This document shows positions 1-64,000 of a stretch of DNA of 64,000 nt, in pieces. The translations under genes and the position numbers were made by a program. The notes below the pieces were generated by a model. The model was not told the origin of the DNA. It saw only the letters and a list, made by a program, of their open reading frames with translations, and ran no database searches. The stretch's first letter is position 1; every line of letters starts with the position of its first letter. This DNA comes from an uncultured Lachnospiraceae bacterium (GTDB lineage: Bacteria > Bacillota > Clostridia > Lachnospirales > Lachnospiraceae), in assembly GCA_944380185.1 (NCBI GenBank), contig CALWGV010000046.1, positions 1 to 64,000 on the forward strand, given 5' to 3'.

Positions 1-18
1 GTATCTTTCCTGGTCTTT

Positions 19-888
19 TCATCCTTTCATACCTCCTCTTGACACGCCCTCCATGATCTTGTTCCGGAATATGAGGAACAGGATGATAAGCGGCACAGAT
101 ATGACTACTACCGCCGCCATCATGGCCGGGATATTTTCCCGGCCGAAGCCGTTCTCACGAATCTCCTGTATTCCGTTGGACACCAGATAGTATGCCTGGT
201 CGTCCGTGATCAGCCGGGGCCATACATAGGAGTTCCAGCACTCGATGATCTTCAGGATCGTGACCGTGACGATGGTGGGCCGGCAGATCGGCGCCATCAC
301 CTTCCACAGATATTTTAAATCCGAGGTTCCGTCCACCTTGGCCGCCCGGTACAGTTCGTCGGGCACCTGCTCGAAATTTTCCTTCAGCAGGTAAATGTAA
401 AAGACCGAGGTCACCGACGGCAGGATCAGTCCCGTAAAGGTATTGCGCAGATCCAGGTTGGTGATCGTCACAAAGTTGGTGATGACAACCAGCTCGCTGG
501 GAATCATCATCAGGGACAGAAACAGGGTGAATACCAGGTTTTTTCCCTTAAATTCCAGTCTGGCAAAGGCGTAGGCCGCCAGGACGCTGACCACCACCAT
601 CAGCAGGGTGGTCAGCAGGGCGAAAATCACCGTATTCATCAGGTATCCGCCCAGGGGCACCGCTGTAAAGGCATTTTCGTAATTTTCCAGCGTGGGATGC
701 AGGGTAAAAAAGGAGGGGACATACTCTGCATTGTAGGACGCATAGCTCTTCACCGACGTCAGAATCATCCAGTAGAAGGGAAAGAGCACGATAAGCGCCC
801 AGACGCTTAGTCCCGCGTAGGTCAGTCCCCGCAGGACTCCCGACCGCCGCTTCGCGGCCTTTTCTATTTTTTCGTAATCGACTTCCAT
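19..888 (-). CDS. Carbohydrate ABC transporter permease, MalG/UgpE type
   Basis: This is a 289-aa integral membrane subunit of a sugar importer. It has an N-terminal membrane segment at about residues 25-45 and further hydrophobic segments, followed by the cytoplasmic EAA loop (core DELYRAAKVDGTS, about residues 178-190) that docks on the ATPase. Length and loop match the MalG/UgpE half of CUT1 importers. An AGAGAGG ribosome site precedes the ATG. It lies 25 bp behind the partner permease in the same operon. Bases 1-18 just past its stop contain AGGAAAG on the minus strand, a probable ribosome site for the next gene outside the window, perhaps the binding protein. The substrate cannot be told from the sequence. 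Confidence 0.93.
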   Translation of the reverse strand: MEVDYEKIEKAAKRRSGVLRGLTYAGLSVWALIVLFPFYWMILTSVKSYASYNAEYVPSFFTLHPTLENYENAFTAVPLGGYLMNTVIFALLTTLLMVVVSVLAAYAFARLEFKGKNLVFTLFLSLMMIPSELVVITNFVTITNLDLRNTFTGLILPSVTSVFYIYLLKENFEQVPDELYRAAKVDGTSDLKYLWKVMAPICRPTIVTVTILKIIECWNSYVWPRLITDDQAYYLVSNGIQEIRENGFGRENIPAMMAAVVVISVPLIILFLIFRNKIMEGVSRGGMKG

Positions 889-913
889 TCGTTTTTACCT
901 CTCTCCTCAGGTT

Positions 914-1804
914 TCAGTACCGAACCTTTTTTCGGCTGACCAGCAGGTTGACGCAGGTAATGGTCAGCACAATAACAAAAAGGATAACTGCCGCCGCCGA
1001 AGCGTAGGACGGATAACCGCCGCTGTCCCCGTAGAGCATATCGTAAACGTAGCCCACGATGGTGTTCATTCCCGCCGCGTTTAAGTCGGTGCCGAATAAA
1101 GCCACCGCGTCGCTGTAAGCCTTGAAGGCTCCGATAAAGCCGGTGATCACCAGATAGAAAAGCATCGGGGAAATCATCGGCAGGGTAATCTTGGCAAAGA
1201 CCCGCAGCCTGGGCGTCCCGTCCACACGGGCGGCCTTATAATAATCCTGGTTCACCGAGGCCAAGGCGCTGGTCAGCACCAGGATCTTAAAGGGCATGAC
1301 CACCCAGACCGTATAGAAGCAGAGGACAAACATCTTGGCCCAATAGGGCCCGTCGATAAAATCCACCGACTCCCCGCCGAACCAGTTGATCAGGAGGTTC
1401 ACCATGCCGTCGGTGTACTCGGTCCGCTGGAAGAGGATCATAAACACCAGGCCCACCGCCAGAGTATTGGTCACATAGGGCAGAAAGTAAATGGTCTGAT
1501 AGAGCTCCCGCAGCGGGCGGATGGAGCTTAGGCCCACCGAGATCAGCAGGGCCAGCCCGGTGGACACGGGCACGGTGATAATCACCAGGATAAAGGTGTT
1601 TTTCACCGCCTGCAGGAAATAGGGATCGTGGAGCACATAAGAAAAGTTATAGGTGCCCACGCCGAAATAGGTCTGAGAGGCGAAATTATATCCCTCCTCC
1701 ACCGAGTAGATGATGACGTCGATCAGCGGATAGACCATAAAGAAAATCAGAAACAGAAGCGCCGGCAGAAGATACAGCCAGGCTTTTTTATTGTTTGTAC
1801 TCAT
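914..1804 (-). CDS. Carbohydrate ABC transporter permease, MalF/UgpA type
   Basis: This is a 296-aa permease subunit with a first membrane helix at about residues 9-31 and several later ones. The EAA loop (QDYYKAARVDGTPRLRVF, about residues 186-203) is clear. Its size and topology fit the UgpA/MalF half of a CUT1 sugar importer, which would pair with the permease downstream. Its ATG follows AAGGAAGG and lies 32 bp behind the ATPase gene. The ATPase-permease-permease order and tight spacing indicate one transcript. No sugar-specific neighbour is present, so glycerol phosphate, maltodextrin or another glycoside are all possible. Confidence 0.93.
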   Translation of the reverse strand: MSTNNKKAWLYLLPALLFLIFFMVYPLIDVIIYSVEEGYNFASQTYFGVGTYNFSYVLHDPYFLQAVKNTFILVIITVPVSTGLALLISVGLSSIRPLRELYQTIYFLPYVTNTLAVGLVFMILFQRTEYTDGMVNLLINWFGGESVDFIDGPYWAKMFVLCFYTVWVVMPFKILVLTSALASVNQDYYKAARVDGTPRLRVFAKITLPMISPMLFYLVITGFIGAFKAYSDAVALFGTDLNAAGMNTIVGYVYDMLYGDSGGYPSYASAAAVILFVIVLTITCVNLLVSRKKVRY

Positions 1805-1836
1805 ATCGCAGCCTTCCTTTCCCGAAATGCAGGGCC

Positions 1837-2940
1837 TCAGCCCAAAACGCAGGGGATCCTCTCCTCGGTTTCGTGATGAAACAGGAAGACCTTTCCGGGC
1901 TTCAGCGCAAAATGGACCTGGGCGGCGGATGCGTCCACCCGTGTTTCCGCGCTGATGATGGAGCGGAGCGTCTGTCCGGTGCAGGCAGGATGAGAAGAGA
2001 GGATGCTGATATCCCTTCCCAGGACCTCCACCCGCCCCAGCGCACAGCTAAGAGGGCCGTCCTCCTGGGGAAGAAAGCCCTCGGGTCTTATGCCCACCCA
2101 GACCGGCTGATCCGGGACGCCTCCCGCTTCCAGGACGGCCTCGTCTCCGATATAGAGGCGCTCGCCCCGCACCTGGCCTTCAAAGACATTGATGGGCGGG
2201 GTTCCCAGGAACTTAGCCACAAAGAGGCTCTCCGGATTGTCATAGACCTCCTGGGGTTTTCCCAGCTGCATCAAAACGCCGTCCCGCATCACTGCGATGC
2301 GGTCGGAAATGCTCATGGCCTCATCCTGGTCATGGGTCACAAATACGGTGGTAATTCCGGTCTGCTTCTGGATCCGGCGAATCTCCTCCCTGGTCTTTAG
2401 ACGCAGACGGGCATCCAGGTTGGACAAAGGCTCGTCTAACAGAAGCACGCCCGGCATCTTGACCAGGGCGCGGGCAATGGCCACGCGCTGCTGCTGACCG
2501 CCGGAGAGTTCTCCCGGCTTTCGGTCCATCAGCTCCTCGATCTGCACCAGCCGCGCCGTCTCCTGGGCCTTTGCGTTCATCTCTTCTCTGGAAAGCTTGT
2601 CCTTTCCCTTGCGGTTTTCCAGCGGGAAGACGATGTTTTCCCGAACTGTCAGGTGGGGATAGAGGGCGTAATTCTGAAACACCATGCCCACGCCCCGCAG
2701 CTCCGGCGAGAGAACCGTGATATCCCGGTCACCGAAAAAGATATGACCCGCAGTGGGTTTTTCCAATCCGCAGATCAGATTGAGGGTCGTCGACTTGCCG
2801 CAGCCCGAGGGCCCCAGCAGAGCCAGAAGCTCCCCGTCCGCAATTTCAAAGGAGAGATCGTTTACTGCGGTCACTTCCCCCTGGGCCTTTTTCCCTCTCC
2901 CTGGGAATTTTTTCGTAAGATTCTGCAACACTATTTTCAT
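1837..2940 (-). CDS. Sugar ABC transporter ATP-binding protein, MsmX/UgpC/MalK type
   Basis: This 367-aa ATPase energises the two permeases downstream. It has Walker A GPSGCGKST, signature LSGGQQQR, Walker B VLLLDEPLSNLD, the H-loop FVTHDQDEA, and a C-terminal OB-fold regulatory region (about residues 235-367) typical of the MalK/UgpC branch. I start it at the ATG at 2940 because GGAG lies 9 nt upstream. A TTG 27 nt further upstream keeps the frame open but has no ribosome site. It is the first gene of the operon and has a sigma-A promoter about 45 bp upstream. In Firmicutes such ATPases often serve several importers (MsmX), so it could be shared. Confidence 0.92.
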   Translation of the reverse strand: MKIVLQNLTKKFPGRGKKAQGEVTAVNDLSFEIADGELLALLGPSGCGKSTTLNLICGLEKPTAGHIFFGDRDITVLSPELRGVGMVFQNYALYPHLTVRENIVFPLENRKGKDKLSREEMNAKAQETARLVQIEELMDRKPGELSGGQQQRVAIARALVKMPGVLLLDEPLSNLDARLRLKTREEIRRIQKQTGITTVFVTHDQDEAMSISDRIAVMRDGVLMQLGKPQEVYDNPESLFVAKFLGTPPINVFEGQVRGERLYIGDEAVLEAGGVPDQPVWVGIRPEGFLPQEDGPLSCALGRVEVLGRDISILSSHPACTGQTLRSIISAETRVDASAAQVHFALKPGKVFLFHHETEERIPCVLG

Positions 2941-2982
2941 GGTTTCGTTCTCCGTTGTCACTGTCAAACTTTGTTATCCTCG

Positions 2983-3011
2983 ATTATAGCGGATTTTCTG
3001 CCATTTCACAA
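2983..3011 (-). promoter_or_regulatory. Sigma-A promoter of the sugar ABC operon
   Basis: On the minus strand the elements read TTGTGA-N17-TATAAT, with the -35 at 3006-3011 and the -10 at 2983-2988. The start codon of the ATPase gene lies about 43 bp further on. The -10 is perfect and the spacing optimal. Confidence 0.7.
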
Positions 3012-3038
3012 GGCAGTGACGGAAAATTTAACATTGAG

Positions 3039-3053
3039 AGTCAAATCTTGACT
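3039..3053. promoter_or_regulatory. Candidate operator: AGTCAA-N3-TTGACT inverted repeat
   Basis: A perfect 6-bp inverted repeat around ATC sits 28 bp upstream of the -35 of the sugar ABC promoter. That position suits an activator or an upstream operator. No regulator gene is adjacent, so the partner is unknown. Confidence 0.35.
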
Positions 3054-3159
3054 TTCTCTTCAGCCAGACCTACAATGGTCGCAGAAAATATGCTTTCAGA
3101 TATGCTTTCAGACAATAGTTCCTCAAGACAATATATCCTCAGACAGGAGGTGCAAAAAA

Positions 3160-3481
3160 ATGAGCAAAAAAGGCCGGCCCATTTTTATGGAGATCAGAGG
3201 ATAGCCAGGGTCCTCTCGTCATCTATCCTGACGAAAGCACAGCAGATACACAACCGGAATCATTAAATTCCTCGGTTATCCAGACGGAGACGTCTTCGGT
3301 GGAAATATCCTCAGCCGAAGCCTCCCCGACTGAAGCACTTCCTGCCGAGACATCTCAGGCCGATTCTTCCTCCCAGACCTCCCGCTGCGTCAGCACCGTG
3401 GTCAAAGTCATGAAAGAACAGCAAATCGGCAGCGTTCTCAAACAATTTCATCTTCTTTTTCACCATCGCAAAGAATGGCGG
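3160..3481 (+). pseudogene. Decayed coding remnant, Ser/Thr-rich
   Basis: An AGGAGG site at 3146-3151 precedes an ATG at 3160 that reads MSKKGRPIFMEIRG and then stops. A second frame is open from just after 3161 to beyond 3480 and would encode a Ser/Thr/Glu-rich stretch (for example ETSSVEISSAEASPTEALPA) without its own good start. A frameshift between the two would join them. This looks like a degraded secreted or membrane protein with a low-complexity linker, but I do not recognise it. The frame then runs into the 3' end of the convergent manA gene. It could also be chance. Confidence 0.25.
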
Positions 3482-4414
3482 TCAAGTCCGATAACTTTTA
3501 AGCAGACGGCATTCTCCCTGCACCACCACCTGACCGCAGGAGGCGGGAACCAGAAGCGTTTCCGTATAACCCAGAACTTCCTTGTGCCCCTCTGCTAAAA
3601 CAGTACACTTTCCTTCCACACAAGTCAGTATATAGTAGCATTCATCTGAAGAAATAGCGAAATTGTCCGCTATATCTATAATATCCACAGAAAACAGTGG
3701 GTGTCGGATAGCGGGCTGCACTTCATTCGGTTTTTTCAGCTGAAAATGCTTTACATCACAGCAAAGTTCCGGCTTCATTGCCTGGAAAGCCTCGCAAAGA
3801 TCTAATTTTCTGCCGCGGCCGTAGTCATAAAGTCTGTAGGTAATCCCTCCAAAACTTCCCACCTCCAGCGCCAGTATACCTTTGCCGCAAGCGTGTACCA
3901 TACCGGCGGGAATCAATGCCACATCTCCTGCTTGTACAGAATGACGCACCAAAAAAGGCTCCATGGCGCCATTTTCCGCAGCTTTTTGCAAGACTTTCAT
4001 GTCCTGTGTATTTACCCCGGCTGTGATTTGTGCCCCTTCTCCTGCTTCCAGAATGTACCAGGCTTCGCTTTTCTCCGCGTCTCCCTTCTCGCAGGCCATC
4101 TCTTCATCCGGATGTACCTGTACAGACAGATCTTCTCCGGCATCGATATAGGCCACGCGAACCAATTGTCCGCTGTTGTCCTCACCCATCAGCTCTTTTG
4201 AATAACATCGAATCAACTCGGCGATGCTCTCTCCAGCATACTCCCCCGAAGCCACAGTGTTTTCCGAGCCACGGTAAGCGCAGACTTCCCTGGAAATCCC
4301 TATTTTCCCTTCTTTTTCCTTGAGTTTTCGAATACGCCTTAAGCGCTCTCCAGCCCACACACTCTCCCTGTAAACCGGGCAGAGGCGTAGCGGCTCCCAT
4401 CTGCTCTTTTCCAA
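3482..4414 (-). CDS. manA: Mannose-6-phosphate isomerase, class I
   Basis: This enzyme interconverts mannose 6-phosphate and fructose 6-phosphate. The zinc-site motifs of type I isomerases are visible: SVQVHPDEE, the glutamate of SEAWYIL, and the histidine of IPAGMVHA. The family motif YRLYDYGR is also present. I start it at the TTG at 4414, which has AGGAGG 8 nt upstream and gives 310 aa beginning close to the conserved PLRLCPVYRESVWAG, the usual length in Firmicutes. Upstream GTG (4471) and ATG (4453) starts are open but have weak ribosome sites. The gene is monocistronic and divergent from the kinase at 4721, with a palindrome over its likely promoter. Confidence 0.88.
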   Translation of the reverse strand: MEKSRWEPLRLCPVYRESVWAGERLRRIRKLKEKEGKIGISREVCAYRGSENTVASGEYAGESIAELIRCYSKELMGEDNSGQLVRVAYIDAGEDLSVQVHPDEEMACEKGDAEKSEAWYILEAGEGAQITAGVNTQDMKVLQKAAENGAMEPFLVRHSVQAGDVALIPAGMVHACGKGILALEVGSFGGITYRLYDYGRGRKLDLCEAFQAMKPELCCDVKHFQLKKPNEVQPAIRHPLFSVDIIDIADNFAISSDECYYILTCVEGKCTVLAEGHKEVLGYTETLLVPASCGQVVVQGECRLLKSYRT

Positions 4415-4503
4415 AATCTCCGCCTCCTCTCCATATCGATCTGCTTTGCGCATCTTTTTCCTGTGTTTCACTTTTTGATCAAGAATAATGCTCTGTAAAT
4501 TTA

Positions 4504-4533
4504 ATACTACTATGTTTGAAAATAATTTTCAAA
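4504..4533 (-). promoter_or_regulatory. manA promoter overlapped by a 19-bp perfect palindrome
   Basis: On the minus strand TTGAAA (4527-4532)-N17-TAGTAT (4504-4509) is a plausible sigma-A promoter. A perfect palindrome with 9-bp arms (TTTGAAAAT and its complement, centre 4524) spans 4515-4533 and covers the -35. This is the position expected for a repressor site in the divergent manA/kinase intergenic region. Confidence 0.5.
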
Positions 4534-4615
4534 TCCAATCCATGAAACAAAAAATCATATTAATAGGCAAACATTCTGCCAAACTGGACTGGTAAAAAAA
4601 TAAGATTCTGGCCGT

Positions 4616-4643
4616 TTTAAACTAATCCATTTCCTGCTATACT
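4616..4643 (+). promoter_or_regulatory. Possible promoter of the pyridoxal/pyridoxamine kinase gene
   Basis: TTTAAA (4616-4621)-N16-TATACT (4638-4643) lies about 78 bp before the ATG at 4721. The -10 is good and the -35 is weak. Confidence 0.4.
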
Positions 4644-4720
4644 GTCTGCAGCAGAAAGTTAAGTCAAAAATCAGCCAGAAAGTAAAACAAAATCACCAAA
4701 TAAGAGGAGGCGTATACAAC

Positions 4721-5569
4721 ATGAAAAGAATCGTTACTTTGCAAGATATATCCTGCGTCGGGCGGTGCTCCATCACGGTGGCTCTGCCTATTCTCTCGGC
4801 CATGGGTGTTGAGTGCGGGATTTTGCCCACTGCGGTGTTGTCCACCCATACCATGTTCAAAACCTTTACGGTCAAAGACCTGTCCGACCAGATCGAGCCT
4901 ATTTCCGACGCGTGGGAAAAGGAAGGAATCTCCTTCGACGGAATCTATACCGGCTATCTGGCCTCCGGCAGCCAGTGCCGGCAGGTCTGCAATTTCTTTG
5001 ACCGCTTCGGCCGGCCGGACAATCTCATCCTGGTGGATCCGGCCATGGCGGATAATGGCAAGCTCTATCCGGCTTTCGACTCTTCCTTTCCGGCGGAAAT
5101 GGCCAAGGTCTGCGCCAAAGCGGATATCATTCTCCCCAACATCACGGAGGCCAGCCTTTTAACAGGCCTGCCTTACCGCACAGAATATGGTCCGGATTAT
5201 ATCGAGGCCCTGTCCGAGAAGCTGCTGGAGCTCGGCTGCAAAACGGCAGTCATCACCGGTGTCAGCTATGAACCTGGCCAGCTGGGTGTCACCTACTTAA
5301 ATAAAGACAGAGAAAAATTTTCCTATTTTACCAGATGGTGCCCCCAGTCCTACCACGGTACCGGAGATCTCTACTCTTCCGTAGTTCTGGGCGGACTGAT
5401 GCGCGGTCTGTCTCTGGGAGACGCCCTCTCCCTGGCAGCCGACTTTGTGGTTGTCTGCATCGAAGCTACCGCCGTCTCCCAAAGCGCCAGGTGGTACGGG
5501 GTGGAATTTGAATCCCAGATTCCTCTGCTGTGCCGGATGCTGGAGAAACGGCTGAAAAAGGAAATGTAA
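4721..5569 (+). CDS. pdxY: Pyridoxamine/pyridoxal kinase, PfkB-like family
   Basis: This 282-aa kinase would phosphorylate pyridoxal or pyridoxamine for PLP salvage. Family marks are the N-terminal QDISCVGRCS, the LPNITEA motif near residue 140, and the C-terminal anion-hole and base motif HGTGDLYSS near residue 212. Length and motifs fit the PdxY/ThiD-like ribokinase branch. A consensus AGGAGG precedes the ATG. It stands alone between manA and a decayed region. Closely related ThiD-type kinases act on hydroxymethylpyrimidine, so the substrate is inferred, but PdxY is the common assignment for this form in Clostridia. Confidence 0.85.
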   Translation: MKRIVTLQDISCVGRCSITVALPILSAMGVECGILPTAVLSTHTMFKTFTVKDLSDQIEPISDAWEKEGISFDGIYTGYLASGSQCRQVCNFFDRFGRPDNLILVDPAMADNGKLYPAFDSSFPAEMAKVCAKADIILPNITEASLLTGLPYRTEYGPDYIEALSEKLLELGCKTAVITGVSYEPGQLGVTYLNKDREKFSYFTRWCPQSYHGTGDLYSSVVLGGLMRGLSLGDALSLAADFVVVCIEATAVSQSARWYGVEFESQIPLLCRMLEKRLKKEM

Positions 5570-5751
5570 TCTGATTGTTTTCTTCGTACACCACTCGCTT
5601 CGTGAAGGTGGCATTCCCCTTGAAGTGAAACTGAAATAGCCCGGCAAGAAAACAATTGTTTGCCGACCTGAAAAGATGAGAATGATGTGCTTGTTCTGGC
5701 GCTGGCCCGCATCGGATTGCACAGCAGCTTGTTCGGCAAATAAACCCTCTG

Positions 5752-5783
5752 CCGCCGTATGGGAAAACCTGTACGGCGGTTTT
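5752..5783 (+). terminator. Hairpin with short T-tract after the kinase gene
   Basis: An 8-bp stem CCGCCGTA/TACGGCGG (5752-5759 with 5772-5779) is followed by TTTT. It is about 180 bp past the kinase stop, so it may instead be a leftover of the decayed region. Confidence 0.4.
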
Positions 5784-5871
5784 CAAATGTTTTGAACAGA
5801 GTGTCAATCGCATCATTCTCTCCAGCACTTCCAGACAGTCCATATAATATGGAACACTGTTTTCGATATCT

Positions 5872-5997
5872 TTAATAATCAGTCTCATAATACATATCAC
5901 CCTTTAGTCCAAATGAAAAACTATTTTCCGGCGCATCGCACAACTGAACAAATCGACCATAATCATCATAAGCAACGTATTTGATAAAATGCACCAT
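5872..5997 (-). CDS. Small ORF or remnant of unknown function
   Basis: From the ATG at 5997 the minus strand encodes about 41 aa ending GLKGDMYYETDY. Upstream of that ATG the frame stays open to about 6035 with protein-like content (IFDVSNEDYPF) and no start before a stop, which suggests a 5'-truncated gene. A second frame starts at the ATG at 5888, overlapping the stop, and encodes MRLIIKDIENSVPYYMDCLE and about 20 more residues before running through a hairpin. The two may be overlapping small genes or one frameshifted gene. I do not recognise either. Confidence 0.3.
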   Translation of the reverse strand: MVHFIKYVAYDDYGRFVQLCDAPENSFSFGLKGDMYYETDY

Positions 5998-6053
5998 AAA
6001 AGGATAATCCTCGTTAGAGACATCAAATATGCCAATAGATATTTTTTATATCG

Positions 6054-6073
6054 TTTCCGCAGCACTGCGGAAA
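6054..6073. repeat. Palindrome TTTCCGCAG/CTGCGGAAA
   Basis: Two perfect 9-bp arms are separated by 2 bp, about 60 bp upstream of the regulator pseudogene. With so short a loop it is more likely a protein-binding site than an RNA hairpin. The role is unknown. Confidence 0.35.
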
Positions 6074-6134
6074 AAGTATGTTTTTACTGCTTGTGGAAAA
6101 ACTGATTTAATAAAGACAAGGGGGACGACAATGA

Positions 6135-7271
6135 ATGATGAAAGAAAGTCGGATCAAAAAAATATTAGATACGCTAATGAGCCGCAGAAATTTCTGCCCT
6201 GCTTCACAGCTGGCAGAACTGCTGGACGTCAGCACACGCACCATAAGGGATGACATTAAAAAGCTCAACCGAATTTTAAACTTTCATGGCGCAGATATCC
6301 GCTCCAAATCGGGAGCCGGTTATTTACTCCAAATCACTAACTCTCAGAGTTTTGAACAATTTTTGGCTACCTCATGGCACAGGTACGCCTTCGAGACAAG
6401 TGATCTCAACGATCCCATCCATCGAAAAAATACTTTACTCTCATTATTGTTTGACAGCGAGAAAAGCCTTTCGATCGATACGCTTCTCCAACAACTGCAG
6501 GTAAGTGATTATACCTTATTGTGGTAAGCTTTAAAGGAACTCCGGCCCACCCTTGCCCGCCACAAACTAAACTTGCATATCAGCGAAAAAAACGGCATAA
6601 GCCTGGATGGAGCCGAGCAGGTTAAACGAAACTGCCTGGCTGATCTGATCAAGAAACGGCCAGCCGAAACGGGATATTTAAGCGCCGATCCAGTATTTGC
6701 GAAATACAAAGAAACTCTGACTAGCCTAACCAGAGAAACTCTGCAGTACTGCCGCTATCCCGTGAATCAAATGGCTTTTGATAATTTAATCGTTCACCTT
6801 TATATTATGCTGCGTCGCGTGGAGCGCGGAAATTATGCTCAGAATTTTTACCCCCCATCCGATCTGAGTCTCTATGAGAAAGAAATCCCTTCCAATATTG
6901 CCAACAGCTTCAACGCTATGATTCCCACCTTGCTTTCTGTGACTCTGGCAACAATTGCTTATGGAATTTTTGATAAATTTTCCACCACCGCTATGGAAAC
7001 TATTTATCAATTGGTCCAGCTGCCTCTGCAGGGTATTTCCAACAATATCTTTGCCGTTATTGCATGCGTCCTGATTGGAACAATCTTTTGGTGGTTTGGT
7101 GTCCACGGAGGAACGATCTGCATTGCCTTGTTTGACGCTCTGCAGTTGTCCAATCTTCAAGCCAACGCGGCTCTGGCCGCAGCCGGGCTTCCCATCACAG
7201 CAGAAAACGGGGCATATATATTTTACGTAAGCTTTAATTTTGTCAGAAAGAAACTATCTCTTCTACTGTGA
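6135..7271 (+). pseudogene. Chimeric pseudogene: BglG/LicR-type PTS regulator fused to a PTS EIIC fragment
   Basis: From the ATG at 6135 the frame encodes an HTH_11/Mga-like DNA-binding start (FCPASQLAELLDVSTRTIRD) typical of PRD-containing PTS regulators. An in-frame TAA lies at 6525-6527, and the same frame then continues with regulator-like sequence into a PRD segment (NQMAFDNLIVHLYIMLRRVE). At about 6870-6885 the reading passes in frame into a cellobiose/lactose-type EIIC piece: IPSNIANSFNAMIPTLL, the PLQG loop, and WWFGVHGG. That piece breaks off near 7220. A deletion between a regulator gene and a celB-like gene, plus a nonsense codon, explains this. Neither half can be functional as it stands. 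Confidence 0.75.
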
Positions 7272-7347
7272 TGTGCAATGCCGGGGCCATTATCCCAGCT
7301 ACATGCTGAAAGGTAATTGCATCCAATGGAGAAGATCTAACCTAACC

Positions 7348-7394
7348 AAAAATAGCCGTGGCTCTGCTGCATCCAAGGCAGCTTGCCACGGCTA
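7348..7394 (-). terminator. Rho-independent terminator of the hrcA-dnaJ operon
   Basis: A 10-bp stem TAGCCGTGGC/GCCACGGCTA (7353-7362 with 7385-7394), with an extra inner CTGC/GCAG helix, is followed on the minus strand by TTTTT (7348-7352). It lies about 50 bp past the dnaJ stop. Confidence 0.8.
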
Positions 7395-7446
7395 TAATAC
7401 CGGTATCATAGGGGTCAAAATACCTTCTGACTCCAACATCACCATA

Positions 7447-8583
7447 TTACTTAAATAAACCTCTTCTGCGCTCCGGCGCTTTGCCGTCCATAGCGTCGGC
7501 AAATGCCTGCAGGGCTTCCTTCTGCTCTCTGTTCAGCTTTTCGGGCACCTGGACCACCAGTGTCACGATGTGATCGCCGCGCACATTGCGGTTGCGCAGG
7601 GATGGAACTCCTTTGCCCTTCAGACGAATCTTGGTGTCTGTCTGCGTGCCCGGCTTCACTTCATAGGTCGTCTCTCCGTCGATGGTCCGAATCGTAATCT
7701 CTCCGCCCAGAGCCGCCTTGGCAAAGGAAATCGGCTCCGTGGAGTACAAATTCATATCTTGGCGCTTGAAGATCGGATGGGCGGATACATGGACCTCCAC
7801 CAGAAGGTCGCCTCTCTCTCCGCCGTTGGTTCCCAGATCACCGTAACCGGCCTTTCTGAGGCTCTGTCCATCGGCGATGCCGGCGGGCACTGTGATGCGA
7901 ACCTTTTTACGGCTGGTCGTATAGCCATTGCCGCGGCAGGTAGGGCATTTTTCTTTGATAATAGTTCCCTTGCCTCCGCAGTCGGGGCAGGTCTGCACAC
8001 TGCGCATAACGCCCAGAGGCGTCTGGTTACTGTAGACCACCTGGCCCTTGCCTCCGCACTTAGGGCAGGTTACCGGATGAGTGCCGGGCTTGGCTCCTGT
8101 GCCGCCGCAGGAAGGACAGGGATCCTTTACGTTCATTTCGATTTCTTTTTCACAGCCAAAGATGGATTCCTCAAAGGTGATCCGAATGGAAGTGCGCAGG
8201 GTAGCGCCCTTCATCGGCCCATTATAGGTGCGGGAACTGCGCCGGCTGCTGCCGCCGCCGAAGAAATCGCCGAAAATATCGCCGAAAATATCTCCCATAT
8301 CACCGGTAAAGTCGAAACCGCCAAAACCGCCCGCTCCGCCTCCGGCCCCTCCGTCAAAGGCTGCATGTCCAAACTGATCGTACTGTCTTCTCTTCTCCGG
8401 ATCGCTGAGCACCGCATATGCCTCGGATGCCTCCTTAAATTTAGCCTCCGCCTCGGGATTTCCCTGGTTCGTGTCCGGATGATATTTTTTAGCCAGTGCA
8501 CGGTATGCTTTTTTGAGAGCCGCCTCGTCAGCGTCCCGCGGCACACCGAGCACTTCATAATAATCTCTCTTATTCTCTGCCAT
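7447..8583 (-). CDS. dnaJ: Chaperone protein DnaJ
   Basis: This 378-aa co-chaperone delivers clients to DnaK and stimulates its ATPase. The order is the classic one: J domain (residues 1-70) with HPD in KYHPDTNQ, a Gly/Phe-rich linker with [13 protein letters not shown] (about 75-115), four CxxCxGxG-type zinc motifs ([32 protein letters not shown], about 150-220), then the client-binding C-terminal domains. It is full length and the last gene of the heat-shock operon, separated from dnaK by a strong hairpin. Confidence 0.98.
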
Positions 8584-8610
8584 AGCTTTCTCTTCACCTT
8601 TTCAGCCGAC

Positions 8611-8651
8611 TACCCACAGCGGCCGCCAAAACGGCGGCCAGACTGTGGGTA
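8611..8651. other. Strong hairpin between dnaK and dnaJ
   Basis: TACCCACAG and CTGTGGGTA form the outer stem and GGCCGCC/GGCGGCC the inner stem. There is no T-tract on the minus strand, so it is better read as an mRNA-stabilising or processing element, or a partial attenuator that lowers dnaJ relative to dnaK, than as a full terminator. Confidence 0.6.
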
Positions 8652-8698
8652 ATCAAATTATCGCAAAGAGCTGACTTGCAACTCCCCTTTAAGTTTCA

Positions 8699-10591
<1,893 letters not shown>

Positions 10592-10638
10592 TTATGTTCA
10601 CAGATATTACTGATTAAATCCATGATCATTTATCTGTA

Positions 10639-11334
10639 TCACTTGTTTACCTTCACCATGCTGTGGCGCAGAACGCTGCCCCGGTAAAGGTAGCCCTTCT
10701 GGAATTCCTGCACGATGATATTCTCACCGACGCCTTCCTCTTCCGCCTGCATCACTGCATTGTGGAAATCGGGGCTGAATTCCTTGCCCACCGCTTCGAT
10801 GGGCTTTACATCCAGCTCATCCAGGACCTTGACGAGCTGCTTATATATCTTATCCATTCCGACTGCCGTAGAGCTTTCTTTTTCCTCCTCGGGAATCGCC
10901 GCCAGGCCCCGCTCGAAATTATCCACAATCGGGAGAATCTTCTCCAGCACACTCTTGGCGCCAATCTCAAACATGGCGCTTTTCTCTTTTTCCGTGCGCT
11001 TGCGGAAATTTTCAAACTCAGCCATCTGACGCTTCACCCGATCGGTCAGCTCGGCAATCTGCTGGTCTTTTTTGTCCTCTTTTTTGTTTTTTCCAAAGAA
11101 GCGGGAGGTCTTCTCCGTCTTCTTTTCCTCCTTAGCCGGCTCGCTGTCAGCCTCCTGGGCCTCCTTTGGCGAATCCTCCGCATCGGAAGACTCCTGAGCC
11201 TGCTGCGGCTGTCCGGAAGTCTCTTCATTTGCGTCCTTCGTCACCTCAGGCGCATCGTCCCTCGCCGTCTCAGTCTCTTTGCCGACCTCGGCATCCTGCT
11301 CTATGTCCACAGGTTCCTTCTTTTCTTCTGCCAT
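10639..11334 (-). CDS. grpE: Nucleotide exchange factor GrpE
   Basis: This 231-aa protein releases ADP from DnaK. The first 80 or so residues are acidic, low-complexity and Glu/Ala-rich, followed by the long coiled coil (QIAELTDRVKRQMAEFENF) and the beta-domain motif EVLDELDVKPIEAVGKEF...DFHNAVMQ. The N-terminal extension is longer than in E. coli but common in Firmicutes. The ribosome site is AAGGCGG. The gene starts 17 bp after hrcA and precedes dnaK. Confidence 0.97.
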   Translation of the reverse strand: MAEEKKEPVDIEQDAEVGKETETARDDAPEVTKDANEETSGQPQQAQESSDAEDSPKEAQEADSEPAKEEKKTEKTSRFFGKNKKEDKKDQQIAELTDRVKRQMAEFENFRKRTEKEKSAMFEIGAKSVLEKILPIVDNFERGLAAIPEEEKESSTAVGMDKIYKQLVKVLDELDVKPIEAVGKEFSPDFHNAVMQAEEEGVGENIIVQEFQKGYLYRGSVLRHSMVKVNK

Positions 11335-11351
11335 TGGGGCACCGCCTTTCT

Positions 11352-12380
11352 CTAATCCTTCTTAAACATGGTATCCAACTGCGCCATCACGTTCTTCAGG
11401 ACCGTGACAACCTTGTCGTAATCCATTCGTTTCGGTCCCACAATACCTATCGTTCCCTGAAGGCCATCTTTCAATTCATATGTGGCTGTCACCACACTGC
11501 AATCCTTCATGGCTTGGACCGAATTCTCATTGCCTATATATATCTGAATTCCCTGCTTATCCTCATCGTTAAGATTCGCCGTCAAAAGCTCGGCCAGCTG
11601 CTGTTTCTCCTCCAGTGTTCCGATGATCTGACTGGCCGTATCGTCGGTCGTCAATTCCGGATACTTAAAGATATTGGTAGCTCCGCTGGTATAGATGGGC
11701 ACCTCGCCTTCCATGCTGATGGCATCCGCCACAGCCTCCAGCACCTTCTCCACCACATCTGCATTGGGTCCGGCCACTTCCTTCAGCTTGGTGATCAGTC
11801 CCAGATTAATCTGAGCCATAGTCAGGCCATTGAGCGTATTGTTCAAATGGAAACTCAGATGCAGGATATCATCGTCGGACATATGCCTTTCCATATCCAA
11901 AATCGTGTTCTTGACAATATTGCCCTCCACGACCACAGTGACCAGAAGCTTATCTTCACCCATACGGGACAGCTGCAAAAACTTAACCTTGCTGTTGCTG
12001 ACGCTGGGAGCGGAAATCATCGTAGCATAATTGGTATTGGCCGCCAGGAAACGAGCAATCTGCCTGAGCAGCTGCTCCAGCCGGTCCACCTTCTGCACCA
12101 TAAAATCCTTGATCTGCGCTACTTCCTTGTCCTTATCCGCCATCAGCTGATCCACATACAGACGATAACCCTGATCGGTGGGAATCCGTCCTGCCGAAGT
12201 ATGGGGCTGAACAATCAGGCCCATCTCCTCCAAGTCTGCCATCTCATTGCGGATGGTAGCGGAACTCAGGTTCAGATCCGTGTATTTGGAAATGGTGCGG
12301 GAACCCACCGGCTCACCGGTCTCCTGGTAATTCTGGATAATCGCTTTAAGAATCTTTACTTTTCTTTCATCCAGCTCCAT
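11352..12380 (-). CDS. hrcA: Heat-inducible transcription repressor HrcA
   Basis: This 342-aa repressor binds CIRCE and shuts off the operon when GroEL is available to fold it. The N-terminal winged helix (ERKVKILKAIIQNYQETGEP and TISKYTDLNLSSATIRNEMA) is followed by the GAF-like and insertion domains of the family. The start is supported by AGGTGATC just ahead of the ATG. It is the first gene of hrcA-grpE-dnaK-dnaJ and autoregulated through the CIRCE site 27 bp upstream of its ATG. Confidence 0.98.
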   Translation of the reverse strand: MELDERKVKILKAIIQNYQETGEPVGSRTISKYTDLNLSSATIRNEMADLEEMGLIVQPHTSAGRIPTDQGYRLYVDQLMADKDKEVAQIKDFMVQKVDRLEQLLRQIARFLAANTNYATMISAPSVSNSKVKFLQLSRMGEDKLLVTVVVEGNIVKNTILDMERHMSDDDILHLSFHLNNTLNGLTMAQINLGLITKLKEVAGPNADVVEKVLEAVADAISMEGEVPIYTSGATNIFKYPELTTDDTASQIIGTLEEKQQLAELLTANLNDEDKQGIQIYIGNENSVQAMKDCSVVTATYELKDGLQGTIGIVGPKRMDYDKVVTVLKNVMAQLDTMFKKD

Positions 12381-12406
12381 GAGATCACCTCTTTCCTTTC
12401 AGGCTG

Positions 12407-12433
12407 TTAGCACTCATTTGTCTTGAGTGCTAA
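12407..12433. promoter_or_regulatory. CIRCE operator
   Basis: TTAGCACTC-N9-GAGTGCTAA is a perfect match to the known HrcA-binding inverted repeat. It lies just downstream of the -10 of the hrcA promoter, at the expected transcript start. Confidence 0.97.
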
Positions 12434-12446
12434 TTCCTTTATCCAT

Positions 12447-12475
12447 AAGATATCACTTTACAACCTCTTTGTCAA
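12447..12475 (-). promoter_or_regulatory. Sigma-A promoter of the hrcA operon
   Basis: On the minus strand TTGACA (12470-12475)-N17-TATCTT (12447-12452) immediately precedes CIRCE. This is the usual Firmicutes arrangement. Confidence 0.85.
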
Positions 12476-12549
12476 CGGGTTTCTGAAAATAAAATTATGA
12501 AATAATTGTGACGAATTTTTGCAGAAAGCGCAATCAAGAAGCTGACAGC

Positions 12550-12585
12550 AAACGGCAGGCCAAAGGTAATCCTCTGCCTGCCGTT
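12550..12585. terminator. Hairpin downstream of the DUF4097 gene
   Basis: An 11-bp stem AAACGGCAGGC/GCCTGCCGTTT with a 14-nt loop lies just past the stop of the DUF4097 gene. The T-tract is short, so termination strength is uncertain. It also isolates this gene from the hrcA promoter. Confidence 0.6.
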
Positions 12586-12605
12586 TCTCTATGGCTGCAC
12601 CGTTC

Positions 12606-14000
12606 TCATCTCTTCCTCACATCGATATCACCGCTGGTGCTGGACAGCTGGATCTCAGCATCTCCGCCGCCCAGACAGGACACCCTGCCCTTTCGCTTCT
12701 CCATGGTTCCTGCCAACGGCAGCTCAGATGCAAACCTGCCGCTGACCGTCTGGTACGTCAGCCAAAAGCCTCTATCTTCAGACAGTGCCAACTGTACATC
12801 TCCCGATTTGGAGGACGCTTTCACGCGGCTGAAGCTGCCAAGGGGTAGCAGTCTCAGATCACCGCTGACGCTGGTGCAGGATACGTCCTGCCCTTCGCCG
12901 AAAAAGAAGATGTCTCCGCTGACCGTACTGACGGAGCAGACGTTCATTTTGCCGCTTCCTTCCAGACCGCCGTTTGCGTCCGACATGCGGATGTCACCGC
13001 TGACCGTCTGCACATTCACTTTGTCGGCGCAGATCGTCCCCGCTTCCAGATCCCCGCTCACCGTCTGGACGCGCAGTGTCCGGCAGGACAGTCCGTCGTC
13101 GAGATGAATATCCCCGTTTACCGTCGTCAGACTGATGGCAGTAAAGCACCTTCTGGGAATACGTATCTCAATGTCGGAAGATCGCACCCCCCGGTGAAAG
13201 AGAAAGGAGGAGCTGGCTGTATTGCCCTGGCGGACGCAGATCACTCCCTCCCCCCGCAGTACGGTCTGGATCTCCTTCGTATCTCCTGTAATCTCCACCG
13301 GCGCATTCACATCCTCCGCGAAGCACAGATGGATATCACCATTGGTCAGCTTCACATCCAGAGTGTGTATGCCTTCGGACTCCACCGACTCACTCTCCAC
13401 CTTGCGATAGCTTCCGGCGGAGAGATCCACAAATATACCGCCGGAGCCGCTATCCTTTATCTGCTCTGACGCATATCTAGCTGCATCCTTGGCCGCATCC
13501 TTAGCTGAATTCATCGCCTCCTTGGCATAGTCCATGGCCTCTTTGGCGCCGCTGAGAGCTGCGCTGACGATATCGTTTATGCTGTCTTCCAGTCCGCCGG
13601 TGCTAAAAGTGAAGGTGCCCGTGCTTCGGCGTCGCTGCCCGCTGCCCTGCCCTCCAGCCGCGCTGCCATCCATCGGATCAGGGCCCGCGTCGCCATCTTC
13701 ACGCACCTCGCCATCTCCATAGATGCTGCCGGCGCTATGGCCGTCCTCACGGTTCTGACCGTCTCCACCGTCATTCTCCGTCTCTGCCAGATAGCGAAGC
13801 AGCTCATCCACATCTCCCAGATTCTCCATGGACTGACGGTAAGCTGTCTCCTCATCCAGGCCCGAAGCTACCAGATCCAGATAGTGCTGATACAGATTTT
13901 CGCTCAGCTCCTCAATCATCTCCATCTTGGCCTGGCTGTCTTTCGCCGCAGCCAGACGACTTGTCACCGCTATGATTATTTTCGTCTCAATTCGATTCAT
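12606..14000 (-). CDS. DUF4097-family beta-strand repeat protein with N-terminal HAAS-like domain
   Basis: This 464-aa protein starts with an all-helical segment (residues 1-75) of the kind found in PadR-linked proteins. A Gly/Asp-rich linker and a short Ala/Lys/Glu helix repeat (AKEAMDYAKEAMNSAKDAAK, about 145-170) follow. The C-terminal half is a repeated beta-strand array with the recurring TVSGD/TSGDI/TVNGD turns of DUF4097 (YvlB-like). There is no signal peptide or membrane segment. It overlaps the upstream PadR gene by 14 nt, so the two are translationally coupled. Such pairs are often linked to envelope-stress or membrane homeostasis, but the function here is unknown. Confidence 0.85.
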   Translation of the reverse strand: MNRIETKIIIAVTSRLAAAKDSQAKMEMIEELSENLYQHYLDLVASGLDEETAYRQSMENLGDVDELLRYLAETENDGGDGQNREDGHSAGSIYGDGEVREDGDAGPDPMDGSAAGGQGSGQRRRSTGTFTFSTGGLEDSINDIVSAALSGAKEAMDYAKEAMNSAKDAAKDAARYASEQIKDSGSGGIFVDLSAGSYRKVESESVESEGIHTLDVKLTNGDIHLCFAEDVNAPVEITGDTKEIQTVLRGEGVICVRQGNTASSSFLFHRGVRSSDIEIRIPRRCFTAISLTTVNGDIHLDDGLSCRTLRVQTVSGDLEAGTICADKVNVQTVSGDIRMSDANGGLEGSGKMNVCSVSTVSGDIFFFGEGQDVSCTSVSGDLRLLPLGSFSRVKASSKSGDVQLALSEDRGFWLTYQTVSGRFASELPLAGTMEKRKGRVSCLGGGDAEIQLSSTSGDIDVRKR

Positions 14001-14334
14001 GATTTTCCTCCATTACAAGCAGAGCATCCAGCAGCTCTCTGGTCTTCTGCCATTCCTCGCTTCTCCGCTTCCACTCATCTCTGCCGGCCTCCGTGATGGC
14101 ATAATAGCGTCGCCTGGCTCCCGGGCCGTCTTCCCCCCAGTAGGCGGTAATCCAGCCGCTTTTCTCCAGCCGCTTAAAAGCCGTGTAGAGAGTGGCTTCC
14201 TTAAATTCGTACTGTCCCTGTGTGCGCTTCTGAACATTTTTATTGATCTCGTATCCATAACTGTCCTTCTCCATCAGCTGGGTAAGGATGATCGTATCTG
14301 TATGTCCGCGCAGAATATCTGCCGATATAGGCAA
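13987..14334 (-). CDS. PadR-family transcriptional regulator
   Basis: This 115-aa winged-helix regulator has the PadR core: ILTQLMEKDSYGYEINKNV, then EATLYTAFKRLEKSGWI and the wing GARRRYYAITEAG. I start it at the TTG at 14334 because AGGAGG lies 7 nt upstream and the protein then begins at the conserved PISADILRG. A longer open frame reaching the promoter is not used. It very likely represses itself and the DUF4097 gene that follows. Confidence 0.9.
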   Translation of the reverse strand: MPISADILRGHTDTIILTQLMEKDSYGYEINKNVQKRTQGQYEFKEATLYTAFKRLEKSGWITAYWGEDGPGARRRYYAITEAGRDEWKRRSEEWQKTRELLDALLVMEENHESN

Positions 14335-14362
14335 GACCGCACCTCCTCTCTTTGATGGTTTT

Positions 14363-14391
14363 ATATTATCACGATATACTTCATCTGTCAA
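14363..14391 (-). promoter_or_regulatory. Promoter of the padR-DUF4097 operon
   Basis: On the minus strand TTGACA (14386-14391)-N17-TAATAT (14363-14368). A TATC-GT-GATA dyad at the -10 boundary is a candidate PadR site. Confidence 0.75.
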
Positions 14392-14483
14392 TGTATTTCT
14401 TTCAAAAAAGTATCTTCTATTTATGTTCTATTTATGCTTATCTCTCGATACATCTATATGCGGCACTCTAATTTCCCCACATC

Positions 14484-14514
14484 AAAACTGCCAGCAGGCA
14501 ACACCTGCTGGCAG
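14484..14514 (-). terminator. Terminator of the duplicated-domain protein gene
   Basis: An 11-bp perfect stem CTGCCAGCAGG/CCTGCTGGCAG with a 5-nt loop is followed on the minus strand by TTTT. It lies about 165 bp past the stop at 14679. The rest of 14392-14678 shows no gene. Confidence 0.6.
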
Positions 14515-14678
14515 AAAAATCCAGAAAAATCTTTTTTGATTGTCTATTTGACGGGGAAGCGATTCAGACAACCCCATACTTTATTATATTATTTATCCCT
14601 TTTATCTATCTCTTGATCGGTTAGCTCTTCTCTGTACTGCCCTTTAGGCAGTCCATCGCCTCATCAGGCTTTCATTCT

Positions 14679-15629
14679 TTACTGAGCTGCGCTAAAAGCA
14701 ATGGCATCCGTGTCAAAGATCGTAGAATAGTCGTCGCTGTCATAGACATGGAATTTCAGCTCAATATCCTCGATTGACGTGATTCCATTCTCTTCCAGGT
14801 CCGATTCAAAAATCGTGATGTCAGAGATAGCCATCTTTCCATCGTACACAGTCTCGGCAAAAACAGGCGTAATCATATAGCCGTTGACAGACATGTCCTC
14901 ACAGCTGACCGTCACATTTCGCCCTGAATTATTTTCCAGATAGAGCAGCACTCCTGCTCCCCAGAAGCTCTCCTCATCCACATATTTGCCTACAATGCGG
15001 ATGCCATCCTGATTGACCAGCTCCGTCCCGTCGTCCAGCGCCTGCACATCCATCGAATCGTACTCGGAAGTCTGAATCACTGCCATATCATACTCTTCAA
15101 CAGTCGCATAGGATTCGCTGTCAAAGCTGTGCATTTTCAGCTCGATCTGGCCGATGTTCTCAATCCCGGCGGCCTCCAGCTCCGTGGAGTACAGATCCAC
15201 CGTCTCATTGGACTTCATGCCCGACGCCACCGTAGCGGAAAAGAGATTGGTAATCATATAATTGTTGACAATCAGCGCGTCACAGCTAATGCCCAGATCC
15301 TGATCCGTATTGTTCTCAATGAGGAGCTTCAGACCAACTCCCCATATCCCGTCCTCTTCCAGCCCCGTGGCTGTAATCCTGACGCCGTTTTGATCCACCA
15401 GTACCTGCTCCTCTATGGTAGGAAGGCCAGCTGCCGGCGCCTCAGTCTGTTCCGGTGCCTCGGTCTCTTCCTGGGCTTCGCCGGTCTGCTCCGCTCCGGC
15501 CTCCTGTGTGTTCTCGACGATAGCTCTGGTCTCCTCGGTGTCATCGCCGCCGCCCAGCAGATTGCCAATGACAGCCACCACCACAATAACAGCCACCACG
15601 ATCACTATGATTTTTCCTGCTTTTTTCAT
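14679..15629 (-). CDS. Membrane-anchored protein with two tandem beta-sandwich-like repeats, unknown function
   Basis: This 316-aa protein has a single N-terminal membrane anchor (IIVIVVAVIVVVAVIGNLL), a Glu/Thr/Ala-rich linker (about residues 28-70) and two similar domains of about 120 residues. Each begins with a DQNGVRI or NQDGIRI strand, has an L.IENN/LYLENNS strand and an NNYMIT/NGYMIT strand, and ends with an IELKMHSFDS/IELKFHVYDS strand. The internal duplication is plain. The ATG at 15629 has AGAAGGAGG ahead. An extracytoplasmic location is inferred. The fold recalls the DUF5067/DUF4352-type domains of Firmicutes surface proteins, but I cannot assign a family with certainty. Confidence 0.75.
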   Translation of the reverse strand: MKKAGKIIVIVVAVIVVVAVIGNLLGGGDDTEETRAIVENTQEAGAEQTGEAQEETEAPEQTEAPAAGLPTIEEQVLVDQNGVRITATGLEEDGIWGVGLKLLIENNTDQDLGISCDALIVNNYMITNLFSATVASGMKSNETVDLYSTELEAAGIENIGQIELKMHSFDSESYATVEEYDMAVIQTSEYDSMDVQALDDGTELVNQDGIRIVGKYVDEESFWGAGVLLYLENNSGRNVTVSCEDMSVNGYMITPVFAETVYDGKMAISDITIFESDLEENGITSIEDIELKFHVYDSDDYSTIFDTDAIAFSAAQ

Positions 15630-15691
15630 TTTTTCCTCCTTCTCTTTTGACAACTGCGGCTGCCCGACGGCAGCCTATTGTCTTTGTCTAC

Positions 15692-15720
15692 ATTATATTC
15701 GTTTTAACGAAGATATTCAA
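15692..15720 (-). promoter_or_regulatory. Promoter with a palindrome filling its spacer
   Basis: On the minus strand TTGAAT (15715-15720)-N17-TATAAT (15692-15697) drives the membrane-anchored protein. A 6-bp inverted repeat, TTCGTT-AA-AACGAA on the minus strand, occupies 15698-15711, directly between -35 and -10. This is a classic repressor position. Confidence 0.65.
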
Positions 15721-15865
15721 GTATAACTTTCTATTTTATGCTAACTCTATCTGAATATTAGGGCAGACATACTTCGACCCTTCCGATGCCGCAGACTCTT
15801 CGTCCGCCATCCGGCAAATATTCAAAATCCGCTTTGGCAAGTTACTTTTGAAAGGGGGCTACTCC

Positions 15866-16084
15866 ATGATTGATTACCAGCCCTTTTGGGATACCCTGAA
15901 AAAATCCGGCGAAAACTGGTATACTTTGACCAAAAAACACCATCTGTCCGACAGCACGCTCCATCGCCTGCGGCACAACAAGGATATCTCCACCAAGACC
16001 ATCAATGATCTGTGCCGAATCCTGGACTGCCGGATCGAAGACATCCTGCGCTATATTCCTTCTGATCAGGATCAGACGCTGTAG
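15866..16084 (+). CDS. Small Cro/CI-type HTH regulator (COG3655-like)
   Basis: This 72-aa protein is essentially one helix-turn-helix domain (LTKKHHLSDSTLHRLRHNKD, then TKTINDLCRILDCRIEDILRYI). The ATG at 15866 has GAAAGGGGG ahead. An in-frame TTG at 15848 is less likely. It diverges from the membrane-anchored duplicated-domain gene and could bind the palindrome in that promoter, though this is only positional inference. Confidence 0.8.
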   Translation: MIDYQPFWDTLKKSGENWYTLTKKHHLSDSTLHRLRHNKDISTKTINDLCRILDCRIEDILRYIPSDQDQTL

Positions 16085-16267
16085 CCTGCCGCTCTGCTCT
16101 GTGCCTGCGGCCCATGCAGTCGTGTGTCTTCGCTATGGTTATGATAAAGGATTTTTGTCCAACTTTGGTATGCCCGCAGCATACACCGACAGCCATGCAC
16201 ACTGACGGCATACGGTATACTTTCCCCCTCCCGCAGCAGCAGATGCGATAAGCAGCACATCCTTTCG

Positions 16268-17392
16268 TCAACCGGCCGCGCCTCTGACTATACTGTCCAG
16301 CTCCAGCCCTGCATAGACAAGAAGAAAGGGAACCACAATGCGCAGGGCGATCATCACGTCCTTGTCCCAAAGGCAGAATGGCTTCATTTTTCTGTCCCAA
16401 TCCCCCCAGTTGGAGCAAATCAGAAAGGGCAGCCAAAGTGCTAAAAGCATGGCAGCTGCCTCCATGCAAATGCCGGCTGCTCCGCCCTTCAATGCCGCAT
16501 CGTACAGAAAGATCACGGTGGCCAGTATCATCAGCGTATATCCGATAACGGCAATGACCTTTTTCCAGCCTTTCCCGGTGCGAAACCCGGGAATTTTCTT
16601 CCCGTCTCTGCGGCTTCCCGTCAGATCGTCCCTGCGCAGTATCTCCCGCCTCAGCTCTTCTGTACTGCCATACCGGTCTTCCGGCGAAATCGCCGTGCAC
16701 CTGCGGATCACCGGCTCCCATTTCGACGGGATTTTTGCCTCACCGGGTTCTTTGCCGGTGAGCAGAAGACACATCAGCACACCTAGACTGTAGATATCCG
16801 TCCTTCCATCGGTCTGGGCGAAGCCGAACTGCTCCGGAGCGGCAAAACCCACGGTTCCCAACACCTCCGTATCACGGCTCTTTCCGGCCTTGACTTCGCG
16901 GGCAATGCCCAAGTCCAGAAGCTTCACCACCTGATCCGTGGAAATCAGAATGTTGCCGGGATGCAGGTCCCGATGGACGATTCCTTTCTGATGCAGTATT
17001 TCCAGAGCGCCCAGCAGAGAAAGAGCGATCCGCACCGTCTCCCTCTCTGTAAAAACATGTCCTCGTCTCATTCGGTCAGCCAGCGTTTCTCCGCTGACAT
17101 AATCCTGGATCACCATGCAGCGCCCTTCGCCCGCAGCCACAGCCCTCACCCGCACCAGCCCCGGATGTTCAAGATCGATGAGCCTTTCATACACTGTCCG
17201 CTGGGAAAGGGGGACAAATTTTTTCGTCACCAGCCCTTTATCAAGAATACTCTGGCACAGGACGGTCGGATAAGGCTCCTCCCCCGCCAAGACGGTCAGA
17301 TCGCGATAGGAATGCAGCAGATAGTCGTACTGAATCTGCTCCCTCCCCTCCCACTTTTCTTTTTCCGCGCTCTCTTCCTGTATTTTCTTCAT
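16268..17392 (-). CDS. Membrane-bound serine/threonine protein kinase, atypical
   Basis: This 374-aa Hanks-type kinase has a catalytic loop HRDLHPGNILI (about residue 145), the metal motif as DLG instead of DFG in KLLDLGIAR, and the activation segment GTVGFAAPEQFG. The glycine-rich P-loop is not recognisable; VTKKF near residue 57 probably supplies the VAIK lysine. After the kinase domain (about residues 30-260) three membrane segments follow: VIAVIGYTLMILATVIFLY, AAAMLLALWLPFLI and ALRIVVPFLLVYAG. There are no PASTA repeats, so it is not a PrkC-type muropeptide sensor. It diverges from an HTH gene. Substrates are unknown. Confidence 0.85.
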   Translation of the reverse strand: MKKIQEESAEKEKWEGREQIQYDYLLHSYRDLTVLAGEEPYPTVLCQSILDKGLVTKKFVPLSQRTVYERLIDLEHPGLVRVRAVAAGEGRCMVIQDYVSGETLADRMRRGHVFTERETVRIALSLLGALEILHQKGIVHRDLHPGNILISTDQVVKLLDLGIAREVKAGKSRDTEVLGTVGFAAPEQFGFAQTDGRTDIYSLGVLMCLLLTGKEPGEAKIPSKWEPVIRRCTAISPEDRYGSTEELRREILRRDDLTGSRRDGKKIPGFRTGKGWKKVIAVIGYTLMILATVIFLYDAALKGGAAGICMEAAAMLLALWLPFLICSNWGDWDRKMKPFCLWDKDVMIALRIVVPFLLVYAGLELDSIVRGAAG

Positions 17393-17505
17393 TTCCTTTC
17401 CTTCTCCCTTTTTTTATTCGCTATTCTTTCTCTATCCTCTTCCGTCCTATTTTCTTCTTCCCTTCTTTTTCCGTCTTTTGTTACATATATTTACAATTTC
17501 AGCAC

Positions 17506-17550
17506 TTGACCAAACCTCACTCCCACTATACAATGATATCATGTGATATC
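17506..17550 (+). promoter_or_regulatory. Promoter and GATATC-N4-GATATC operator upstream of the HTH gene
   Basis: TTGACC (17506-17511)-N17-TACAAT (17529-17534) is immediately followed by GATATCATGTGATATC (17535-17550), an inverted repeat lying over the expected transcript start. This suggests autorepression by the HTH protein encoded downstream. Confidence 0.6.
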
Positions 17551-17678
17551 AGGGCCCAAAAGTCAAGCGCCGACACAGCCTTACCTGCCCTTACCTGCAG
17601 ATGTATTTTTGTTCAAAAACCTGCCAAGCTATGAAAAATAGCCATTTTTTGCAGAAAAAAGGAGGCCGCACACCAGCA

Positions 17679-18104
17679 ATGACACGCAAAAGCACACAGG
17701 AACTTTTAGAGCTTCTGAAAAATTCCCCCTCTCTGGGGTCTTACCTGGACGGAAACGCCGCAGATCTGAACAGCAGAGACCTGCCTGCGCTTCTGGAGGA
17801 GGCTCTGTCGGAAAAGCAGCTCTCCAAAAGTGAATGCATACGGCGTTCCGGTCTGGACCGCACCTATGCCTACCAGATCTTTTCCGGCCAGAAGAACCCC
17901 GCCAGAGACAAGGTACTGGCTCTGCTCTTGGCCATGGAACTACCCTTCGAGGATGCGCAGCGCTTTCTGCAGCGGGCGGGCTATCCCGTTCTGTATCCGA
18001 AAAACCAGCGGGACTGCGCTTTTATCTATGCTTTTTTGCACCATCTGTCCGTCCTCGAGCTCAACTACATGCTGGACGAACTGGGCGAGCAGCTCTGCAC
18101 ATAG
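17679..18104 (+). CDS. HTH-domain protein, probable transcriptional regulator
   Basis: This 141-aa protein has a Cro/CI-like helix-turn-helix in its middle (ECIRRSGLDRTYAYQIFSGQ, then NPARDKVLALLLAMELPFED) and a C-terminal helical tail. The ATG at 17679 follows AAGGAGG at a long 13-nt spacing; an upstream in-frame start has no ribosome site. It diverges from the membrane kinase, an arrangement that suggests a kinase/regulator pair, possibly with the HTH protein as substrate. That is inference. The gap 18105-18213 holds no gene. Confidence 0.75.
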   Translation: MTRKSTQELLELLKNSPSLGSYLDGNAADLNSRDLPALLEEALSEKQLSKSECIRRSGLDRTYAYQIFSGQKNPARDKVLALLLAMELPFEDAQRFLQRAGYPVLYPKNQRDCAFIYAFLHHLSVLELNYMLDELGEQLCT

Positions 18105-18213
18105 ACCGGCGTCGTACAAAATGCCGCCCCGCAGCATTTCTGCCGCTACAGGGTATTCTCATGTCCCGCCAGTCATCGCACAACTGTGTATTGAATAAAA
18201 TGCCTCTTTTTCA

Positions 18214-18242
18214 TATACATAAAGTCGAAGTTTTGGTATAAT
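18214..18242 (+). promoter_or_regulatory. Promoter of the hydrogenase-sensor cluster
   Basis: TATACA (18214-18219)-N17-TATAAT (18237-18242) lies 46 bp before the first ATG of the cluster. The -10 is perfect and the -35 is four out of six. Confidence 0.5.
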
Positions 18243-18287
18243 TGCAGTAATTAAACATCCATCTACTTTTTAAGGAGGGTACATATT

Positions 18288-18539
18288 ATGACAGTCACAA
18301 TCTGTATTGGCAGCTCCTGCCATCTCAAGGGCTCACGGGATGTGGTGGCCCGTCTGCAGAGCCTGATCGCAGACCATGGCCTGGACAGCCAGGTGCAGCT
18401 CTCCGGCTCTTTCTGCAACGGCCACTGCGATCAGGGGGTAGTCGTAACCATCGACGGCAGCGATGAGATCTACTCTGTTTCGCCGGAGACTACCGAGACC
18501 TTTTTCCAGAATGAAATCCTGCCGAGGCTTAACGGATGA
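18288..18539 (+). CDS. Thioredoxin-like [2Fe-2S] ferredoxin, HydC/NuoE type
   Basis: This 83-aa protein has the four cysteines of the thioredoxin-fold [2Fe-2S] family: CIGSSCHLKG at residues 6-11 and CNGHC near residue 44. It is the compact form without the N-terminal helices of NuoE. It likely passes electrons to or from the hydrogenase-like protein that follows, since its stop overlaps the next start (ATGA). AAGGAGGG precedes the ATG. It opens a cluster of four redox/signalling genes. Confidence 0.9.
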   Translation: MTVTICIGSSCHLKGSRDVVARLQSLIADHGLDSQVQLSGSFCNGHCDQGVVVTIDGSDEIYSVSPETTETFFQNEILPRLNG

Positions 18540-20290
18540 AAATCATTGATTTTGGCGGTTCACGCTGCAACCACTGCTATAAATGCGTGCGCAGCTGCGA
18601 TGTAAAGGCTATTGATATCCTGGATTCACAGGCTGTCATCGATACGGACCGCTGTACGCTGTGCGGCCGCTGTCTCACCGTATGTCCCCAGGATGCCAAG
18701 ACCCTTCACAGTGATCTGGCTCTGGCCCAGGAGCTGATTCGTTCCGGCAGACGGACGGTGCTCTCTCTGGATCCCTCTTATCTGGGGCTTCTGTGTGAGT
18801 TTGAACCGGCCCGTTTGGCCGGCGCTCTGCATCGGCTGGGCTTTTGCCAGGTGCGTGAAACGGCGGAGGGGGCGGCCTGCGTCACGGCAGAATATGTCCG
18901 TCTGCTCCAAGAGGGAACAATGGACAATGTCATCTCTTCCAACTGCCCCAGCGCCGCCGCCTATATAGAGATGTACTATCCGGAGTTGATTCCCTTTCTG
19001 GCCCCTGTGGTGTCTCCCATGGTTGCCCACGCCATGCTGATCAAAAAAGAACTGGGCGAGGACACCTGTGTGGTCTATGCCGGCCCCTGCATTGCAGCCC
19101 GGGCCGAGGCGCTGGACCCCCGCCATGGAAGACTGGTGGATGCCGTTCTCGATTTCGATGATCTGACGGCCTGGCTGCAGTCCGAAGACATACATCCTGA
19201 GAATTGCCCGCCTGTCCCCTTTGATAATCCGGATCCGGCCGTCAACCGCCTCTATCCGGTGACGGGCGGCGTTATTGCCTCCGTGGAGACTCTTGAGGAT
19301 GCCCTCGCAAAAAACCGGTCCAGTCAGCTGGACCGCTACCGCAAATTTTACGTGGACGGAGATCGCAACTGTCATGAGCTGTGCGAGAGCATGAAAAGGG
19401 GAGAGATCGACGGCTGTTTTGTGGAAATGAGCATGTGCACCGGCAGCTGTGTCAAAGGACCTCTGAGTCAGGGGCGGGGCGGCAGCCGCTTTAAGCTGCG
19501 GCTGGATTATGAAAAGCTCATTCCCCGCCAAGCTGCCTCCTGCCCCTCTGCTTCTGCTCAAAGCGGTGGGCTCCCCCTGTACAAGGCCTTTTTCAGCCGC
19601 GCCCCCAGAGAGCCCATACCCGACGAAAGGGCGATCCGGGAAATCCTGCAGCGCACCGGCAAGATGACCGCAGCTGATGAGCTCAACTGCGGCGCCTGCG
19701 GCTATCCTACCTGCCGCGATATGGCTGTGGCCGTGTATCAGCGCCGGGCAGAGGTATCCATGTGCGTTCCCTATATGCACGATCAGGCGGCCTCCCTGTC
19801 CAATCTGGTCATGGAGACTTCGCCTAATATCGTCATCATCGCCGACCGCCAGCTGAACGTGCTGGAGTATTCCGCCATCGGTGAGAAATATTTCGGCAAG
19901 AACCGGTCCGAGGCTCTGCACATGAAGATCTCTGATTTCTTTGACCCGGCTAATTTCCTGGAAGTGCTGAACACCAGGCAGAACATTCACGGGCGCAAGG
20001 TGGCCTACCCTCAGTACGATCTGATCACCCTGCAGAATATCGTCTACCTGCCGGACCAGGACGGAGCCCTGGCCACGATCATCGACATCACCGCCTCTGA
20101 GAAGAAGGCCAAGCAGGAGTATGAGCGCAAGCTGAAAACCATCGATATGGCGCAGCAGGTCATCGACAAGCAGATGACAGTAGCCCAGCAGATCGCCGGA
20201 CTTTTGGGCGAAACTACCGCTGAGACCAAGGTGAGTCTGACCAATATCGGCCGGATTCTCCTCTACGAGGGGGAAAATAAGACATGCTGA
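18536..20290 (+). CDS. Sensory-type [FeFe]-hydrogenase with PAS domain (HydS-like)
   Basis: This 584-aa protein has two [4Fe-4S] ferredoxin motifs (CNHCYKCVRSC, CTLCGRCLTVC; about residues 11-50). A divergent H-cluster domain follows: SSNCPSA near residue 134 in place of TSCCPxW, GPCIAARAE near 182 in place of MPCxxKxxE, and EMSMCTGSCVKGP near 296. Next come a Fes-type [4Fe-4S] motif (CGACGYPTC, about 384) and a PAS domain (about 423-525) with a short coiled tail. The proton-relay cysteine of the first motif is replaced, as in hydrogenases thought to sense H2 rather than turn it over. The next gene, a phosphatase, overlaps it by 7 nt. This fits group C3-type sensory hydrogenases from memory of published schemes. 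Confidence 0.88.
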   Translation: MKIIDFGGSRCNHCYKCVRSCDVKAIDILDSQAVIDTDRCTLCGRCLTVCPQDAKTLHSDLALAQELIRSGRRTVLSLDPSYLGLLCEFEPARLAGALHRLGFCQVRETAEGAACVTAEYVRLLQEGTMDNVISSNCPSAAAYIEMYYPELIPFLAPVVSPMVAHAMLIKKELGEDTCVVYAGPCIAARAEALDPRHGRLVDAVLDFDDLTAWLQSEDIHPENCPPVPFDNPDPAVNRLYPVTGGVIASVETLEDALAKNRSSQLDRYRKFYVDGDRNCHELCESMKRGEIDGCFVEMSMCTGSCVKGPLSQGRGGSRFKLRLDYEKLIPRQAASCPSASAQSGGLPLYKAFFSRAPREPIPDERAIREILQRTGKMTAADELNCGACGYPTCRDMAVAVYQRRAEVSMCVPYMHDQAASLSNLVMETSPNIVIIADRQLNVLEYSAIGEKYFGKNRSEALHMKISDFFDPANFLEVLNTRQNIHGRKVAYPQYDLITLQNIVYLPDQDGALATIIDITASEKKAKQEYERKLKTIDMAQQVIDKQMTVAQQIAGLLGETTAETKVSLTNIGRILLYEGENKTC

Positions 20291-21462
20291 TCTGTGCCGA
20301 CTGCGCTTACAAAAGTCTGATTAAATTCCGGGAGGAGCTGTGCGGAGACAAGGTGGAGCTGCTGCGCACCGACGACTCCTATATTATGATTTTAGCCGAC
20401 GGCATGGGCAGCGGAGTCAAAGCCAATATTCTCTCCACGCTGACCTCCAAGATTCTGGGGACCATGTTCTTAAAAGGAGCTACCCTGGAAGAATGCGTGG
20501 AGACCATCATCAAGACCCTGCCGGTCTCTCCGACCCGCCAGGTAGCCTACTCCACCTTCAGCATTCTGCAGGTATTTCGGGATGGCAGAGCATATCTGGT
20601 GGAGTTTGATAATCCCACCTGCCTGCTGATCCGGGACGGCAGCCCCACCCCTATCCCTTTCGTCAGCCGGCAGGTAGCCGGCAGGCTGATCCAGGAGGCC
20701 CGATTTACCGTCCGCATCGGGGACACCTATATTCTGGTCAGCGATGGAGCCATCCACGCAGGAGTCGGCCAGAAGGAAATGGCCTTTGGCTGGGGCTGGG
20801 ACCGTATGGCCCTGTACGCTGCCGGTCATCTGCCGCAGCTGGCCGGGGCCGCCCGAGTCGCCCACGATATCTGCCAGAAGGCGGATCAGCTATACGGCTT
20901 TCGTCCGGGCGACGATACCACTGTGGCCGTCATGCAGATCACGGAAGCCCAGGTAGTCCACCTGATGACCGGCCCGCCTCAGAATCCTGCCGACGATGCA
21001 CGTATCGTGCAGGCTCTGATGAGCGGATGCGCCTACCGCATCGTCTGCGGAGGCACATCCGCCACCATCGTCTCCCGGGAGTTAAAAAAACCTCTGCTGC
21101 CCACCCTGGATTTCTCCGACCCGGAGATCCCGCCGGTAGCTCTGCTGGAGGGTGTCGATCTGGTCACCGAAGGAGTTCTGACTTTAAACCGGGCAGTGAC
21201 GCTGCTTCGCCGCTACACCGGCGGCCCCGGTCCGGATGATGCCCTGTATGCGGAACTTGACAAGGGGAACGCCGGTTCCCGGATCGCCAGAGTGCTCATC
21301 GAACACTGTACGGATCTCAATCTCTACGTGGGACGAGCCGTCAATATGGCCCATCAGAACCCGGATCTCCCCTTTGACCTGGGCATCCGCCAGACCCTGG
21401 TGGATCAGCTGAAAAGCCTGGTCGAGAAGATGGGAAAGAAGGTCACTCTGACTTACTTCTGA
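20284..21462 (+). CDS. SpoIIE/PP2C-type serine phosphatase
   Basis: This 392-aa protein has a PPM/SpoIIE phosphatase domain with metal-binding aspartates in ILADGMGSG (about residue 38), LVSDGAIHAG (about 155) and GDDTTVAVM (about 210). A C-terminal region of about 170 residues of unknown fold follows. No membrane segment is present. It overlaps the PAS-hydrogenase gene, so the two are coupled; the phosphatase is the likely output of the redox or H2 sensor. A similar hydrogenase/PP2C arrangement is known in the hfs clusters of Thermoanaerobacterium. The target phosphoprotein is not evident nearby. Confidence 0.88.
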   Translation: MLICADCAYKSLIKFREELCGDKVELLRTDDSYIMILADGMGSGVKANILSTLTSKILGTMFLKGATLEECVETIIKTLPVSPTRQVAYSTFSILQVFRDGRAYLVEFDNPTCLLIRDGSPTPIPFVSRQVAGRLIQEARFTVRIGDTYILVSDGAIHAGVGQKEMAFGWGWDRMALYAAGHLPQLAGAARVAHDICQKADQLYGFRPGDDTTVAVMQITEAQVVHLMTGPPQNPADDARIVQALMSGCAYRIVCGGTSATIVSRELKKPLLPTLDFSDPEIPPVALLEGVDLVTEGVLTLNRAVTLLRRYTGGPGPDDALYAELDKGNAGSRIARVLIEHCTDLNLYVGRAVNMAHQNPDLPFDLGIRQTLVDQLKSLVEKMGKKVTLTYF

Positions 21463-21520
21463 TCTGCGTCCGCCCATGGGGGTGCAGACAAAACATAAAA
21501 CACAGGAAAAGGAGAAAGAA

Positions 21521-22984
21521 ATGCTTAGTCTGAACCAAAACGACAATATTACAAGCATCAAGGATGCTGTGCTGTGCGAGGTGGCCCGTCTGGCCTACGA
21601 GGGCACCCTGGATGAGAAGAAGGAAAATCTGCCCTTTGAGATGATCCCCGGGCCCAAGGCCAACTTCCGCTGCTGTATCTATAAGGAGAGAGAGATTATC
21701 CGCCAGAGGATCCGCATGGCCGAGGGCAAGGCTCCCGGCGCGGAGAACGACACCAATATCGTCCAGGTCATCAGCTCGGCCTGCGAGGAATGTACCCTGG
21801 GCCACTATCAGGTAACCGACAACTGCCGCCGCTGCATCAGCAAGAAATGTCAGTCCGTATGCCGTTTCGACGCCATCACCATGGAAAAAGACCGTGCCCA
21901 CATCAACATGGACAAGTGCAAAGAGTGCGGCAAGTGCTATCAGGCCTGCCCTTATCACGCCATCGTGGATCTGACTCGCCCCTGCAAGAGAGCCTGTCCT
22001 GTGGATGCCATCAGCTGGGATGAGGCCAGCGGTATTGTGAAAATCGATGAAAAGAAATGTATTCAGTGCGGTGCCTGCACCGAGGCATGCCCTTTCGGCG
22101 CTATCGGTACCCGCAGCTTTATGGTGGATGTGATCAATCTGATCCGCTCCGGCAAGAAGGTCGTCGCCCTGCCTGCTCCGGCCGGCGAAGGCCAGTTTGG
22201 CAAAGGCATCACCATGGGAAGCGTAGCCAAGGGAATCAAAGAGCTGGGCTTTGCCGATGTAGTGGAGGTCGCCCTGGGCGGAGACCTGACTGCCGCTTTT
22301 GAGGCCGACGAGTGGGCTGAAGCCTACAAGGCCGGTGAAAAGAAGGTCACTTCCTGCTGCCCTGCCTTCGTCAATATGGTCAAAAAGCATTTTCCCAGCC
22401 TGATGCCCAACGTGTCCACCACCGTGTCTCCGATGTGCGCCGTTTCCCGCATGGTCAAGGCCAAAGATCCCGACGCCATCACCGTCTTTATCGGGCCCTG
22501 CGTGGCCAAAAAGGACGAGATCCTGGATCTCTCCCTGGATGGCAATGCCGACTACGTGCTGACCTACAATGAGCTGCAGTGCATGTTTGCAGCCAGAAAC
22601 ATAGTCCTGACACCCGACGCGGAAAACATCCAGCACGGCAGTATTTACGGCAAAAAATTTGCCAATTCCGGCGGAGTCACCGCCGCTGTTCTGGAAGCCA
22701 TGAAGGAAAAACACGGCGTGGCCGATGTCAATGTCATGGTCTGCAACGGAGCCGCCGAGTGCAAGAAGGCCCTGATGCTTCTGAAGGCCGGCCGTCTCCC
22801 CGCGGATTTTGTGGAGGGCATGGCCTGCGAAGGAGGCTGTGTGGCTGGACCCGGCTGCGCCAAATGTGAGTTTGACGCCAGAAAGGACCGTCAGGCTCTG
22901 CTTGCTCAGGCCGACGACCGCGAGATCTGGCAGAACCTGAACGAGCATGTGGATCTGGAGTCCTTCTCGATGCACCGCAAATAA
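21521..22984 (+). CDS. [FeFe]-hydrogenase, probable group B monomeric type
   Basis: This 487-aa enzyme has four Cys-rich [4Fe-4S] motifs in its first half (CRRCISKKCQSVC, CKECGKCYQAC, CKRACP, CIQCGACTEAC). The H-cluster domain has L1 TSCCPAF (about residue 277), L2 IGPCVAKKDE (about 324) and L3 GMACEGGCVAGPG (about 433). Both L1 cysteines are kept, so it should be catalytic, oxidising or evolving H2 with ferredoxin. The Phe in L1 and the GPCVAKK form of L2 fit group B as I recall it. It is 58 bp after the phosphatase with an AAGGAG site at 21509-21514. Confidence 0.9.
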   Translation: MLSLNQNDNITSIKDAVLCEVARLAYEGTLDEKKENLPFEMIPGPKANFRCCIYKEREIIRQRIRMAEGKAPGAENDTNIVQVISSACEECTLGHYQVTDNCRRCISKKCQSVCRFDAITMEKDRAHINMDKCKECGKCYQACPYHAIVDLTRPCKRACPVDAISWDEASGIVKIDEKKCIQCGACTEACPFGAIGTRSFMVDVINLIRSGKKVVALPAPAGEGQFGKGITMGSVAKGIKELGFADVVEVALGGDLTAAFEADEWAEAYKAGEKKVTSCCPAFVNMVKKHFPSLMPNVSTTVSPMCAVSRMVKAKDPDAITVFIGPCVAKKDEILDLSLDGNADYVLTYNELQCMFAARNIVLTPDAENIQHGSIYGKKFANSGGVTAAVLEAMKEKHGVADVNVMVCNGAAECKKALMLLKAGRLPADFVEGMACEGGCVAGPGCAKCEFDARKDRQALLAQADDREIWQNLNEHVDLESFSMHRK

Positions 22985-23007
22985 CACAATCGGAAAAGGA
23001 GTTTTTC

Positions 23008-23763
23008 ATGAAACTGATTTCCTGGAATGTCAACGGTCTGCGGGCCTGCCTGCAGAAAGGATTTATGGATTATTTCAAGGAGGCCGATGCCGATATCTTC
23101 TGCATCCAGGAATCCAAGCTGCAGGAAGGCCAGGTAGAACTGCAGCTGCCCGGCTACCGGCAGTATTGGAACTATGCAGAAAAAAAAGGCTACTCCGGCA
23201 CGGCTGTCTTTGCCAAAAAAGAGCCCTTGAACGTCTCCTATGGAATCGGCATAGACGAGCATGACCATGAGGGACGGGTCATCACTCTGGAATATCCGGA
23301 TTTCTATGTGATCACCGTCTACACCCCCAATTCCCAGGACGGACTGGCCAGACTCCCTTACCGGATGCAGTGGGAGGAAGCCTTTTTATCCTACCTAAAA
23401 AAACTGGAAGAAAATAAACCGGTGATCTTCTGCGGTGATCTCAACGTCGCCCACAGGGAAATCGACCTGAAAAATCCCAAGACCAACCGCAAGAACGCCG
23501 GCTTCACCGACGAGGAGAGAGCCTGCTTTTCCCATCTGCTGAATTCCGGCTTTATCGACACCTTCCGCTACTTTTATCCCGATGCCACAGGCATCTATTC
23601 CTGGTGGTCCTACCGCTTTCAGGCCCGCGCCAAAAACGCTGGCTGGCGCATCGATTATTTCTGTGTCTCAGAAGGGCTTCGCGACAGGCTGGTGAGCGCC
23701 GCGATCCACACAGAAATCATGGGGTCAGACCACTGCCCGGTGGAACTGGTGATCCGGGACTGA
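23008..23763 (+). CDS. xth: Exodeoxyribonuclease III / AP endonuclease
   Basis: This 251-aa Mg-dependent nuclease of base-excision repair has all motifs of the ExoIII branch: SWNVNGLRA, catalytic Glu in IQESK, the YxxR-type region in VYTPNSQDGLARLPYRM, GDLNVAH, and the C-terminal GSDHCPVEL. The AAGGAG ribosome site lies in the 23-bp gap after the hydrogenase, so it is probably cotranscribed with it. A link to oxidative damage is possible but unproven. Confidence 0.97.
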   Translation: MKLISWNVNGLRACLQKGFMDYFKEADADIFCIQESKLQEGQVELQLPGYRQYWNYAEKKGYSGTAVFAKKEPLNVSYGIGIDEHDHEGRVITLEYPDFYVITVYTPNSQDGLARLPYRMQWEEAFLSYLKKLEENKPVIFCGDLNVAHREIDLKNPKTNRKNAGFTDEERACFSHLLNSGFIDTFRYFYPDATGIYSWWSYRFQARAKNAGWRIDYFCVSEGLRDRLVSAAIHTEIMGSDHCPVELVIRD

Positions 23764-23816
23764 CCACGCAGACGGCTCCGGCTCCGCGCAGCCAAGAGAG
23801 ACAATGCCAATGAGAA

Positions 23817-23862
23817 AAGAGGGCGCTGCACGCAAATCCCGCTGTGCAGCGCCCTCTTCTTA
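23817..23862. terminator. Bidirectional terminator between xth and the peptide-transport operon
   Basis: A 15-bp stem (23817-23831 with 23844-23858) built on GGGCGCTGCAC/GTGCAGCGCCC sits between converging genes. T-rich sequence follows the stem on each strand. Confidence 0.85.
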
Positions 23863-23876
23863 TTCATTTTTTTACC

Positions 23877-24242
23877 TCACAGAAGCAGCAGCAGAAGGAT
23901 CACCAGCCCTAAGCCGGCCAAATAGACCAGGCCAATGAGCAGAGCGGCCTTGGTTGCGCCCAGCGCGTAGTAAAACCGTTCTTTTTTGGTCATCTGAAAG
24001 GGTTCTTCCCAGGGACGGTCTTCCCGCCTTTCCTCCGCGTACATGCTCTGTCCCGATGGAGCCCCAGAGGCTGCCCTGCCGGGATTTTCCGGCGCTCCAT
24101 CTCTGTCGGGGCGGCGGAACATGAAAAGTCCGGAAACGGGATCACCGATCTGACTCATATCCGCGATAGTGCGGCCGTCATCATCCTCCCACTCTTTCTC
24201 TTCTCTCCTGCCCCTGCGGTTTTTTCTTTCTTTTTTACTCAT
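23877..24242 (-). CDS. Small single-span membrane protein, unknown function
   Basis: This 121-aa protein is highly charged over residues 1-90 (Arg/Lys/Glu/Asp-rich) and ends in one membrane helix (AALLIGLVYLAGLGLVILL). The start ATG overlaps the last codons of the upstream ATPase gene (ATGAGTAA), so it is translationally coupled as the last gene of the peptide importer operon. I do not recognise a family. The charged N-terminus should be cytoplasmic. Confidence 0.7.
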   Translation of the reverse strand: MSKKERKNRRGRREEKEWEDDDGRTIADMSQIGDPVSGLFMFRRPDRDGAPENPGRAASGAPSGQSMYAEERREDRPWEEPFQMTKKERFYYALGATKAALLIGLVYLAGLGLVILLLLLL

Positions 24243-25359
24243 CTTTCTTTACATCTGCATCCGCAGCTGCGGTCTCTGTGGACTCTGTTTTCTCCTCACT
24301 GAGATCCTTGGCGTCATCGTACAGATGGCAAACCACATAATGACCGGGCTCAATCTCCTTCTGCACCGGCGCCTCATGCTTGCAGATCTCCATGCAGTTG
24401 GCGCAGCGGGTATGGAACTTGCAGCCTGCCGGCGGATTGGCCGGCGAAGGAATGGAACCCTCCAGCACGATACGATTCATCTTGGCATGGGGATCGGGAA
24501 CCGGGATTGCGGAGAACAGCGCCTTGGTGTAAGGGTGCAGAGGATTTCTGAAAATATCCTCTGTGGAGCCATACTCCACCAGATTACCCAGATACATTAC
24601 GCCCACCGTGTCGGAAATGTGCTCCACCACCGACAGATCGTGGGAGATAAACAGGTAGGTCAGTTTGTGCTGCTCCTGCAGATCCTTCAGCAGGTTGATG
24701 ATCTGCGCCTGGATGGACACGTCCAGAGCGGATACCGGCTCATCGCAGACCACAAACTCCGGATTAAGTGCCAGAGCTCTGGCGATGCAGATACGCTGTC
24801 TCTGGCCGCCGGAAAACTCGTGGGGGTAGCGGTCCTTGTGGAAGGGCTGCAGTCCGCAGTTGTCCATAACTCTGTCGATATAATCGTTGAATTCTTCCTT
24901 GGGCACCAGATGATGCTCGCGGACCGCCTCACCGATGATCTCGCCCACGGGAAGGCGGGGAGACAGACTGGAGAAGGGATCCTGGAAGATGATCTGCATT
25001 TTGGTGCGCAGATGACGCAGCTGCTCATGGCTCAGATCATATATCTCCTGGCCATTGAACAGCACCTGGCCTCCGGTCTTCTCACCGGACAGACGCAGAA
25101 TCACGCGGCCCGTAGTGGTCTTGCCGCAGCCGGACTCACCCACCAAGCCCATGGTGGTGCCGCGTTTCAGATTGAAGGTGACGCCGTCCACGGCCTTGAC
25201 GTGTCCCACAGTGCGGGAGATCAAGCCGCCCTTGATGGGGAAATATTTTTTCAGGTCCTTGACCTGCAGAATATACTGAGGATCGTACTCCAGAGCATTC
25301 GTTCCAGCGGTCTTCGCGCCCTTTGTTTTCTCTGTCATGTTCATCTCTTTCTCTGCCAC
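24235..25359 (-). CDS. oppF: Peptide ABC transporter ATP-binding protein, OppF/DppF type
   Basis: This protein of about 374 aa has Walker [14 protein letters not shown]-loop [12 protein letters not shown], signature [15 protein letters not shown], Walker [13 protein letters not shown], and the C-terminal cysteine-rich tail ([19 protein letters not shown]) of the Opp/Dpp subfamily that holds a [4Fe-4S] cluster in some members. I take the GTG at 25359, 7 nt after AGGTG; a GTG at 25365 and an ATG at 25344 are alternatives. It overlaps the end of oppD. It forms the ATPase pair of the importer. Confidence 0.95.
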
Positions 25360-25361
25360 AG

Positions 25362-26510
25362 TCACTCACCTGCCTTTCTGTCGTAGTAGCGATAGCAGCT
25401 AACCTTGTGCGTAGGAGACAGGCTGATCTCGTGAGGGTACTCCCCTTCGCAGCCCTTTACACACATTTCGCAGCGATCCTTGAAATAGCAGTAGTTGGGC
25501 ATATTGATGGGATTGGGCACCTTGCCGGGGATGGAGTAAAGCTTGTCCACCTTCTTACCCACCACAGGCTTGGACGCCATCAAGCCAATGGTGTAGGGAT
25601 GAGACGGATTGGAGAAAATCTCATCCGCCGTGCCCTTCTCCACCACGCGGCCGGCATACATGACCACCACGTAGTCCGCCATCTCCGCGATCACACCCAG
25701 ATCATGGGTGATCAGCATGATGGAAGAATTGATCTTATCCTTCAGGTTGCGCAGAAGATCCAGAATCTGAGCCTGGATTGTCACATCCAAAGCCGTGGTC
25801 GGCTCATCGGCAATGATAACCCTGGGACTGCAGGCAAGAGCCATGGCGATCATGACGCGCTGGCGCATACCGCCAGACAGCTCATGGGGATACATCCGAT
25901 ATACGCCCTCGCTGTTGGCGATGCCCACCATCTCCAGAAGCTTTACGGTGCGGGCCTTGATATCTTCTTTGCTCAATCCTTCTTTATCGTGAAGAGCGAT
26001 GACCTCGTCCACCTGTGCGCCGATCCGGAACACGGGGTTCAGAGAAGTCATGGGCTCCTGGAAAATCATCGACATATAGTTGCCCCGCAGGGTCTGCATC
26101 CGCTCTGTGGGCACCTTGGTGATGTCGTAGGCCTTGTCGCCCAGATTCAGGCGAATCTCGCCCTCGACGATCTGGCCCTGAGGCCTCTGCAGCAGCTGCA
26201 TCAGAGACAGGCTGGTTACCGACTTGCCGCAGCCGGATTCACCTACCACACCTACAGTCTTGCCGATGGGCACATCAAAGGTGACGCCGTCCACGGCCTT
26301 TACCGTACCGGCATCAGTGAAGAAATAGCTGTGCAGATTATCAAATTCCACTGCGTTGTTCGGATCGTGCATCTGGGTCAGATACTCGCTCTCCGGCACA
26401 TTTTTGCGCTTATGCTGTTTTTCCAGCTGAGAGGTGATCTTCCGGTTTTCCTTTGATATCCTTCTGGACTCCTTACCGGAGAGATAACCTTCTGAATGTT
26501 TCTTTGCCAT
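25362..26510 (-). CDS. oppD: Peptide ABC transporter ATP-binding protein, OppD/DppD type
   Basis: This 382-aa ATPase has Walker [13 protein letters not shown]-loop [12 protein letters not shown], signature [15 protein letters not shown], Walker [13 protein letters not shown], and the C-terminal tail ([19 protein letters not shown]). It has a Lys/Arg/Glu-rich N-terminal extension of about 50 residues not found in E. coli OppD. The ATG follows AAGGAGGAG, 16 bp after oppC. It pairs with OppF. Confidence 0.95.
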
Positions 26511-26526
26511 TTTCTCTCCTCCTTCT

Positions 26527-28059
26527 TTAACGCTTCATCTTGGGGTCGAAGGCATCCCGAAGTCCGTCGCCTACGAAGTTGAAGCCCAGCACGGTGATCA
26601 GCAGACAGATACCGGCGGGTATCCAGATGTACCAGTAATGCGTCATGACGAAAGCATCGTTGACGTCCGTCATAATATTGCCCCAGGAAGCGAAGGGGAA
26701 CTTAACACCCAGACCCAGGAAGGAAAGGGTGGACTCTGTGATGATCGTCGAGCCCAGGCTCATGGTGCAGGTGACGATGAGCTGAGGGATGACATTGGGA
26801 ATCAGGTGTCTGAATATTCTGCGGGAGGAGCGAATGCCGCAGGCCTCCGCAGCCGTCATAAACTCCTGCTCGCGCAGCATCAGAATCTGTCCGCGAACCA
26901 GACGGGCGATGGACGGCCAGCTTAAGAAACCCAACACCAGCATCAGGTAGAGCATACGAAGCTGAGAATCTACCTGGGCATTATCCATGGCCGATCCCAG
27001 AATAATGATCAGCGGCATCGAAGGGATGCAGTAGAAAATATCTACGATACGCATAATCAGGTTGTCCACCCAGCGGCCGAAATAGCCGGCGATTCCACCC
27101 AATATAATACCCAGGAAGGCCGCGATAAATACAACGATAAATCCGATCACCAGAGACACACGGCCGCCGTACATCAGACGGGTCAGCATATCCATGCCGT
27201 TGGTATCCAGGCCCAGCCAGTGCTCCTTTGAAGGTTCTGCATAGCGGTCATAAACGTAGGTATCTCTGGTCTGCAGCACAGACCAGGTCAGAGAGCTGGC
27301 ATTGTAGGTGATCTCATAGGTGTACTCCACACCGTCCTCGCCGGTGTAGATAAACTCAGGATCGTCGGTCTCGATGGCCTGCTCCAGAGCCTCAGTGAAA
27401 TCACGGGTAATAACCACGCCGTTCTCCTGAGCCCGGACTACGAAGCGGCTGATATAGCCCACTACCGCGCCGTCAGTCAGGATATTGCCATCCTCATCCA
27501 GCTCATAATTGGCGCCATCGGCGCTGAAAGAAGTCTCTCCATTGGCATAAGCCCGCAGAGCTTCATATTTTACATTGAAAGAAAGAGTTCCCTCCTCCTC
27601 GGTGATAATGTCCTTTGCTGCGATGGCCAGCAGAGTATCGCCGGAATAGATGGCGTACAGATCTGTTCCCTCCTCCACGATGTCATAGGTCACATCATCG
27701 TAGGTGAAGGATGTCTCGCCGCGGCCCTGGGCCAGCAAAAACTGAGCCTGAAGGATACCGCTGAACTCCTGTCCGTCAGCCACCGTATAGCGGAGGTCGT
27801 CGTTCTGTGTCACGCCCACATACTCTTTCTGCTGCTGCTGGGTAGTAAAAAACTGCTCGTCCTGCCCATAGGGGCTGACCAGACCTCCGATGAAGGAGAA
27901 TATAAACATGGCCAGCAGCATGATCAGGCCGATCACAGCCAGGCGATTGCGGAAAAACCGCTTGGCCACCATGGCGCCGGGAGACAAAACCTTGACACGG
28001 CGGTCATCGTTTAAGGAATACTCTTCCTTTTCTTTTACCTCGTTCACATTGTTATCCAT
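26527..28059 (-). CDS. oppC: Peptide ABC permease, OppC/DppC type, with a large extracytoplasmic insertion
   Basis: This 510-aa permease has the N-terminal OppC_N region and first helix (RLAVIGLIMLLAMFIFSFIG, about residues 39-60). About 220 residues of mostly acidic, beta-rich sequence (about 63-285, for example GQEFSGILQAQF, TSFTYDDVTYDI) then intervene before the conserved HWLGLDTNGMDML motif. The five remaining helices follow, with an EAA loop EFMTAAEACGIRSSRRIF. Standard OppC is about 300 aa. By topology the extra part faces outside, where the binding protein docks. AAGGAGG precedes the ATG. Confidence 0.93.
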   Translation of the reverse strand: MDNNVNEVKEKEEYSLNDDRRVKVLSPGAMVAKRFFRNRLAVIGLIMLLAMFIFSFIGGLVSPYGQDEQFFTTQQQQKEYVGVTQNDDLRYTVADGQEFSGILQAQFLLAQGRGETSFTYDDVTYDIVEEGTDLYAIYSGDTLLAIAAKDIITEEEGTLSFNVKYEALRAYANGETSFSADGANYELDEDGNILTDGAVVGYISRFVVRAQENGVVITRDFTEALEQAIETDDPEFIYTGEDGVEYTYEITYNASSLTWSVLQTRDTYVYDRYAEPSKEHWLGLDTNGMDMLTRLMYGGRVSLVIGFIVVFIAAFLGIILGGIAGYFGRWVDNLIMRIVDIFYCIPSMPLIIILGSAMDNAQVDSQLRMLYLMLVLGFLSWPSIARLVRGQILMLREQEFMTAAEACGIRSSRRIFRHLIPNVIPQLIVTCTMSLGSTIITESTLSFLGLGVKFPFASWGNIMTDVNDAFVMTHYWYIWIPAGICLLITVLGFNFVGDGLRDAFDPKMKR

Positions 28060-28077
28060 GAGCCATATCCTCCTTTC

Positions 28078-29064
28078 TTATGAAATTCTCACGCGGGGAT
28101 CCACCACCGCGTACATAATGTCGGAAATCAGATTACCTGCCAGCGTCAATACAGCGATAAAGGTCAGATAGAACATGGAGAAGGGTATATCGCCTCTGGT
28201 CATGGCCTGATAAGAGGTAAAGCCGATACCGGGGATGGAGAACAGAGTCTCCGTGATCAGTGCGCCGGAGAACAATCCGGGCAGAGAGCCGCCTATGATG
28301 GTCACCAGAGGGATAAGCGTATTGCGGAAAGCATGATGATAGATCACCTTCTTCTCCGGCAGTCCCTTGGCTCTGGCCGTACGGATATAGTCGGCGTTTA
28401 ATACTTCCAGCATATTGGTGCGGGTATAGCGCATCAGGGAACCGATGGAAACAATGACCAGAGTGGCAATGGGCAGCACCAGATGGTTAGCCATATCCAG
28501 GAATTTGCCCATGGTATCCAGCTGCGCATAGTCTCTGCCCACCAGGCCATAGAGGTCAAACCAGCCCAGCCCCGAGGAGAAGATCAGCTTTAGCAGCGTA
28601 GCAAAAAAGAAGGTAGGCAGCGAAATACCGACCAGAGCACTGGCCGTGATGACGTAGTCGGTCTTAGAATACTGTTTGGTGGCGGCGATGATTCCCAGAG
28701 GGATGGCAATCACCAGCTCCAAAATGAAGGAAATACCTCCCATCACCACAGACACACCGATAACCTCTTTGAATTTGTCCACAACGGGCATTACATATCT
28801 CCAGCTGTCGCCGAACTCGCCGCGCAAGAACTGACCCAGCCAGCGAATGTAGCCGGGAACGATCCCTATGTCCAGTCCGTACTGAGCATTCAGCTGCGCA
28901 ATCCACTCATCGTAGCTCTTGGAGCCCTGTCCCTGGGACAGAGTCATGGCCATGCTCTCCACGAAGGAGGAGGGCAGACAGCGCAAAAGCGTGTAGATGA
29001 TAAAGGTAACGCACAGAAGAATCAGGACAGAGAGAAGAATTCTTTTAACGATATACTTCCACAT
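28078..29064 (-). CDS. oppB: Peptide ABC permease, OppB/DppB type
   Basis: This 328-aa permease has the first helix RILLSVLILLCVTFIIYTLL, the external region before WLGQFLRGEFGDSW, and the EAA loop NADYIRTARAKGLPEKKVIYHHAFRN cut here to its core TARAKGLPEKK. Length and motifs are standard for OppB. The ribosome site is AGGAGAT. It is the first permease gene after the binding protein, separated from it by two hairpins. Minus-strand neighbours oppC, oppD and oppF complete the transporter. Confidence 0.94.
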   Translation of the reverse strand: MWKYIVKRILLSVLILLCVTFIIYTLLRCLPSSFVESMAMTLSQGQGSKSYDEWIAQLNAQYGLDIGIVPGYIRWLGQFLRGEFGDSWRYVMPVVDKFKEVIGVSVVMGGISFILELVIAIPLGIIAATKQYSKTDYVITASALVGISLPTFFFATLLKLIFSSGLGWFDLYGLVGRDYAQLDTMGKFLDMANHLVLPIATLVIVSIGSLMRYTRTNMLEVLNADYIRTARAKGLPEKKVIYHHAFRNTLIPLVTIIGGSLPGLFSGALITETLFSIPGIGFTSYQAMTRGDIPFSMFYLTFIAVLTLAGNLISDIMYAVVDPRVRIS

Positions 29065-29111
29065 TACAATATCTCCTATCTATCGGTATTTTGATACAGC
29101 ATCTCATGAAT

Positions 29112-29208
29112 CCGGGCTGCTGTATATCAAGCAGCTGCTTTCCCCCTTACAGGCAGCTCTTTGATATACAACAGACTGTCCCTGATCCCCTGTCAGGGGA
29201 TCAGGGAC
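29112..29208 (-). other. Two consecutive hairpins between the binding-protein gene and oppB
   Basis: The first pairs TGTATATCAA with TTGATATACA plus an inner AGCTGC/GCAGCT helix (29121-29138 with 29153-29170). The second is a 14-bp perfect stem GTCCCTGATCCCCT/AGGGGATCAGGGAC (29178-29191 with 29195-29208). Neither has a strong T-tract on the minus strand. They probably protect the binding-protein mRNA 3' end or reduce readthrough, raising binding protein over permease. Confidence 0.65.
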
Positions 29209-29246
29209 ACCCTTACCCTACATTGAAATCACGGGTATCGATACTG

Positions 29247-31568
29247 TCAGTTCATCTCCAGAGTCTCGATCTCGTTCATCCAGCTCCAGTAAGGAGTCAT
29301 GTCGGGCGTCAGAGTATCGATGTTCACGCGCTCAGTGGAGAACACGTAACACTCGCTTCTCTGGTATACAGGGATCTCCACAGCCCAATCCAGGATGATG
29401 TCCATGGCGGCCTTGTAGATAGCCTTTCTTGCAGTCTGATCGGTGGTCTGACGACCATTGATGATCAGAGTATCCAGGTCGGGATCATTGATCATATAGT
29501 AGTTCGTGGATCCCTGGCTGTGATACAGCTGATACATATCCGGGTCGGAAGTGGAACCCCAAGCGGCGGCCCACATCTCAGCCTCGCCGGACTGATAGGT
29601 GGCATACAGGTCGTTGGCCTGAGCGATATCGTTAACCGTCAGAGTGAAGCCGATGGTAGCCAGAGCATCTGCAGCATTGTGCAGAATCAGGAAGGTCGGG
29701 TGATCGCCGTTTCCGTTAGCGCCGACGTTGACCTGGTAGTTCAGCTTAGCACCCTCGGGAGCAGCGGTCAGCTGACCGTTCTCCACGGTGAAGCCGGCAG
29801 CCTCGAAGTAGCCCAGAGCTGCCTCCAGAGCTGCGGCATATCTCTCCTCAGTGCTCATATCGTCGGTGTAGATCGGATTGCCGTCCACATCCACGGAGTA
29901 AGCCACCTGATAGCCGTCGTCAGTTACCTGAGGAGCAGCCCAGGAGGTGCTGGAGATCGGGTAGTTGATCACGCTGGCCGTGTCGCCGTAGTAGGAATCG
30001 ATTCCCTCATCGCGGTATACTGCGATAACGGTGGAAATAGCCTTGCGCAGATTCTTGGACTCCTCGGAAGCGGGATCGTCGCCGACCATGACGTTCTCAG
30101 CAGCCAGGCCTACATAGCCATAGCCCAAGAAGTCATACAGACGGATGGTCATCACGCTGCCGTCAAAGCTGTCATCACCGCCGTTGTACTCGGTGATCTG
30201 CTGACGGATCTGATCGGAGTAAGAAGGATCGGCGATATCGACGGTGCCGGTGGCAATAGCGGGCACCTTATCGGCATCAGCGGACTCCAGGAAGTTCAGA
30301 TACTTGATCTTGGGCTCGCCCTTGAAGTAGTTGGGGTTAGCCTCCAGGTAGACAGTACCATTGGTGAACTCGCTGAAGGTGTAAGGACCAGCGCCCAGAG
30401 GGGTTCCGGTTACGGAACGAACCTTAGACAGATCGCCCTTCTCAAAACCGAAGGAGTTGTTCTCATAGTCATACAGGGACTCATCGCCGTAGTAGTGCAG
30501 AGGAGCGATGGTAACGCCCAGCTGATAGATCATGTTGGCAGCGACCTCGGTAGCCACTACACGCAGGGAGTAGTCGCCGGTGCGCTGGATACCCTCGATG
30601 TTGGGAGCGGACTCGCCGGTCTCCACACCAACGGTAGAGTAGTTGTACACATCCTCAGGGATCAGGTCAGCCAGAGCAGTGCCTGCCGTCTCAGCCTCCA
30701 TCTGGGAGAAATTCCAGTTGTAAGCATCGCCGATGGCCAGGAAGAAATCCTTAGCCGTAGCATCCTCGGGAAGTCCCGGGAAAGCCCAGTTGCCGGCAGC
30801 GGTAGCTACATCGTTGGAGTCAGCGGCCGCGCCGTTGGCTGCACAGTAGTCAACGATCTCCTGTGCGAAGGCAACGCCGCCCTCATTCACCGCATCCCAG
30901 AAAGCAGTCTGCTGCTCTTCGGTCCAGTAGGTGAAGTCCGTGTTGTCCTCACCGGCTGCAGCGATGGCTGCGGACAGGGTGGTCATACCAGAACGGTACT
31001 CCTCCATGCCCAGAATCGGCTGGCTGTACAGGGTGCTGGAGCCATCGTAGGTGGGATCGCACAGCACATACATGCTGAAGATCACATCGTCGATGTCGAT
31101 GGGGGTGCCATCGGAGAACACCAGATCATCACGCAGGGTGAAGTCATAGTAGACGGTGCCATCCTCGTTCTCGGTGATCTGTACATCCGCCGGTCCGTAG
31201 TAGGTGTAATCGGTACCATTGTAGGAAATGGTCTCACCCTCGATACCGTTCTCCACGACAGCGCCCACGCGGTCGGTGGTCAGAAGGCCGATCTGCGTCA
31301 TATCGACGATATCCTGGTCTTCAGCACTTGCGGCAAAGAACGGGGAGAATCTGCCCTCGAAGTGGTTCTTGGAAGCAACCAGAGTGTCGGAGCCAGACTC
31401 GGTTTCTGCTCCTGTCGTCTCGGCAGTGCTCTCGCCGGTGGTCTCACCAGCTGCGCCTTCGGTGGCCGCGGAAGTGGTACTGTCGGTACCGCTGCTGCAA
31501 GCAGACAGAAGGCCGATGCACATGCACAGCGTCAGAAGCAGGGCAAAGATTTTCTTTGTACTCTTCAT
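29247..31568 (-). CDS. oppA: Peptide ABC transporter substrate-binding lipoprotein (SBP family 5), oversized
   Basis: This 773-aa lipoprotein starts with a signal sequence and lipobox LLSAC (Cys24), then a Thr/Ser/Glu/Gly-rich linker (about 25-60). Family 5 marks follow: [22 protein letters not shown] and [25 protein letters not shown]. Binding proteins of this family are usually 500-600 aa. Much of the excess lies between about residues 190 and 310, an Asp/Glu/Ala-rich stretch. The AGGAGG site is consensus. It is the second gene of the operon, and the insertion in OppC may match its extra part. Confidence 0.93.
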
Positions 31569-31646
31569 TATGTTCCTCCTCTTTTTTATTTATTTGAACT
31601 CATAACGGGCAATGCCCGGGTTCAACAAAGTAGCAGGACGCCGGAC

Positions 31647-32186
31647 TCAGCACAAAGTCCAGCGGATGCGGGACGCCATCCTGTAAATCAGGAAGGCCGA
31701 TGCGCAGGCCGCAAGCTCCAGGGCAAGGAACAAAACTGCCCAGCCGTCTGCCCCCTCAAAATGATGAAGAAACAGAAAGAGAAGCTCTCCCAGCAAAGCA
31801 GCACCCGCAAAAACAGCCGCCACTGCCGAGCGAAAGGGAATCTTACTGCAGGATGTCTCGTAGACATAGCTGCGAACCCTCTCTCCTGCGGCGCTGAGGC
31901 GACCCAGAGACCAACACACGCTGATGCCGGCCACGAGGGAAATCGTGTAGGGCAGCAGCACGTAAAAACATTCATCCATGCCGGCTGCCGGAATACATCC
32001 TGCCGTCACGGCGGCGCAAAGCAAAACGGCACACATCATCCACAGCCGGATGAGCAGCTTCTGTCTGCTCAGCTGACCGTACTGATACCGATGCCAGCTG
32101 CCCTGGTATACGTATTTGCCGTCTTTATCTTTTTTAAAATCCTGCAAATAGGATCTGCGCGTCTTGCGTGTCTTGGCTGACTTCAT
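31647..32186 (-). CDS. Four-helix membrane protein, unknown function, first gene of the opp operon
   Basis: This 179-aa protein has a basic N-terminus (about residues 1-45, KTRKTRRSYLQ) and four hydrophobic stretches: LWMMCAVLLCAAVTAG, FYVLLPYTISLVAGISV, VAAVFAGAALLGELLFLFL and AVLFLALELAACASAFLIY. GAGAGGGG lies before the ATG. It is 78 bp upstream of the binding-protein gene and appears to be the first gene from the shared promoter. I recognise no family. Its place suggests an accessory role in the transporter. Confidence 0.7.
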   Translation of the reverse strand: MKSAKTRKTRRSYLQDFKKDKDGKYVYQGSWHRYQYGQLSRQKLLIRLWMMCAVLLCAAVTAGCIPAAGMDECFYVLLPYTISLVAGISVCWSLGRLSAAGERVRSYVYETSCSKIPFRSAVAAVFAGAALLGELLFLFLHHFEGADGWAVLFLALELAACASAFLIYRMASRIRWTLC

Positions 32187-32324
32187 TCAAAACCCCTCTC
32201 TTATCAAGTCCGGGAACATTTCTTCTGCCCCGGCGGTCTCTTGCGCGCCTGGCACAGCAGACTCGCATACAGGAGCAGGTTTTCAATGATTTGCCGCTTT
32301 ATTGGGTTAAATTCCAAAACAAAC

Positions 32325-32368
32325 AAAAAATGGCCACCCTCTCGGGAACTCGCCTTTGAGTCAGCCAT
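32325..32368 (-). terminator. Leader attenuator of the opp operon
   Basis: On the minus strand the leader RNA can form an outer stem ATGGC/GCCAT enclosing ACTC/GAGT and CCC-GAGA-GGG hairpins, directly followed by six T. It starts about 25 nt after the expected transcript start and lies 140 bp before the first gene, so it is a premature terminator. I cannot match it to a riboswitch class I know. Confidence 0.5.
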
Positions 32369-32400
32369 GTTGAAATTTATGGTCCCTATGCCGTGAATAG

Positions 32401-32429
32401 ACTATAGCATAATTTAATATTTTTTTCAA
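32401..32429 (-). promoter_or_regulatory. Sigma-A promoter of the opp operon
   Basis: On the minus strand TTGAAA (32424-32429)-N17-TATAGT (32401-32406). It is 215 bp before the first gene, giving a long leader that contains the attenuator. Confidence 0.7.
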
Positions 32430-32491
32430 GCCGTTTTTTCATTACAATTTTACAATAACCCTTCAATTTTTTTGGTCATGCGCCGAATCTC

Positions 32492-32520
32492 TTGACAAAG
32501 GGCCAATTTCCTTCTATATT
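32492..32520 (+). promoter_or_regulatory. Sigma-A promoter of the MATE gene
   Basis: TTGACA (32492-32497)-N17-TATATT (32515-32520), about 75 bp before the ATG at 32595. Confidence 0.8.
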
Positions 32521-32594
32521 TGTCCGTTGAATAAATATTCTTTTAATTATAGAAACAGGCATATGCAGCAAAATGAAAGGAGAGCGATATATCC

Positions 32595-34022
32595 ATGCCT
32601 ACAACAGAAAACCAGTCTGACAACCTTGTCTCCCAGGATCGTTCATCCCAGGAAAACCGTCTCGGCACGGGGAGCATCCCGCGTCTTTTGCTTTCTTTGG
32701 CCGCCCCGGCCATCACCGCGCAGATCATCAATGTCCTCTACAACATGGTAGACCGGATGTACATCGGCCATATCGAGGGAATCGGGGACGTGGCCCTCAC
32801 CGGCGTGGGCGTCACCATGCCCCTGATCATGTGCGTCTCCGCCTTTGCCGCTCTGGTCAGCATGGGCGGTGCTCCCCGCGCCTCCATCATGATGGGACGC
32901 CAGCGCAAAGACACAGCCGAGCAGATTCTGGGCGGCTGCACCGTCATGCTGGTCATCGTGGCCCTCATCCTTACCGCCGTGCTGCTTCTGTTCGGCCGTC
33001 CCCTGCTGATGGCCTTCGGCGCCAGCGACAACACCATAGGCTATGCCCTGGACTACATGAACATCTATGCCTGCGGCACCATTTTCGTCCAGCTGGCTCT
33101 GGGCCTGAACGCCTTTATCAGCGCTCAGGGCTACGCCCGCACCAGCATGCTCTCCGTCCTGATCGGTGCAGTCTGCAACATCATTCTGGATCCGATCATG
33201 ATCTTCGGCTATCTGGGCTTCCCCGCCATGGGGGTAAAAGGCGCGGCACTGGCCACTATCATTTCCCAGGCCATCTCCTCCGCCTGGGTCGTGATCTTTC
33301 TGTGTTCCCGCAGAAGCTTTCTGCGCATCCGCTTAAAAAACCTGCGCCTGAGGGCCGATATCCTTCTGCCCTGCCTGGCTCTGGGCGTTTCTCCCTTTAT
33401 CATGCAGTTCACCGAGAGCATCATCACGGTCTGCTTCAATGTCTCTCTGCAGAAGTACGGCGGCGATCTGGCTGTGGGCGCCATGACCATTCTCTCCAGC
33501 GTCATGCAGTTTTCCATGCTGCCTCTGCAGGGGCTGACCCAGGGAGCTCAGCCCATCGTCAGCTACAATTACGGAGCCGGTCAGCTTTCCCGCGTCAAAA
33601 AAACCTTCCAGCTGACTCTGATCAGCGCCCTGGTCTACTCTACTGTGCTGTGGGCCATCAGTGAATTTGCCCCTCAGGTCTTCGTCTTCATCTTTACCGA
33701 TCAGGCCGCGCTGGGCGAATACGCCGCCAGGGTTATGCGCATCTACATGGCTACCTCTCTGGTCTTCGGTGCGCAGATCGCCTGCCAGCAGACCTTCATC
33801 GCCCTGGGCAATGCCAAGGCATCTCTGTTTTTGGCTCTGCTGCGCAAGGTGTTCTTATTGATTCCCTTTATCTTCATTCTGCCGCTCTTCTTCAGCGGAA
33901 ACGAGGCCAAAACCCTGGCAGTTTTTCTGGCCGAGCCAGTGGCCGACCTGATTGCCGTCTGCACCACCGTGACCATGTTTACCATTTCCTTCCGGCGGCT
34001 TTTGAAAAACGGAGTGCGCTAA
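32595..34022 (+). CDS. MATE family efflux transporter
   Basis: This 475-aa protein has twelve hydrophobic segments in two homologous halves. Each begins with the MATE motif pattern (LLSLAAPAITAQIINVLYNMVDRMYIG and, in the second half, LALGVSPFIMQFTESIITV, each quoted in part). The QGLTQGAQPIVSYNYGAGQ region is the family signature. It would export drugs or metabolites with Na+ or H+. AAAGGAGAG precedes the ATG. It is monocistronic and divergent from the opp operon. The substrate is unknown. Confidence 0.93.
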   Translation: MPTTENQSDNLVSQDRSSQENRLGTGSIPRLLLSLAAPAITAQIINVLYNMVDRMYIGHIEGIGDVALTGVGVTMPLIMCVSAFAALVSMGGAPRASIMMGRQRKDTAEQILGGCTVMLVIVALILTAVLLLFGRPLLMAFGASDNTIGYALDYMNIYACGTIFVQLALGLNAFISAQGYARTSMLSVLIGAVCNIILDPIMIFGYLGFPAMGVKGAALATIISQAISSAWVVIFLCSRRSFLRIRLKNLRLRADILLPCLALGVSPFIMQFTESIITVCFNVSLQKYGGDLAVGAMTILSSVMQFSMLPLQGLTQGAQPIVSYNYGAGQLSRVKKTFQLTLISALVYSTVLWAISEFAPQVFVFIFTDQAALGEYAARVMRIYMATSLVFGAQIACQQTFIALGNAKASLFLALLRKVFLLIPFIFILPLFFSGNEAKTLAVFLAEPVADLIAVCTTVTMFTISFRRLLKNGVR

Positions 34023-34035
34023 AATTTCCCATAGA

Positions 34036-34074
34036 ATCGAGCAGGAGGCGGTGACTAACCGCCTCCTGCTCGAT
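34036..34074. other. 17-bp perfect hairpin after the MATE gene
   Basis: Arms 34036-34052 and 34058-34074 around ATCGAGCAGGAGGCGGT pair perfectly with a 5-nt loop. There is no T-tract on either side, so it probably acts as an mRNA 3' stabiliser next to the terminator that follows. Confidence 0.6.
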
Positions 34075-34096
34075 GTGCGTCTGGCGGCGCACACCT

Positions 34097-34132
34097 AAAA
34101 AACGGACGGGCCTTACGGCTCGTCCAGTTTTT
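34097..34132. terminator. Bidirectional terminator overlapping the hsp70-like stop codon
   Basis: GGACGGGCC and GGCTCGTCC (34104-34112 with 34117-34125, one G-U pair) enclose TTAC. On the minus strand six T follow; on the plus strand TTTTT follows. The stop codon of the second Hsp70 gene (34113-34115) lies in the loop. Confidence 0.8.
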
Positions 34133-35801
34133 CCAGAAAAGATTTGAGCCGGTTTCTGGCCTGTCCGATCCGATTCTCGTCGTGACTGTCCAGAGCCTGC
34201 TCAAAGAGCGTGAGCTCCTGCTCCAAAAGCACCCTGCGGTTGCCCACACTCTCCTCATAGAGACGTTCTCCCCGCAGAAGCAGCAGGCGATTTTCCTCCT
34301 GATCTCTGGGATGAATCTTCAGATAGGAAAGGTCCTTAAGCCTCTGCTCGATCTCCTCGTCGGTCATCTGGGTATACTGTCCCTTGATCACCTGGCGCAC
34401 CGTCTTGCCGGTGGAGACCACCTTGACCTCCACTTCCAGGATGGAATTGATGTCGTAGGTGTAGGTCACGTCCACCGGCTCCTCGCCGGCCTTGGCTTTG
34501 GGGATTTCGATCTCGATCTCCCCCAGGGAGAGATTATTTTTGGCAAATCGGCTCTCGCCCTGCAGAATATGAACACGGATGCGGGTCTGATTATCCCGCA
34601 CGGTGTAGAGCCTCTCGGTGCGGCTGGCAGGGATTACCGTATTTCTCTCGATGATCGGACAGTAATGACCGCCCTCAAACTGCCCCTCCTCCACCTCGCG
34701 CACCACCTCAGTGCCCAGAGTAAAAGGGCAGACATCGGTGAGAATCACCTCGCGGATTGCCGCGTCTCTCTCCTTCATGGCCGCCTGAATGGCCGCTCCC
34801 AGCGCCACCGCCTCGTCGGGATTGACCGAGGCGTCCGGCAGACGGCGGAAAAGCTTGGCCACAAAGTGACGGATCATGGGCATTTTAGTGGCTCCCCCCA
34901 CCATGACCACCTTGTCGATCTCATTTAAATGGATGCCCGCATCGCTCAGACTCCGTTTGATCGGGCGGCGTATTCTCTCCAGCAAATCCTCGCAGGCCGC
35001 CTCATATTCCACAGCGCTGATCTGCTGTTCATAGGTCTGACCATTCCAGCTGAAGGTAAAAGTGCATACATTGGACTGGGAGAAGCGCTTTTTGCATTCC
35101 TCCGCCTGATGGTGCAGGCTCTCCGCCTCCTTGCGGGAGAGCGAGAGGGGATCTATCTTCTGCTTCTCACAGAAGAGGCGCAGCAGCGCCTCGGTGAAGT
35201 CCTCCCCGCCCAGAAAATTGTCACCGGCCACGGCCCTGACCTCCAGGATATTCTCAAAAAGCTCCAGAATCGACACGTCGAAGGTCCCTCCGCCCAGATC
35301 AAAGACCAGAAAACGGGTATTTTTATTCTCCTGATAGAGGCCGTAGGCGATGGCCGCCGCCGTGGGCTCGCTGACGATCCTCTCCACCCTGAGACCGGCC
35401 AGCTCTCCCGCTCTCTTGGTGGCGCGCCGCCTGGCATCGTTAAAGTAAGCAGGAACGCTGATCACCGCCTCGGTGACCGGCTCTCCCAGATAGTGTTCCG
35501 CGTCCTCCTTTAATGAACGCAGCACGAAAGAGGACAGCTCCTCAGCCCGGTAGGACTTGCCGCTCAGCAGATACTCTTTGTCGCTGCCCATGCTCCTCTT
35601 AAAGACGGAAGCCGCGCTGTCCGGATAGAGACGCATCCTCTCCTGGGCAGTCTCCCCCACATAGACTTGGCCTTCCTCATCGATGCTGACCACCGAGGGC
35701 GTCAATTTCTGCCCCAGGCGGTTGGGAATCAGGCGGGGGCCCTCCGGCGTAAAGTACGCCGCCAGGCTGTTGGTGGTTCCCAAGTCAATTCCAATAATCA
35801 T
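34113..35801 (-). CDS. Second Hsp70-family chaperone, short-lid form
   Basis: This 562-aa Hsp70 is distinct from DnaK (8699-10552). The ATPase domain is intact: [26 protein letters not shown], and VMVGGATKMPMI. The linker reads EVILTDVCPFTLGTE in place of the Dna[12 protein letters not shown] pattern. The substrate domain is present (about residues 375-480) and the lid is shortened, lacking the Gly-rich acidic tail. It starts 3 bp after the J/TPR gene stop (35805), so the two are a unit. It is not HscA by context, with no Fe-S assembly genes nearby. Clients are unknown. Confidence 0.92.
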   Translation of the reverse strand: MIIGIDLGTTNSLAAYFTPEGPRLIPNRLGQKLTPSVVSIDEEGQVYVGETAQERMRLYPDSAASVFKRSMGSDKEYLLSGKSYRAEELSSFVLRSLKEDAEHYLGEPVTEAVISVPAYFNDARRRATKRAGELAGLRVERIVSEPTAAAIAYGLYQENKNTRFLVFDLGGGTFDVSILELFENILEVRAVAGDNFLGGEDFTEALLRLFCEKQKIDPLSLSRKEAESLHHQAEECKKRFSQSNVCTFTFSWNGQTYEQQISAVEYEAACEDLLERIRRPIKRSLSDAGIHLNEIDKVVMVGGATKMPMIRHFVAKLFRRLPDASVNPDEAVALGAAIQAAMKERDAAIREVILTDVCPFTLGTEVVREVEEGQFEGGHYCPIIERNTVIPASRTERLYTVRDNQTRIRVHILQGESRFAKNNLSLGEIEIEIPKAKAGEEPVDVTYTYDINSILEVEVKVVSTGKTVRQVIKGQYTQMTDEEIEQRLKDLSYLKIHPRDQEENRLLLLRGERLYEESVGNRRVLLEQELTLFEQALDSHDENRIGQARNRLKSFLEKLDEP

Positions 35802-35804
35802 ATT

Positions 35805-38800
35805 TTACCATTTCCTTCTGTTGTTCATGTAGTATCTGGCCTGGCTGCAGTTGGGATTGGCAGCGAGGCAGCGTCTGAAAAAGTCCTCCGCCTCGTCATG
35901 GCGCTTCTGATACATCCGCAGAATGCCCATACCCAGATAGGCCTCATAGCAGCCGCCGTAACGGCAGAAATCGCAGCGCCTGCTCTCCAGCATTCGCCTG
36001 TAGCACTCCTCCGCCCTGGCCGGATTTCCGCCATAGAAGTACAGCTCTCCCAGATGATACAGATAGCAGGGGGCCGTGGCTCCCAGGCCCACATAGCTTT
36101 CTTCTCCCCGGGGCAAGCGGGCCAGCACCTTCATCGCGCGGTCAAAATACTGCTGTTTTTCTGCCTGCCGTCCCAAAAAGAAGCAGACCTGCACCATGTC
36201 TGCCAGCGTCTTGATCGTCTCTGCGCCGTCTCCTCCGCTTTGCAGCTGCTTTTTCAATATATTATAAGCGGTTTTAAAATCTCTGGCAACCTCCAGCAGA
36301 AACTCCACATACTGATTCTCCAGCCATCGGTCTCCCGGGCGGTCCTTCAGCAGGCGCTTATATCTCCTATAAGCCTCGCGCATATCCCCCTTCAGACCGT
36401 AATCCATGGCGATATCCGTCTGGGCCTGACGGGAATCGGCCCCCTTTTGCTCCAGATATCTCTCATAGACCCGGATGGCCTCGTCAAAGCGGCCCATTCG
36501 CTCCAGAATCTCTGCCCGATCCATATAGAAGGAAGCTCGTCCTGGGAAGAGCTTTTCGTTTTCCTCCAGGCACCGGAGAGCCTCGTCGAAGCGCCCCTGA
36601 ATCATGCGCAGAATCATCTTATTTTTCCAGGGCAGAATGCTCTTCTCCTCCTCGCCCAGCAGAGCGATGGCCTTGTCAAATTCCGCCTCCGCTTCCTCAT
36701 ACCGGTCCAGGTGGCGATAGTTGACGCCGGCATTGTTGTGGGCATACATATTGTCCGGCTCCAGCTCCATAGCCCGCCGGTAATCCTCCAGGGCCTCTTC
36801 CAGCCGGTAGACGTCGCTGAGCAGAAGGCCCCTCTCGATATAGTAATACGCTTCGGGTCTGAGCTTCACCATCCGGTCCGCCAGCTCCATGGCCCGGTGA
36901 AACCAGGTCATATCCCGCCGCTCGTTCATCCTCTCCTGATAGATTCGCATCAGCCTGGACAGCGCCCGGACATCATTAGGGTCCAACTTCAGGATCTTCT
37001 GGTAAAGCCTCTCCAGCTCCCCCTGTTTTCCCCCCTTTTCCAGGCAGTCGGCCAGCTGGCCCAAAATCACCGTGTTGTCCGGCTGACCTAAGATCAGCTG
37101 ACGGTAGATGTCCTCAGCCTCCTTGTATTTTCCCTCCCCTTTGAGAATCCCCGCCTTGGCATAGCGCAGGCCGTCCTCACCGGGAAAAAGGCGCAGAGCT
37201 TCCGTCACAATGGCTCCCGCCTCGCTCCAATTCCGCTCATCCATGTAGCAGAAGACCAGCTCTTTCCAGACCTCAGCCTCATCGATCTCTTCCTCGCCGG
37301 GCTGACGCTCTCTCTCCTCATTCCCATGCTCGTGAAGCCAGTCGATAACTCGTCGGCACAGCTCCTTGGGCCGTTCAAGCTCCTCCCTCTTCTGGGCCAG
37401 ATAGCGAAGATTTCTGGCCTCGAGAAAGTCCAGCTCCGCCGAGGCAAGCCCCTGCTTTCTGGCCGCCTCGATCACATTCATGGAATCTCTGTACTGCCGG
37501 TAATAGTAAAACACCTTGGCCGCCATCAGATAGGGCGGCAGATAATCCCGATACAGCTCCATAATCCGGTGGTATTCATCCACCACCGCCTGGGCACGGT
37601 GCATATGATAATAGCACTCCTGCCGGCATACATAAGCCGGCACGTAGCGCTCATTTCGCTGGATCAGCCGATCGCAGGCATCGGCGCTCTCCTCATAATG
37701 CTCCAGACGGCACAGAAGCTGTGCCTTGGCCATCATATAGGATTGGAGCATGTCCTCGTCCCGTTCCCGGTCGATAGCCCCGTCGTAATACTCTACAGCC
37801 TCCTCGCCGCGTCCCGTCTCCTGCAGGCAGTAGGCGATGGCATAGTACGTATAACCCAGCCGCTTCTTTTTCTTCTGCTGCTCCGGATCGCTGCTGTCCG
37901 GAAGCGCCTCCATCAGCTTCTGCCATTTTTCAAACACAGGCAGAGCCCTATTGTACTGTCGCTGAAGCAGATAGGTCCGGCTCAGGATATTGCAGTAGTC
38001 CAGCATATCCGCCCCCGCAGTATCCCTGCCCGTCAGCAGGGCAATGCAGTCGTCTCCCCTCTCCTCCTGAAAATAGCACCAGCCCAGCTCGATGCGCTCA
38101 TGCCAGTCGTCAGGGTTTTCCTCCAGCTTCTTTTCCATCTCCGGAATCAGATGGGCATTGGCCCGGTGCATGCAGTCTAACACCTCCGGATCATTTTTGC
38201 TGACGTCCAAAAGCTCCATGGTGCGCTCCTTGGCCGCGGCAAAATCTCCCCCCGCCAGCTGACAGCGTGCAAGTCCCACGCCTGCCGGATAATTGTCCGA
38301 CTGACGCTCCAGGAGGGCCTCATAGAGTCTGCCTGCCTCATCGGTTCTGCCCAGATGTTCCAGGGCAGCTCCGCACTGCAGCGTCACATAGGGATTGACG
38401 AGGTCCAAGGACAGCAAGAACGCCAGCCTCTCCTCCGTTTTTTGTCTGTCCCTCTGCCGGACATACAGCCTCATCCGCTCTACCTCGGCGAAAGGATGCC
38501 AGACCTCCATCTCGTCCAGCTGACGAAGAAACTCCCAGGCCTGCCTCTCCCCCTCTTTCTCCCCGTCTTCGGTCCGCGCGCTCTGACCTTCGCCCTGGCA
38601 AAGGATATCCACCTGACGCTTCAGCTGGAGATACAGGCTGATATACTGATCGTAAGGTCCGTCATCCGGCCCATCAAAGAGGGTGAAATCAATAAATCCT
38701 CCGTTTTGAATCTCAAAGCAGATGTAGTTGATAAATTCGGAGGGAAATTTTTCCAGAAGCAGATTTCTCTGCTCCAGGATAAAGAACTCCTGATCAAAAA

Positions 38801-39212
38801 GCCTCCAGATATTCTGCGGGAAACGGAAATGGCTCATCAAGAAGACCAGAAATTTTTCCCTGACCTCGTCGGCTGTATCCAAAGCCTGGCACAGGTCATC
38901 CGCAAAGAGCTCTTTCCAGGCCTCCGGCTCTGTCCGCTTTCGCAGTGAGCCGTAGATCTCGGCTGCCCGGCCGATCCAAAGGCCCACGGGTGAATCATCC
39001 TGTCCGGCGGCTTCATCCCGGGCCGCCGTATCTGTCTCCGGCTCATCCGCCAGACGGCAGGCCTCCTCATAAGCCTGCCGCAGTCTTTTAAACCCTTCCG
39101 GATCATCCTCCGGATTTACATGGACCACCAGGCGGCGGTAAGCCGCCCGGATCGCATTTTTGTCCCGCGTCGGTTCTATTTCCAGTATGGCAAAAATCTC
39201 TCTCTTCTCCAT
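35805..39212 (-). CDS. Giant TPR protein with N-terminal J-like domain
   Basis: This protein of about 1135 aa begins with a J-domain-like segment (EIFAILEIEPTRDKNAIRAA, YRRLVVHVNPEDDPEGFKRL), where the HPD tripeptide is replaced by an NPED-type loop. The rest (about residues 150-1130) is a near-continuous series of TPR-like helical hairpins, for example EEALEDYRRAMELEPDNMYA and AEDFFRRCLAANPNCSQA. No signal or membrane segment is seen. I start it at the ATG at 39212 with AAGGGG/AAGGGAAG ahead; an ATG at 39266 is also in frame. It is followed at 3 bp by the second Hsp70, pointing to a dedicated chaperone pair. Confidence 0.88.
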   Translation of the reverse strand: MEKREIFAILEIEPTRDKNAIRAAYRRLVVHVNPEDDPEGFKRLRQAYEEACRLADEPETDTAARDEAAGQDDSPVGLWIGRAAEIYGSLRKRTEPEAWKELFADDLCQALDTADEVREKFLVFLMSHFRFPQNIWRLFDQEFFILEQRNLLLEKFPSEFINYICFEIQNGGFIDFTLFDGPDDGPYDQYISLYLQLKRQVDILCQGEGQSARTEDGEKEGERQAWEFLRQLDEMEVWHPFAEVERMRLYVRQRDRQKTEERLAFLLSLDLVNPYVTLQCGAALEHLGRTDEAGRLYEALLERQSDNYPAGVGLARCQLAGGDFAAAKERTMELLDVSKNDPEVLDCMHRANAHLIPEMEKKLEENPDDWHERIELGWCYFQEERGDDCIALLTGRDTAGADMLDYCNILSRTYLLQRQYNRALPVFEKWQKLMEALPDSSDPEQQKKKKRLGYTYYAIAYCLQETGRGEEAVEYYDGAIDRERDEDMLQSYMMAKAQLLCRLEHYEESADACDRLIQRNERYVPAYVCRQECYYHMHRAQAVVDEYHRIMELYRDYLPPYLMAAKVFYYYRQYRDSMNVIEAARKQGLASAELDFLEARNLRYLAQKREELERPKELCRRVIDWLHEHGNEERERQPGEEEIDEAEVWKELVFCYMDERNWSEAGAIVTEALRLFPGEDGLRYAKAGILKGEGKYKEAEDIYRQLILGQPDNTVILGQLADCLEKGGKQGELERLYQKILKLDPNDVRALSRLMRIYQERMNERRDMTWFHRAMELADRMVKLRPEAYYYIERGLLLSDVYRLEEALEDYRRAMELEPDNMYAHNNAGVNYRHLDRYEEAEAEFDKAIALLGEEEKSILPWKNKMILRMIQGRFDEALRCLEENEKLFPGRASFYMDRAEILERMGRFDEAIRVYERYLEQKGADSRQAQTDIAMDYGLKGDMREAYRRYKRLLKDRPGDRWLENQYVEFLLEVARDFKTAYNILKKQLQSGGDGAETIKTLADMVQVCFFLGRQAEKQQYFDRAMKVLARLPRGEESYVGLGATAPCYLYHLGELYFYGGNPARAEECYRRMLESRRCDFCRYGGCYEAYLGMGILRMYQKRHDEAEDFFRRCLAANPNCSQARYYMNNRRKW

Positions 39213-39315
39213 CTTCCCTTCCCCTTCTTCTCTCCGGCACAGCGCCAGCACTGCCCTGCTGTTCATGCTGCCGCTGCAGCTGTTCTTATTGCTGCCGTTC
39301 TTACTGCGGCTGCTC

Positions 39316-40770
39316 TTATTGCAGCTGTTCTCTCACCACGCGCAGAGCCTCCTGCAGCTGATTGTCCTGGCTCTGGTCCACATCCGTCTGATTTTCTAAC
39401 CCCTCCGTCAGCTCCACCTCCACATCGGGCGTCAGACCGATGCCATGGATATTGCGGTCGGAATGGATATAGTAATCCGCCACCGTCAGCTTGATTCCCT
39501 TGGTTCCCTCTTCGTTGATCGTGTAGGTGTTCTGCATGATGCCTTTGCCAAAGGTGGTGGTTCCCACCAGGGTTCCCACGCCGAAATCCTGAATATTTCC
39601 GCTGAACACTTCGGCGGCGCTGGCCGTATTGCCGTTGACCAGCACAGCCAGCGGCACATCCAGAGCTGCCTCCTCGTCGGAGCTGTACTCCAGATATTTG
39701 GTGCCGTTTTTATCCTTGGCATAGAAAATCACGCCCTCCGGCAGCAGGTAGTCGAGCATCTCCTCCACCGCCGTCAGCAGACCGCCGCCGTTATTTCTCA
39801 TGTCGATGACCAGGCCTTTCATCCCCTGGGCTTTCAGTTCTTCAAAGGCATTGATGAACTGATCCGGCGTCACGCCGTCAAAGGAAGACACGGCAATGTA
39901 ACCGATCTGTCCGTCCAGCATCTCCGCTTCCACGGTGTTGATCTCCACCTGGCGCCGCTCTACATCGAAGTCCAGCATCTCGCTTTCTCCCTCTCTCTGG
40001 ATCGTCAGCTTGACGGTGCTTCCCTCTGCTCCCTTGATCATGGACACTACCTGGTCTAAATCTATACCAGTCACCAGTTCATCGTTGACTGCATACAGAA
40101 TATCTCCCGGCTTCAGTCCCGCCTCGTAGGCCGGAGCTCCCTCGTAGGGGCTCACGATAGTGATGATGCCGGTCTGCGCATTCTGGGAGACGGAGCAGCC
40201 GATACCGTAGTATTCTCCCTGGGTCTGATCATTAAAGGACTGCATCCCGCTCTCGTTGTAGTACACGGAATAGGGATCGTCGAGAGCCTCCAGCAGACCG
40301 GACAGCATGCCGTCCCGCAGATCCTCATTGTCATAATCATAGAGAAAATATCTGCTGATGTCCTGATAGATCGTGCTGACCTCCTGCAGAAAATCCATGG
40401 TGATGAGATCGTCCTCGCTGTCGGTCCCCCCGGAGGCACTGTTGGCCTGCCCGGACTGCGCCTGATTCAGAGCCAGCTGCCTGCCCAGAGAGACGCCGCC
40501 CACCAGCACCGCCACCAGCAGAATCGCCGTGACAAAGCCGCCGATGAAGCCACTGCGGTAGCCGTTCTTTTTCCCCGAATCGGTCCGAAGCGAATCCCCG
40601 CCATTTTCGCCGGAGATATCCGCCGCAGCATTTTCCTGCCTTTCTGTCTCTCCTATATTTTCTGCATTCTTTGTGTTCTCCGTATTTTCTGTCTTCGCCA
40701 TATTTTCTGTATCTTCCATGCTTTTTTCTCGCTGTTTGCTGTCCTCTGTAAAATTCCGTCTCTCGTCCAT
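39316..40770 (-). CDS. ctpA: C-terminal processing peptidase, S41 family
   Basis: This 484-aa serine protease has a charged cytoplasmic N-terminus, one membrane anchor (GFIGGFVTAILLVAVLVGGV, about residues 72-92), a PDZ domain (YEGAPAYEAGLKPGDILYAV), and the S41 catalytic core. The nucleophile Ser is in NGNTASAAEVFSG and the Lys in TTFGKGIMQ, with the DMRNNGGG motif before them. The ATG at 40770 follows AAGGAG. It acts outside the membrane. It lies 103 bp after the J/TPR gene start on the same strand, but probably has its own promoter in 40780-40860. Confidence 0.93.
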   Translation of the reverse strand: MDERRNFTEDSKQREKSMEDTENMAKTENTENTKNAENIGETERQENAAADISGENGGDSLRTDSGKKNGYRSGFIGGFVTAILLVAVLVGGVSLGRQLALNQAQSGQANSASGGTDSEDDLITMDFLQEVSTIYQDISRYFLYDYDNEDLRDGMLSGLLEALDDPYSVYYNESGMQSFNDQTQGEYYGIGCSVSQNAQTGIITIVSPYEGAPAYEAGLKPGDILYAVNDELVTGIDLDQVVSMIKGAEGSTVKLTIQREGESEMLDFDVERRQVEINTVEAEMLDGQIGYIAVSSFDGVTPDQFINAFEELKAQGMKGLVIDMRNNGGGLLTAVEEMLDYLLPEGVIFYAKDKNGTKYLEYSSDEEAALDVPLAVLVNGNTASAAEVFSGNIQDFGVGTLVGTTTFGKGIMQNTYTINEEGTKGIKLTVADYYIHSDRNIHGIGLTPDVEVELTEGLENQTDVDQSQDNQLQEALRVVREQLQ

Positions 40771-40956
40771 ATACTCTCCTTTATCCGGGCCGTCCGCAGA
40801 CCCGGTCAATCTGATTAGTCGCCTATCATTATAATACAGAATGGGCCAAAATAACAGCTTTGAATGTGTAGATTTGGTGAAACCGCGGCAGGACTGCACC
40901 GCTGTTTAAGCCGCACGCCTGAAGCACCGGACTTGCGTTCCGCTCGTATTCCTACC

Positions 40957-41016
40957 AAAAAAACAAAAAAGCTGCCTTCGTCTGTGACTCAATGCACAGC
41001 TTTCAGACAGCTTTTT
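40957..41016 (-). terminator. Terminator of spoIIID
   Basis: On the minus strand AAAAGCTG pairs with CAGCTTTT (41008-41015 with 40967-40974), with an inner CTGTG/CACAG helix. Runs of six and seven T follow. It is about 30 bp past the spoIIID stop. Confidence 0.7.
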
Positions 41017-41045
41017 CTCTGCTCTTGTTTTCTAATTTTCCCGCT

Positions 41046-41333
41046 CTAGTCTTCCCGCTCCTTTTGCGCCTGCTCGCAGGCCTTGAGTTTGCCCATGTAT
41101 TTCTCCCGGGTAGCCATTCCGCCCCGGATATGGCGCTCAGATTTGTTGACGTCCAGCACCACACGGGCTCTGGCTGCCAGAGCCGGGTTTACCTGTTTCA
41201 GGCGATCGGTCACATCCTTATGTACCGTACTCTTGCTAATGCCGAATTTCTTGGCCGTCTGCCGTACCGTCGCGTTGCAATCGATGATGTAGTTGGCGAT
41301 CTCCACCGCCCGTTCCTCGATATAATCCTTCAA
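41046..41333 (-). CDS. spoIIID: Sporulation transcription factor SpoIIID
   Basis: This 95-aa mother-cell regulator has the HTH TVRQTAKKFGISKSTVHKDV and the C-terminal basic region SERHIRGGMATREKYM needed for DNA binding. I start it at the TTG at 41333, giving the family start KDYIEERAVEIANYI, with GGGGG 8 nt upstream; an ATG 15 nt earlier has no properly spaced site. It shows that the organism can sporulate. A sigma-E promoter lies just upstream, separating it from the trehalose operon. Confidence 0.96.
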   Translation of the reverse strand: MKDYIEERAVEIANYIIDCNATVRQTAKKFGISKSTVHKDVTDRLKQVNPALAARARVVLDVNKSERHIRGGMATREKYMGKLKACEQAQKERED

Positions 41334-41363
41334 GGGAATAACCCCCATACACCTTGTTTTTAC

Positions 41364-41393
41364 AGTGTATGCGGCCGTCGGGAAACCTATGTC
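41364..41393 (-). promoter_or_regulatory. Sigma-E-type promoter of spoIIID
   Basis: On the minus strand a -35-like ACATAGG and, after N14, CATACACT (41364-41371) match the Bacillus/Clostridium sigma-E pattern, with an exact -10 (CATACAnT). It ends about 30 bp before the TTG start of spoIIID. SpoIIID is a known sigma-E gene. Confidence 0.75.
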
Positions 41394-41489
41394 TGCCAAA
41401 TCGCCCGACGCGGCAAAGAAGCCCTTCAGGAAATCCTTCAACGCACTGTGCTGCTGTACCCGCCATACCGGCCCATGCGGCATACGGCT

Positions 41490-43151
41490 CTACCGGTACC
41501 ACACGGATGCCTCATAGGGTCTGAGCGACCAGACGCCTCCCTCCGGCCTGCTCTCCTCGGCATAGTTTCCGATGACGCGCTTAAATCCGGTCAGGTCTGG
41601 CGCTTCCTTCCACTCGCCGGTTCTGCCGTAGAAATTGGCCGCCACGATGAGTTCATGGCCTTCATAGGTTCTGCGGTAGGCAAATACGCACGGATGGTGC
41701 TCGGCCATGGGTTCGATATCGCCCAGAGCAATCACCGGGAGCTCCTTTCGCAGAGCAATCAGCTGCCGGTAATAATGGAAGATGGAGTCCGCGTCCTCCA
41801 GCTGCTGCCGGGCATTGATCCGGTCGTGATTTCCATTGACGCCGATCCAGGGTTCTGCGCCGTCCTCAGCCGTAAAGCCGGCATAGCGGGAATCATCCCA
41901 CTGCATCGGCGTGCGTCCATTATCGCGGGAGTGAATCTGGACGATGCGCAGGGCATCGGAAGCGGACAATCCCTTGTCCTGCAGGATCTGGTAGTGATTC
42001 AGACTCTCCACATCCCTAAACTGCGAGATCTCGGTGAAATCCGTATTGGTCATGCCGATCTCCTCTCCCTGGTACACGTAGGGCGTGCCGCGCAGGCAAT
42101 GGATAATGGTGGCCAGCATTTTGGCCGACTCCTTCCAGTATCTTCCCTCGCTGCCAAAGCGGGAAACCACACGGGGCTGATCGTGATTGCACCAGAACAC
42201 CGCATTCCAGGCGTCGTGCTCGGCCATTCCCGTCTGCCATTGGAAAATGATATTTTTCAGTTTCTGGAAATCTGCCGGCACCAGCACCCACTTCTCATTT
42301 CCCATGAAATCCACCTTCAGGTGATGGAAGCTGAACACCATAGACAACTCGCCTGTATCACGGCCCGCGTAGCGATAGCAGTTTTCAATGGACGTGCTGG
42401 ACATCTCACCCACCGTGACGATCTGGGCATCGGTTCCGAAGGTGGTATCGTGCAGTTCCTTTAAGTATTTGTGAATATTGGGGCCGTCCGTGTAGAATCT
42501 GCGCCCGTCGCCGGCATCGTCATCCTCAAAAGCCGCCTTGCTGATCAAATTGACCACATCAAAGCGGAAACCCTTCACGCCTTTGTCCATCCAGAAGCGG
42601 ACGATTTTCTGCACTTCCTTTCGCACATTCTCATTGTCCCAGTTCAGATCCGCCTGGGTCACGTCAAACAGATGCAGGTAATACTCATCGAACTTCTCCA
42701 CATACTGCCAGGCGCTGCCGCCGAATTTGCTCTCCCAGTTGGTGGGTGGCTCACCGTTTTCTTTGCCTTTGCGGAAGAAGAAAAAGTCTTTGTAGTAGGG
42801 ATCGCCCTCCATGGCCCGGCGAAACCATTCGTGACGAGTGGATACGTGGTTGAATACCATGTCGAACATCAGGCCTATGCCGCGTTTTGCCGCCTCGGCA
42901 ATCAGTTCTTCCACATCCTCCATGGTACCATAGCGGGGATCGATACGATAATAATCCTCCACATCATAACCGTTGTCGTTCTGCGGCGACACAAAAAAGG
43001 GGGTCAGCCAGATGTAATCCACGCCCAGTTTCTGGATATAATCAAGCTTGCCGATGACGCCCCGCAGATCTCCCAGACCGTCTCCGTTGGTGTCGCAAAA
43101 GGACTTCGGATAGATCTGATACACCGTGCTTCTTCTGAAATCTGTGCTCAT
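41490..43151 (-). CDS. treC: Alpha,alpha-phosphotrehalase (trehalose-6-phosphate hydrolase)
   Basis: This 553-aa GH13 enzyme splits trehalose 6-phosphate into glucose and glucose 6-phosphate. The start VYQIYPKSFCDTNGDGLGDL, nucleophile region GFRFDVVNLISK, acid/base in VGEMSS, and the NHDQPR motif are typical of the TreC/oligo-1,6-glucosidase branch. The PTS gene with trehalose-type features upstream decides for TreC over other GH13 members. AGGTGC lies before the ATG. The enzyme is cytoplasmic. Confidence 0.93.
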   Translation of the reverse strand: MSTDFRRSTVYQIYPKSFCDTNGDGLGDLRGVIGKLDYIQKLGVDYIWLTPFFVSPQNDNGYDVEDYYRIDPRYGTMEDVEELIAEAAKRGIGLMFDMVFNHVSTRHEWFRRAMEGDPYYKDFFFFRKGKENGEPPTNWESKFGGSAWQYVEKFDEYYLHLFDVTQADLNWDNENVRKEVQKIVRFWMDKGVKGFRFDVVNLISKAAFEDDDAGDGRRFYTDGPNIHKYLKELHDTTFGTDAQIVTVGEMSSTSIENCYRYAGRDTGELSMVFSFHHLKVDFMGNEKWVLVPADFQKLKNIIFQWQTGMAEHDAWNAVFWCNHDQPRVVSRFGSEGRYWKESAKMLATIIHCLRGTPYVYQGEEIGMTNTDFTEISQFRDVESLNHYQILQDKGLSASDALRIVQIHSRDNGRTPMQWDDSRYAGFTAEDGAEPWIGVNGNHDRINARQQLEDADSIFHYYRQLIALRKELPVIALGDIEPMAEHHPCVFAYRRTYEGHELIVAANFYGRTGEWKEAPDLTGFKRVIGNYAEESRPEGGVWSLRPYEASVWYR

Positions 43152-43252
43152 TTTTGCACCTGCCCTTTCTTCCTTTTATTCTCCGATCTTATTTTTCTAA
43201 GCTCTATTTTTTCTGAATTTCTGCTGCCCTGCCTTTATCCTGCCCGGGCTGT

Positions 43253-45256
43253 TCAGTCCCAGGAAATGACCGTAGTCTCTCCCGCCTTAGCTTCCATGCC
43301 GGAGTGCATCTGGATATTGGACGCCGTTCCCTCGCTGGTGACGATCATCATGGTAGTGCAGGGATGACCGGCAGCGCGAATCTTCTCCTGGTCAAACTCG
43401 ATCAGAGGCTGTCCGGCCTTCACATGGTCGCCGTCCTTCACAAAGGCCTTAAAACCATCGCCGCCCATCTCCACCGTGTCCACGCCGATATGGATGAGCA
43501 GCTCCAGACCGCCGGGGAAGGTCAGTCCGCAGGCATGATTGGTGCCGGCCATCACCACCGTCACATCGCAGTCCGCCGGAGCCTTCACCACATTGCTGGC
43601 AGGCTCGATGGCCACACCGTCACCCATGATTTTCTGGGCAAAGACCGTATCGGGAGCTTCCTCGATGGGGATAACCTTTCCATCCAGGACTGCTTTCAGT
43701 TCCTTGAGCTCGCTGCCCCTGCTCTCAGGAGCAGCCTGTCCTGCAGGTGCTTCTGCCGAGGCCGCCTCATCTGCTTTTCCGTCTTTCTCCTTCTGCTCTC
43801 CATCTGCAGCGATCTGCCCGGCGTCCCCCAGACGATCCTCCCTGGACAGACGGATCCGTCCCACGATGAAGGTCAGAACAAAAGGCACCACCACAGCCAC
43901 AGCCATGGCCGCCAGGAAGATACCGTAATACTGCGGTTTGATGGACAGAATGCCGGGCAGGCCGCCCACACCTATGCTGAAAGCCTCCACGCCGAAGCCC
44001 ACGGAAATCATGGCAGCCAGAGAGGAGCCGACCATGCCGCAGATCAGCGGGAAGACATATTTCAGGTTGACGCCGAACAGAGCAGGCTCCGTCACGCCCA
44101 GATAGCAGGAAATGCAGGCAGGCACATTAACCTGCTGCGCCCTCTCATTTTTCTTCTGCAAAACGGACATGGCCAGCACGCTGGAGCCCTGAGCGATATT
44201 GGACAGGGCGATCATCGGCCACAGAATCGTGCTCTCCGCCGGTGTGGACAGAAGCTGTGAATCGATGGCGTTGGTCATGTGATGCAGGCCTGTCATCACC
44301 AGAGGCGCATAGAGCAGGCCAAAGATAGCCGCAAACACGAAGCGGAAATCAGAAGTCAATCCGGCATAGACCACATTGCCGATGGCATCGCCGATCCTCC
44401 AGCCGATGGGGCCCACCACGGTGTGGGCGATGATGACCGCCGGCACCAGCGAGCAGAAGGGCACGACGATCATGCTGATGACCTCAGGGCAGTGTTTTTT
44501 AAAGAATTTTTCCAGATAGACCAGGACAAAGCCGGCCATCATGGCGGCAATGACCTGTCCCTGATAACCGATCATCTGCACCTGCGCAAAGCCGAAATCC
44601 CACACCGGGATCTCCGAAGCCGGCGTGGAAGAGACGCTGAAGCCATTGAGCAGCTGAGGAGACACCAGCGTCAGACCCAATATGATGCCCAGAATCTGCG
44701 TGGTGCCCATCTTTTTGGTGATGGACCAGACGATCCCCACCGGCAGCAGATGAAACACAGCCTCGCCGATCAGCCACAGAAAATCATAGGTACCGGCCCA
44801 GAACTGGGAGATGTCCGCCAAACTCTGGGTGCCATTGTTAAAGAAATTGATCTCGCCGATCACATTGCGGAATCCCAGCACAAGGCCGCCGCAGATCAGT
44901 GCCGGAATCAGCGGAGCAAAGATCTCTCCCAGAGTTCCCATGATGCGCTGCACCGCGTTCTGGTTGGTAGCCGCCGCCGCTTTGGCCGCATCCTTACTGA
45001 CGCCCTCTATCCCCGCATAAGCGGTAAATTCATTGTAGAACACAGCCACATCATTGCCGATGATGACCTGGTACTGTCCCGCCTGGGTGAAAGTCCCCTT
45101 GACGCTCGGCAGAGCCTCTATGGCCTTCTCATCCGCCTTCTTCGGGTCCACCAGGACGAAGCGCATCCTCGTCATGCAGTGGGATACCGCCTGAATGTTT
45201 TCTTTTCCTCCGATGAGTTTCAGCAAGCTTTTGACATCACTATCATACTTTCCCAT
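43253..45256 (-). CDS. treP: Trehalose-type PTS EIIBCA component
   Basis: This 667-aa transporter imports and phosphorylates its sugar. The EIIB domain (residues 1-85) has the phosphocysteine in SHCMTRMRF (Cys27). The EIIC domain (about 105-470) has ten hydrophobic segments and the GLHHMTNAIDSQL motif. A Glu/Ala/Lys linker leads to a complete EIIA domain (about 520-667) with the phosphohistidine in LLIHIGVDTVEM. Because treC follows 100 bp downstream, trehalose is the best substrate; sucrose-type PTS proteins are close relatives. The fused EIIA makes it self-contained apart from HPr. Confidence 0.92.
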   Translation of the reverse strand: MGKYDSDVKSLLKLIGGKENIQAVSHCMTRMRFVLVDPKKADEKAIEALPSVKGTFTQAGQYQVIIGNDVAVFYNEFTAYAGIEGVSKDAAKAAAATNQNAVQRIMGTLGEIFAPLIPALICGGLVLGFRNVIGEINFFNNGTQSLADISQFWAGTYDFLWLIGEAVFHLLPVGIVWSITKKMGTTQILGIILGLTLVSPQLLNGFSVSSTPASEIPVWDFGFAQVQMIGYQGQVIAAMMAGFVLVYLEKFFKKHCPEVISMIVVPFCSLVPAVIIAHTVVGPIGWRIGDAIGNVVYAGLTSDFRFVFAAIFGLLYAPLVMTGLHHMTNAIDSQLLSTPAESTILWPMIALSNIAQGSSVLAMSVLQKKNERAQQVNVPACISCYLGVTEPALFGVNLKYVFPLICGMVGSSLAAMISVGFGVEAFSIGVGGLPGILSIKPQYYGIFLAAMAVAVVVPFVLTFIVGRIRLSREDRLGDAGQIAADGEQKEKDGKADEAASAEAPAGQAAPESRGSELKELKAVLDGKVIPIEEAPDTVFAQKIMGDGVAIEPASNVVKAPADCDVTVVMAGTNHACGLTFPGGLELLIHIGVDTVEMGGDGFKAFVKDGDHVKAGQPLIEFDQEKIRAAGHPCTTMMIVTSEGTASNIQMHSGMEAKAGETTVISWD

Positions 45257-45348
45257 CGCCTGTCTTCCTTTCCTCTTCCATCTTTCTTTTTCCTTATATG
45301 ACGCGGAATACAGACAAAAACCGCCTCCGCTGTCATGGAATCAGCTCG

Positions 45349-45377
45349 AATATAATATACTTGATCAAACATGTCAA
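45349..45377 (-). promoter_or_regulatory. Promoter of the trehalose operon
   Basis: On the minus strand TTGACA (45372-45377)-N17-TATATT (45349-45354). The spacer holds TTGATCAA (45361-45368), a perfect palindrome and possible operator. No treR gene is adjacent. Confidence 0.75.
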
Positions 45378-45436
45378 CCACCTTTCGCACTATTTTCCAT
45401 TTCTTTCCGCCGCATGGACCTTCGGCTGCAGCCGTC

Positions 45437-45465
45437 TTGTCAAAATCGGTCCCATTGTTTATAAT
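45437..45465 (+). promoter_or_regulatory. Promoter of the VTT-domain gene
   Basis: TTGTCA (45437-45442)-N17-TATAAT (45460-45465), about 43 bp before the ATG at 45508. Confidence 0.8.
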
Positions 45466-45507
45466 AAGTAGAGTTTCCCGTTCACTCCTGCACAGAGAGG
45501 TACCATC

Positions 45508-46203
45508 ATGCCCCATTCACGAAAGAGACTGCGCATCTCCGTCCGCACTCTGGCTCTGCTGCCCTTCATACTGATTCTGACGGCTGCAGCGCTCTTTATG
45601 CTCTCCGGCGGCTCCGTCTCCGTCGACGATATTTTAAATTATACCCCGGGCAATCCCGTCCTGGCTGCCCTGGTTCTGATTCTCCTGTGCAGCCTGAAAA
45701 GCCTGACGGTCTTCTTCCCCATCGTGGCTCTGCTGGTGGCCGGAGGCATCATGTTCCCCACCCCCGCAGCCCTTTTGGTCAACAGTCTGGGCGTCGCCGC
45801 CTGCATCAGTACCCCTTACTGGCTGGGCCGGCTGGCCGGCGCAGATCTGGTGGACCGCATCTTTGACCGCTATCCCAAGCTGGGACAACTAAAGCAATTC
45901 CAGCAGGACAACGATTTCTTTTTCTCTTATATTACCCGCATTGTAGGCATACTGCCCTGCGATATCGTCAGCCTCTACATGGGTGCCGCCAGGATTCCCT
46001 ACCGGGCCTACATCACCGGCGGAATGCTGGGATTTATCCCCTGCATTCTCACCAGCACACTGATCGGGACCAGCGCCAGCGATCCCACTTCCCCCATGTT
46101 CATTCTCTCTGTCGCCTCCAATGTTCTGCTGTCCGTCGGCTCTTCCGCCGGATACTGGGTGTGGCAGCGCCGCAAGAAAAAGCGAGAAAACATCTCCTCC
46201 TGA
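45508..46203 (+). CDS. VTT/DedA-superfamily membrane protein (TVP38/TMEM64 type)
   Basis: This 231-aa protein has an N-terminal helix (ALLPFILILTAAALFML) and the VTT core with the FPIVALLVAGGIMFP motif, the re-entrant loop region and RIVGILPCDIVSLYMGAARI. Length and motifs fit the TVP38/TMEM64 group, related to the DedA lipid scramblases and transporters. AGAGAGG precedes the ATG. It is monocistronic and convergent with the Nudix-CutC gene. The lipid role is inferred from the superfamily. The gap to the next gene (91 bp) shows no clear terminator. Confidence 0.85.
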   Translation: MPHSRKRLRISVRTLALLPFILILTAAALFMLSGGSVSVDDILNYTPGNPVLAALVLILLCSLKSLTVFFPIVALLVAGGIMFPTPAALLVNSLGVAACISTPYWLGRLAGADLVDRIFDRYPKLGQLKQFQQDNDFFFSYITRIVGILPCDIVSLYMGAARIPYRAYITGGMLGFIPCILTSTLIGTSASDPTSPMFILSVASNVLLSVGSSAGYWVWQRRKKKRENISS

Positions 46204-46294
46204 TATTCTCCCGCTTTTCTCACTGATAATACTATTCGTGCCGCTGCTATCTGGCTGCTATTGTCTGACCGCCATTTGCCTGCCGTCTGCAGCG

Positions 46295-47581
46295 TTACTC
46301 CCACAGAGCCGCTCTGGCCTGTTCCACTGCCCCGGCGTCCGTCACCCAGATCTCGTATTCCGACAGCCCCGGCAGCCCCATATTCACTCTGGGATTGCGG
46401 TACTGCATGGCGCTCTGTCTGATTCTTTTCCCTGACATGTGATAACTGAATATACCCGTGCTGCGGCGCAGGCTCCGGATGGCTCCGGCATCAATACCTG
46501 CGCCGGCCATGATTTCCACCGCGCCGGCATGGGCCTGCAGCCGAGCCAGATTTTTCGCTCCCTCCAGGGCGCAGGCACAGCCGCCGGAGGTAAGCACTGT
46601 CCCCACCCCCAGAGCTCTGGCCTGCTTTAGCGCCTCGTCCATATCCCGGCACATATCAAAGGCCCGATGAAGGGTCACCGGCAGTCCGCCCGCCTCCTCC
46701 ATCAGCCGCCCCATCTGCTCTTCGTCCAGCCGTCCATCCGGCGTCAGACAGCCTATGACCAGCGCATCCGCTCCGGCCTGCCTGTACAGAGCCGCCTGCC
46801 TCTTCAGCAGGGCAAACTCCTCCTCGTCATACAAAAAATCGCCGAATCTGGGCCGCAGCAGCACATGAACCGGCAGTCCCGTCTTTTCCTTCACCCGCTC
46901 AAAAAGGGCTATGGACGGCGTCACCCCGCCCACCGGAAGATCGGCGCACAGCTCCAGTCTGTCCGCGCCGCCGGTCCTGGCATTGACCGCCGACTCCACA
47001 GAGTCCACGCACACCTCCAAGATTCTTTTGCCCCGGCCCGTCAGATAACGCTCAAGGGCCGCAAACTCACCGGGATCGATACAGTAGTCCGCCGAACCGG
47101 CCGCCAGCTGCTCCTCCACCTGTCCTGCCGGCTGCCAGATCAGACCGGAAATCTCCTCTCGCTGCCAGGAAAGACCATCCAGGGGAAAATCCGGGCGCAG
47201 CAGATACACGTCGAAAACCTCATGGTTGCGGAAAGGGCAGCCGTGAAAAACGTGTTCCCCTTCCACATAGCGCCGCTCCAGAAAGATCAGATCCTCCGGT
47301 GCAGCCGCAAGTCCCAGCTCCTCCCTCAATTCCCGCACGGCAGCAGAGACAAAATCCTCACCCGCCGTCATGTGACCCGCACAGGAGGTGTCCAGGCATC
47401 CGGGGAAAGAGTCCTTATCCGGTCTGCGCTTCTGCAGAAGCACCTCGTATCCCGACGTCCCCCGCCGGACCACCCAGACATGGGAGGCCCCGTGAACATC
47501 TCCGTCCCGGTGGACAGCCTCCCTTTCCTTGACCCGGCCCAGCTTTTCTCCTCTGGTATTTAACAGCTCAAAATACTCCAT
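46295..47581 (-). CDS. Nudix hydrolase-CutC fusion protein
   Basis: This 428-aa protein joins two domains. Residues 1-170 are a Nudix domain of the IDI/YfcD type with an exact Nudix box (GHMTAGEDF... REELREELGL-type, residues 69-91, key residues G69, E75, R83, E84, E87, E88). Residues about 186-420 are CutC, a TIM-barrel protein once linked to copper tolerance (LEVCVDSVESAVNA, GGADRLELCADL, LHRAFD). CutC is often a stand-alone 240-aa protein. There is no stop or ribosome site between them. It follows trxB by 33 bp. The joint function is unknown. Confidence 0.9.
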   Translation of the reverse strand: MEYFELLNTRGEKLGRVKEREAVHRDGDVHGASHVWVVRRGTSGYEVLLQKRRPDKDSFPGCLDTSCAGHMTAGEDFVSAAVRELREELGLAAAPEDLIFLERRYVEGEHVFHGCPFRNHEVFDVYLLRPDFPLDGLSWQREEISGLIWQPAGQVEEQLAAGSADYCIDPGEFAALERYLTGRGKRILEVCVDSVESAVNARTGGADRLELCADLPVGGVTPSIALFERVKEKTGLPVHVLLRPRFGDFLYDEEEFALLKRQAALYRQAGADALVIGCLTPDGRLDEEQMGRLMEEAGGLPVTLHRAFDMCRDMDEALKQARALGVGTVLTSGGCACALEGAKNLARLQAHAGAVEIMAGAGIDAGAIRSLRRSTGIFSYHMSGKRIRQSAMQYRNPRVNMGLPGLSEYEIWVTDAGAVEQARAALWE

Positions 47582-47614
47582 CCCGCACCGCCTCCGTCGT
47601 CATCCCCGTCCTTA

Positions 47615-48538
47615 TTATCGTCGGCTGCTGTGCAGATAACGCTCCACCGAGGTGACGCAGTTGGCTCCGTCGGCCACCGCCGTCACGATCTGGCGCAGAG
47701 GCTTAGTGCGCACGTCGCCTGCGGCAAACAGCCCCGGCGCAGTCGTCACCCCGTCTTCCCCTGCACGGATATAGCCGCCCTCGTCCAGCTCTGCCAGACC
47801 GGCCACCAGACCGCTGTCCGGCAGAATACCCACGGCCACGAAGATACCGTCCGCCTCCAGACGGCGCTTCTCACCGGTCTTCACATTCTCCACAACCAGT
47901 CCATCCACCAGGTCCTCACCGGTGATTTCACAGGACACGCTGTCCCAGACCATCTCCACGTTCTCCATGGCAAACAGTCTGGCCTGCAGGCTCTTTGCCG
48001 CCCGCAGCTCATCCCTCCGGTGCACGACATAGACCCGGCGGCACATCCTGGCCAGGAAAATAGCGTCCTCCACGGCCACGTCTCCTCCGCCTACCACCAC
48101 CACATCACGGCCGCGGAAAAAAGCGCCGTCACAGGTGGCACAGTAACTGACGCCTCTGCCGGTCAGCTCCTCCTCCCGGTCAAGCCCCAGCTTGCGATGG
48201 GTAGCGCCGGTAGCCACAATCAGCGTCTCCGTCTCATAGGTGTCGGCGGCCCCCGTCAGGCGATAGCCCTCCTGTGTTTTTTCGATCTTCGTTATCTCAT
48301 CGGAGACAAAGGGAACGCCCAGGCCGTCGGCATGCTCCCGGAACTTCATTCCCATATCAAAACCATTGATGCCGGGAAGGCCGGGATAGTTATCCACCTC
48401 ATAGGTGTTGAGCACCTGCCCTCCGGACATGGGGTTTCTCTCGATTACCAGCACATCCAGCTCCGCCCGGCGGGCATAGATCGCCGCTGACAGTCCGGCC
48501 GGTCCGCTGCCCAGAATAATCAGTTCTTTTTTTTCCAT
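47615..48538 (-). CDS. trxB: Thioredoxin-disulfide reductase
   Basis: This 307-aa flavoprotein has the FAD motif GSGPAGLSAA (residues 10-19), the redox-active disulfide CATC (Cys133, Cys136), the NADPH motif GGGDVAVEDA (150-159) and the C-terminal GLFAAGDVRTKPLRQI. It recycles thioredoxin with NADPH in the cytoplasm. It is the first gene of a pair with Nudix-CutC. No thioredoxin gene is adjacent. Confidence 0.97.
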   Translation of the reverse strand: MEKKELIILGSGPAGLSAAIYARRAELDVLVIERNPMSGGQVLNTYEVDNYPGLPGINGFDMGMKFREHADGLGVPFVSDEITKIEKTQEGYRLTGAADTYETETLIVATGATHRKLGLDREEELTGRGVSYCATCDGAFFRGRDVVVVGGGDVAVEDAIFLARMCRRVYVVHRRDELRAAKSLQARLFAMENVEMVWDSVSCEITGEDLVDGLVVENVKTGEKRRLEADGIFVAVGILPDSGLVAGLAELDEGGYIRAGEDGVTTAPGLFAAGDVRTKPLRQIVTAVADGANCVTSVERYLHSSRR

Positions 48539-48716
48539 ATTTTTTGTTTCTCCTTTTTCTTATCGTTCACATCCATCGGATTAACCATGGACAAAATCCG
48601 TCTGTCATGGCTATAATAGAAAAAACGGCAGATTCATCTATCGTTTCGCTAAAGACAACACCTTTAGTATAACACATTACTTCTGTTTCGAATACAGCAT
48701 AAAGAGAGGAAATCCA

Positions 48717-49445
48717 ATGAAAAAAACAGCAGTGATCACAGGGGCCAGCCGCGGTATCGGCAGGGCAGCGGCCCTTCTCTTCGCCCAATACGGCTGTAAT
48801 CTGGCCCTTTGCTGCCGCAAAAACAGCGATCTTCTGCAAGAAACCGCCGAGGAGGCCAGGAATCTGGGCGCATCCTGTCTGACTTATACCGGCGACATGG
48901 GAGACCCCGACTGCTGCGCCGCATTTTTCGGCCAAATCGACCGCACCTTCCCTGCGGTGGATATTCTAATCAACAATGCCGGCATATCCATCACCGGCCT
49001 TTTTCAGGATATGAGCCGGGAGCAGTGGCAGCAGATTCTGTCCTCCAACTTAAGCTCCGTCTTTTACCTGAGCCAGCAGGCCGTGCGGCGGATGCTTACC
49101 CGGCATCGGGGCTGCATTGTCAACGTATCTTCCGTATGGGGCAATGTGGGCGCCTCCTGTGAGGTGGCCTATTCTACGGTAAAAGGCGGAATCAACAGCA
49201 TGACCCGGGCCCTCGCCAAGGAGCTGGCCCCCTCCGGCATTCGGGTAAACGCGGCGGCCTTCGGCGCCATCGACACCGATATGAACCGCTTTCTGAGCGC
49301 AGAGGAAAGCCGCGTTCTGTGCCAGGAAATCCCCATGGGCCGCATGGGCACGCCCCAGGAGGCCGCCCTCCTGCTGTGGCAGCTGTGCGAAAGCCCCGAT
49401 TATCTGACCGGCCAGATCGTCACCATGGACGGCGGCTGGATCTGA
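48717..49445 (+). CDS. Short-chain dehydrogenase/reductase, FabG or EF-P-aminopentanone-reductase type
   Basis: This 242-aa SDR has the cofactor motif TGASRGIG, the NNAG motif (LINNAGIS), and the catalytic Ser-Tyr-Lys (VNVSSVWGN..., then AYSTVKGG). The C-terminal PMGRMGTPQEAA and TGQIVTMDGGW are typical. FabG and the YmfI/EfpI reductase that modifies EF-P look alike at this level; no fab genes are nearby, so the EF-P role is possible but open. GAGAGG is ahead of the ATG. Its 3' end overlaps the convergent marR gene by 26 nt. Confidence 0.88.
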   Translation: MKKTAVITGASRGIGRAAALLFAQYGCNLALCCRKNSDLLQETAEEARNLGASCLTYTGDMGDPDCCAAFFGQIDRTFPAVDILINNAGISITGLFQDMSREQWQQILSSNLSSVFYLSQQAVRRMLTRHRGCIVNVSSVWGNVGASCEVAYSTVKGGINSMTRALAKELAPSGIRVNAAAFGAIDTDMNRFLSAEESRVLCQEIPMGRMGTPQEAALLLWQLCESPDYLTGQIVTMDGGWI

Positions 49446-49947
49446 CCTCATCGTCCGCCAGATTTTCGATCATCCGCTCCAGCCCCTTTTCCATCTGCTC
49501 TCTCTCCTCGGGCGAAAAGCCCTCCCAGAGGCGGGCATCCAGCCCGCAGAAGGCATCCGTCACCTGTCTCGCCTTATCTGTCCCCAGGTCGGTCAGGACA
49601 ATCCGAAAGGACCGGCGTCTCTGGGGATTGACCTGCCGGGTGAGCAGTCCTGCCTCCTCCATCCGGTCGAGGACGCGGGACATGGTGGTCACATCCAGAC
49701 CGCAGCGGTCGGCAAGCTGGCGCTGGGACATGGGGCCGTATTTCAGGAGAGCCCGCAGGATGCGGGGCTGCCCCTGACCGGGCGTCAGCCCCAGCTGCAG
49801 GAAAAATGGCTGCATCAGCCGGCGTCTGGCATACTCCAATCGCCACAGACTTACCACAATCTCTTTCTCATCATCCTTTCCCTCATTCTTTTTCTCCCTT
49901 TTTCTCTCGTCTTTTTCCTCGTTTTTTCTGTCATTTTTCTCATCCAT
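49420..49947 (-). CDS. MarR-family transcriptional regulator
   Basis: This protein of about 175 aa has a Lys/Glu/Asp-rich tail of about 30 residues at its N-terminus. The MarR winged helix follows: LTPGQGQPRILRALLKYGP, QRQLADRCGLDVTTMSRVL and the wing LTRQVNPQRRRSFRIVLTDL. I use the ATG at 49947; a GTG at 49959 overlapping the ABC stop is the alternative. It is the last gene of the ABC exporter operon, although MarR genes usually come first. It probably represses that operon through the repeats at 53600-53629. Confidence 0.88.
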   Translation of the reverse strand: MDEKNDRKNEEKDERKREKKNEGKDDEKEIVVSLWRLEYARRRLMQPFFLQLGLTPGQGQPRILRALLKYGPMSQRQLADRCGLDVTTMSRVLDRMEEAGLLTRQVNPQRRRSFRIVLTDLGTDKARQVTDAFCGLDARLWEGFSPEEREQMEKGLERMIENLADDEVRSSRRPW

Positions 49948-49955
49948 GGTCTTTC

Positions 49956-51803
49956 TCACTCCAATTCATACTGGCCCATGTAGAGCTGGTAGTAGCGCCC
50001 TTTTTGCGCCAGCAGCTCCTCGTGACTGCCTCTCTCGATGATCGTTCCTTTTTCCAGCACCATAATAGCCTTGGAATTGCGCACGGTGGACAGGCGGTGG
50101 GCGATGACGAAAACGGTGCGGTTTTCCATCAGGGCGTCCATTCCCTTTTCAATGAGCCGCTCCGTCCTTGTATCGATGGAGCTGGTGGCCTCGTCCAGGA
50201 TCAATACAGGGGGCTGGGATATGGCCGCCCTGGCAATGGCTAAAAGCTGCCTCTGTCCCTGGGACAGGTTGCTGCCGTCGCCGTAGAGCATCGTATTGTA
50301 CCCCTCCGGCAGACGGCGGATAAAGGAGTCCGCGTTGGCGACCCGGGCCGCCTCCCGCACCTCCTCGTCGGTGGCTCCCAGTCGTCCGTAGCGGATATTG
50401 TCTGCGATGGTGCCGGTGAACAGATGGGTATCCTGAATCACCATGGACAGGGATTTGCGCAGGTCCTTTTTACGGATCTGGCGGATGTCGATGCCGTCGT
50501 AGGTGATCGTCCCGCCCTGGATCTCATAGAAACGGTTGACCAGATTGATGATCGTGGTCTTGCCGGCCCCGGTGGAGCCCACAAAGGCGATCTTCTGTCC
50601 CGGCTTAGCGTAGAGGCTGATGCCGTTTAGCACCTTTTTATCCGAGGTGTAGCCAAAGACCACCTGGTCGAAGCGCACATCGCCCCGCAGCGGGATCAGC
50701 GTCCCATCCTCCATCTTCCAGGCGAAGGAGCCTGTGTAAGAGGGCTGTTCCACGAGACTGCCGTCCTCCTTCTCGGCGACGTGACAGAAGGTGATCCTGC
50801 CCTCGTCGATCTCCGGCTCCTCGTCCATCATCTCGAAGATCCGCTCCGCGCCGGAGAGGGCCGCCAGGATGAAATTCACCTGGTTGGTAAACTGATTGAG
50901 CGGCATGGCGCTCTGGCGCACATAAACCAGATAGGCCGAGAGGCTGCCCAGATCACACAGGCCGGCCAGGGTAAAGAGACCGCCCACGCAGGCGGATACC
51001 GCATAATTGGCGTAGGAGAGGCTTACGTTGGCCGGCACCATCATTCCCGCATGACTCAGAGCTCCGGTGGAAGCTTTGCGCAGGTTCTCATTGAGACGGC
51101 AGAACTCGGCAAAATCCGCATCCTCATGGTTGAACACCTTCTCCACCTTCTGACCGCTGACCATCTCCTCCACGAAACCGTTTATTTTGCCCAGCTCCAG
51201 CTGTTGCTGGGTAAAGAACCTTTTGCTTCGCACGCTGCTGAATTTGATAAAGGCAAACATGACCGCCAGGAAGAAAAATACGATCAGGGACAGCTGGAAG
51301 TTCAGCACCACCAGCATGACAATGGTTCCCACCAGGGTGATAAAGCTCTGGATGATCATCGTAAAGCTGTTGTTCAGCGCCTCCTGGAGCGTATCCACGT
51401 CGTTGGTAAAGCGGCTCATCAGCTCCCCGTGGGTGTGGGCGTCAAAATATTTCAGAGGCAGGGTCTGCACATGGCAGAACAGATCCTGGCGGATCTCGGT
51501 GATCACCTTCTGAGCGGTCTTTACCATCAGCTGCGAATAGCCCAACGAGGCCAGCACGCCGCACAGATACATGATCCCCATGCCGATGAGAGCGCGGATC
51601 AGCCCTGCCGCATCCCCCGGCAGAATATAATCGTTGATGATGGGCTTCAGCAGATAGGTTCCCATGATATTGGCTCCGGTGCTGATGAAAACCAGCACGG
51701 TCACCAGCAAAAGCAGCCACTTGTGAAAGCCCAGATAGTGGAGCAGCTTTTTGAAGGCCTTCTTCGTATCCTTAGGCCGTTTGTATCCCATATATCTCGC
51801 CAT
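49956..51803 (-). CDS. Heterodimeric ABC exporter subunit with canonical ATP site
   Basis: This 615-aa half-transporter has six membrane helices (about residues 25-330) and an ATPase domain with Walker A GSTGAGKTTI, Q-loop MVIQDTHLF, signature LSQGQRQLLAIARA and Walker B VLILDEATSSID with the catalytic Glu. An extra segment of about 45 residues lies between the membrane and ATPase parts (about 345-390). Its start overlaps the stop of the partner gene. It resembles the canonical half of BmrCD/TM287-288 type exporters. The substrate is unknown. Confidence 0.93.
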   Translation of the reverse strand: MARYMGYKRPKDTKKAFKKLLHYLGFHKWLLLLVTVLVFISTGANIMGTYLLKPIINDYILPGDAAGLIRALIGMGIMYLCGVLASLGYSQLMVKTAQKVITEIRQDLFCHVQTLPLKYFDAHTHGELMSRFTNDVDTLQEALNNSFTMIIQSFITLVGTIVMLVVLNFQLSLIVFFFLAVMFAFIKFSSVRSKRFFTQQQLELGKINGFVEEMVSGQKVEKVFNHEDADFAEFCRLNENLRKASTGALSHAGMMVPANVSLSYANYAVSACVGGLFTLAGLCDLGSLSAYLVYVRQSAMPLNQFTNQVNFILAALSGAERIFEMMDEEPEIDEGRITFCHVAEKEDGSLVEQPSYTGSFAWKMEDGTLIPLRGDVRFDQVVFGYTSDKKVLNGISLYAKPGQKIAFVGSTGAGKTTIINLVNRFYEIQGGTITYDGIDIRQIRKKDLRKSLSMVIQDTHLFTGTIADNIRYGRLGATDEEVREAARVANADSFIRRLPEGYNTMLYGDGSNLSQGQRQLLAIARAAISQPPVLILDEATSSIDTRTERLIEKGMDALMENRTVFVIAHRLSTVRNSKAIMVLEKGTIIERGSHEELLAQKGRYYQLYMGQYELE

Positions 51804-53530
51804 TACAGATCCGCTCCTTCCTTCTGTGATTCGTAGATTTCCTGATAGATGGAATTGTTCTGCAGAAGTTCCTTATGGGTGCCGATGCCCTTGATCCGTC
51901 CATCGTCCAGGATCACGATCTGATCCGCATCCCGCACCGAGGAAATGCGCTGGGCGATGATGATCTTGGTCATATCCGGCAGCTTCTCCCGGAGCATACC
52001 CCGGATCTTTGCCTCCGTGGCCGTATCCACGGCACTGGTGGAATCATCCAGAATCAGCACCTTGGGTTTCTTTAACACAGCCCGGGCGATACACAGCCTC
52101 TGCTTCTGCCCGCCGGAGACATTGACGCCGCCCTGTCCCATCTCCGTGTCATAGCCATTTTCCAGGCGGTCAATAAACTCGTCGGCACAGGCGATGCGGC
52201 AGGCCTCCTCGATCTCCTCATCGGTGGCGTCTGCCTTGCCCCAGCGCAGGTTGTCCCGCAAGGTACCGGAAAAGAGGGTGTTTTTCTGCAGCACCATGGC
52301 GATGGAATCCCGGAGCCCTTCCATCGGATAATGCTTCACCGGAATGCCGTCGATCCGTATCTCTCCCTCGGTCACATCGTAGAGGCGGGGAATCAGCTGC
52401 ACCAGCGTAGACTTGGCCGAGCCGGTCTGTCCGATAATGCCCACGGTCTGCCCCGCCCCGATGGTCAGGGAAATATCGCTGAGGACATATTCCTCGGCTT
52501 CTTTTTTGTATTTAAACCAGACGTGATCAAAGACGATCTCGCCTCTCTTTACCTGGATATCCTGAGCCTCATCGTCGGTCAGATCGATCTTTTCATCCAT
52601 CACCTCCAGGATGCGGGCCCCTGAGGTCAGGGATCGGGTCAGCATCATAAAGACGTTGGAGATCATCATCAGAGAGTTTAAGATCTGCAGCACGTAGCTG
52701 AGAAAACCGGTCAGGGCCCCCACCTCCATGCCGCCCAGCTGGATCTTGCGCCCGCCGAACCACAACAGGCTCAGAATCGTGCCGTACATCACCAGCTGCA
52801 TGGCCGGCATATTCAGGGCAGCCAGCCGAAAGGCAGTCTCCGACTGGGTCTTCAGATTGGTATTGACCTTTTCAAATTTTTCTTCCTCATACTCCCCCCG
52901 CACATAGGCCTTCACCACGCGGATGGCCGTCAGATTCTCCTGGATAATCCGGTTGACCAGATCGATGGCCGTCTGCATCTTCTGATACAAAGGCCGCACA
53001 TGACTGACGATGAGAAAGAGCATGATCCCCAGTACCGGCAGGGCGATCAGGAAGACCACTGCCAGCTCCCCATTGATGGAAAATGCCATGGCCGTGGCAA
53101 TCACCAGCATGAAGGGACCGCGGCAGGCAGGCCGCATGCCGCTGGAGATGGAATTTTGAATATTGGTCACATCGCTGGTCAGCCTCGTCACCAGGGATGA
53201 GACACGGAAATGATCGATATTGGCAAAGGAAAAGGACTGGAGCTTTCGGTACTCCTCCTTGCGGAGCTCCGCGCCCAGTCCCTGCCCTGCCAGAGCCGAG
53301 AAGCGGGCGCTGCCGATTCCCAGCACCAGCGCACCCAGGGCACAGCCCACCATCAGCACGCCCTGCCGGAATATATACGCCCGGTCGCCGTTTGCCACCC
53401 CTACATCGACGATATCCGCCATGATGAGGGGAATGATGATTTCAAAAAAAGATTCCGCCAGTATGCAGAATACCGCCAGAATGGCATACTTTTTGTACTG
53501 GTGGAAGTATGAGAAGATCCGTCTGATCAT
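51803..53530 (-). CDS. Heterodimeric ABC exporter subunit with degenerate catalytic Glu
   Basis: This 575-aa half-transporter has Walker A GQTGSAKST, signature VSGGQKQRLCIARAV and Walker B VLILDDSTSAVD, where Asp replaces the catalytic Glu, the mark of the non-hydrolysing site in heterodimeric exporters. I begin it at the ATG at 53530, after GGAGGGAA. The frame is open further upstream, but that would pass over the promoter and repeats. It is the first gene of the three-gene exporter/MarR operon. Confidence 0.93.
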   Translation of the reverse strand: MIRRIFSYFHQYKKYAILAVFCILAESFFEIIIPLIMADIVDVGVANGDRAYIFRQGVLMVGCALGALVLGIGSARFSALAGQGLGAELRKEEYRKLQSFSFANIDHFRVSSLVTRLTSDVTNIQNSISSGMRPACRGPFMLVIATAMAFSINGELAVVFLIALPVLGIMLFLIVSHVRPLYQKMQTAIDLVNRIIQENLTAIRVVKAYVRGEYEEEKFEKVNTNLKTQSETAFRLAALNMPAMQLVMYGTILSLLWFGGRKIQLGGMEVGALTGFLSYVLQILNSLMMISNVFMMLTRSLTSGARILEVMDEKIDLTDDEAQDIQVKRGEIVFDHVWFKYKKEAEEYVLSDISLTIGAGQTVGIIGQTGSAKSTLVQLIPRLYDVTEGEIRIDGIPVKHYPMEGLRDSIAMVLQKNTLFSGTLRDNLRWGKADATDEEIEEACRIACADEFIDRLENGYDTEMGQGGVNVSGGQKQRLCIARAVLKKPKVLILDDSTSAVDTATEAKIRGMLREKLPDMTKIIIAQRISSVRDADQIVILDDGRIKGIGTHKELLQNNSIYQEIYESQKEGADL

Positions 53531-53599
53531 GGTAGTGAGATTCCCTCCCTTTCCTGCTGTTTTCTGCCAAACAGTCATCCGGCTGCAATTATCGCAGAA

Positions 53600-53649
53600 G
53601 CAACTGTTGTATCTGCAACTATTGTATGCGCATAATTTCCGTTTGTCAA
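53600..53649 (-). promoter_or_regulatory. Exporter operon promoter with tandem repeat operator
   Basis: On the minus strand TTGACA (53644-53649)-N17-TACAAT (53621-53626). On the plus strand two adjacent 15-bp direct repeats, GCAACTGTTGTATCT (53600-53614) and GCAACTATTGTATGC (53615-53629), cover the -10 and the start region. The first has the dyad CAAC-T-GTTG. They are likely MarR sites. Confidence 0.65.
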
Positions 53650-53699
53650 TAGTCTTGGCAGGCAGAAGGGAAAAGTCTGCCATAATTAAACGCGATGAT

Positions 53700-55592
53700 T
53701 CATTCCCACCGCTCTGCCAGCATAAGCTGCAGACGGTTTTCTATTCCGTCCACCGCTTGTTCCAGCGAGTGGGTTCCCGCAAAATATACCTGCATTTCTT
53801 CCTCGATGATCTGCCAGATATCTGAATTCAGAGGGCTGATCAGAATAGCCTCCGAGAGCAGCTCATGAAAAATTTCCTTCTCGTTTTCCCCGGCTCCATA
53901 GCAGTAGAATTCATTCCCTGCAATTTCCATTATCATGCGCCATTGTTTTTCCCCCGTCACTTCGCTGACTGTAACCGTCGTCTCCTCTTCCAGCTTTTCG
54001 TTCATTGTCTCCGCAAGAACAGGAAAGCTATTGGCTGAAACATTTGCATGCTCCTCCAAAAGCCAGCACAGGAAAAGCCAGGCCTGTTCCTCATTCTCGC
54101 TGGCTGTGCTGATCGCCAGCTGCCAGCTGACTGTGTTGGGCGCAAGGATTGACGCGCTTCCTCCGGACAAGACAGGATAGCCCATAAACACAGTGTCATC
54201 CCCCAAAACAGAACGCCAGGCCTGAATTGTGTACAGATTTTCTATGGCCAGCTCCCTTATCTGAGATGTCATTTCCTCCGCTGCACCTGTCCGGCTGCCG
54301 CTCGCTGAAATCCACTCCGTACATTTCCTGATCAGCTCCTCCAGCTTATCCATACGCAATTCATACCCCTGTTGCGACACAGGCAGCCAAGTTTCCCGGT
54401 TTACCCAAAGACAGCTCTGCAGAAAAGCATACGGCTCAACATCCAGGACATAAGAATTGTTCTGTGTTCCTTCGTTTTCAAAAGGATTGTTCCCCTGCAG
54501 CAACAAGCTGTCCAGATGAAAATCCGGGAAAAGATAATACAGTCCTCCCTCCTGCTCCAGCAGACCTCTGACCTCCTCCACGAGGTCGTCTTTTTCCATA
54601 CCCCCATAAAGCTCCATGCAGTCATACAGATTTGCCAGATAACCCTTGGATGCCAGCCAGTCTGTATCCAAGCCATCCATATAGATCAAATCCAACGGCT
54701 GTCCAACCGCCAGATCGCTCTGCAAGCGCATTAGAGCGTCCTGAGCGCTTATCTCTCCCCCTTCTCCATAATCGATTATTTCTATCTGGCATGTCGTCTG
54801 TTCTCTGTTATAGCGCGCAGCTGCGGACTGCAGGTCCGCGCTGATGCCGATTCCTGCCAGCACCACCTGCACACGATCTTGACCTGTCAAGTCCGCCTCC
54901 GTCTCCAATCGAAAACGTCTCAGCCGCCCCTGATAAGCATCCACCCATTGAATTTGCCCGCTGTCCGTCACATCTATAGCACAGATGTTCCCACTCTCCG
55001 CATAATCAAAATCTTTCCATAAAATAAGCTGCTCACAATTTCTCTCTGTCAGGCAAAGCATCCACAACCCGGTCTGATCACTGAGAACAATCTGCTCCCC
55101 CTCCTGTTTTGCGCATATTATGCCCTGAAACATATCCGGTTTGCCCTGCCACAAATCTTCCCTTTCGCCGGAGAGACTTATCCGTGTCAAAACTGTCGCT
55201 TGATCCTGCAAACCGTGTTCCTGGTAGAGCAGATACAAATTTTGGCCGACTCCCTCCGTGTACTGCAGGGTATCTCCATTCAGTTCCTGCTTCCACAGAA
55301 TTTCTCCCGTATTCTCAGCGCAGGCCCAGACAGCGATCATGGTCCTCCCATCTTTCTCACCCTGCCCGGCAAGATAAATCACATCTGCCGCTCCCATTCT
55401 GATCTGGGGCAACTGTCCGCCATATTCCCCCAGCCATTCCATATATACCCCGGGAAGAGAAAAGAGCTCTGCCTCCCCTCCTTTTGCGGCAAAGCTCACC
55501 CCTTCGATCTCTCTATCGCACAGAAAGAAAGCATAAAAATCACCGTTTTCCAACCGAAAGAATTGCTTTCGGCTTCGAGAAGATTTCAGCAA
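53700..55592 (-). CDS. Solute-binding-protein-like protein with N-terminal beta-rich domain, apparently missing its signal peptide
   Basis: This frame of about 630 aa has an N-terminal half of repeated beta strands (about residues 20-240, recalling a propeller). A family-1 binding-protein part follows (VVLAGIGISADLQSAAARYN, DLIYMDGLDTDWLASKG, and a C-terminal EEQAWLFLCWLLEEH). Such proteins normally begin with a lipoprotein signal. Here the frame starts at a TTG without a signal peptide and with an in-frame stop just upstream. The 5' end is therefore probably lost or frameshifted. No permease genes are adjacent. Confidence 0.6.
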   Translation of the reverse strand: MLKSSRSRKQFFRLENGDFYAFFLCDREIEGVSFAAKGGEAELFSLPGVYMEWLGEYGGQLPQIRMGAADVIYLAGQGEKDGRTMIAVWACAENTGEILWKQELNGDTLQYTEGVGQNLYLLYQEHGLQDQATVLTRISLSGEREDLWQGKPDMFQGIICAKQEGEQIVLSDQTGLWMLCLTERNCEQLILWKDFDYAESGNICAIDVTDSGQIQWVDAYQGRLRRFRLETEADLTGQDRVQVVLAGIGISADLQSAAARYNREQTTCQIEIIDYGEGGEISAQDALMRLQSDLAVGQPLDLIYMDGLDTDWLASKGYLANLYDCMELYGGMEKDDLVEEVRGLLEQEGGLYYLFPDFHLDSLLLQGNNPFENEGTQNNSYVLDVEPYAFLQSCLWVNRETWLPVSQQGYELRMDKLEELIRKCTEWISASGSRTGAAEEMTSQIRELAIENLYTIQAWRSVLGDDTVFMGYPVLSGGSASILAPNTVSWQLAISTASENEEQAWLFLCWLLEEHANVSANSFPVLAETMNEKLEEETTVTVSEVTGEKQWRMIMEIAGNEFYCYGAGENEKEIFHELLSEAILISPLNSDIWQIIEEEMQVYFAGTHSLEQAVDGIENRLQLMLAERWE

Positions 55593-55626
55593 AACTCACC
55601 GCACTTTAACTTTAGTCCCAACGATC

Positions 55627-56361
55627 TCACATCACCTCATAGGCGACCAGACAGACCACCTTATCGCCGTCCAAGAGAAGGCGCATCGTATTTCCATCGT
55701 AGAAACAGTTCTCTTCGATTTCCTGCCAGCTGCTGCGGGAGGCGTCGTAAGAAGTGAGAATATAATACCGGGTGTCCTCCTGCAGATAGACGGTCTTTGC
55801 CTCATCTGCATACGCAATGCTCGTCCAGCCTCCGTCAGCAGAGGTATACGTCTCGGCTTCTCCCGGCAGGTTCATCGTTTCGGCATCCTCCGACTCCATA
55901 TAGCGGACGGGAACAGCCACCAGCTGACCATCCTCTTCTCCGGGCCTGATCGTATAATAGGACTGCCCCAGATCTTCCTCGGTCAAATAGGAATAGCTGT
56001 CGTCCTGCGCCGAATACTCCCGGATCTGCACCAGCTCGCCGCCGCCGAAATGCAGGCTGTAAACATTGTCGGGAGTCCATAGTTCCTGGAGTTCCTCATA
56101 GGTGGCACTGACCTGCATTCTCAGCAGCGGTTCCAGATCATATATGCTGATAATGGCGTCCTCCGGCACCTCCACCATATGCCGGCCTGCATCTGCGGAT
56201 TCGGCGCTTCTCACATACATTCGATCTCCATCGAATTCCTCAATGTAGTAATTCCCATCCTCCATTCTTCCTGCCATCCGCCAAACAGCGGCAGCTGCAC
56301 AGACGGCGCAGACCGCAATCAAAACTCCGATTCCGGCAATCAGTTTCCGGTTTTTCCTCAT
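55627..56361 (-). CDS. Membrane-anchored protein of unknown function
   Basis: This 244-aa protein has a basic start (MRKNRKL) and one membrane anchor (IAGIGVLIAVCAVCAAAAVW, residues 8-27). An acidic extracytoplasmic part rich in Glu, Asp and Tyr follows (for example YNYIEEFDGDRMYV-like opening, then TYEELQELWTPDNVY). AGGAGG lies before the ATG. It sits 34 bp ahead of the binding-protein-like gene and is probably cotranscribed with it. I do not recognise a family. Confidence 0.7.
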   Translation of the reverse strand: MRKNRKLIAGIGVLIAVCAVCAAAAVWRMAGRMEDGNYYIEEFDGDRMYVRSAESADAGRHMVEVPEDAIISIYDLEPLLRMQVSATYEELQELWTPDNVYSLHFGGGELVQIREYSAQDDSYSYLTEEDLGQSYYTIRPGEEDGQLVAVPVRYMESEDAETMNLPGEAETYTSADGGWTSIAYADEAKTVYLQEDTRYYILTSYDASRSSWQEIEENCFYDGNTMRLLLDGDKVVCLVAYEVM

Positions 56362-56524
56362 CCTGGTTCCTCCTCTCACTCCACTGTTAAAAAGGAATCA
56401 AATCAACGGGCAGCACAAGATGTCTTCTGTTTTTATTCTATCATAGTGAACAAAACCTGTATATAGCTCCTACCATTTTTGTCCTGCTTGAAAAATGGGA
56501 TATAGGGAAGATATAGGAAAACCT

Positions 56525-58309
56525 TCACTGTTCAAACTGGCTGTTGTAGAGCGCGGCATAGAAACCGCCTTTTTCCAGCAGCTCTTCATGACGGCCCTGC
56601 TCGATGATGCGGCCGTCCCGCATCACCAGGATCACATCGGCCTCCCGGATTGTGGATAGCCTGTGGGCCACGATAAAGCTGGTACGCCCTTCCATCATCC
56701 GGGCGAAAGCCTCCTGAATCTTTAACTCCGTCCGGGTGTCAATGCTGGAGGTCGCCTCGTCTAAGATCAGCATCGGCGGCAGACAGAGCATCACCCTGGC
56801 AATGCACAGAAGCTGCTTCTGTCCCTGGCTGATATTGCCGCCGTCCTCGGCAATCACGGTGTCATAACCCTGAGGCAGACGGCGGATAAATCCGTGGGCA
56901 TGGGCCAGCTTTGCCGCCTCCACTACCTCCTCCATCGTGGCATCGGGCTTGGCATAGGCGATGTTTTCCCGGATGGTTCCCGCCTTCAGCCAGGTATCCT
57001 GGAGCACCATGCCGAAATTGCGGCGCAGACTTCGTCTCGTGGCGCGGCGCACCGGCACCCCATCCACCCGGATCTCCCCGGCATCCACGTCGTAGAACCG
57101 CATCAGCAGATTGATGATCGTGGTCTTGCCGCAGCCGGTAGGCCCCACCAGGGCCACCCGCTCTCCGGGCCGCACCGACAGATTCAGATTTTCAATCAGC
57201 GGCACCTCCGGCCTGTACCGGAAATCCACATGGTCGATCTCCACCTGTCCCCGCACATCGGTAAGCTCCGCCGCATCTGCATCGTCCGGCGTCTGAGGCT
57301 CCTCCTCAATAAGCTCAAAGATCCGGGCCGCGCAGGCCAGAGCATTCTGCAGCTCCGTCACCACGCCGGATATCTCGTTGAAGGGCTTGGTGTACTGGTT
57401 GGCATAGGACAGAAAACTGGACAGCTGCCCCACGCTCAGACGTCCGGACACAGCAGCCAGAGCCCCGGTCAGCCCCACGCCGGTATAGACCAGACTGTTG
57501 ACAAATCGGGTACAGGGGTTGGTCAGGGATGAAAAGAAGATGGCCCGCAGGGAACATTTCTCCAGACGGTCGTTGATCTCATCAAACCTCTCCATAGCCT
57601 TCTTTTCATAGCCGAAGGCCTGCACTACCTTCTGGCCGCCGATCATCTCATCGATCAGGGCCGTCTGTTCCCCGCGCGTCTCACTCTGCAGCTTGAACAT
57701 GGAGAACGTGCGCCCTGCGATAAAGCTGGCCACCAGCAGGCTTACCGGCGTGATGCACACCACCACCAAGGCGATCCAGCCGTCGATGGAAAACATGAAA
57801 AACAATGTGCCCACAATGGTCAGCACACCGGAGAAAAGCTGGGTGAAGCCCATCAGCAGGCCATCGGCAAACTGGTCCACATCGGCGATGACGCGGCTGA
57901 CAATATCGCCGCTGTTATGGCCGTCAATATATTTGAGCGGCAGGATCTGGATGCGGCGGAATGCCTCGCCGCGGATATCGCGGATCACACTGTAGGTGAT
58001 CCGGTTGTTGCAGACATTCATCAGCCACTGAGCCAGGGCGGTAGCCGCCACCATGACGGCGATGGTCACCCCGATGGAAAATACTCCGGCGAAATCCACC
58101 TGTCCGGGACCCAGAATCAAGTCCACAGCCTCGCCGGTCAGCACCGGCACATACAGGGTCAGCACCACGGTCACGGCAGCCAGGATCAGGCTGAGCCCCA
58201 GGAAAAGCCAATACCGGCGGATATAGTGCAGCACCTTGCGCAGCGTATCCTTCTGGCTGTTCCTTCGGCCGGACATCGGATCGTTCTTTGAACTATTTTT
58301 GGCGCTCAT
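56525..58309 (-). CDS. Second heterodimeric ABC exporter, canonical-site subunit
   Basis: This 594-aa half-transporter has six helices and an ATPase domain with Walker A GPTGCGKTTI, Q-loop MVLQDTWL, signature ISQGQKQLLCIARV and Walker B MLILDEATSSID. It overlaps the partner gene by 17 nt. It resembles the canonical subunit at 49956 in motifs but lacks its 45-residue extra segment. It would form the hydrolysing site with the partner at 58293. Drug or lipid export is typical of the family. Confidence 0.93.
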   Translation of the reverse strand: MSAKNSSKNDPMSGRRNSQKDTLRKVLHYIRRYWLFLGLSLILAAVTVVLTLYVPVLTGEAVDLILGPGQVDFAGVFSIGVTIAVMVAATALAQWLMNVCNNRITYSVIRDIRGEAFRRIQILPLKYIDGHNSGDIVSRVIADVDQFADGLLMGFTQLFSGVLTIVGTLFFMFSIDGWIALVVVCITPVSLLVASFIAGRTFSMFKLQSETRGEQTALIDEMIGGQKVVQAFGYEKKAMERFDEINDRLEKCSLRAIFFSSLTNPCTRFVNSLVYTGVGLTGALAAVSGRLSVGQLSSFLSYANQYTKPFNEISGVVTELQNALACAARIFELIEEEPQTPDDADAAELTDVRGQVEIDHVDFRYRPEVPLIENLNLSVRPGERVALVGPTGCGKTTIINLLMRFYDVDAGEIRVDGVPVRRATRRSLRRNFGMVLQDTWLKAGTIRENIAYAKPDATMEEVVEAAKLAHAHGFIRRLPQGYDTVIAEDGGNISQGQKQLLCIARVMLCLPPMLILDEATSSIDTRTELKIQEAFARMMEGRTSFIVAHRLSTIREADVILVMRDGRIIEQGRHEELLEKGGFYAALYNSQFEQ

Positions 58310-60173
58310 TCCCGGTCGCCCCCTTTCCTGCCGCCGTTATTTTCTCCGCACCATCTCCTTTTTTGCCGCTGTCAAACTGGGAATCATAGATCTCTCTGTA
58401 CACCGGACAGCTTGCCAGCAGTTCATCGTGGGTGCCGATGCCGGCCATCCTGCCGTCGTCCAGCACGATAATCTGGTCGGCGTAGCGGATGCTGGAGGTC
58501 CTCTGGCTGACGATAAACACCGTCGGCGCCTCTTTCATATTTCGTATGGCCCGGCGCAGAGCCGCATCGGTGGCAAAGTCCAGAGCCGAGGCACTGTCAT
58601 CCAGGATCAGCACACGGGGCTTTCTCACCAGAGCCCTGGCGATGGTCAGCCTCTGGCGCTGTCCGCCGGAAAAATTACTTCCCCCTTGCGTCACGCGGGC
58701 GTCCAGACCGTCCTCCTTCTTTTCCACGAACTCACGGGCCTGAGCTGTCTCCAGCGCTTCCCAGAGCCTGTCCTCATCGGCGTTTTCATCTCCCCACAAC
58801 AGATTTTCCCGGATGGTTCCGGCAAACAGCCGGGCTTTCTGGGGCACCACGCCGATCTGACTGCGCAGCTCCTCCAGCGGGAGTGCCCGCACATCCTCGC
58901 CATCCACCGTCACCCGTCCTGCCGACACGTCATAAAAACGGGGAATCAGATTTACCAGAGAGGTCTTGCCGCTGCCGGTACCGCCGATGATGCCGATGGT
59001 ATCACCGGGCCTGGCGGTAAAGCTTATATCGGTCAGCGATTCTGCCCCGGCATTTTTATAAGTCATGCTGACATGATCAAAGGATACGGATGCGCCATAA
59101 GCCGGCAGCTGCTCCATCCTGCGCTCTGTTCCGCGTTCTGCATCCTGCTTCCTTCCCTGCTCCGCCTCGTTCCCTCTTTCGCGAGATGCCGCCTCTGATC
59201 CCTCCAGAAGAGCCGCGCCCTCCTCCAAGCTGGATTTCTCCTCAAAGACGGACTGGATGCGGGATGCGCAGGCCAGAGCCTTGGTGATGGTGATGATCAG
59301 ATTGGCCATCTTGATCAGCTCCACCAGGATCTGCGACATATAGTTGACCAAGGCCACCACCTGTCCCTGGGTCAGACGGCCGATATTGACCGATATGCTG
59401 CCCTGCCACAAGATCGCCAGCAGACCCCCATTGATGATCACATAGGTCACCGGGTTCATCAGGCCTGAGATCTTGCCTACCAGGGTCTGCATCCGAGTCA
59501 GCGCCTCATTCTCTCCATCGAACCCGGCAGTCTCGTCCTCCTCCCGGCCAAAGGCACGGATCACCCGGACGCCGGTCAGATTTTCCCTCGTGATTCCCAG
59601 GATGCGGTCCACGCCTCTCTGTACTTTCTTATATAATGGCATTCCCGCCAGCATGATTCCAAAGACCGCCGCGCAGAGCACCGGAATCACGACGGCAAAG
59701 ACCAGAGCCGCCCGCACATCGATAGTAAAGGCCATGACCATGGAGCCGAAAACCACAAAGGGGGAGCGCAGCAGCAGGCGCAGCGTCAGATTGAGGCCGT
59801 TCTGCACCTGGTTGATATCGCTGGTCATCCGCGTAATCAGGGTGGACGTCCCCACCGTGTCCATCTCGCTGTAGGACAGAGTCTCTATATGGCCGAACAG
59901 AGCGCGGCGCAGCCTGGTGGCAAATCCCACCGCAGCCTTGGCTGCAAAGTACTGAGCCGTCACGCTGCACACAAGGCCGATCAGCCCCAGAGCCACCAAC
60001 AGCAGACACATGCGCAGAATATAGCCTGTGTCCCGGTTCGCGATGCCCTGATCGATGATGGCCGACATGACCAGAGGCACAAAGAGCTCAAAGGTAGCCT
60101 CCAATAGCTTGAACAGAGGCCCCAAAATACTTTCTTTTTTATAATTGTCCAGGTATTTCAGCAGTTTTTTCAC
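58293..60173 (-). CDS. Second heterodimeric ABC exporter, degenerate-site subunit
   Basis: This 626-aa half-transporter has Walker A GGTGSGKTSL, signature [15 protein letters not shown] and Walker B VLILDDSASALD, again with Asp for the catalytic Glu. A charged Glu/Arg-rich linker of about 50 residues (about 325-375) precedes the ATPase domain. The start is a GTG at 60173 with GAGGAAG ahead. It is 27 bp after the YqeY gene, so the exporter is probably part of the dipeptidase-YqeY transcript. Confidence 0.92.
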   Translation of the reverse strand: MKKLLKYLDNYKKESILGPLFKLLEATFELFVPLVMSAIIDQGIANRDTGYILRMCLLLVALGLIGLVCSVTAQYFAAKAAVGFATRLRRALFGHIETLSYSEMDTVGTSTLITRMTSDINQVQNGLNLTLRLLLRSPFVVFGSMVMAFTIDVRAALVFAVVIPVLCAAVFGIMLAGMPLYKKVQRGVDRILGITRENLTGVRVIRAFGREEDETAGFDGENEALTRMQTLVGKISGLMNPVTYVIINGGLLAILWQGSISVNIGRLTQGQVVALVNYMSQILVELIKMANLIITITKALACASRIQSVFEEKSSLEEGAALLEGSEAASRERGNEAEQGRKQDAERGTERRMEQLPAYGASVSFDHVSMTYKNAGAESLTDISFTARPGDTIGIIGGTGSGKTSLVNLIPRFYDVSAGRVTVDGEDVRALPLEELRSQIGVVPQKARLFAGTIRENLLWGDENADEDRLWEALETAQAREFVEKKEDGLDARVTQGGSNFSGGQRQRLTIARALVRKPRVLILDDSASALDFATDAALRRAIRNMKEAPTVFIVSQRTSSIRYADQIIVLDDGRMAGIGTHDELLASCPVYREIYDSQFDSGKKGDGAEKITAAGKGATGNERQK

Positions 60174-60200
60174 GTTGTCTGTCTTCCTCGTCTTCTTTTG

Positions 60201-60638
60201 TCAGCGGCACAGCTCATCCACCACCTGGCTGATCACTTTGCCGTCCGCCTTGCCTTTCAGCTCGCCCATAACGGCCTTCATGATCTGCCCCTTGTTCTTC
60301 GTGGCAGCCACGGCGCCAAATCGCTCCAGAATCACTGCCTTTACCTGGGCCGCATCCATCATGGAAGGGGCATACTCGCTGATCACATCGTAGCGCAGCT
60401 GATACTGGGCCCGCAGGTCCTCACGGCTGGCCGGACAGGTGTCCAGCTGCTCCTTGGCCGTTTTCAGCTCCTTTAAGATCACCCGGTCCACCAAAGCCTC
60501 GCTGATGTCATCACGGCAGCCCTCGTCGATGGCCGCCTTTTTGGCCGCGGATACCAGCGAGGAGATTGCTTCCTTTCTATCCTTGTCCCTGGCCTTCATC
60601 GCCGCAATCATATCCTTCTGCAACTGTTCAAATTTCAT
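60201..60638 (-). CDS. yqeY: GatB/YqeY domain protein
   Basis: This 145-aa protein of the YqeY family has the N-terminal AMKARDKDRKEAISSLVSA and C-terminal KNKGQIMKAVMGELKGKADG motifs. It is related to the tail domain of the GatB amidotransferase subunit and has a tRNA-binding-like fold of uncertain role. A consensus GGAGG precedes the ATG. It lies between the dipeptidase and the exporter genes on one strand. Confidence 0.95.
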   Translation of the reverse strand: MKFEQLQKDMIAAMKARDKDRKEAISSLVSAAKKAAIDEGCRDDISEALVDRVILKELKTAKEQLDTCPASREDLRAQYQLRYDVISEYAPSMMDAAQVKAVILERFGAVAATKNKGQIMKAVMGELKGKADGKVISQVVDELCR

Positions 60639-60689
60639 TGTCGTACCTCCATATATTTTTCTGGAAATTCCCCAAAAGGGGGTTCCCGA

Positions 60690-61688
60690 TTATCTCAGTG
60701 TCTCGCGAAGCAGGCGCATGGCATTGCCGCAAAAAATCTTCTCGATGGCATCGTCGCTGTAATGGCGTCGATGCAGCTCGTCGGCCAGCAGCGGCACCAT
60801 GGAGCAGTCCTTCAGCTCCAGATTGTCCCCTATTCCGTCAAAATCGGAACCCAGGGCAATCATATCCAGTCCTCCCACCTGGCGGATATGATCGATGTGA
60901 TCGGCCATCTGAGCCACGGTGCCGAAGCATTCCTCCTCATTTTTCCGTTCATCCAGGAAGGACGCGCAGTAGTTGATCCCGGTGATTCCCCCTTTCTGGG
61001 CGATGGCCCGGATCATATCGTCAGTCAGGTTGCGCACATGGCCGCAGACCTCCCTGGCATTGGAATGGCTGGCAATAAAAGGTCTGGTGGAGCGGCGGGC
61101 CACATCCCAGAAGCCGGCATCGGAAAGATGAGAGACGTCCACGATCATGCCCAGTCTCTCCATCTCCTCCAGGAAATCAAAGCCTCTCTCCTTGAGACCG
61201 CGCTCCGTCTCCGCCTCGCTCGCCGCGGCTTGCGCCGTTCTCCCCGGCATCCGGTTCGGATAGGCCAGCTCGTTTTCAAAGTTCCAGGTCAGTGTCATGA
61301 TCCGCACGCCCAGACGGTAGAGGCTTCGGAGCACACCCAGGCTCCCCAGGCAGGCGCCGCCCTCCTCCAGCGTCAGCATGGCGCCGATGCGCCCCTCCCG
61401 GCGCACCCGTTTTACATCCTCCCAGCTTTTTACCTGACTGATCTCATCGGGATACTGCTCCATGATCTGATAAAAAATATCGATCTGCTCCAGAGCCGAC
61501 GCCAGCGGACTGCACTCCTTATCCCCCAGATAGACGAAGGCCGCAAAGCACTGCATCAGATAGCCTCCTCTTTTCAGCTTGTCGAGATCGATATGAAAAT
61601 CATTGTGCAGAAAGGACTGCGGCCTTCCCTCCCGCTCGGCCTCCCGCAGCCGGCTCAGGGTATCGCAGTGAAAATCAATTACCTGCAT
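60690..61688 (-). CDS. Membrane-dipeptidase-like M19 peptidase
   Basis: This 332-aa zinc peptidase has the family ligands in order: DFHCDTL (residues 5-11), the bridging Glu in LTLEEGG (about 124), DVSHLSD, ASHSNARE, and GSDFDGIG. It is a cytoplasmic-type M19 member with no signal peptide. I use the ATG at 61688 after AGGAGGAG; a longer frame upstream lacks a site. Dipeptide breakdown is likely. A link with the peptide importer is possible but they are far apart. Confidence 0.94.
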   Translation of the reverse strand: MQVIDFHCDTLSRLREAEREGRPQSFLHNDFHIDLDKLKRGGYLMQCFAAFVYLGDKECSPLASALEQIDIFYQIMEQYPDEISQVKSWEDVKRVRREGRIGAMLTLEEGGACLGSLGVLRSLYRLGVRIMTLTWNFENELAYPNRMPGRTAQAAASEAETERGLKERGFDFLEEMERLGMIVDVSHLSDAGFWDVARRSTRPFIASHSNAREVCGHVRNLTDDMIRAIAQKGGITGINYCASFLDERKNEEECFGTVAQMADHIDHIRQVGGLDMIALGSDFDGIGDNLELKDCSMVPLLADELHRRHYSDDAIEKIFCGNAMRLLRETLR

Positions 61689-61827
61689 AGCTCTCCTCCT
61701 CTTGTGTTTTTGTCTCACTTACTATCTTATGACGCCATGACCGCCTCTGTGTCTCATTTTTTCATGTTCCCTTATCTCCTATGATACCAGGGGCAGCTGC
61801 TTTTTTGAACCTGCAAAATCTTTTTTT

Positions 61828-61855
61828 AGTATAATCCATTGCGGCGAAAAAACAA
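61828..61855 (-). promoter_or_regulatory. Possible promoter of the dipeptidase-yqeY-exporter genes
   Basis: On the minus strand TTGTTT (61850-61855)-N16-TATACT (61828-61833), about 140 bp before the dipeptidase ATG. Confidence 0.4.
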
Positions 61856-61863
61856 GCCTTGTG

Positions 61864-61892
61864 TTGCCAATCCTTCTGTTCGGTGCTACACT
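61864..61892 (+). promoter_or_regulatory. Promoter of the GH25/SH3b gene
   Basis: TTGCCA (61864-61869)-N17-TACACT (61887-61892), about 88 bp before the ATG. Confidence 0.6.
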
Positions 61893-61979
61893 TAAAAGTA
61901 ATCTAACCATAATTGCAGCAGAGACAAAAAGGCATTCTGCTCCTATGACTTACCATGTGAAAAATGGGGGATTTGCGCT

Positions 61980-63695
61980 ATGGCTGAAAACAATAAGACA
62001 AGAGCCCGCCTGTTAGTCAGTGCAGGCGTAGTGGCGGTGATCGCATTGATCGTCGTCATCTGGTTACTGACCCGTTCCGGAGAGGCAGAACTCATCTCCG
62101 AGACCAGCACTGAACCTGATGTGATCCAAGCCGGATCTTCGGCCGAGTCAGAGCCGGCCCCCGGCCAGACCGCTGGGACAGGTCAGAATATTCCCGACGA
62201 TCCGGGCGATCCCCAGGGACAGGATACGGCTATCCCCGACGACGGCGTCGGAGCCGCCGCATCCCTGACACAGCACGACAGCACCGATATCACGCTGGGC
62301 ATCGACGTCTCCAAATGGCAGGGACAGATCGACTGGCAGCAGGTGGCAGATTCCGGCGTGGACTTTGCCATAATCCGGGTGGGCTACCGCACCACCGACA
62401 CCGGCGAAATCTGTGAAGACCCTTATGCGGCCTACAATCTTCAGCACGCCTCCGAGGCCGGCATCCAGCTGGGAGCCTACTTCTTTTCCACCGCCGTGAC
62501 CGAGGAGGAAGCCGCAGAGGAAGCCCTGTGGACCGCTGATTTTCTGGCCGGGTATCCCATCACCTATCCTGTCGCTTACAACTGCGAGGGATTTCTGTCG
62601 GCGGACAGCCGCATGTACTCCACCTCGTCTGAACAGCGCACCCGAAATGCCCTGGCCTTTCTGGATGCCATAACCGAACGCGGCTATGAAGCCATCTTCC
62701 ACGCATCGGCTCACGATCTGACCGACGGAGTATCCTGGATCACTTCCCGGATCTCGGCCTCCTATCCTGTATGGGTGGCCCAGTATCCCGCCGTCCCCTA
62801 TCCGGATACGGAGAGCTCCTCCTACAGCGGCAGCCACACCATGTGGCAGTATACCAGCCAGGGCTCTGTCCCCGGCATCCAGGCTCATGTGGATCTGAAC
62901 GTGGCCTACTTCCGCTATGACGAGACCGCCAAGCCTCAGGATCCCGGCGCTGCCGGAGAAGCCGGCAATGTTCTGCCGGACAGCTCCTTTACCGCCGTCG
63001 ATGAAATGGTGACCGCCAAGGACATAACCAATCTCCGGGACAGACCCACCACCGTCGGCTCCACCGTCGCCGGCTCCATCCACAATGGAGAGTGGGTGCG
63101 GCGCACCGGCGTGTCCTCCCGGGGCTGGTCTCAGATCGACTATGACGGCCAGATTCTCTATGCCGTCTCCAGTCTCCTGCTCACCGAGGATGAGGCGGCC
63201 TCCTACAATCCCGTCCCCAATCCTGCGACCGGTGACAGCGTCTACGAGTCCGTGGATGATTCCGTCACCGCCAAGATCGAAACCAACCTGCGCGACGCTC
63301 CCAGCACCGAGGGCACCAATGTCATCGCTACCATCCAAAACGGCGAGTGGGTACACCGCACCGGTATCGGCAGCAACGGCTGGTCAAGGCTGGATTACAA
63401 CGGGCAGACCCTCTATGCCCTGACCAGCTATCTGACCACCGACGCCAATTTTGACCCCGGCGACGTGGATGCCCGCGACATCGTCTGGACAGCAGCGAAC
63501 GATTCTGTGACGGCCAAGGAGGTGACCAATCTCCGCGACAAACCCACCACGGAAGATGATTCTCAGGTCATCGCCACCATCCGAAACGGCGAGGTGGTGG
63601 AGCGCACCGCCGTCGGCAGCAACGGCTGGTCGAGAGTGATCTACAATGGGCAGACGCTCTATGCCGTCACCAGCTTTTTGACCCCCGCCTCCTAA
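61980..63695 (+). CDS. Membrane-anchored GH25 (lysozyme-like) protein with three SH3b repeats
   Basis: This 571-aa protein has one N-terminal membrane anchor (residues 11-30), a Ser/Pro/Glu/Asp-rich linker, and a GH25 domain (about 103-310; GIDVSKWQGQIDW, YFFSTAV, MWQYTSQG). Three SH3b repeats follow (about 343-400, 427-484 and 509-566), each with TNLRD..P and GWS..YNGQ-type motifs. In GH25 the DxE catalytic pair normally ends the fourth strand; here it reads NCE in PVAYNCEGF (about residue 199), so the first acid is Asn. Cell-wall binding is likely; muramidase activity is uncertain. Confidence 0.9.
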   Translation: MAENNKTRARLLVSAGVVAVIALIVVIWLLTRSGEAELISETSTEPDVIQAGSSAESEPAPGQTAGTGQNIPDDPGDPQGQDTAIPDDGVGAAASLTQHDSTDITLGIDVSKWQGQIDWQQVADSGVDFAIIRVGYRTTDTGEICEDPYAAYNLQHASEAGIQLGAYFFSTAVTEEEAAEEALWTADFLAGYPITYPVAYNCEGFLSADSRMYSTSSEQRTRNALAFLDAITERGYEAIFHASAHDLTDGVSWITSRISASYPVWVAQYPAVPYPDTESSSYSGSHTMWQYTSQGSVPGIQAHVDLNVAYFRYDETAKPQDPGAAGEAGNVLPDSSFTAVDEMVTAKDITNLRDRPTTVGSTVAGSIHNGEWVRRTGVSSRGWSQIDYDGQILYAVSSLLLTEDEAASYNPVPNPATGDSVYESVDDSVTAKIETNLRDAPSTEGTNVIATIQNGEWVHRTGIGSNGWSRLDYNGQTLYALTSYLTTDANFDPGDVDARDIVWTAANDSVTAKEVTNLRDKPTTEDDSQVIATIRNGEVVERTAVGSNGWSRVIYNGQTLYAVTSFLTPAS

Positions 63696-63696
63696 A

Positions 63697-63751
63697 GCCA
63701 AGAACCCCCGCCGGACTGAATCTGTACCTCAGCCAGGCGGGGGTTCTTGGC
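63697..63751 (+). terminator. Terminator of the GH25/SH3b gene
   Basis: A 16-bp perfect stem GCCAAGAACCCCCGCC/GGCGGGGGTTCTTGGC (63697-63712 with 63736-63751) with a 23-nt loop begins 1 bp past the stop. A T-run follows at 63765-63771. It also sits ahead of the convergent cyclophilin gene. Confidence 0.7.
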
Positions 63752-63770
63752 ACCTTTCCCTCGGTTTTTT

Positions 63771-64000
63771 TCATTTCTTCTCCGGCTCCGGGTACTCCTC
63801 CCCAAAGCATTCCACTGTGACCGTTTCCATCACCTGGGGCTCCATGGGGCGATCCCGGAAATCTGTCCGGCTCTCCGCAATGCGGTTTACCACATCCATT
63901 CCCTCGATCACCCGGCCGAAGGCAGCATACTCTCCATCCAGATGAGGAGCCGCCTGGTGCATGATAAAGAACTGGGAGCCGGCCGAGTCCGGCATCATGC
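63771..64000 (-). CDS. Cyclophilin-type peptidyl-prolyl isomerase, partial
   Basis: The window shows the last 75 or so residues of a cyclophilin. [20 protein letters not shown] and [16 protein letters not shown] are the family signature around the active site. The start lies beyond the right edge. It catalyses proline isomerisation in protein folding. Confidence 0.93.

Follow-up and report, generated by a model that had tools for sequence, protein, structure and literature searches.

Positions 18288–22984 of the window, a 64,000-nucleotide stretch of DNA from an uncultured Lachnospiraceae bacterium, form an hfsABCD-type operon, in which a sensory [FeFe]-hydrogenase, probably of group C3, and a dedicated SpoIIE/PP2C phosphatase are encoded beside a group B hydrogenase. 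Operons of this kind have already been published, as the hfs genes of Thermoanaerobacterium, the "phosphatase-linked" group C3 of HydDB and the C3 and B pair of Catenibacillus. New here are the near-obligate pairing of HfsB with HfsC, the change at two active site positions of HfsB (C299 and K358), the C-terminal domain of HfsC, the lack of support for a nearby kinase as opponent of HfsC, and the result for HydF and HydG in the genus. The best explanation, which we consider probable, is that the C3 protein HfsB is a sensor that acts with its dedicated phosphatase HfsC to steer fermentation under H2/redox control. The features of the locus are:

18214–18242, + strand: sigma-70-like promoter site, 10/12 with an extended TG, 45 bp 5′ of hfsA; a consensus match only
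18288–18539, + strand: hfsA, 83 aa open reading frame, Pfam 2Fe-2S_thioredx (PF01257), E-value = 6.5e-7
18536–20290, + strand: hfsB/hydS, 584 aa open reading frame, sensory [FeFe]-hydrogenase-like protein
20284–21462, + strand: hfsC, 392 aa open reading frame, SpoIIE/PP2C phosphatase, Pfam SpoIIE E-value = 4.6e-14
21476–22984, + strand: hfsD, 502 aa open reading frame, group B [FeFe]-hydrogenase, Fe_hyd_lg_C E-value = 1.2e-61

The genes follow the order A-B-C-D on one strand; hfsA and hfsB overlap by 4 nt, hfsB and hfsC by 7 nt, and a gap of 13 nt separates hfsC from hfsD. The same order is seen again in other genomes, thus the arrangement is not due to chance. The initial annotation had described four tightly spaced genes here, and their coordinates are borne out by the open reading frames and their domains by Pfam and NCBIfam. 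The scanned region shows eight sigma-70-like sites against a mean of 3.4 in shuffled sequences. An ExoIII gene at positions 23008–23763 was considered as an hfs partner and rejected, since it is not conserved with hfs; just two loci have a match, and there it is located upstream instead of following hfsD.

The T. saccharolyticum hfs locus, matched to the window by domain make-up and published description, likewise consists of four genes A–D, and its HfsB is described as a PAS-containing [FeFe]-hydrogenase, HfsC as serine-phosphatase-like and HfsD as a ferredoxin-linked hydrogenase (PMC5707799, PMC11837493). In Catenibacillus, also of the Lachnospiraceae, a C3 sensory hydrogenase is encoded upstream of a B-type hydrogenase; the passage concerned is silent on a phosphatase, on pocket residues and on a C-terminal domain (PMC11170127). 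The HydDB group C3, "phosphatase-linked (putative)", shares the sensory H-domain and the co-encoded Ser/Thr phosphatase. Its role is marked there as undetermined (PMC5037454); the present analysis adds the altered H-site and the pairing counts.

HfsA is a thioredoxin-like [2Fe-2S] protein with four Cys (CIGSSC ... FCNGHC), a pattern that is the same in the 13 other short HfsA sequences compared, whereas HfsA of T. saccharolyticum is described as aligning poorly with known proteins (PMC11837493). The gene is present in 66 of 97 other distinct loci (15/19 and 51/78), some of which are cut by contig ends. An apparent HfsA-HfsB fusion in G003, a 705 aa frame, proved to be no more than an open frame running on upstream, with a separate hfsA overlapping it in another frame.

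HfsB displays two [4Fe-4S] motifs, an H-domain at positions 88–309, an FeS domain at 385–410 (Cx2Cx4Cx16C), a PAS domain at about 425–517 and a helical hairpin at 519–580. Pfam matches are Fe_hyd_lg_C (E-value = 4.5e-46), Fer4, FeS (PF04060, E-value = 1.1e-11) and PAS (E-value = 5.4e-5). The PAS match (23.6 bits, cut-off 22.6) lies behind the FeS domain (44.7 bits, cut-off 23) and the PAS domain is also seen in the AlphaFold2 model, which has a mean pLDDT of 88.1 and values of 54–85 per block in the C-terminal hairpin. The motifs are SSNCP (L1), GPCIAAR (L2) and EMSMCTGSC (L3), so that the altered H-cluster motifs and the Fes and PAS domains originally ascribed to the first hydrogenase are found in it. 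Two of these motifs carry the changes of interest:

18935–18952, + strand: HfsB L1 segment SSNCPS; the CpI C299 position is Asn, and the ligand Cys (residue 137) is kept and invariant
19082–19108, + strand: HfsB L2 segment GPCIAARAE; the CpI K358 position is Ala, followed by Arg; P184 and C185 are invariant

All four H-cluster Cys, at the C300, C355, C499 and C503 positions, are kept in the window HfsB, and in the HfsB set they are Cys in 98/98, 98/98, 99/99 and 99/99 sequences, respectively. These ligands, the PAS domain behind the FeS domain and the co-encoded Ser/Thr phosphatase are as in group C3, to which HfsB probably belongs. TmHydS of Thermotoga maritima is similar in having a PAS domain and a replaced C299 (Ala, compared with Asn in the window), together with M353 to Gly and M497 to Ser (PMC10055695). 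The residues that hydrogen-bond the [2Fe] subcluster are described as conserved in sensory types (PMC10055695), a reported common trait that is not part of the HydDB C3 definition. At K358, the single such residue checked, this trait is not kept; unlike the sensory types described there, the window HfsB is without the cyanide-binding lysine of catalytic enzymes, and unlike T. saccharolyticum hfs, as described, it lacks both C299 and K358.

It might be argued that HfsB, with its Fe_hyd_lg_C domain and all four Cys ligands, is simply a second catalytic hydrogenase and HfsC a mere genomic neighbour. This is very improbable. HfsB scores under the NCBIfam cut-offs for both group A (TIGR02512, 75.8 bits, cut-off 406) and group B (TIGR04105, 178.7 bits, cut-off 450), it carries a PAS domain, and at the M497 position 94 of 99 HfsB sequences have N or S, against M in 50/50 HfsD. 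Its sensory signatures agree with the sensor type first proposed, and by these cut-offs it does not fall among the catalytic groups. The pairing of HfsB with HfsC across genomes also argues against a chance neighbour.

HfsB and HfsC occur in the same 19 of 61 genomes and are adjacent at 20/20 loci (matches of 131 bits or less, which are other hydrogenases, dropped). They are linked in 97/97 other distinct loci, a count made without L063 and L091, which are named loci that repeat relatives. Among 249 genomes of the phylum, 88 of 89 HfsB are paired with HfsC, and in the exception the contig ends within HfsC (rows of 90 bits or less dropped, along with one of two pieces of a single HfsC in G175). 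The link between hydrogenase and phosphatase drawn from this one sequence is supported by these counts, and genomes where the two are never linked were not seen, apart from G065. There an HfsC is found without HfsB (L151); despite an open frame this copy reads as degraded, with an altered ELCGD motif and no PP2C helix-1 region.

HfsC consists of a SpoIIE/PP2C domain (positions 1–221) and a conserved C-terminal alpha/beta domain (222–392) that has no Pfam name. D22, D39, D154, D210 and D211, which we take to be the PP2C metal-site residues, are invariant in 55 sequences. The predicted structure has a pLDDT of 89.9 and a strand from residue 3; HfsC starts directly at the PP2C core, thus the N-terminal sensor linker of RsbU is missing. 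This alone proves little, since SpoIIE itself is described as being without a helical linker (PMC12143880). RsbU-type phosphatases, as described (PMC12143880), resemble HfsC in having a SpoIIE/PP2C domain commanded by a sensor, but in HfsC the sensor is a separate protein, there is no N-terminal linker and an extra C-terminal domain is present. The C-terminal domain is also found alone behind hydA in three genomes. Searches with it gave no match over cut-off in Pfam (7 copies) or NCBIfam (5 copies). With whole HfsC as the Foldseek query the best 50 of 1071 matches are all PP2C chains, SpoIIE, RsbU-RsbW and RsbX chains among them, therefore the C-terminal fold is without a structural match in these 50. 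A SIS fold, suggested by a weak PDB profile match (E-value = 0.029), failed a profile comparison with three E. coli K-12 SIS proteins (probability 1.2%). One scan of viral contigs showed no HfsC relatives.

The last part of HfsB is the proposed link to this phosphatase:

20150–20230, + strand: HfsB C-terminal tail, AQQVIDKQMTVAQQIAGLLGETTAETK, one of the best conserved stretches; it is proposed to pass the output on to HfsC

HfsB residues 535–575 show 93–98% identity and a dN/dS of 0.010–0.040 where dS is defined (7 pairs within the genus), and from this conservation a contact of the tail with HfsC is inferred.

No substrate of HfsC was found, and there is no STAS or RsbW partner in the window's cluster. 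Partner switching, in which HfsC would dephosphorylate a STAS protein phosphorylated by an RsbW-like HATPase, draws on other loci. Of the 97 other distinct loci, 9 carry an RsbW-like gene in the same stretch as hfs, and in L079 and L083 it forms one unbroken run with the hfs genes; the L059 copy shows HATPase_c and HATPase_c_2 over cut-off. Among the 61 genomes the RsbW-like gene tends to accompany hfsBC: 10 have both hfsBC and the RsbW-like gene, 9 hfsBC only, 5 the RsbW-like gene only and 37 neither (p = 0.001, uncorrected for kinship). However, the RsbW-like protein is found in 0/7 genomes of the window's genus. In its own genome (84% complete) the one STAS and the one HATPase_c_2 protein over cut-off are, by gene order, spoIIAA and spoIIAB beside a sigma factor; beyond this pair, no STAS substrate or RsbW-type kinase is found there. 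Partner switching is therefore an improbable account of HfsC.

A protein kinase near the operon had been put forward as the opponent of the phosphatase:

16268–17392, − strand: Ser/Thr protein kinase, Pfam Pkinase E-value = 6.2e-34; judged outside the hfs system
17601–18104, + strand: HTH-like protein, weak sub-cut-off HTH match (E-value = 0.038); not a core hfs part

The kinase gene is on the opposite strand, about 0.9 kb upstream of the operon, with the HTH-like gene in between, and the closest relative has a 75% identical orthologue at the corresponding position. But a close orthologue is found in only 1 of 60 other relatives, and a check of co-occurrence with the cluster across 97 other distinct loci showed it next to hfs in just one; it is not found in the G004 hfs locus, where the HfsB is about 80% identical. 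Distant homologues of the kinase pair elsewhere with an HTH gene (an HTH homologue is divergently adjacent in 7/8 stretches), and the HTH-like gene adjoins hfs in 2/97 other loci, those of the two closest relatives. The kinase as opponent of HfsC is thus largely refuted and is hardly credible.

HfsD scores 581 bits against TIGR04105 (FeFe_hydrog_B1, cut-off 450), which makes it a group B hydrogenase, and its motifs are canonical (TSCCP/GPCVAKK/EGMACEGGC); the TSCCP confirms the L1 cysteines of the second hydrogenase. C299 and K358 are kept in 50/50 HfsD, and dN/dS is 0.012–0.030 in the window's clade. In several relatives the start lies about 15 codons downstream (MLSLNQ). A plausible prediction is that the sensor pair tunes HfsD. 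However hfsD is present in only 51 of 97 other distinct loci (contig ends cut some), thus HfsD is unlikely to be a universal target.

The changed HfsB pocket allows another reading, that the window HfsB is a pseudo-hydrogenase which keeps its [4Fe-4S] part, has no working [2Fe] and signals redox or Fe-S status to HfsC. C299 is replaced by N and K358 by A, yet all four ligand Cys are kept. Of 98 HfsB, 9 no longer have K358, and all 9 are within the 21 that have lost C299 (Fisher p = 1.9e-7, uncorrected for kinship), and the loss represents four changes on the tree. An independent-pairs test, with significance out of reach at only 4 pairs, gave 3 the same way, 0 opposite and about 1 with no difference. 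In the window's clade the H-domain still shows purifying selection (dN/dS 0.067–0.141). Lys237 of D. desulfuricans, matched to K358 by numbering offset, is described as salt-bridging a CN ligand (PMC13321311). HydF and HydG are not found over cut-off in any of the 7 genomes of the genus (own assembly 84% complete), a result hard to reconcile with a working H-cluster. Against the pseudo-hydrogenase reading, a basic residue still follows the K358 position (R, K and R in the three genomes of the genus concerned), and TmHydS is described as active despite Ala at C299 (PMC10055695). In HfsD, beside HfsB, no key residue has been lost and selection is strong, thus an H-cluster supply probably exists. 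Moreover, 3 of the 6 hfs-bearing genomes of the genus keep C299 and K358 while recognised maturases are absent. We regard this reading as possible, though rather doubtful. In a wider version, three genomes of the genus and at least three other lineages would have such a pseudo-hydrogenase (H-site [4Fe-4S] ligands, no reactive [2Fe]) passing redox state to the phosphatase via the hairpin, with the HfsC C-terminal domain a separable hydrogenase-associated module; taken as a whole, this version is unlikely. In a stronger form of it, the genus would build hydrogenases without recognisable HydF and HydG. Nar1 and NARF are H-domain relatives of hydrogenases kept without H2 metabolism, and by description only they would resemble the window HfsB if it is a pseudo-hydrogenase. 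HydDB also gives NARF as hydrogenase homologues without H2 metabolism (PMC5037454).

The preferred reading, HfsB as a C3 sensor with HfsC as its phosphatase, builds on the gene content, domains, near-obligate pairing, metal-site residues, Fe-S ligands and changed pocket observed. HfsA, together with the Fe-S chain in HfsB, would equilibrate with the electron pool of the cell, and with H2 at the H-site. The resulting state would be relayed by the FeS and PAS domains to the helical hairpin at the C-terminus, which is highly conserved; the hairpin would act in trans on HfsC, and HfsC would dephosphorylate a Ser/Thr phosphoprotein. This may shift fermentation between H2/acetate and ethanol, comparable to the Thermoanaerobacterium hfs deletions; in T. 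saccharolyticum deletion of hfsA or hfsB is described as raising ethanol, whereas deletion of hfsC or hfsD does not (PMC5707799, PMC11837493). In the window's clade the H-site is without the proton relay and the cyanide-binding lysine, thus H2 is unlikely to be turned over fast, and either slow H2 binding or redox state would be the signal. H2 as the signal for the window HfsB is uncertain because of the changed pocket, and with two pocket residues lost the protein may read the redox state of the cell instead of hydrogen.

In the literature cited here the signalling route of the hfs sensor is unsettled, as far as described, although hfsB deletions raise the ethanol yield. With the near-obligate pair, the almost invariant HfsB tail, the linker-less HfsC and the separable partner domain, the signalling step is open to direct testing. 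That the proton relay and the cyanide-binding lysine have been lost together, with four changes on the tree, offers a natural experiment on the requirements of a hydrogen sensor; should the degraded sensors still signal, their input would be redox rather than H2.

The four hfs genes are confirmed at the coordinates, and with the domains, that the initial annotation assigned to them:

18288-18539 (+), hfsA, [2Fe-2S] protein
18536-20290 (+), hfsB, PAS sensory [FeFe]-hydrogenase
20284-21462 (+), hfsC, SpoIIE/PP2C phosphatase
21476-22984 (+), hfsD, group B hydrogenase

The hfsA/hfsB and hfsB/hfsC reading frames overlap by 4 nt and 7 nt, respectively, and 13 nt separate hfsC from hfsD. A sigma-70-like site, identified by consensus match only, ends 45 bp upstream of hfsA. 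HfsD scores above the NCBIfam cut-off for group B hydrogenases; HfsB falls below the cut-offs for both group A and group B. A third [FeFe]-hydrogenase is represented in the same genome by its C-terminal end, at a contig edge (G000:C11:3-302, locus L062).

A four-gene hfs operon is on record in Thermoanaerobacterium: deleting hfsA or hfsB is reported to raise ethanol, and deleting hfsC or hfsD is reported not to; regulation by these genes is an interpretation of those authors (PMC5707799, PMC11837493). HydDB describes group C3 as phosphatase-linked, with its role given as undetermined (PMC5037454), and in Catenibacillus a C3 gene is described upstream of a B-type hydrogenase (PMC11170127). A putative eight-gene cluster of R. 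albus, reported to decrease 111-fold in co-culture, combines a ferredoxin-only hydrogenase, an alcohol/aldehyde dehydrogenase and a sensory hydrogenase (PMC6776011). Given the hfs, C3 and Catenibacillus precedents, the kind of system is not new, and hfsABCD of the window is a known system that was correctly recognized at the outset.

HfsB and HfsC are found together with high regularity. Among 61 genomes (the window's own and 60 relatives), full-length HfsB (at least 329 bits; next match 131) is present at 20 loci in 19 genomes, in one of which (G039) the frame is broken into two. HfsC is confined to these 19 genomes, again with 20 loci, and every copy adjoins HfsB. At all 97 other distinct loci HfsB and HfsC share a strand, with HfsB upstream; these loci are 19 from relatives and 78 named loci taken from the best 80 of at least 570 HfsC relatives, two named repeats of relatives having been dropped; one of these loci has a gap of 1057 nt. 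At a wider scale, 249 genomes of the phylum yield 89 HfsB (at least 134 bits, matches of 90 bits or below left out), 93 matches to the HfsC C-terminal domain and 88 linked pairs. The sole unlinked HfsB (L152) has its HfsC cut by the contig end. The five domain matches without HfsB are three stand-alone domains, a fragment near a contig end (L153) and an orphan HfsC. Loci with another arrangement include:

L151:9587-10726, genome G065, orphan HfsC without HfsB
L115:5192-8989, Clostridium ganghwense, two HfsB genes ahead of one HfsC

The orphan keeps an open frame, but is apparently degraded in its PP2C core, since the ELCGD motif is altered and the helix 1 region is missing. One of the two C. 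ganghwense HfsB sequences has Phe at the C299 position.

The H-cluster pocket (CpI numbering) was aligned for 99 HfsB, one of them a fragment without L1 and L2, together with 50 HfsD and 25 HydA; the set includes the repeats L063/L047 and L091/L049, which are all C/K. Every readable HfsB has the ligand cysteines. Of 98 HfsB, 77 have Cys at the C299 position and 89 have Lys at the K358 position, all nine losses of K358 falling within the 21 sequences that have lost C299. Both residues are kept in every HfsD (50/50) and HydA (25/25), and the M497 position is N or S in 94/99 HfsB. K358 and C299 correspond to Lys237 and C178 of DdH by an offset of 121. DdH Lys237 is reported to contact cyanide (PMC13321311), a contact transferred to K358 by the numbering offset. 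On a tree with the C299 and K358 columns masked (quick method, SH-aLRT support only), 10 changes fall at C299 and 4 at K358. The window groups with G001 and G004 in a fully supported clade, the three having N/A, S/A and A/A, respectively, and the next relatives (G003, G005, G006) have C/K. An independent-pairs test on these losses had only 4 pairs, too few for significance. H-domain dN/dS is 0.067-0.141 in the window's clade versus 0.152-0.224 in intact relatives (dS is high and the values rough); the domain is under purifying selection in this clade.

HydG gives no match at E 1e-30 in any of the seven genomes of the window's genus, and in the window's own genome none even at E 0.001. The best HydF matches in these seven (E 2e-27 to 4e-24) are all below cut-off, and the matches listed for four of them cover only the GTPase part. 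Of 47 genomes (the window's own included) with an HfsB match at E 1e-20, 24 have neither maturase above cut-off, namely the six from the genus that carry hfs and 18 other relatives. The absence may reflect divergent maturases, assembly gaps or another supply route. A simple reading is opposed by HfsD, in which every key residue is kept under strong selection, and by G003, G005 and G006, which retain C299 and K358 without HydF or HydG. A report that 5 of 8 Clostridium acetogens lack a recognisable HydG, with atypical candidates discussed, points the same way (PMC9431212).

The initial annotation had named the Ser/Thr kinase upstream of hfsA as a candidate opponent of HfsC. This proposal is rejected: the kinase adjoins hfs at one of the 97 other loci (named ones from the best 80 of at least 570) and has a close orthologue (75%) in one of 60 relatives, the next best match being 33%.

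16268-18104, divergent kinase (-) and HTH (+) gene pair, promoter-like sites between at 17506-17566

The kinase and HTH gene look like a separate module, since 7 of 8 stretches around kinase homologues in other genomes have an HTH homologue divergently beside the kinase; none was found in the eighth (L159). Both of the closest relatives also have the HTH gene next to hfs, one of them without the kinase. The window's genome encodes a single STAS and a single HATPase_c_2 protein above cut-off, identified by gene order as the spoIIA pair next to a sigma factor. An RsbW-like HATPase (a label of this analysis, as is group-D-like below; families confirmed for the L059 copies) is near hfs at 9 of the 97 other loci (named ones from the best 80 of at least 570) and absent from all seven genomes of the window's genus:

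L059, L065, L068, L071, L093, L107, L049, RsbW-like HATPase near hfs
L079, L083, the same, in one run with hfs

Several of these also carry a 440-aa group-D-like hydrogenase, DRTGG proteins and a PHP protein, where the stretch reaches.

Apart from the Fe-S ligands, HfsB is most strongly conserved in its tail, AQxVIxKQMxVAQxIAxLLGETTAETK, predicted with modest model confidence to form two helices joined by a short turn, the first helix being 38 residues long. In the predicted HfsC model the first PP2C strand begins at residue 3; thus HfsC itself carries no sensor linker. RsbU has such a linker, and SpoIIE is described as lacking it (PMC12143880). The HfsB tail would play the part of the linker in trans on HfsC.

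A conserved alpha/beta domain occupies HfsC residues 222-392, and most of it is modelled with high confidence. It has nothing above cut-off in Pfam or NCBIfam, and profile comparison with the PDB gave no credible relative. In three genomes of one genus the domain stands alone (156-159 aa; E 6.5e-24, 6.6e-24 and 1.4e-20 among the 249 phylum genomes) directly behind hydA:

L143:9623-10102, L144:8945-9415, L145:8599-9075, stand-alone domain genes directly after nuoE-nuoF-hydA-like genes

This position hints at a function connected with the hydrogenase itself, docking for example. The new points in this known system are the degraded-sensor variant of HfsB and the stand-alone partner domain of HfsC.
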